A stretch of DNA of 20,098 bases from positions 1-20,098 of IMG/VR virus record IMGVR_UViG_3300049846_002667; one strand, given 5' to 3'. Shown piece by piece: positions 1-20,098 of this stretch. The position numbers and the translations under genes were made by a program. The stretch's first letter is position 1; each line of letters starts with the position of its first letter. Source of the stretch: a virus. The notes under the pieces were generated by a model. That model worked only from the letters and a program-made list of their open reading frames with translations. It searched no databases and had not been told where the DNA came from.

Positions 1-2992
1 CTCTATCCTGTGAAATAAAATTCAATGGAGCTGGATCTAAAATATTTTGTCTCTCTCTATCTGAAGCCCAACCCTCAATATTGGTTGCCTCTGGACGAGA
101 ACTGAAACTTACGCCATTAGGAGCGTCTGATATATGATATGTTCGATCTTTATTGAACATTCTTTCCGTAGTAAGAGCGCCTCTCCAAAGTTCATTAAAT
201 TCAGCTTCAAAGGGAATAATTTGGCCAAGTGCAACCTGACTTGTAGAACCTCCGGTATTTTTCACCATTCTAGCTTCTCCATGCAATCCTACAAAAACAT
301 CTCCTCCAAATACTTGAATTCCATTTGCAATATTTGAATTGCCAGATAAGTAGGAAATAAAATCATCATCAAAGGCTTGATAATGTCCGCAAAAAATATA
401 ATTTGTTTTTGACAATGCAGACTCAGAAGTTCCTCCATAAAATAAATCCTTTGGACGAATCCAATTAACAACAGATTTATGAGTATCTGTAGAAGCAAAC
501 CTACCAAACCCTAAAGGATATAAAGACTCATTCGCAAAAACTCTTAAAATGGTGCATGGAGCTCCACGACAATCTCTTATTCCGCCAACAAATGCAGAAT
601 TAGTTTTACCCCAATTATCTACAATATAGTTTTGACCAACATTATTCCCTCCTGTCCCAAAATCTACATTCGATACAATCTGAATATCAATTTTAGCTTC
701 AGAACCAGGAGCGTAATATGTTCCAGCAGCAGCGGTTTCATCAACAAACTTATACATGTAGTGATAGTTTGTTACAATTCCTGTTCCTTCTGGATCGGCT
801 ATTAAATCTCCATATTGATTTACTATTTTAAGATAATCACCTTCTTTTATTGTAACTGATTTTCGAGGAGAATGAAATGAATAAAAATTGGGAAGTCTTC
901 CTAAATATGTATCTAATGGATCATAATAAAAGTCCTTATCAATCCTTTTTACACTTTGAACTTTATGAGGGCCAGATCCATTTTTCATTACAGCCCAAAT
1001 AGTTCCTTGTGCAACAATAGTTCCATCTAGTTCTGATCTTACAATCGAAAATCCTCCAATAATCTTTTTCAATTCAGCAAGAGTTGAAACACCATAAGAA
1101 GACATAATGGCTACGAAGTCAAGATTATTTACTTCAATTCCAAGTGCGCGAGCAACAACATGATTATTACCAGAATACCAATCAACGAGACTTCCATTGA
1201 TTCCATAAGTTCCTGTAGTTCCAGAAATAGAATTTAATACTTCGGTTTGCCCAATAGTATTATATTGCTCAGGCATATCCTTATCTCCAAGCCAACGAAC
1301 AAATTTTGGATTACCTTTTGTATCATAAAACAATATCCCAAAACGATATTTCTGTCCTCTCCAATAACTCATAGAATGATGAGTCATAAATGCTCCCTTG
1401 TGGTCTCCAAAATCATTCTCTACACGAGTATAACGATAAGTCGAACCATACATCCTTATACGATTTACAATAACAACTTTTGGACTACCTGTAGTAGTCC
1501 ATGCAGTAGTTCCGCCAATACCTTTGAAATATGCACCATTAACTCCTCCCGGATAATAATCTAAACCATTGTAGGTTATTTTATTTGAAACATCACCAAT
1601 TACTTCATGCCACATCCCCGGATGAGCAAATCCATTTCCAACGGCAGCAGATTGTAATCTTCCATGACCAAATAATGCTTTGGCTGAAGCAACAGTTCCA
1701 ACATTAGTTCCATTCAAATCAGAAACCATTTCGTTTACAATTGCTTTCAGTTGAACAGTATTATGAATAGTTAAATCCTTATCAGGAGTCAATCCTATAT
1801 TTCCAGCAAATAAAATGTTCTTTGAAGAGGTTATTGAGCGAACCTTATCAAGAGAGGAGTTTGTCGCAATTAAATCATCAAATACTAAATTCTCATTAGA
1901 TTCAGAACCAAAATGAGTAAAGTCCATTGACGAACCTGTGATATTCACATAAGAGAAAATCTTTGGAACATCAATCGCAGTTCCAACTGTTTTAATAAAT
2001 CCTACACGAATCTTTTTGTAATTAGTATCAACTCCATCAATAGTTATTTTAATTGCCTTTGTTGTATTTGTGTTTCCTGAGCGAGAATATGTCCTCGCAT
2101 AAGAAGTTGACGAATCATCAGGAACAACAACAGAAACATGTCGAATAGGAAGAGTTATATATGAAAAAACAGTGCGAGCTCCATCCTCAGATTCTAACTG
2201 ATAAAAGTATTGATAACTCGCAGTCTGTAAACTTCCTCCTGTAACAAGACCTTTGAAAATAATATTACCCATTTTAAATTTTGGAACGGAATCCAATAAT
2301 TCAACAGGAATATATTCAATCACCAAACAAGTACCGGTTGTTGTATATGTAGTAGTTGCCGTTGCGGTAAATACATTTCCATTAACCTGATCAGGACCGT
2401 AATCATTTCCTCCGTAAGTAACATAACTATTGGAAGCAGTTGTAAGAACCATATACTTTGTTCCATTCACTAAACTTCCAGAGGAAATATAATTAGTCAA
2501 TCTCCTATCAAGGATATTTATCCCTCTCATAGGATTGCGATTATCTGTCCAGACAACTCTTTCTGTATTCTGAGTTTCAGGTTTAGAAATTATCGCATCA
2601 TGAGCAATAGGATAATCTTTTGAAAAATTTAAGTCTTTGTGATAATAAAGTGGAGTATAGGTTCCTGTTCCAGAATTATCGAAAACAACTTTACCTATCT
2701 CTCCTGGATACTTATCATTTATTCCCGGTTGACTCGCTTCATCATTTGCTAACAACACAATAAGTTTATCTACAAAAGAAGTCCATCCAATTATTTCAAA
2801 ACGATTTTGATTTGTTCCGTGTAGTGGAATAGTAAAGGAAACTACAGTTCCATTTGCATATTCAAAACTATATCGATTAGAACCTTTGGCAGTAAGAATA
2901 CCATTACGACCTTCCCTGTATGTGTTCTCTGGCTGAAACGCTGGCTCATTATCAGAGTGCATTCCACCAACGAGAGTATTAATTTTTTCCAT
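1..2992 (-). CDS. Tail stabilization / muzzle-like protein, partial (C-terminus beyond window)
   Basis: The frame is open without a stop from an ATG at 2992 to the left edge, giving at least 997 residues. The ATG follows the neck gene's stop by 2 nt. Motifs seen are TDNRNPMRGINI (about residues 149-160), YQYFYQLESEDG (about 260-271), SYWRGQKYRFGILFYD and later GIQVFGGDVFVG followed by IPFEAEFNELWRG. To my knowledge these patterns typify the beta-propeller-like tail stabilization proteins of crAss-like phages, distantly related to P22 gp10. Such proteins form the distal tail tube or muzzle that closes the tail. Residues about 170-226 hold an inserted beta-rich module also present in two neighbouring proteins. 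The family assignment is from pattern recognition. The size and the position at the end of the neck block support it. Confidence 0.8.
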   Translation of the reverse strand, partial: MEKINTLVGGMHSDNEPAFQPENTYREGRNGILTAKGSNRYSFEYANGTVVSFTIPLHGTNQNRFEIIGWTSFVDKLIVLLANDEASQPGINDKYPGEIGKVVFDNSGTGTYTPLYYHKDLNFSKDYPIAHDAIISKPETQNTERVVWTDNRNPMRGINILDRRLTNYISSGSLVNGTKYMVLTTASNSYVTYGGNDYGPDQVNGNVFTATATTTYTTTGTCLVIEYIPVELLDSVPKFKMGNIIFKGLVTGGSLQTASYQYFYQLESEDGARTVFSYITLPIRHVSVVVPDDSSTSYARTYSRSGNTNTTKAIKITIDGVDTNYKKIRVGFIKTVGTAIDVPKIFSYVNITGSSMDFTHFGSESNENLVFDDLIATNSSLDKVRSITSSKNILFAGNIGLTPDKDLTIHNTVQLKAIVNEMVSDLNGTNVGTVASAKALFGHGRLQSAAVGNGFAHPGMWHEVIGDVSNKITYNGLDYYPGGVNGAYFKGIGGTTAWTTTGSPKVVIVNRIRMYGSTYRYTRVENDFGDHKGAFMTHHSMSYWRGQKYRFGILFYDTKGNPKFVRWLGDKDMPEQYNTIGQTEVLNSISGTTGTYGINGSLVDWYSGNNHVVARALGIEVNNLDFVAIMSSYGVSTLAELKKIIGGFSIVRSELDGTIVAQGTIWAVMKNGSGPHKVQSVKRIDKDFYYDPLDTYLGRLPNFYSFHSPRKSVTIKEGDYLKIVNQYGDLIADPEGTGIVTNYHYMYKFVDETAAAGTYYAPGSEAKIDIQIVSNVDFGTGGNNVGQNYIVDNWGKTNSAFVGGIRDCRGAPCTILRVFANESLYPLGFGRFASTDTHKSVVNWIRPKDLFYGGTSESALSKTNYIFCGHYQAFDDDFISYLSGNSNIANGIQVFGGDVFVGLHGEARMVKNTGGSTSQVALGQIIPFEAEFNELWRGALTTERMFNKDRTYHISDAPNGVSFSSRPEATNIEGWASDRERQNILDPAPLNFISQDR
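2315..2485 (-). other. Shared beta-rich module, copy in stabilization protein
   Basis: Residues about 170-226 of the tail stabilization protein contain SGSLVNGTKYMV, then VTYGGNDYGP and a Thr-rich VFTATATTTYT segment. The order of elements matches modules in the 263- and 278-residue proteins: a (I/L)VNGT-x-Y-x-V strand, a tyrosine/asparagine turn, a G-D/N-x-F(T/S) turn and a Thr/Gly-rich strand. This copy is longer by about ten residues. Protein-level similarity only. Confidence 0.55.
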
Positions 2993-2994
2993 AA

Positions 2995-3741
2995 TTAATA
3001 TCCGTTATAAAGGTATCCATCATCAAACTGAACTTGCATTCCGTATCCCGAAAGAGGATCTGTTATCATTGCAACAATTTCATCTCTGTCTGCTTCGCTT
3101 ATCTCAGCATCATCAGATCGAGCTGCAGAAGCATTGTCGCGAAAACTTCTTTCGAGCATTTGTACATCACCTAAGTCCATTTTCTGAGGAGAAAATCTAC
3201 TTCTCTTTGCAACACGAAGCATAATGAAATCTACAATTGCTTCAATGTGATTTTCCATTACCATAGGAAGTCCTTCAGAATCCTCTTGTAATCCTAAGTA
3301 CTGAACAGTGATATATTGCTTGTCGTAATCAGCGCTAAGGATAATATGATTGTCTTGCACCTCCCATTTGAAATGACCAAACTGCAAATCAATTTGTCCA
3401 TCTGGTTTATCAACAACAACAAATCCTGTATTAGAATCTTCTTGAAAATTAAGTTGCTGAGTCATTCCACAAATTGTATTATACAAATCGTATGTTTTAC
3501 ACTCGTGGTCTCCAAGAACAATACGTTGAACAAACTTTGCATCACAAGGAAGTTCTGCACGATACTTGTCAACTTTAATACGTTTTATTTTTCTACGATA
3601 TGAATAGTAGGAGCCAATAATATTTTCAGCTCTTGCTGCCCAACGAATAAAATCAGGAATATATTTTGCGTGGTCAATACCCATATCCTGAAGCGCCTCC
3701 AAGACCGGTACCTTAATTGATATGAGTTTGTTTACAGCCAT
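2995..3741 (-). CDS. Putative neck/tail ring protein (crAss-like virion block)
   Basis: This 248-residue protein starts with an ATG that overlaps the preceding stop (TAATG) and ends 2 nt before the stabilization gene, so the three genes look translationally coupled. The N-terminal third reads ISIKVPVLEALQDMG and IPDFIRWAARAENIIGSYYSY. It is followed by AELPCDAKFVQRIVLGD, a pattern resembling the P-x-(D/N)-x3-(I/V)-x2-(I/V) strand common in phage head-tail connector and tail-ring proteins. A lone stretch of beta sequence follows, then a helical AIVDFIMLRVAKR segment and an acidic C-terminus. I do not recognise a named family. Position between the IHF-like gene and the stabilization gene points to a structural neck component. 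Confidence 0.6.
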   Translation of the reverse strand: MAVNKLISIKVPVLEALQDMGIDHAKYIPDFIRWAARAENIIGSYYSYRRKIKRIKVDKYRAELPCDAKFVQRIVLGDHECKTYDLYNTICGMTQQLNFQEDSNTGFVVVDKPDGQIDLQFGHFKWEVQDNHIILSADYDKQYITVQYLGLQEDSEGLPMVMENHIEAIVDFIMLRVAKRSRFSPQKMDLGDVQMLERSFRDNASAARSDDAEISEADRDEIVAMITDPLSGYGMQVQFDDGYLYNGY

Positions 3742-4226
3742 TATCTTAAATCTGGAAGGGTTTTAATTATATCTTCATTCATTGTATTTACCAAATCAAT
3801 TATCTCTCTAGATACTTTAGAAATCAACTTTGCTTTAACAGATTTTTTATTTTTTCTGTGATGCACAAAGTTAAATCTTGAATCAAAGTTAAATTTACGA
3901 TGAATTGGCCGAATAACACCTTTTATCATTTTTTCAGTATTAAAATTCTTATCAAATTTTTTTGAATGAATTAATCCCTGCATACTACTCGACCGCCTCA
4001 CCAATAGAATGCTTCCATTTCCTTTCCCTGGCATAACAACTTCATTTCCCTGTACAAGAGACTTTCTCAATTCATCAAAAAAACCATAAAGAACTTTATA
4101 ATATTGAATACCATCCTTAACCTTGCCCTTCTTAACCATCCAAACTAAATTCTTATGACAGATATCCTGTGGCCTTAAATTACTGTCTTTGTTCTCTTGC
4201 CGGATCTGTTGAATCGTTTTTATCAT
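3741..4226 (-). CDS. IHF/HU-like basic protein of the tail gene block (putative)
   Basis: A small, strongly basic 161-residue protein. Residues about 42-78 read as a helix (YYKVLYGFFDELRKSL) followed by QGNEVVMPGKGNGSILLVRR. This fits the HU/IHF scheme of a helix, then G-x-x-(V/E)-x-(L/M)-x-G-x-G and a strand ending in arginines. Crass-like genomes are known to carry one or two IHF-subunit-like genes beside the P22 gp4-like tail gene, which is the position here. The start overlaps the preceding adaptor gene by 47 nt; the next internal Met (residue 30) would remove sequence that looks native, so I keep the upstream start. The stop overlaps the next ATG by one base. An uncharacterised virion protein is the alternative. 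Confidence 0.55.
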   Translation of the reverse strand: MIKTIQQIRQENKDSNLRPQDICHKNLVWMVKKGKVKDGIQYYKVLYGFFDELRKSLVQGNEVVMPGKGNGSILLVRRSSSMQGLIHSKKFDKNFNTEKMIKGVIRPIHRKFNFDSRFNFVHHRKNKKSVKAKLISKVSREIIDLVNTMNEDIIKTLPDLR

Positions 4227-5016
4227 CAGCTAAAGATTGTTGTTCTACACCAAAATCCTGAGTTAATATTTTCATCTTAATAACTTCTCCCATTGTATGA
4301 GACATAGGATATTCATCGCGGTCGGTCATTTGTCTTTTCTTAGAAGTAAGTACAACCTTTCCACTTCCTGTAAAAGTTGCTGATACTGCAGAGAAAGAAT
4401 CCCCGGCACTGTATTTTACAGAGTTATGAGTAATACTGCCAGAATCAACAGTATAACTAGTTCCGACAATTAATTCTCCGGAAAGTTTATAAGTATTGTC
4501 ATTTACATATCCATCTAGAGGACTATCCAAAATAAGTATTGGACGAAATTTCTTTACCGACAAAGGAAGATATATAGCATTACCAACCTTAGTGTAAAAT
4601 TTAAGGTGGCTCATAATATTGTCGGGATGCAATAATTGAATTTTGTGTATAGTTAAATAATGATATTCATACTTTCCACAAATAGAACGAATGGAATGAA
4701 CTCCAAGATCTGAAGCATTTCCGAGATTATCTGTAATTGAAACTACAGGAGGAATAACTGCTTTTGAAAAGGAACAGTCGCAACCAGAGACAGCAGTGTC
4801 CTCACTTCGATTAACAGGAGTTAAATCGGTAACTCCCATATCCTGCAACCAGATTGGTTCAATAACAGGATTACGCTTAAAAGTTTCCCTTATCTCTCGG
4901 GCCCTACGTTGATCAATTAAAAAGCCGATATGTTTATCGGCCAAACGAGAATCATCAGTAACTCCGGATTTAGTCAGAAGTCTTTTGATATCGTAGATAA
5001 GTTCTTTACGTGTCAT
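4180..5016 (-). CDS. P22 gp4-like head-tail adaptor / tail tubular protein
   Basis: The 278-residue protein opens with MTRKELIYDIKRLLTKSG, then TDDSRLADKHIGFLIDQRRA and IEPIWLQDMGVTDLTPVNR. This SDDS-x-(I/L)-...-RA-x-x-I pattern with a following Q-x-(M/L) and VNRSE segment is, to my knowledge, characteristic of the gp4-like tail tubular proteins of crAss-like and related Bacteroidota phages, which form the ring joining portal to tail. The helical N-terminal half fits a connector. Residues 177-223 form an inserted beta-rich module (GTSYTV, KYSAGDSFSA, TFTGSGKV) shared with two neighbours. The C-terminal tail after about residue 250 is polar. A strong terminator ends 5 nt before this ATG, so its leader is U-rich rather than A-rich. 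Confidence 0.7.
   Translation of the reverse strand: MTRKELIYDIKRLLTKSGVTDDSRLADKHIGFLIDQRRAREIRETFKRNPVIEPIWLQDMGVTDLTPVNRSEDTAVSGCDCSFSKAVIPPVVSITDNLGNASDLGVHSIRSICGKYEYHYLTIHKIQLLHPDNIMSHLKFYTKVGNAIYLPLSVKKFRPILILDSPLDGYVNDNTYKLSGELIVGTSYTVDSGSITHNSVKYSAGDSFSAVSATFTGSGKVVLTSKKRQMTDRDEYPMSHTMGEVIKMKILTQDFGVEQQSLADDKNDSTDPAREQRQ
4348..4488 (-). other. Shared beta-rich module, copy in gp4-like adaptor
   Basis: Residues 177-223 of the adaptor: LSGELIVGTSYTV, then SITHNSVKYSAGDSFSA and TFTGSGKVVL. This is the most complete copy of the module, with the clearest Y-x-x-G-D-(S/T)-F core. It looks like a compact insertion in the adaptor fold. Confidence 0.6.
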
Positions 5017-5021
5017 GGGTT

Positions 5022-5050
5022 AAAAAAAAGGGCGGGCTTTTAACCCGCCC
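5022..5050 (-). terminator. Intrinsic terminator after the 538-residue virion gene
   Basis: On the minus strand a 7-bp GGGCGGG/CCCGCCC stem (arms 5044-5050 and 5030-5036, 7-nt loop) is followed immediately by eight U residues (5029 to 5022). It lies between the 538-residue gene's stop and the adaptor ATG at 5016, leaving only 5 nt before that start. Confidence 0.88.
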
Positions 5051-5074
5051 CTTCGGTTTTAATTTACAAGCAGA

Positions 5075-6691
5075 CTATTTGTCTATTTTCCAATATGCAT
5101 CTGCTACTGCAACGAACTCGGAAATAATTGTATCCGAATCTCCACCACCAATATTTGTAGCTTCGAAAAACGGAACGATTTCATCTCCTGCGTCTAAAAT
5201 TAGAGCAGTTGTTCCTGCAGAATAGATTGGATATTTTACATCGTCAATGTAAGCACTCACCAATCCATTTTGAGCAACATGAATACGGAATTCATGAACA
5301 GAACCATCGGTTCCGTTTACACCTGTATCAGTTGATACAGTTGCAGCATTATTCAAGATTCCATGTGTGTAAAAATCATCACCATTAGAATCTGTTCCTA
5401 CTGCAGCCAAATCAGTGTAGTCGTTAAAGTCAGCAGTATGTGCTGATTTAATTCTTACACCAACTTTCAAATAAACGTCAGTCCAGTCGATTGAAGATAC
5501 TTTTGCAATAACAGCAAATTCATCTTTACCTACCACAAACTTTTTGCTTCCATTTGTTGGAAGCAATTCAGGAGTGTAAGCAGCTCCTTCGGTATCAGTT
5601 GCATCCTGGTCCAAATTCAATCCAGCAGCAGCAGGAGTTGGAACAGTTATTGTCTGCGTTCCAATTTGGTTATAAACCAAAGAACTTGTCGCAGTCAACA
5701 TTTTGTTCGTACCTGTTGTGGTTGGAACTGCACCAGCAGCGCCCTGGAATATGATGTTCTGGTCGAAGAACTCAATCACTGATTTTGGATCAGATCCATA
5801 TACTTCAAGGAACATAAGTTTGTGCATCTCTCTTTCGAAAGCAGCATAACCTGTTGCATTTGCAGTAGAAGAACCTTTTCCATTATCAACGAAAACAATT
5901 TGCGACTGAACACGATATCCTTTTACTTCTCCAATAGTTGGGATTTCAGAACGAACCAAAGATTCAATCAAGAAAGCCTCATACTTCTGTCCGGAAACAG
6001 CAGGAAGACCATCAACAGTTAAAGCTCCATCGATTTCTCCTGCAATGATGTTTCCACCACCAAGAGCATAAACTACAGGTGCTTGAGCAAGCATCCTAGC
6101 TCCTTGTCCAAAAGAATAAACAGCTTCAGTTGTAATGGTGCGATCAGCAGAATCGCTAAAACCTCTGTTGTTTTTATCTTTTGCCAATTTGATTAAAGTT
6201 GCACCACCACGAGAAAGTTGTCCCGCTGCAGTTTTTACAGGAAAATATCCTGCATCATCAGTAACAGTAAACCCTGTTCCTGTTCCCAAAGAAGCAGCAA
6301 CAACATTGTTTGACGCATCGTTGTTGATAAGGGTAACTAACTGTCCATGGATATATTCTCTTTGCAACGCTGCAGTAGCTCCGATATCAGTCAGAGTTGC
6401 AGGAGTTGTGTAAGAATAAATCTTTGGGATAGAAGAAGAATAACCTTCTCTACGTCCCATTGGATCACTGATTTCAACTCTGTAACTAGTTGAGGCCACA
6501 GGAGTATAGCTGGAACCGCCAATGGTTTCAACTTTTACTACTTCGGCGCGATTTTTAATTTGACTGATTTTGATGATGTCCTTAGAGAACACCCCCTCAA
6601 GTCCTGTGATAGCTACTGAGCTACCACTGCGTTTTACGTCCGTAGCCGCTGAGGTACGAAGTAACGCTGTCGTTGGGCGAGCGATTTTCAT
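5075..6691 (-). CDS. Virion protein with C-terminal lectin-like beta-sandwich (head fibre or auxiliary protein candidate)
   Basis: This 538-residue protein is rich in Ala, Gly, Ser and Thr and has two apparent parts. Residues 1 to about 325 are mixed alpha/beta and end in a helical EMHKLMFLEVYGSDPKSVIEFF. After a low-complexity linker (about 340-375) comes a beta-rich C-terminal part with KFVVGKDEFAVIAKV, VYLKVGVRIKS, VHEFRIHVAQNGLVSAYID and ALILDAGDEIVPFFEATN. The alternating strand pattern with a F-R-I-x-V-x-x-N-G-x-V-x-x-Y-(I/V)-D core resembles concanavalin A-like lectin/glucanase folds. A surface-exposed fibre or decoration role is inferred. The leader is strongly A-rich and a terminator follows, both consistent with high expression. 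It stops with TAG. I do not recognise a named family for the N-terminal part. Confidence 0.55.
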   Translation of the reverse strand: MKIARPTTALLRTSAATDVKRSGSSVAITGLEGVFSKDIIKISQIKNRAEVVKVETIGGSSYTPVASTSYRVEISDPMGRREGYSSSIPKIYSYTTPATLTDIGATAALQREYIHGQLVTLINNDASNNVVAASLGTGTGFTVTDDAGYFPVKTAAGQLSRGGATLIKLAKDKNNRGFSDSADRTITTEAVYSFGQGARMLAQAPVVYALGGGNIIAGEIDGALTVDGLPAVSGQKYEAFLIESLVRSEIPTIGEVKGYRVQSQIVFVDNGKGSSTANATGYAAFEREMHKLMFLEVYGSDPKSVIEFFDQNIIFQGAAGAVPTTTGTNKMLTATSSLVYNQIGTQTITVPTPAAAGLNLDQDATDTEGAAYTPELLPTNGSKKFVVGKDEFAVIAKVSSIDWTDVYLKVGVRIKSAHTADFNDYTDLAAVGTDSNGDDFYTHGILNNAATVSTDTGVNGTDGSVHEFRIHVAQNGLVSAYIDDVKYPIYSAGTTALILDAGDEIVPFFEATNIGGGDSDTIISEFVAVADAYWKIDK

Positions 6692-6757
6692 TGTTTTTTT
6701 GTTTTTTAGTTAATGTTTAATTAATTATAGATTCGAAAGGTAAGAAAAAATTAAATT

Positions 6758-6765
6758 CAAAAATA
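6758..6765 (-). promoter_or_regulatory. Possible Bacteroidota -7 element before the 538-residue gene
   Basis: The minus strand reads TATTTTTG, an exact TAnnTTTG match and identical to the -7 box of the scaffold promoter, 66 nt upstream of the 538-residue gene's ATG. No clean TTTG is found 19-21 bp upstream (only TTG trinucleotides at other spacings), so this is weak evidence. Confidence 0.35.
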
Positions 6766-6770
6766 AAATA

Positions 6771-7562
6771 TTACTCCCGTTCAACATCAACGTTCAACGA
6801 CTGTTTCTTATTCCAATCTTCTACATCAGAGGAAAGTAACATTGCAGCAAATTCACAAACTTCTTCGTGCATATTACCTGGCAAATCACAATTAGTAATA
6901 TTTGTAGTAGCGATAACAATTCCACTAGTTAGCGTTGAAGTAGCTCCACCTGTAAATGTATCTCCAGGATAATATGTAACAGCATTGTAAACACACTCTT
7001 CATAAACGTAATAAACAGTTCCATTGACAATACTTCCACCTGCAATGATTTTATGTTTCTCCTGACCAATAGAAACTACTGCAGGATTTTTCACATAATA
7101 CAATTCATAATTTCCAAGCGTTCCAGAACTTCCGTAAATAATTCTGAATCCGGTTATGATTTCATTACAATAAACATTATCAATTGCAGGCTCTGTAAAC
7201 GGATCTTCAAATAAAACACCTTCTCTGTTATAATCAGTTGGAGAAACTAATTGACGTTCTCCATCTACAATTATATGCAACATCAAAAAGTATAAATAAT
7301 TTGCCGGATATGGAACTACATTTCCAGAAGGAGCTCCTGTTGCTGCAGTAGGAATAAGCGTATACAATTCATCTCTTAATCGTTGTGCAGATTGAACAGA
7401 ATATCTTCCTCCTTTTTTAATAGGATCGATTTTGTTTTTAACAATATTGTTTATCGCAGCATTAATGGAGTTCATTATCTGCCCATCAGAGAAACGAGCG
7501 GACTTCACGCGATCTACGCGCTCCATTATTCGCTCAAGCATTTGTATCGCGTTGTAATTCAT
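6771..7562 (-). CDS. Putative head-tail connector / neck protein
   Basis: The 263-residue protein begins with an amphipathic helix region (MLERIMERVDRVKSARFS, then MNSINAAINNIV), followed by PYPANYLYFLMLHIIVDG, YNREGVLFEDPFTEPAIDN and YELYYVKNPAVV, and ends with LPGNMHEEVCEFAAMLLSS. The order P-x-x-Y, then NPF/DPF, then Y-(I/V)-x-x-P and a final LP-x-x-x-H-x-E-(I/V) helix is a pattern I associate with connector proteins of Bacteroidota phages, though I cannot name the family with certainty. Residues about 172-219 hold the inserted module also seen in the adaptor and the stabilization protein. A strong terminator ends 11 nt before the ATG. The protein stops with TAA. Confidence 0.6.
   Translation of the reverse strand: MNYNAIQMLERIMERVDRVKSARFSDGQIMNSINAAINNIVKNKIDPIKKGGRYSVQSAQRLRDELYTLIPTAATGAPSGNVVPYPANYLYFLMLHIIVDGERQLVSPTDYNREGVLFEDPFTEPAIDNVYCNEIITGFRIIYGSSGTLGNYELYYVKNPAVVSIGQEKHKIIAGGSIVNGTVYYVYEECVYNAVTYYPGDTFTGGATSTLTSGIVIATTNITNCDLPGNMHEEVCEFAAMLLSSDVEDWNKKQSLNVDVERE
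6906..7049 (-). other. Shared beta-rich module, copy in connector protein
   Basis: Residues about 172-219 of the connector read IAGGSIVNGTVYYV, then CVYNAVTYYPGDTFTG and STLTSGIVIATT. The core YN-x-V-x-Y-x-x-GD-x-F(T/S) closely parallels the adaptor copy. The module interrupts the sequence between YVKNPAVV and the C-terminal LPGNMHEE helix. Confidence 0.6.
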
Positions 7563-7573
7563 AAAACGAAGTT

Positions 7574-7600
7574 AAAAAAAAAGAGCGGGTTTCCCCGCTC
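7574..7600 (-). terminator. Intrinsic terminator after the 346-residue gene
   Basis: On the minus strand a GAGCGGG/CCCGCTC stem (7594-7600 with 7583-7589, 4-nt loop) is followed directly by nine U residues (7582 to 7574). It starts 5 nt past the stop of the 346-residue gene and ends 11 nt before the connector ATG at 7562. Confidence 0.9.
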
Positions 7601-7605
7601 TCTTA

Positions 7606-8646
7606 TTATTCTGCAAACTCAGCCTCGGCTTCCTTGACCGCTTTCTTTAAATCTTCCGGCGACATTACATCGAAAGATTTTATTCCAAGATGTTGTGCTT
7701 TCATTTTTAATTCAACAATGTCAGCATCCTCTTGTTTTTCAAAAGTATTCAAGTCATTATCTTCCGAAGGAGAAAGACCTTTTACCATATCAACAGCTTT
7801 GTCTTTATCCTTGATTGCATTTTCAAGAGACTTGGTGAAAATTGGTTCCTTCTTTAAATAAGAAAGCACAAGTTCTTCTGTTCTTCCGATAGGAAGTGTT
7901 TTGCTGTGCATCCATCCATTTACAAGATCGAAACTTAAAATTCCAACTGCTTTACCTGCGTTAAACAAGTCAAGCAATTCTCTATTTTGATTTGACCAAT
8001 AATCAACAATCTCTGCAGGGTTGTTTTTAGCAACCTTATAAATCTCGGATTGAAGTTTTACTTCAGAAAGACCTTCCGGCGCTTTTCCTAAATATCTAGC
8101 AACGCTAATCCAATCTTTTAGTTTCATGTTCCTTACAATGCCGATAGCTTTTTCTGTAAGTGTTGCTTGCGCAACTTCTTTTTCGGCTTCATTTTCAACA
8201 TCGTATTTTTTAAACAGAACACGGCCCTGTTTAAGAAGTGAACCTTGCATAAATTCGCAACGAGAAAGTATTGCCCATTCAAGAGCATCTTCTTCATTTG
8301 CTAAATTATATTCTCTCCATTCTGGCAACTGAAATCTTTTCCAAAGAAGTTTTTTAGTACCAGCTTCAATTCCAATTGGAACGCCATACCAAATTTTCAA
8401 CTTAGGATCATAAACATTGCAGAATGAAATGTTTGCTTGTTTGTTCGCTCCACGGCGAATAGCTTCAACTTGAATAATTCCTTTTCTTTTACAGATAAGT
8501 GGATTATTCATATTTGCAATCCTGTGATTGAAATTATTCCCATCTAATATTTCATAAAACATGGGCTCTTTCCCAACTTCAGGAACCAATTGTCCGGGTT
8601 TTTGAGAGAGTCCCTTTCCGGATTCTAGACTCTTTACATTTTCCAT
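7606..8646 (-). CDS. Conserved capsid-proximal protein with C-terminal SAP/HeH-like segment
   Basis: This 346-residue protein directly follows the MCP gene. Its first half is beta-rich and aromatic, with CKRKGIIQVEAIRRGA, ISFCNVYDPKLKIWYGVPIG and LLWKRFQLPEWREYNL. The middle is helical (residues about 165-290). The last 40 residues, ELKMKAQHLGIKSFDVMSPE followed by DLKKAVKEAEAEF, match the helix-turn-helix layout of SAP/HeH/LEM-like motifs (L-K-x-K-A-x-x-L-G-I-K ... S-x-E-x-L-K-x-x-(I/V)). Such motifs bind DNA or protein and occur in some phage head-completion proteins. The function is unknown; position suggests a head-associated role. The leader is A-rich, and terminators lie on both sides of the gene. 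Confidence 0.65.
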   Translation of the reverse strand: MENVKSLESGKGLSQKPGQLVPEVGKEPMFYEILDGNNFNHRIANMNNPLICKRKGIIQVEAIRRGANKQANISFCNVYDPKLKIWYGVPIGIEAGTKKLLWKRFQLPEWREYNLANEEDALEWAILSRCEFMQGSLLKQGRVLFKKYDVENEAEKEVAQATLTEKAIGIVRNMKLKDWISVARYLGKAPEGLSEVKLQSEIYKVAKNNPAEIVDYWSNQNRELLDLFNAGKAVGILSFDLVNGWMHSKTLPIGRTEELVLSYLKKEPIFTKSLENAIKDKDKAVDMVKGLSPSEDNDLNTFEKQEDADIVELKMKAQHLGIKSFDVMSPEDLKKAVKEAEAEFAE

Positions 8647-8667
8647 AGGTTCTATTTGTTGTTGTTT

Positions 8668-8696
8668 AAAAATAAGCCCCGGAGTTTCCGGGGCTT
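8668..8696 (-). terminator. Intrinsic terminator after the MCP gene
   Basis: A perfect 10-bp inverted repeat (8674-8683 with 8687-8696, 3-nt loop) contains the core AGCCCCGGA. On the minus strand it is followed by one A and then five U residues. It sits between the MCP stop and the A-rich leader of the 346-residue gene. Confidence 0.85.
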
Positions 8697-8718
8697 AATA
8701 TTTGTATTCTATTTGAAA

Positions 8719-10206
8719 TTATCGAGCAGAGATTCTTCCGCAAACAGTTGTGTTGTAAACAACGATCATGTCTTGTTTCAACATTGCAAAACGGATAGCA
8801 TCTTCTTCCGAAATCATTGTACCTTGATTGATACCGGTTAATCCGTTAAGATAACCTTCAACCATTGAACGATTGATTCCGTATGCACCTTTTGACATGA
8901 TGTCAACGTTTCTACGGCCATCAACTTCCATAGTAAGAATTGTGATTTCTTTTGATTTCAAAATTCTACCATCGGCAGCTTTAGCAGTATAACGATCGGC
9001 ATCACTAAACAAAGGATGTTCAATCAACACAAGGGTATCACCATTGAAGTTGAAAGTGTTGAAGTTAAACCCAATCGCAGGTTTTGCTCCACCAACTTCA
9101 TTTGATTGATTTACCATTTGTTGCAATTGAATCCCTTGTTGTGCAGAAGCTGCTGCAGGGAATTCTCTTTGAGCAATTCTCATTCCATCAATACCGGTAA
9201 CACCAACGTAGATTGATCCCTCAACCATATTTGATTTCTTACGAAGAGTGGTAAGCATATCGCTTACATCATCATAAGTCCAATCACCGTTACTTCCAGA
9301 ACCGAAAGCTTCATTTCCACCTTCAAGTTGCTTATTTACTCCATCGCCTTGAACGATATCAAGACCTGTTTCAGGATCCTGCAATCTTGATTTCACGCGA
9401 AGCGTTCCATCATCATTCTTCATAGAAGAAAGACCATCCCATTTCTGGAATTCATTCTCCATTAAGAATTGAGCTTTCGCTTGACGCTCTTGCTCCCATC
9501 TCCAACCCATTGTTTTGGTACCTTTTCCTTCAGCAGAAACGTAGTCATACCAAATTACATCAGTAGCAGCATCACCTGTGATACCGATTGATTTTCTTTG
9601 AGTGGTCATGTGAACGATGAACTGATCAGGAGTATGGCTACGGCCATAACCTCTCATAGATTTTTCTCCATAAGAAGTATATCCACCAAAACAAGTTTTG
9701 GTAGCACCTTGAGGAGATACGTGAGTATCCCATGCAAATACAGTTCCATCAGGAGATTTGAAAGTATAAATATAGTTTCCAGCGCTTCCTGTTGGTGCAC
9801 CTTGAACACGAGCTTGAAAGCCTGCGCCATGGAACAACACGTTCATTCCGGGAACTAAATAATTATCTTCCATCGCAAGTTGGAAAGTTCCATCAGAAGA
9901 TGTTGAACCAACTTGATACTTAATAACAGAAGCTCTTTGGATTCTGCCCATGATATCAAACTGATAAGCATTATTGCCAATCAATTTTGAATCATCTACT
10001 TTTCCCAATTTAGTAGGAACATATCCTACACCATAAGGACCAACAGCGCCAGACACCAACAAGGTTGATATCATACGTTTGTCAGCATACTCAAGAAAAT
10101 CCCTAACGATAGGTTTTTTCAATTGATTTTCAGTCAAGTTGTTTTCAGTTACACAAGTTTCTGTGAACTTACCAACGCGAGTTTGAATTCTACCTTTAAA
10201 AGCCAT
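8719..10206 (-). CDS. Major capsid protein (crAss-like)
   Basis: The 495-residue protein has the length expected of crAss-like major capsid proteins (about 490-510) and sits right after the scaffold-like gene and two after the portal. It should adopt the HK97 fold, but that is inferred from context, not visible in motifs. The N-terminus (MAFKGRIQTRVGKFTETCVT) and the LLVSGAVGPYGVGYVPTKLG segment lead into a body rich in Gly and aromatic residues, with long strands such as FNFNGDTLVLIEHPLF and a C-terminal MLKQDMIVVYNTTVCGRI. The central part contains polar stretches such as TKTMGWRWEQERQAKAQF. The leader carries a long A-rich stretch and a terminator follows, fitting very high expression. Transcription probably starts at the promoter in front of the scaffold gene. 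Confidence 0.82.
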   Translation of the reverse strand: MAFKGRIQTRVGKFTETCVTENNLTENQLKKPIVRDFLEYADKRMISTLLVSGAVGPYGVGYVPTKLGKVDDSKLIGNNAYQFDIMGRIQRASVIKYQVGSTSSDGTFQLAMEDNYLVPGMNVLFHGAGFQARVQGAPTGSAGNYIYTFKSPDGTVFAWDTHVSPQGATKTCFGGYTSYGEKSMRGYGRSHTPDQFIVHMTTQRKSIGITGDAATDVIWYDYVSAEGKGTKTMGWRWEQERQAKAQFLMENEFQKWDGLSSMKNDDGTLRVKSRLQDPETGLDIVQGDGVNKQLEGGNEAFGSGSNGDWTYDDVSDMLTTLRKKSNMVEGSIYVGVTGIDGMRIAQREFPAAASAQQGIQLQQMVNQSNEVGGAKPAIGFNFNTFNFNGDTLVLIEHPLFSDADRYTAKAADGRILKSKEITILTMEVDGRRNVDIMSKGAYGINRSMVEGYLNGLTGINQGTMISEEDAIRFAMLKQDMIVVYNTTVCGRISAR

Positions 10207-10265
10207 TTTTTGAAGTTTTTTTAATGTTAATGATTATTTACTCAATTCACACATACAAAACTTCT

Positions 10266-11471
10266 TTACCTTCTTTCCTCTTCTAAGATGTCAAAAACAT
10301 TATCGGAAGCATGTCCCGACGATTGCCTTACGGCACCAGCATTACCGGTTTTGGGCGGAATGTTGTGTCTATCATTCTTATATTCGTTTCGAAGCTCTCT
10401 TTTCAGAATCTGCTTCAAGTTTGTTTTAGCTCTTTCTCCATATTCTTTGAATAGAAGAAAATCAGCAAGTACTTCAGGATCTTTGAATGTTTCTTCATAA
10501 TCACCTTTGCTGTACTTTTCAAATATCTTTGCCCTGTTTTCCTCCTTCAAAGGAGTGCCCAGGAAGTCTTTTCTTTTTTCAAGAGCAGTTTTAATATGCA
10601 CTGCTTCGTCTTTGAAAGCGTTCTTTTGTTTCAACTCATACGCCTCTTGAGCTTTGATCTTTTGGTCAATAATTTGATTTTCTACATCTTTTCTGTATCC
10701 CCTCAAATTATCACGAATTTCTTCAACAAAAGATTCTAGTTCTCCATCCTCTGCCATGCGCTCAATTCTTGCTTGAGCTTTAGCATCATCAACTTTTTTG
10801 ATTTTAAAGTGATGTGCTGCAAGGTCGGCATCAGACATTGAAAGAACTTTATCTATTTTAGAGAAAGGCTCAATGAAATCTTTATAATCTCCTCCGGCCT
10901 CAGCGAACTTCATTAATCTTTGAGTCTCGGGTTTGTATTTAGAGATATTCGCTTCAACCTTCTCCGTTAATGCTTTTTTAAAGGAATCGTAACTTTCTTC
11001 TTTAAGTTCTATTCCCATCTCTTTTGCAACCTCAGTCCAGGTCGTTTCAACTTCCCCTTCTTTGCTTGCTTTCGGAGTTCCCTTTGGAGCGTCTTCGAGG
11101 GTGAGCTCCTCTTCTCCGTTATCATCGGATGCATCTTTTTTTTCGTCTTTTTTTTGCTCTACTTTTTTATCATCCTTTTTTTCGTCTTTCTTTTCAACCT
11201 TTTTTTCAGCACCGGCTTCTGGTTGCTTTGGATCTTTTTTGTCGTCTTTTTTTTCTTCATCCAATTCTAAGTTTTCTTCAGCAGATTTTTCTTCTGCAGC
11301 TTTCTGTTCTTGCTTCTTTAGATTGTTAAGCAAGTTGTCAGCGGCTTTATCTCCGGTATTTGCTTTGAGAGTTGAATCTGTTTCAATCACCGATTCAATT
11401 GTACTCTCCTGAGAAAGAACATCGAAACTATCTGCAAGCGCTTGGCCTGTTACATCATCTTTTTTTGACAT
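10266..11471 (-). CDS. Scaffold-like capsid assembly protein
   Basis: The 401-residue protein lies between portal and MCP, the usual place for a scaffolding protein. Residues about 50-125 are low-complexity Lys/Glu/Asp, with repeats of KKDEKKDDKK type. Residues about 140-365 are predicted helical and highly charged (for example VEEIRDNLRGYRKDVENQII, KRKDFLGTPLKEENRAKIFE). A basic segment NEYKNDRHNIPPKTGNAGAV precedes a short acidic end. Scaffolds commonly have this composition and often a basic C-terminal capsid-binding segment, so the role is inferred from composition and order. Its own promoter lies 66 nt upstream, and the A-rich leader GATAAAAACAAAAACC supports the ATG at 11471. Confidence 0.68.
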   Translation of the reverse strand: MSKKDDVTGQALADSFDVLSQESTIESVIETDSTLKANTGDKAADNLLNNLKKQEQKAAEEKSAEENLELDEEKKDDKKDPKQPEAGAEKKVEKKDEKKDDKKVEQKKDEKKDASDDNGEEELTLEDAPKGTPKASKEGEVETTWTEVAKEMGIELKEESYDSFKKALTEKVEANISKYKPETQRLMKFAEAGGDYKDFIEPFSKIDKVLSMSDADLAAHHFKIKKVDDAKAQARIERMAEDGELESFVEEIRDNLRGYRKDVENQIIDQKIKAQEAYELKQKNAFKDEAVHIKTALEKRKDFLGTPLKEENRAKIFEKYSKGDYEETFKDPEVLADFLLFKEYGERAKTNLKQILKRELRNEYKNDRHNIPPKTGNAGAVRQSSGHASDNVFDILEEERR

Positions 11472-11536
11472 GGTTTTTGTTTTTATCAGAGCCTTATGAG
11501 GACTTTCTGCTTTCGCGCCTCACCCTGAAATTTCAT

Positions 11537-11567
11537 CAAAAATACAACATTTGTTTAAATATGCAAA
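11537..11567 (-). promoter_or_regulatory. Bacteroidota primary-sigma promoter for scaffold and MCP genes
   Basis: On the minus strand TTTG (11567 to 11564) is followed by 19 nt and TATTTTTG (11544 to 11537), a full match to the Bacteroidota -33 TTTG / -7 TAnnTTTG consensus. The expected transcript start is near 11530, about 60 nt before the scaffold ATG. The -33 box lies directly behind the portal's TAG stop. The segment 11550-11566 matches 16 of 17 bases with 19960-19976. Confidence 0.75.
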
Positions 11568-13769
11568 CTATTGAGGCATTCCATTTTCTAAATCATTATC
11601 AAGACTTCTTAATGCAGCTTGATTTTTAGCATCAGCAGACTTAACAATTAAATCAACTTTTCCTTTTTCTCTTATCTTTTGCAACTCATGCATCTGTACA
11701 TCTTCTCTATTTTCTCTAGAAAGCTGAATAGCAGTCTCTGACTGACGAGCTGAATTCTCCTGATCTGCTGCCAATTGTTTATTCAAGGACATCTGTTTCA
11801 TCTTTTCAACTTTATCCCATCCTTCAAGAGCCGCTTTTCTTGCATCAGCAAGTGTATCTGACATCTGAACATCAATAAGATCGACAAACCTCATTTCGCC
11901 TTTGTTAGCATAACTTTCAGCATAAGCCTCAATCTTTTGTTTAAGCATTTGCTCTCTTCGTCCATTAACGAGAGAAACTCCATAGCTCTGATTGGCGATA
12001 TCCATTGACGCTTTTAGATATTCAAAATCTTCATCACCAAGAATAAAGCGAAGTTTTTCCGGTTTGTGTAATCCCCAGGCAAGTTTTGCTGTTTCAGCGA
12101 GTCGAGTCAAAGCCTCTTCAACAAATGCATGCATATAAAAAAACAAAGATTCCGTAATTGTTCTTGATGCAGCTTGAGATGCGGCGGCATTTGTTGCCGT
12201 TGCAGACGCGGCAATATTTCCTTCACGATATTCATTGATGCCTGTTACGCGGTCCATCATTGCAAGATTATCGTTCTTGAAAGCAAGAAGTTGCTGGAAT
12301 GAATTACTTAACCCCAAATCGATTTCTTTAAACACTCTCTCGAATGGCAAATCTCTTCCCCCCATATTTGCTTGCCCAGAAGATGAATAATCTATGAATG
12401 AATCATTGAGCAAATTGTAAAGAACATCTTTTACTTTTTTTCCTTTTGGCAATCCTGCGCGGTCGTAAGCAATTGATTTTCCTTTCATCTTGCTTATTTC
12501 ACGAAGAGATTGGTACATCACAATATTGTGAATATTTGAAAACGGCTCAATTACTTCCTGAAGAGAAACACATTCTCCATCTACAGATTTTACTCCAACA
12601 AAAACATAACTAAACATTGGCTTTCCAGAATCTTCATCTCTCATCATAAAAGGTTTTGGCCTCATATTGATATTTAACTCATGCCCAATTCTAGTTGCCT
12701 CATAAAGAACTTCTTCCCATTCTACAGTAACTTCTTCGCCACGCTTTTTATACTGCTCCATGTTTCTCTCATAAGCAGTTTCCTGAAGTGGAAGTTCAAC
12801 AACTTCATTTTCTATTGGAGCAAATTCTTTTTGCGAATTAGTAAGAGGAGATTTTTTTGTGTATTTCGGACGAACTCCCATCCATTCAAGATGAAGCACT
12901 TCTACAGCAAATTGCCCTTTATGCATAGAGTACTTCCCTCTATACAAATCATTGTTAAGATACTGTTCGTATCTGTCTCTCATTCCATCAAGAACGGAAC
13001 GTTGCTTATCAGACAACTTATATTTCATCAAAATTTCATTTATTGGAAGTTTCCTTCTGCTTCCAAAAACAAAACTTTTTTTCATCAATGGATCATTGTC
13101 AAACTCAATAAAAATTCCATCACGAGGATCGATGGTTTCAGTCCAAATATCTCCGGTATCTTCATTCACATTTATCTTAATACCGGCATGTCCCGTAATG
13201 CAACCATCAACGAAATTTCTACCGAACTCCTGGACTAATTTCATTTCATCTATACACGTATCAATAATACGTTGCATGATTATTTCATTCTTATCCTTTG
13301 GAGTTATTTTTTGTTCAAATTCCGGATCTTTTGGGTCTTGAATTGGAGCGCCTTCCATTGGATCAATTCCATTTTCAGCAAGTTTTACCAAATCTTTTTT
13401 CATGTAAGCAGCACCAAGATTGATATGCTTTACACGAAGTTTATTTACAACAGCTTTAGAATTGATTGTTTTTACAGTAGACTTCAAAGGCGTCTGCAAC
13501 CATTCTCCATGAAGAATGTCGATTTTATTTTTTCCTACTCGATAATCAATATAGTTTCCACGGTTCTTTTTTCCGTATGTTTCAGTAAGATACTTTGTAC
13601 TTTTTGGAGAGATAAGTCCATTGTATTCTGCATAATTACGATTCCATTTTTGAACTTTAGAATCAGTGTTTCTTACAAGGTCTTCTACAAAGTCAAGATG
13701 CATTCGGAACCAATTTTCCGTCTTTTCAATTTCTTTAACATCTTGTCTGGGCCAATTCTTACTTGCCAT
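11568..13769 (-). CDS. Portal protein
   Basis: This 733-residue protein has the length and place (after TerL, before scaffold and MCP) of the crAss-like portal, the dodecameric ring through which DNA is packaged and ejected. Residues 1-100 contain the helical clip-side region WFRMHLDFVEDLVRNTDSKV and a YIDYRVGKNKIDILHGEW motif. Around 505-570 comes MMDRVTGINEYREGN followed by an Ala/Ser/Thr-rich segment and a long helix (TITESLFFYMHAFVEEAL). That VTGI-x-x-x-x-x-G layout is typical of phage portals with a helical barrel. The last 70 residues are a charged coiled coil. It stops with TAG, whose last bases adjoin the scaffold promoter. A 28-nt gap separates it from TerL. Confidence 0.85.
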   Translation of the reverse strand: MASKNWPRQDVKEIEKTENWFRMHLDFVEDLVRNTDSKVQKWNRNYAEYNGLISPKSTKYLTETYGKKNRGNYIDYRVGKNKIDILHGEWLQTPLKSTVKTINSKAVVNKLRVKHINLGAAYMKKDLVKLAENGIDPMEGAPIQDPKDPEFEQKITPKDKNEIIMQRIIDTCIDEMKLVQEFGRNFVDGCITGHAGIKINVNEDTGDIWTETIDPRDGIFIEFDNDPLMKKSFVFGSRRKLPINEILMKYKLSDKQRSVLDGMRDRYEQYLNNDLYRGKYSMHKGQFAVEVLHLEWMGVRPKYTKKSPLTNSQKEFAPIENEVVELPLQETAYERNMEQYKKRGEEVTVEWEEVLYEATRIGHELNINMRPKPFMMRDEDSGKPMFSYVFVGVKSVDGECVSLQEVIEPFSNIHNIVMYQSLREISKMKGKSIAYDRAGLPKGKKVKDVLYNLLNDSFIDYSSSGQANMGGRDLPFERVFKEIDLGLSNSFQQLLAFKNDNLAMMDRVTGINEYREGNIAASATATNAAASQAASRTITESLFFYMHAFVEEALTRLAETAKLAWGLHKPEKLRFILGDEDFEYLKASMDIANQSYGVSLVNGRREQMLKQKIEAYAESYANKGEMRFVDLIDVQMSDTLADARKAALEGWDKVEKMKQMSLNKQLAADQENSARQSETAIQLSRENREDVQMHELQKIREKGKVDLIVKSADAKNQAALRSLDNDLENGMPQ

Positions 13770-13797
13770 GAGTTAGGTTTTCCCGCTAAGTTAGAAA

Positions 13798-15897
13798 TTA
13801 ATAGTCAAATGGTACAAAGTCGTCCTCACTAGACGAAGTTTCTTTTGCATCAACGGAATGCATTACAGTTCTTGCATATCGACTAAAATAATCCTCCTCA
13901 ACTCCAATAGGTTTTTCATTTGCAATTTTGCTGGGAACTACAATAGAATTCCCTTCACTATCACTACTAAATTCAGGATATTCATAAGGATCATTTTGCA
14001 TTATCTCACTCTCGTTTGCAGGAATATAATTGTCAGCAGAAATTGCTTGCATCAATGCTAATCCTAGAGCATCTACAGAGTCATTATCTGAATCAACTTC
14101 AAACTCATCATAATTTAACGCCTCATTGATAATTTCTTCAAACCAAACTTTCTCTACGTGGAAATCAAAAAAACTTTGTAATGCAGCAATCATTTTTGGC
14201 TTTGTACTTGTATTCAACGATAAACCAAATTCATTTGAAGCTTTTGCAGAAACGGATTCAAATTTTCTTGGACGTCTTGCTAGTAGCCATTCAAATCCTG
14301 CATCCTGAAAATGTTTCATTATTAACGGAGTTCTCGCATCACATAAAACATTATCTCTGATTCCATAGTATATAGAAAGCTTCAAGCACATTTCATAAAA
14401 CTGTTCTTTATATTTTGGTCGAGTGCGAATAAGAGCAACAGGTCTCCATCCATCTTGCCCGGCTATATTATGTTTCTTACGAAATACAACCATTGCTCCA
14501 AGAGATTTTGAATTCTTAGATTGATTCTGGTCATAAGAGTCAATACCTGCTACATCCAAATTCACATATCCCTGAACAGGATGTCCGTCGTTGAGAATAT
14601 ATACAACTTGATCTTCGGGAGTTTCTTTACTAGCAGGTTTAATTTCTATTTGAGTTGGAATTAAGAGCGCACCTGTTTCAGGATTTTTTTTATAATCCAA
14701 TACCCAACGATTATATCTTTTTGAACCCTCAGTATCTATTTTGTAAAGCTGATCATTCATCTTTACAACATCGAAATTGTTACTTGCAGTTTTTCGGAAT
14801 ATTTCTTTTCTTTCTAGAGGATTCTCTTGTTCAAACTTGAAATACTTATCCATATCTCCCTCATCAAGCAATTTCTTTTTTTCCTCTTTAATTAATTGCT
14901 CGGCTCTTACTTCATCGGAAATTCCAAACCGTTGATATGGTTCTAAATGTTGTAAATTAGGAACGTCTTCTGAAACAACTCCACGTTCATCAGTAGCCCC
15001 TGCGTATGCTGGATAATAAAATACAGGAGCAAGGACACACCACTCTTCTGCATTATAAGCATCAAGATTATTGCTAAGATGTTTAAAGTCTTTAGAACCT
15101 TTGTCCATATTACCTCCGGTGCCATAAAACCAGAAAGTACCAAACTGCACTCCACCTAATCTCAAACACATCTCAGAAGCCTTCTGCATCTCAAGTAACA
15201 TTTCATTCTCACCAGATTCTTCTGAAACTATATCATGTAAAAATTTCCCCTTTAAAACATTCGGGTTTTTATTTACAGTTCGGATATAAACAGTATTCAT
15301 CGTTCCGTTATCAACCGGACCCGTTGCTGTCATTTCTTGCCATCCTGCAACAATTTCATCAGCATTGTCATAACGCATGCGCACACGAAACTCTGGAATC
15401 ATATTGGAGTTTATGAATCTCCACTTATCCATAAAGTCTTGCGCATGTTCATCTAGTCCGGCAACAACTGCAGCATGATAGTTCTGAGAGAATCTCCATC
15501 CGTAATCTATCACCATTCCGTTGGTCATTACAGAAAGTGCCTTACGACGCGCTTTTGGAATGAAAGCATTTTTTCTGCGCTTCTTTAAATCTTCAATCCA
15601 CAAAGCATAGTCTAATTGGTAATCGTGATATTCCATCGGAACATTTCCTTTTACCGTTTGTGTCTTATCTAAGTTTATGAATTTGTAAAAACGTCCTGGT
15701 AAATAAAGTCCTCCTGTTTGATAACCATAGTGCATGTAATGCAATTGCTCTTCCCAGAATTGTTGATACGCTAATGTATCTGCAACCTTCGGATTAGCTA
15801 TAGCATCCGCATAAGCAGGGATGCCATGTTTGACTAGGGGGTTCGGACAAAATGATTTTGTCTTAATAACTCGCGATGGAAGTATATTAAATTTCAT
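13798..15897 (-). CDS. terL: Terminase large subunit (ATPase-nuclease)
   Basis: This 699-residue protein packages DNA into the prohead, cutting concatemers with its C-terminal nuclease. The ATPase part shows PKARRKALS (residues about 114-122) at the Walker A position, IVSEESGENEM (about 223-233) at Walker B and FWFYGTGGNM (about 255-264) as the coupling motif. The RNase H-like nuclease shows LDVAGIDSYD (about 447-456), VLCDART (517-523) and DNDSVDA (604-610), giving three acidic positions. The N-terminal 100 residues carry a YLPGRFYKFINLD segment common to Bacteroidota phage terminases. Walker A lacks the canonical G-K-S/T triad. The ATG overlaps the preceding gene's end by 11 nt. Last 80 residues are acidic and Ser-rich. 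Confidence 0.93.
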   Translation of the reverse strand: MKFNILPSRVIKTKSFCPNPLVKHGIPAYADAIANPKVADTLAYQQFWEEQLHYMHYGYQTGGLYLPGRFYKFINLDKTQTVKGNVPMEYHDYQLDYALWIEDLKKRRKNAFIPKARRKALSVMTNGMVIDYGWRFSQNYHAAVVAGLDEHAQDFMDKWRFINSNMIPEFRVRMRYDNADEIVAGWQEMTATGPVDNGTMNTVYIRTVNKNPNVLKGKFLHDIVSEESGENEMLLEMQKASEMCLRLGGVQFGTFWFYGTGGNMDKGSKDFKHLSNNLDAYNAEEWCVLAPVFYYPAYAGATDERGVVSEDVPNLQHLEPYQRFGISDEVRAEQLIKEEKKKLLDEGDMDKYFKFEQENPLERKEIFRKTASNNFDVVKMNDQLYKIDTEGSKRYNRWVLDYKKNPETGALLIPTQIEIKPASKETPEDQVVYILNDGHPVQGYVNLDVAGIDSYDQNQSKNSKSLGAMVVFRKKHNIAGQDGWRPVALIRTRPKYKEQFYEMCLKLSIYYGIRDNVLCDARTPLIMKHFQDAGFEWLLARRPRKFESVSAKASNEFGLSLNTSTKPKMIAALQSFFDFHVEKVWFEEIINEALNYDEFEVDSDNDSVDALGLALMQAISADNYIPANESEIMQNDPYEYPEFSSDSEGNSIVVPSKIANEKPIGVEEDYFSRYARTVMHSVDAKETSSSEDDFVPFDY

Positions 15898-16531
15898 CTT
15901 CTGCTAAATCTTCTAAGTCCACAAATCTACTATCAACATCTGGTTCCGGCTCATTATAATTTCTGTTCTGATAAACATTCTCCAAGGCATCTTTTTTCAA
16001 TTTGCCATTGTCAAATTTCTCAGCATACAATTCCTTATTACGAATAAGTCTTTCAAGCAACGAGAGCGTTCCTTTTCCGTGTAACTGAACATGCTCCTTT
16101 TCGTCTTGCATCGAAAGTTCTTTCTCTATTTCTGCAATAGCTTTTCGTATTTCAGAATTTGTCTTCATCAACTTTGCTATAGCAGAAGCATCTTCTTCAT
16201 TTCGAATAGCATCATTGATTTTGGAAACTTTACTTTTATATGTAAGCAACTGTTCTCTTACAGGATCGAACTGCAAAGATTCATATTCTTTAATCGCTTT
16301 CGCGATATTATCTTTTTTATTAGGAGTTAGTCCTTGGTCTTTAAAAACCTGAGCAGTAGCCCTACGGTATCTTTCATCCTGCGACAATTGCCGATAAGGA
16401 GAATAATAATCAGTAGATAATACAACAAATAATTTTTCTTCTTCGGTGAGTTCCGAAAAAAAAGGAACGAGCTTCATCGCATCCGGATGAAGAATAATCG
16501 TTCCTTTCTTATTGAGTGAGAATAAATACAT
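15887..16531 (-). CDS. Helical protein upstream of TerL (small terminase candidate)
   Basis: A 214-residue, mostly helical, charged protein. The N-terminal part includes FFSELTEEEKLFVVLSTDY and YRQLSQDERYRRATAQVF, and residues about 95-150 look like a coiled coil (LLTYKSKVSKINDAI, then KLMKTNSEIRKAIAEIEKEL). The C-terminus is acidic. Its end overlaps the TerL start by 11 nt (ATGAAATTTAA), so the two are probably translated together. Genes just upstream of terL often encode the small terminase subunit. I see no clear helix-turn-helix motif, so this is a positional inference. It begins 2 nt after the nuclease gene's stop. Confidence 0.6.
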   Translation of the reverse strand: MYLFSLNKKGTIILHPDAMKLVPFFSELTEEEKLFVVLSTDYYSPYRQLSQDERYRRATAQVFKDQGLTPNKKDNIAKAIKEYESLQFDPVREQLLTYKSKVSKINDAIRNEEDASAIAKLMKTNSEIRKAIAEIEKELSMQDEKEHVQLHGKGTLSLLERLIRNKELYAEKFDNGKLKKDALENVYQNRNYNEPEPDVDSRFVDLEDLAEDEI

Positions 16532-16533
16532 AG

Positions 16534-17304
16534 TTAAAACATTGGTTCATCTTCAAATCCAACTTCATCAACTTCGGTTGGTTGTAATACAACAGATTTT
16601 TTCCAGTAATCAATCATTGCTTCAATTTCCTTTTTCATATAAGGAACCGGAAGCGTAACATGTTGCATCTTATCTGCAGGAGGAATATATCTTATCCGCA
16701 ATTTACGAACTTTTCTTCCCAACATCTCCTCTAGCATATAAGCATACATGCTTAACTGAAGACTGTACTTGTTATAATTGCAATGACTAAGATGTGATAT
16801 TGGTCCGGAAAAATATTTTCCATATTTGTTCTCGAAATCTATTCCCTTGCTTAAGTTAGTCTTAAAGTCTTCAATATCTATTGGAGAATTCACTCCTTTA
16901 CTTACAACTAGAATCTTATCTGCTGTACCGGCAATACCATGATTGGTGTACAAACATTCTTCGTCATAGCACTGATAATACTCCTGATATTCTCTCATTA
17001 TACTTTTCATCATAGCCTCTAAGTCTTTATTGACTTCATCTATCTGAAAAGTTTTCGAGTAATCCTCTAGCGCATTATGAATTCTAGTTCCATGGGAAGC
17101 TGCATCATCTCTCTTTTTATCCCATTCGGCAAGAACAGATTCCTGAGTGCGACCATGTTTTATTGCAGAGGCTTTACTTATTCTCTCCCTGTCAAATACA
17201 GGCTCAAAGTTCTTTACAAAAGAACTCCAAGAGATGAACTCCCGACCATCGATATCGAAATACCGGTGATCGGAAGCTCTTAGTTTCACTCTATTTTGTA
17301 GCAT
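16534..17304 (-). CDS. PD-(D/E)XK family nuclease (RecB/Cas4-like)
   Basis: This 256-residue protein has the RecB-type nuclease motifs in order: HGTRIHNALEDY (residues 71-82, His and Glu), IAGTADKILVV (124-134, Asp129), IDIEDFKTN (142-150, Asp146 and Lys148) and YSLQLSMYAYML (180-191, Gln183 and Tyr187). Such enzymes are Mg-dependent DNA exonucleases or endonucleases used in recombination and DNA processing; many crAss-like phages carry one. No Cas4-type four-cysteine Fe-S cluster is evident. The N-terminal DHRYFDIDGREFISWSSFVK segment fits a substrate-binding region seen before the motif-I helix in related proteins. The start overlaps the previous gene by 14 nt, implying coupled translation and a joint role. 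Confidence 0.85.
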   Translation of the reverse strand: MLQNRVKLRASDHRYFDIDGREFISWSSFVKNFEPVFDRERISKASAIKHGRTQESVLAEWDKKRDDAASHGTRIHNALEDYSKTFQIDEVNKDLEAMMKSIMREYQEYYQCYDEECLYTNHGIAGTADKILVVSKGVNSPIDIEDFKTNLSKGIDFENKYGKYFSGPISHLSHCNYNKYSLQLSMYAYMLEEMLGRKVRKLRIRYIPPADKMQHVTLPVPYMKKEIEAMIDYWKKSVVLQPTEVDEVGFEDEPMF

Positions 17305-18091
17305 TCTTTTTCTTTGGCTTTATTTCTGTTTCAACTACAGGAAATGCAGGAAGCAATAAATCATCATCATCATCGCTTTCAAACTTATCATCAGACATTG
17401 CAGGCATTGTTGCAATCTCGGGAACGTTATCATCGATATCGTTATCTCCGGCTGCAGTAGCAACCAACTCTCCATTCTCTTCTGTAAAGTTAAGCATTAA
17501 GTCCTTTTCCATTTCTTTAAGAAGCTTGTCCTTTTCGATTTGATCCCAGCTCTCAAAGTCCTGATAAACGAATCCTTCTTGCTTTCTTTCCTGTCTTACA
17601 TAGTCCTCAATGATTTCTTCTTTCTTTACTTTCTTTCCTTTCATGTAGAGAGAAACTTCTGCATAAAGCTTATCTACAATTTCCATGACCTTATCAAAGT
17701 CTTCAAACCCATCTACATCTCTCTTAATCATTGGAGCACTCAGTCCAATAGTTTTTTCTTCCCAGGAGCGAATCTTTCCAGTGATAAGAAAACTATTAGC
17801 TCCACCTTTTACGCCTGTTACTTCAGTACACATTCTTAACGGAACTAAAGAATCTTCATTCGGCCCTGTAATATTGTATCCACAGAGTTCTAGAAAATAA
17901 TCTTTCAATTCCTGCATGTATTTCTTCACCTCTCTGGTAACCGGGCGGTGTTTCTTCTCCACCAACTCATTTCCGTAAACCATACCATCCTCAATGTCGG
18001 TAGTCTGATACATCACCTCAATTCCTCTCAGCCCACCATCGATCAACTTAACCTGCCCAATACTCCGGGACTTCATATCCTTTGCTTTCAT
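17291..18091 (-). CDS. Hypothetical protein with acidic C-terminus, paired with the nuclease gene
   Basis: A 266-residue protein that I do not recognise with confidence. The N-terminal half is mixed alpha/beta (VKLIDGGLRGIEVMYQTTD, then VKKYMQELKDYFLELCGY and FLITGKIRSWEEKTIGL), ending in a helical FDKVMEIVDKLYAEVSLYM. A charged helix follows at about 155-200. The last 60 residues are acidic, including DDDDD, and end in KPKKKNATK. Its last 14 nt overlap the PD-(D/E)XK gene. An acidic tail beside a nuclease gene is compatible with a DNA-mimicking or ssDNA-binding partner in recombination, but this is conjecture. The leader is A-rich (AAAAACAAAAC) and the gene stops with TAG. Confidence 0.7.
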   Translation of the reverse strand: MKAKDMKSRSIGQVKLIDGGLRGIEVMYQTTDIEDGMVYGNELVEKKHRPVTREVKKYMQELKDYFLELCGYNITGPNEDSLVPLRMCTEVTGVKGGANSFLITGKIRSWEEKTIGLSAPMIKRDVDGFEDFDKVMEIVDKLYAEVSLYMKGKKVKKEEIIEDYVRQERKQEGFVYQDFESWDQIEKDKLLKEMEKDLMLNFTEENGELVATAAGDNDIDDNVPEIATMPAMSDDKFESDDDDDLLLPAFPVVETEIKPKKKNATK

Positions 18092-18100
18092 GTTTTGTTT

Positions 18101-18241
18101 TTAGTTTAAAAATTCCAAATCATCGTCTTTGTATTCGGTTTTACAGTCGACTGAGTTACACCAGCCACCGCGCTGTAAAGCATAAACTAGAACTATCATT
18201 CCTGTTGCTTTTACTTTTGCTCTGCGTTCTTTTGCTTTCAT
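18101..18241 (-). CDS. Small hypothetical protein, 46 residues
   Basis: The ATG at 18241 opens a 46-codon frame ending in TAA at 18101, 9 nt before the next gene's ATG. It fills the only sizeable gap in this cluster. The N-terminus is basic (MKAKERRAKVKATGM), followed by a hydrophobic IVLVYAL, then RGGWCNSVDCK with two cysteines five residues apart and an acidic end. The first four codons encode MKAK, as in the next gene, within a similar leader. No family recognised. Confidence 0.5.
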   Translation of the reverse strand: MKAKERRAKVKATGMIVLVYALQRGGWCNSVDCKTEYKDDDLEFLN

Positions 18242-18246
18242 GTTTA

Positions 18247-18570
18247 TTAATCTAAAATAACCCAATCAGTTGCAAGTGCATCAGAAGTCGATGGAGACCA
18301 TCCTGTAATTAAATTACTTGGATTTACCAACGCCAATTGATTATCATAATAGATTGCATTTATCTGGTCTGCTGGTGTATCAAATCTTCTTTGAAACTCA
18401 TCTTTTACAGATTGAGGCAGAGATTGCATTTTAGGAACAACATCTTTTCCGATTGTTGAAGGCACTTGCATAAATACAAATAACCCTTTTCCATTCCAGC
18501 CATCGCGTTGAACTCGTTTGCCATTTTTAAGGGCTTCTATGGCTTGCCCAAATGTTTGACCTTTTGTCAT
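18247..18570 (-). CDS. tad2: DUF2829 / Tad2 family anti-defence protein
   Basis: The 107-residue protein carries the two hallmark segments of the DUF2829 family: FGQAIEALKNGKRVQRDGWN (residues 7-26, followed by GKG) near the N-terminus and WSPSTSDALATDW (91-103) near the C-terminus, with a middle strand KGLFVFMQVP. Tad2 proteins were identified as Thoeris anti-defence proteins: they form oligomers that bind and sequester the 1''-3' glycocyclic ADP-ribose signal, and some relatives bind other cyclic nucleotide signals such as those of CBASS. Whether this copy binds the same ligand cannot be read from the sequence. It belongs to a run of small genes upstream of the structural block, where early functions are plausible. 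The TAA stop and an A-rich leader (minus strand) support the boundaries. Confidence 0.88.
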   Translation of the reverse strand: MTKGQTFGQAIEALKNGKRVQRDGWNGKGLFVFMQVPSTIGKDVVPKMQSLPQSVKDEFQRRFDTPADQINAIYYDNQLALVNPSNLITGWSPSTSDALATDWVILD

Positions 18571-18588
18571 TTTGTTTTGTTTTAATTG

Positions 18589-18780
18589 TTAATACTCTTT
18601 TCCGATAACTTCTAAGTTGATTAATTTCTTAATAGCTCCAAGGCTAGATTTAATCTCACCTAAACAGTGATTTTCTAAGTCCGGACCATCGGTAGCCTTC
18701 AGACTTTCCTTAATCTCTTGCACATACTTGATATAATCCTTATAGGGTGCAATTTTCTGTTCCAAAGTTTTCTCTCCCAT
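18589..18780 (-). CDS. Small hypothetical helical protein, 63 residues
   Basis: The ATG overlaps the previous gene's stop as TAATG, indicating translational coupling. The protein is almost wholly helical and charged (LEQKIAPYKDYIKYVQEIKE, then GEIKSSLGAIKKLINLEVIG), with a single Cys at about residue 39. It ends 18 nt before the Tad2-like gene. No family recognised. Confidence 0.6.
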   Translation of the reverse strand: MGEKTLEQKIAPYKDYIKYVQEIKESLKATDGPDLENHCLGEIKSSLGAIKKLINLEVIGKEY

Positions 18781-19061
18781 TAGATGATAGTATCTAAGTG
18801 ATTAACCATCTTATTCAACCTAGTGTTGTTCTTAATAAGACGGTCTAATAATTGCTCCATACTACTTGCAAAAGAATTTGGCATTTCAGTAGCAACTTCA
18901 GTCTTTGAAGTTTCTTTTTCTATCTCTGGCTTTGAGATATCTCCAATTGCTTTTTCTATCTGCAGAATATAATCTCCTTGCACTGCGATTACTTCCTCAA
19001 ATCCCTTTGAAAGCGAAACTAATTTCGGCTCCGATTTCTTTACATTTTCTTGCATACTCAT
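18780..19061 (-). CDS. Small hypothetical helical protein, 93 residues
   Basis: I choose the ATG at 19061 (MSMQENVKK) because the leader there is A-rich (AATAAAAACAAAATAAAAAAC), the usual start context in this genome. An upstream ATG at 19136 in the same frame would overlap the preceding gene by 52 nt. The protein is helical, with SFASSMEQLLDRLIKNNTRL followed by NKMVNHLDTII at the end. The central KETSKTEVATEMP stretch looks like a flexible linker. Function unknown. It is coupled to the next gene through TAATG. Confidence 0.6.
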   Translation of the reverse strand: MSMQENVKKSEPKLVSLSKGFEEVIAVQGDYILQIEKAIGDISKPEIEKETSKTEVATEMPNSFASSMEQLLDRLIKNNTRLNKMVNHLDTII

Positions 19062-19084
19062 GTTTTTTATTTTGTTTTTATTGG

Positions 19085-19408
19085 TTACACGTAAAATTTC
19101 TCTATCACCCTGTCCTCTCCATAAACCCTTACCCATCTCTCTAGATCCCTCACCGTCTTAAACACCCAGCACTCTAATACCCAGTGGCTCTGCTTTACCA
19201 CCTCAAAAAAGTTCCGTATCTCTCCCCCGCTTATCTTCAATACAAAACAATGCGGCAGTAAGTTCCCATTCTCATCCCTTGCTAGATTACTCCAGGCATT
19301 GGCTTTGATTTCCTCAACCTCCCCGAAATCCCCAAACACCGCCTTAAATAATTGTGGCTCCTCTTCTAGGCCCACCGCCTCCTTTATAATCACTTCTCCT
19401 GTTTCCAT
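19085..19408 (-). CDS. Hypothetical protein, 107 residues, G-rich codons
   Basis: It begins 5 nt after the previous gene's stop and ends with TAA 23 nt before the next start. The protein is acidic at the N-terminus (VIIKEAVGLEEEPQLFKAVFG) and aromatic in the second half (SHWVLECWVFKTVRDLERW). Codons differ from the late genes: GGG, AGG, GTG and GAG are frequent, where late genes favour GGA, AGA, GTT and GAA. No family recognised. Confidence 0.6.
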   Translation of the reverse strand: METGEVIIKEAVGLEEEPQLFKAVFGDFGEVEEIKANAWSNLARDENGNLLPHCFVLKISGGEIRNFFEVVKQSHWVLECWVFKTVRDLERWVRVYGEDRVIEKFYV

Positions 19409-19413
19409 TTTCT

Positions 19414-19905
19414 TTATTTTTTAATTACGTACAACTTATTACTAAATTCAAAATTACCCAAAGTCATTTCCGGCTTATTATTCTCATCCCTAAATTGAAT
19501 GCAAAAACCTATCGAAGTATAATAGTCATTTAACAAATTCCTAAGATCTGGATGCGTATCAAGAAACTCATAACTCGGAAACATCTCTCTTTTCATAGAT
19601 TCCAAATCCGCCTCAAGACATGTATTCTTTGCCTCTAAAGCTTTATTCTCCTTACTCAATCTCTCCATCTCCTGCAACTCCGAATCAACCAATTTCCTCT
19701 GCCCCTCAGAAGTAACCCATTTCTCCCTCTCGCCCTTTAGTATTAGCAACTCCCTAGAGCCCATCATAAACCTATCATACAATTCTCCATAAGCAGTTCT
19801 CGACACCTCTAACTCTCCTTCCAGCTCCTTTACCTTTCCCTTTAGTTCATCAACATCAGGAAAACTCACCTCCACCTCCGATTCCGACTTTAATTTTATT
19901 CTCAT
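19414..19905 (-). CDS. Hypothetical coiled-coil protein, 163 residues
   Basis: After an acidic start (KLKSESEVEVSFPDVDEL), residues about 20-110 form a likely coiled coil (LKGKVKELEGELEVSRT, then LQEMERLSKENKALEAKNTC and EADLESMKREMF). A short globular tail follows (YEFLDTHPDLRNLLNDYYTS, then IGFCIQFRD). The ATG is preceded by the A-rich CTAAAAAATTAAGAGT leader. It is the first clear gene of the window's upstream side, and the promoter-like element at 19946-19977 lies 41 nt before it. Codon use is G-rich like that of the next gene. Function unknown. Confidence 0.65.
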   Translation of the reverse strand: MRIKLKSESEVEVSFPDVDELKGKVKELEGELEVSRTAYGELYDRFMMGSRELLILKGEREKWVTSEGQRKLVDSELQEMERLSKENKALEAKNTCLEADLESMKREMFPSYEFLDTHPDLRNLLNDYYTSIGFCIQFRDENNKPEMTLGNFEFSNKLYVIKK

Positions 19906-19945
19906 ACTCTTAATTTTTTAGTTTAATCCAAAAATAAAAACTCTG

Positions 19946-19977
19946 CAATCCTAACTCTTTTTGTTTAAATACGCAAG
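19946..19977 (-). promoter_or_regulatory. Promoter-like element before the small-gene cluster
   Basis: On the minus strand CTTG (19977 to 19974) and TAGGATTG (19953 to 19946) are 20 nt apart. Each differs from the TTTG / TAnnTTTG consensus at one base. The 17-nt segment at 19960-19976 matches the scaffold promoter's at 11550-11566 in 16 positions, which raises the likelihood that both are real control sites. Confidence 0.5.
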
Positions 19978-20063
19978 TTATTATCAAACTATTTTTTTAC
20001 CAGCATCCCCCTCAACCGAGTACACTCCTGTACCATCTCACCAATGAGAGAGTGTCAATCATC

Positions 20064-20089
20064 ACACCCCCACCCAACACCCCCACCCA
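20064..20089 (-). repeat. Two tandem 13-nt repeats with a G-quadruplex motif
   Basis: The plus strand has two perfect adjacent copies of ACACCCCCACCCA. On the minus strand this gives four G-runs (5, 3, 5 and 3 bases read from 20067 to 20088) separated by 1-4 nt, satisfying the standard G-quadruplex rule of three or more guanines per run with short loops. It stands out from the AT-rich surroundings. Confidence 0.75.
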
Positions 20090-20098
20090 TTCCACATC

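Follow-up and report, generated by a model that had tools for sequence, protein, structure and literature searches.

The Tad2-like gene and the phage that carries it

The window, i.e., the whole stretch of 20,098 nucleotides of viral DNA that was analysed, carries on its minus strand a gene that encodes a Tad2-family protein of the long form, together with the terminase, portal, capsid and tail ring genes of a crAss-like phage (Table 1). A Pfam profile search placed the 107-residue product in PF11195 Tad2-like, the renamed DUF2829, with 70.4 bits (E=1.9e-19) against a curated cut-off of 25 bits, and PHROG 872 also matched this reading frame (E=3.6e-21). In addition, seven distinct Tad2 sequences of the PDB were detected with phmmer, with E-values from 2e-18 to 4e-12; the best of them was SptTad2 (E=2e-18), followed by HgmTad2/AcrIIA7 (E about 6e-18 to 2e-17), and ModTad2 (E=5e-14) and SPO1 Tad2 (E=3e-12) ranked lower. 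Profile and sequence matches of this strength exclude a chance match. The assignment to DUF2829 that an earlier note had made from the letters of this DNA was thus borne out by the profile search that it proposed, and the three peptides that it quoted (FGQAIEALKNGKRVQRDGWN, VPKMQSLPQSVKDEFQRR and WSPSTSDALATDW) are found letter for letter in the protein.

Both family hallmarks, the GWNGKG loop and the W..S.SD.LA.DW helix, are intact in the window protein, and residues D97 and W103 of the latter are invariant in the 42 aligned sequences. In SPO1 Tad2 the loop b1-b2, which is the counterpart of the GWNGKG loop, is part of the gcADPR pocket (PMC12043709). The gene is preceded by an A-rich leader, as are most genes of the window. 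Leaders of this kind, without a Shine-Dalgarno sequence, are usual in Bacteroidota. Two close relatives of the protein from cellular genomes were found in Bacteroidota MAGs, on contigs that are possibly phage.

Table 1. Location of the Tad2-like gene, its segments and other features of the window
Feature	Position	Strand	Details
CrAss_Ring_1 tail ring protein	2995..3741	-	PF24228, E=1.9e-11, 44.3 bits (cut-off 27)
CrAss_Ring_2 tail ring protein	4180..5016	-	PF25702, E=3.2e-10, 40.5 bits (cut-off 27)
Major capsid protein	8719-10206	-	PHROG 11589 major head protein, E=1.2e-21
Portal, crAss-like	11568..13769	-	phrog_6547, E=2.7e-49; phi-crAss001 gp20 (PDB 7qog), E=2.7e-20
Large terminase (TerL), crAss-like	13798..15897	-	phrog_6681, E=1.1e-48; cr10_1 terminase, 22.6% identity, E=8e-14
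46-aa ORF MKAKERRAKVKATGMIVLVYALQRGGWCNSVDCKTEYKDDDLEFLN	18104-18241	-	no family match
Tad2-like signal-sponge gene, long form	18247..18570	-	107 aa; ATG start, TAA stop
C-terminal hallmark WSPSTSDALATDW, helix alpha3 region of gcADPR-type pocket	18262..18300	-	codons 91-103
Core of long-form insertion, VPKMQSLPQSVKDEFQRR	18385..18438	-	codons 45-62; loop and helix 53-63 (DSSP of model)
GWNGKG loop, usual N-terminal hallmark	18481..18507	-	codons 22-30 (RDGWNGKGL); alignment
A-rich leader AAAACAAAACAAA, immediately before the Tad2 ATG	18571..18583	-	no Shine-Dalgarno
Four small genes upstream of Tad2	18592-19905	-	63, 118, 107 and 163 aa; second overlaps third

The order of the genes along the minus strand is Tad2, the 46-aa ORF, an unknown 266-aa protein, an exonuclease, another unknown protein, TerL and the portal, followed by an acidic 401-aa protein, the major capsid protein, three further proteins, CrAss_Ring_2, a 161-aa protein and CrAss_Ring_1. 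With both ring proteins above their cut-offs and a portal that matches gp20 of phi-crAss001, the claim that this is a crAss-like phage stands. Nevertheless, its TerL and portal are only 20-24% identical to those of cr10_1, cr109_1 and their relatives, hence the phage is crAss-like yet very divergent. The major capsid protein was matched by its PHROG alone, with no tblastn match among 50,697 phage records and none among PDB chains; this phage may therefore represent an unsampled crAss-like lineage. Scans of IMG/VR viral contigs with TerL and the major capsid protein gave no near relatives of the whole phage.

Predicted fold and the long-form insertion

An AlphaFold model of the window protein, built as a single chain from an alignment of 41 sequences, had a mean pLDDT of 94 and a pTM of 0.76. 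The structure prediction suggested in the earlier note led to the same family, given that every one of the 24 Foldseek matches in the PDB at E<=0.001 was a Tad2 entry. The top match was SptTad2 with cGG (8wjd; TM 0.80/0.84), next to apo-AcrIIA7 (8kbi; 0.81/0.83), HgmTad2 with 1',2'-cADPR (8kbj; 0.76/0.81) and AcrIIA7 with both 1',2'-cADPR and cGG (8kbk; 0.75/0.77); ModTad2 with hisADPR (9eib) gave 0.66/0.79, and SPO1 Tad2, normalised by query length, 0.55-0.63. The order of the matches mirrors the insertion, with long-form proteins ahead of the short ones, and the predicted protomer has the fold of HgmTad2 and SptTad2 including their long insertion.

SptTad2 is the closest known protein both in sequence and in structure, with 38% identity in the structural alignment, and it is also a long form with the SLPxxxK element; however, its C-terminus reads WLASQTD where the window protein has WSPSTSD, its insertion is LPNVKSLPDAVKK as against VPKMQSLPQSVKD, and in an unrooted tree it falls on a different branch (support 98/95). 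HgmTad2/AcrIIA7 (8kbi, 8kbj, 8kbk), likewise a long form, shows about 37% identity and lies across the same supported branch; its insertion segment VNQVKSLPESFKR includes the same element, and in 8kbk a single chain type has a cADPR isomer and cGG bound simultaneously. Outside SLPxxxK the two insertions diverge (VNQVKSLPESFK in HgmTad2 versus VPKMQSLPQSVK in the window protein). SPO1 Tad2 (8sme, 8smf, 8smg), the founding anti-Thoeris member, shares the core fold but is a short form. ModTad2, from a Myroides odoratus prophage and thus from a Bacteroidota host, has a C-terminal hallmark, WTPSVSDILAEDW, much like that of the window protein; unlike it, ModTad2 lacks the insertion (TMq 0.66).

In the alignment with 8wjd, 8kbi, SPO1 Tad2 and ModTad2, the insertion lies between beta2 and beta5, as it does in HgmTad2 and SptTad2; the SLPxxxK element is common to these two and the window protein, and it is absent from SPO1 Tad2 and ModTad2. 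Residues S50 and L51 are kept in all 36 aligned sequences, and M48 and P52 in 35 of them. According to a review of the primary work, Tad2 binds two cyclic dinucleotides (CDNs) through the beta2-beta5 insertion, independently of the gcADPR pockets, and the tight binding of cGG, with suppression of TIR-STING, has been credited to this insertion (PMC12043709). It has also been shown that SPO1 Tad2 fails to bind 3'3'-cGAMP (PMC11722364), and that SptTad2 mildly activates Panoptes, an effect that the authors of that study attribute to the sponging of 2',3'-c-di-AMP (PMC12657218). The middle segment had been put forward as a polar stretch that may set ligand preference. A role in ligand binding would agree with the reported CDN-binding insertion; the segment is not a freely varying patch, however, but the most conserved part of the protein in its subclade.

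A Tad2-like protein had already been annotated in a crAssphage record, and the contrast in conservation described below is the only surprising part of this analysis. In the crAssphage sp. isolate ctbg_1 a Tad2-like domain is annotated in UniProt (A0A345MSY5); this protein is 28% identical to the window protein, and the two predicted structures superpose with TM 0.80/0.84. An uncharacterised protein of the crAss-like phage cr108_1 was also a structural match. No paper on Tad2 in crAss-like phages was found in a search of the open-access literature.

Conservation among long-form relatives

Conservation was compared in a set of 34 long-form relatives, all less than 85% identical to one another, obtained from scans of viral and cellular contigs. 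Residues 44-52 (VVPKMQSLP) had a mean pairwise identity of 0.82 in these relatives, versus 0.47 for the GWNGKG loop (residues 22-30) and 0.52 for the C-terminal hallmark (residues 91-103). The majority fraction was also higher in 44-52 than in 22-30, with a 2.5% bootstrap bound of +0.147 on the difference. One set of search patterns covered residues 31-38 and 53-59 and spared the three stretches compared. The patterns bordered the conserved segment, and some of the earlier ones touched the compared stretches, so that there is some ascertainment bias and the contrast is perhaps inflated somewhat.

The GWNGKG loop has been lost in several relatives, in five of which its place is taken by GHGENT (L034), SFGENV (L050), IHPEGT (L070), WAPGT (L072) and WPDG (L074); all five retain PKM or PRMxSL. 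In these and in L009, part of the C-terminal hallmark is gone together with the loop, and PKMxSLP or a near variant is kept. The isolate phages found by tblastn alone agree with the contrast: P[KN]MQSLP is kept in BS162P1, BS-TP1, BS-TP2, SJC03, DAC22 and MT839443, a near variant occurs in MT836104 (QKMQSFP), and PV4-TP1 and csAssE-Sib have VKSLP. Tenacibaculum phage Gundel_1, detected in the same way, carries a short-form Tad2.

A relative with 69% identity (L003:9995-10342, from the same record as L033) has a single in-frame TAG at the position of its Q45, within the conserved KMQSLP motif. Recoding of TAG as glutamine was considered and rejected because neighbouring genes end normally at TAG; the in-frame codon thus looks like a nonsense mutation or a sequencing error.

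Proposed function, alternatives and gene neighbourhood

The segment reported to bind cyclic dinucleotides is the best conserved one, which favours a cyclic-dinucleotide sponge and makes CBASS no less probable a target than Thoeris. From these results, we propose that the protein is probably a long-form sponge with two sites, that among its targets a cyclic dinucleotide, likely c-di-GMP, is the one kept best, and that the Thoeris pocket is retained in the window copy. The protein would be made during infection, would assemble as a Tad2 homotetramer and would sequester immune signals, without enzymatic activity, at two kinds of site. The first would be a pocket for gcADPR or ADPR-type signals, made up of the GWNGKG loop together with the W..S.SD.LA.DW helix near the C-terminus; the second, located on the PKMQSLPQSVK insertion, would take up cyclic dinucleotides. 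If the host belongs to Bacteroidota, the likeliest ligand of this second site would be 3'3'-c-di-GMP (cGG), with which STING-type CBASS signals, and the pocket for ADPR-type signals would protect against Thoeris as well. Signals would in this way be kept below the threshold, and effector activation and abortive death would be stopped.

Prevotella, Myroides, Flavobacteriaceae, Capnocytophaga and Sphingobacterium all belong to Bacteroidota. These are the groups whose STINGs have been studied, and c-di-GMP is the ligand reported for bacterial STING (PMC8748872). Prokaryotic STING (PF20300) was found in 14 of 297 Bacteroidota genomes and in 1 of 299 genomes of Pseudomonadota, the phylum to which a Rhodobacteraceae MAG belongs; this difference speaks for STING as a target, and the low share among Bacteroidota (about 5%) speaks against it. 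A more specific version of the proposal seems to us possible although rather doubtful: the strongest selection in the subclade would act on the CDN site of the insertion and not on the Thoeris pocket, the members with a degraded loop and C-terminus would be CDN-only sponges against STING-CBASS, and the window protein would be a dual-site form near the transition. What speaks against the two-site sponge is that the insertion departs from that of HgmTad2 outside SLPxxxK, and that its conserved residues could instead stabilise the tetramer.

We consider it unlikely, although several points speak for it, that the protein is a Tad2 directed chiefly at Thoeris signals (type I gcADPR or type II His-ADPR) and that its insertion is structural. 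The window copy has the full GWNGKG loop and WSPSTSD.LA.DW, its C-terminal motif is near that of ModTad2 (WTPSVSDILAEDW), a protein of a Bacteroidota prophage solved with hisADPR, and Thoeris was the first defence shown to be blocked by this family. Nevertheless, PKMxSLP or a near variant has survived in several close relatives in which the loop and a portion of the C-terminal hallmark are gone, and the insertion is missing from ModTad2 and SPO1 Tad2.

Inhibition of Cas9 in the manner of AcrIIA7, with no role as a signal sponge, appears extremely improbable. It is suggested by the deposition of the HgmTad2 sequence (8kbi) as a type II CRISPR-Cas inhibitor, by the DUF2829 domain of AcrIIA7 (PMC6739104) and by the sequence similarity of the window protein to AcrIIA7 (E=2e-17). 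Yet this same HgmTad2/AcrIIA7 protein was crystallised with 1',2'-cADPR and cGG, only one AcrIIA7 homologue was reported to occur in a genome that carries self-targeting spacers of type II-A (PMC6739104), and no link to CRISPR or Aca genes was seen within the window. Divergence towards another small ligand, or towards a structural or regulatory role in which immunity is no longer blocked, is also very unlikely. It would fit the position of the Tad2 domain of Bacteroides phage BS-TP2 in a tail-gene module, the fusion of Tad2 to another N-terminal domain in several phages, and the lack of a solved structure from this subclade in the PDB sequence search; however, both ligand-site segments are strongly conserved in the window copy, and the gene is scattered widely over unrelated phages as accessory cargo, as expected for anti-defence genes.

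For the two-site sponge that we favour, the present analysis places a long-form protein, probably with both sites, in a very divergent crAss-like phage, near terminase and exonuclease genes, and it delineates a Tad2 clade where the CDN insertion persists while the hallmarks of the Thoeris pocket erode. If binding is borne out, the annotation "Tad2" in such phages would mean anti-CBASS first, and the protein would be a counter-defence against bacterial STING, which is commoner in the sampled Bacteroidota than in Pseudomonadota (14 versus 1, in approx. 300 genomes each).

At E<=1e-3, no fewer than 291 phage records contained a relative of the window protein. Among 396 Bacteroidota genomes, only 2 had a PF11195 locus, which did not suffice for an unbiased conservation set. 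When 19 proteins of the window were compared by tblastn with Tad2-bearing loci, Tad2 alone was shared, in a test limited by the fact that these loci are flanks. A distant kinship of the packaging genes emerged only from profile searches, which detected a crAss-type TerL and portal in 9 of the 14 virus records tested among those with long-form relatives, and the cut-off of CrAss_Ring_1 was passed by 3 of 35 records other than the window. The distance between Tad2 and TerL varies between records in contig coordinates, and the Tad2 gene behaves as accessory cargo.

None of the four small genes upstream of Tad2 exceeded a curated cut-off of Pfam or NCBIfam, and the five genes, Tad2 included, resemble a small patch of accessory genes. 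No defence or anti-defence family of PADLOC or NCBIfam was found in the neighbouring ORFs except for a weak partial match to PtuA (E=0.0025, 44 residues) on the 118-aa protein; this protein resembles a coiled coil, and the match was rejected as low-complexity similarity. The gene at 19085-19408 (minus strand) has a GC3 of 0.55, versus 0.22-0.43 in the other listed genes, which hints at a different origin. Directly downstream, the 46-aa ORF lies five bases past the Tad2 stop codon. In other records (L096:3575-4294, L098:288-788 and the long frames of L058 and L011), Tad2 is fused to an N-terminal domain that bears a motif of the GY.SWSPKE type. The carriers of this fusion are the Bacteroides phages BS-TP1 and BS-TP2 and some metagenomic relatives, and in BS-TP2 the fusion gene is surrounded by head-tail and tail genes.
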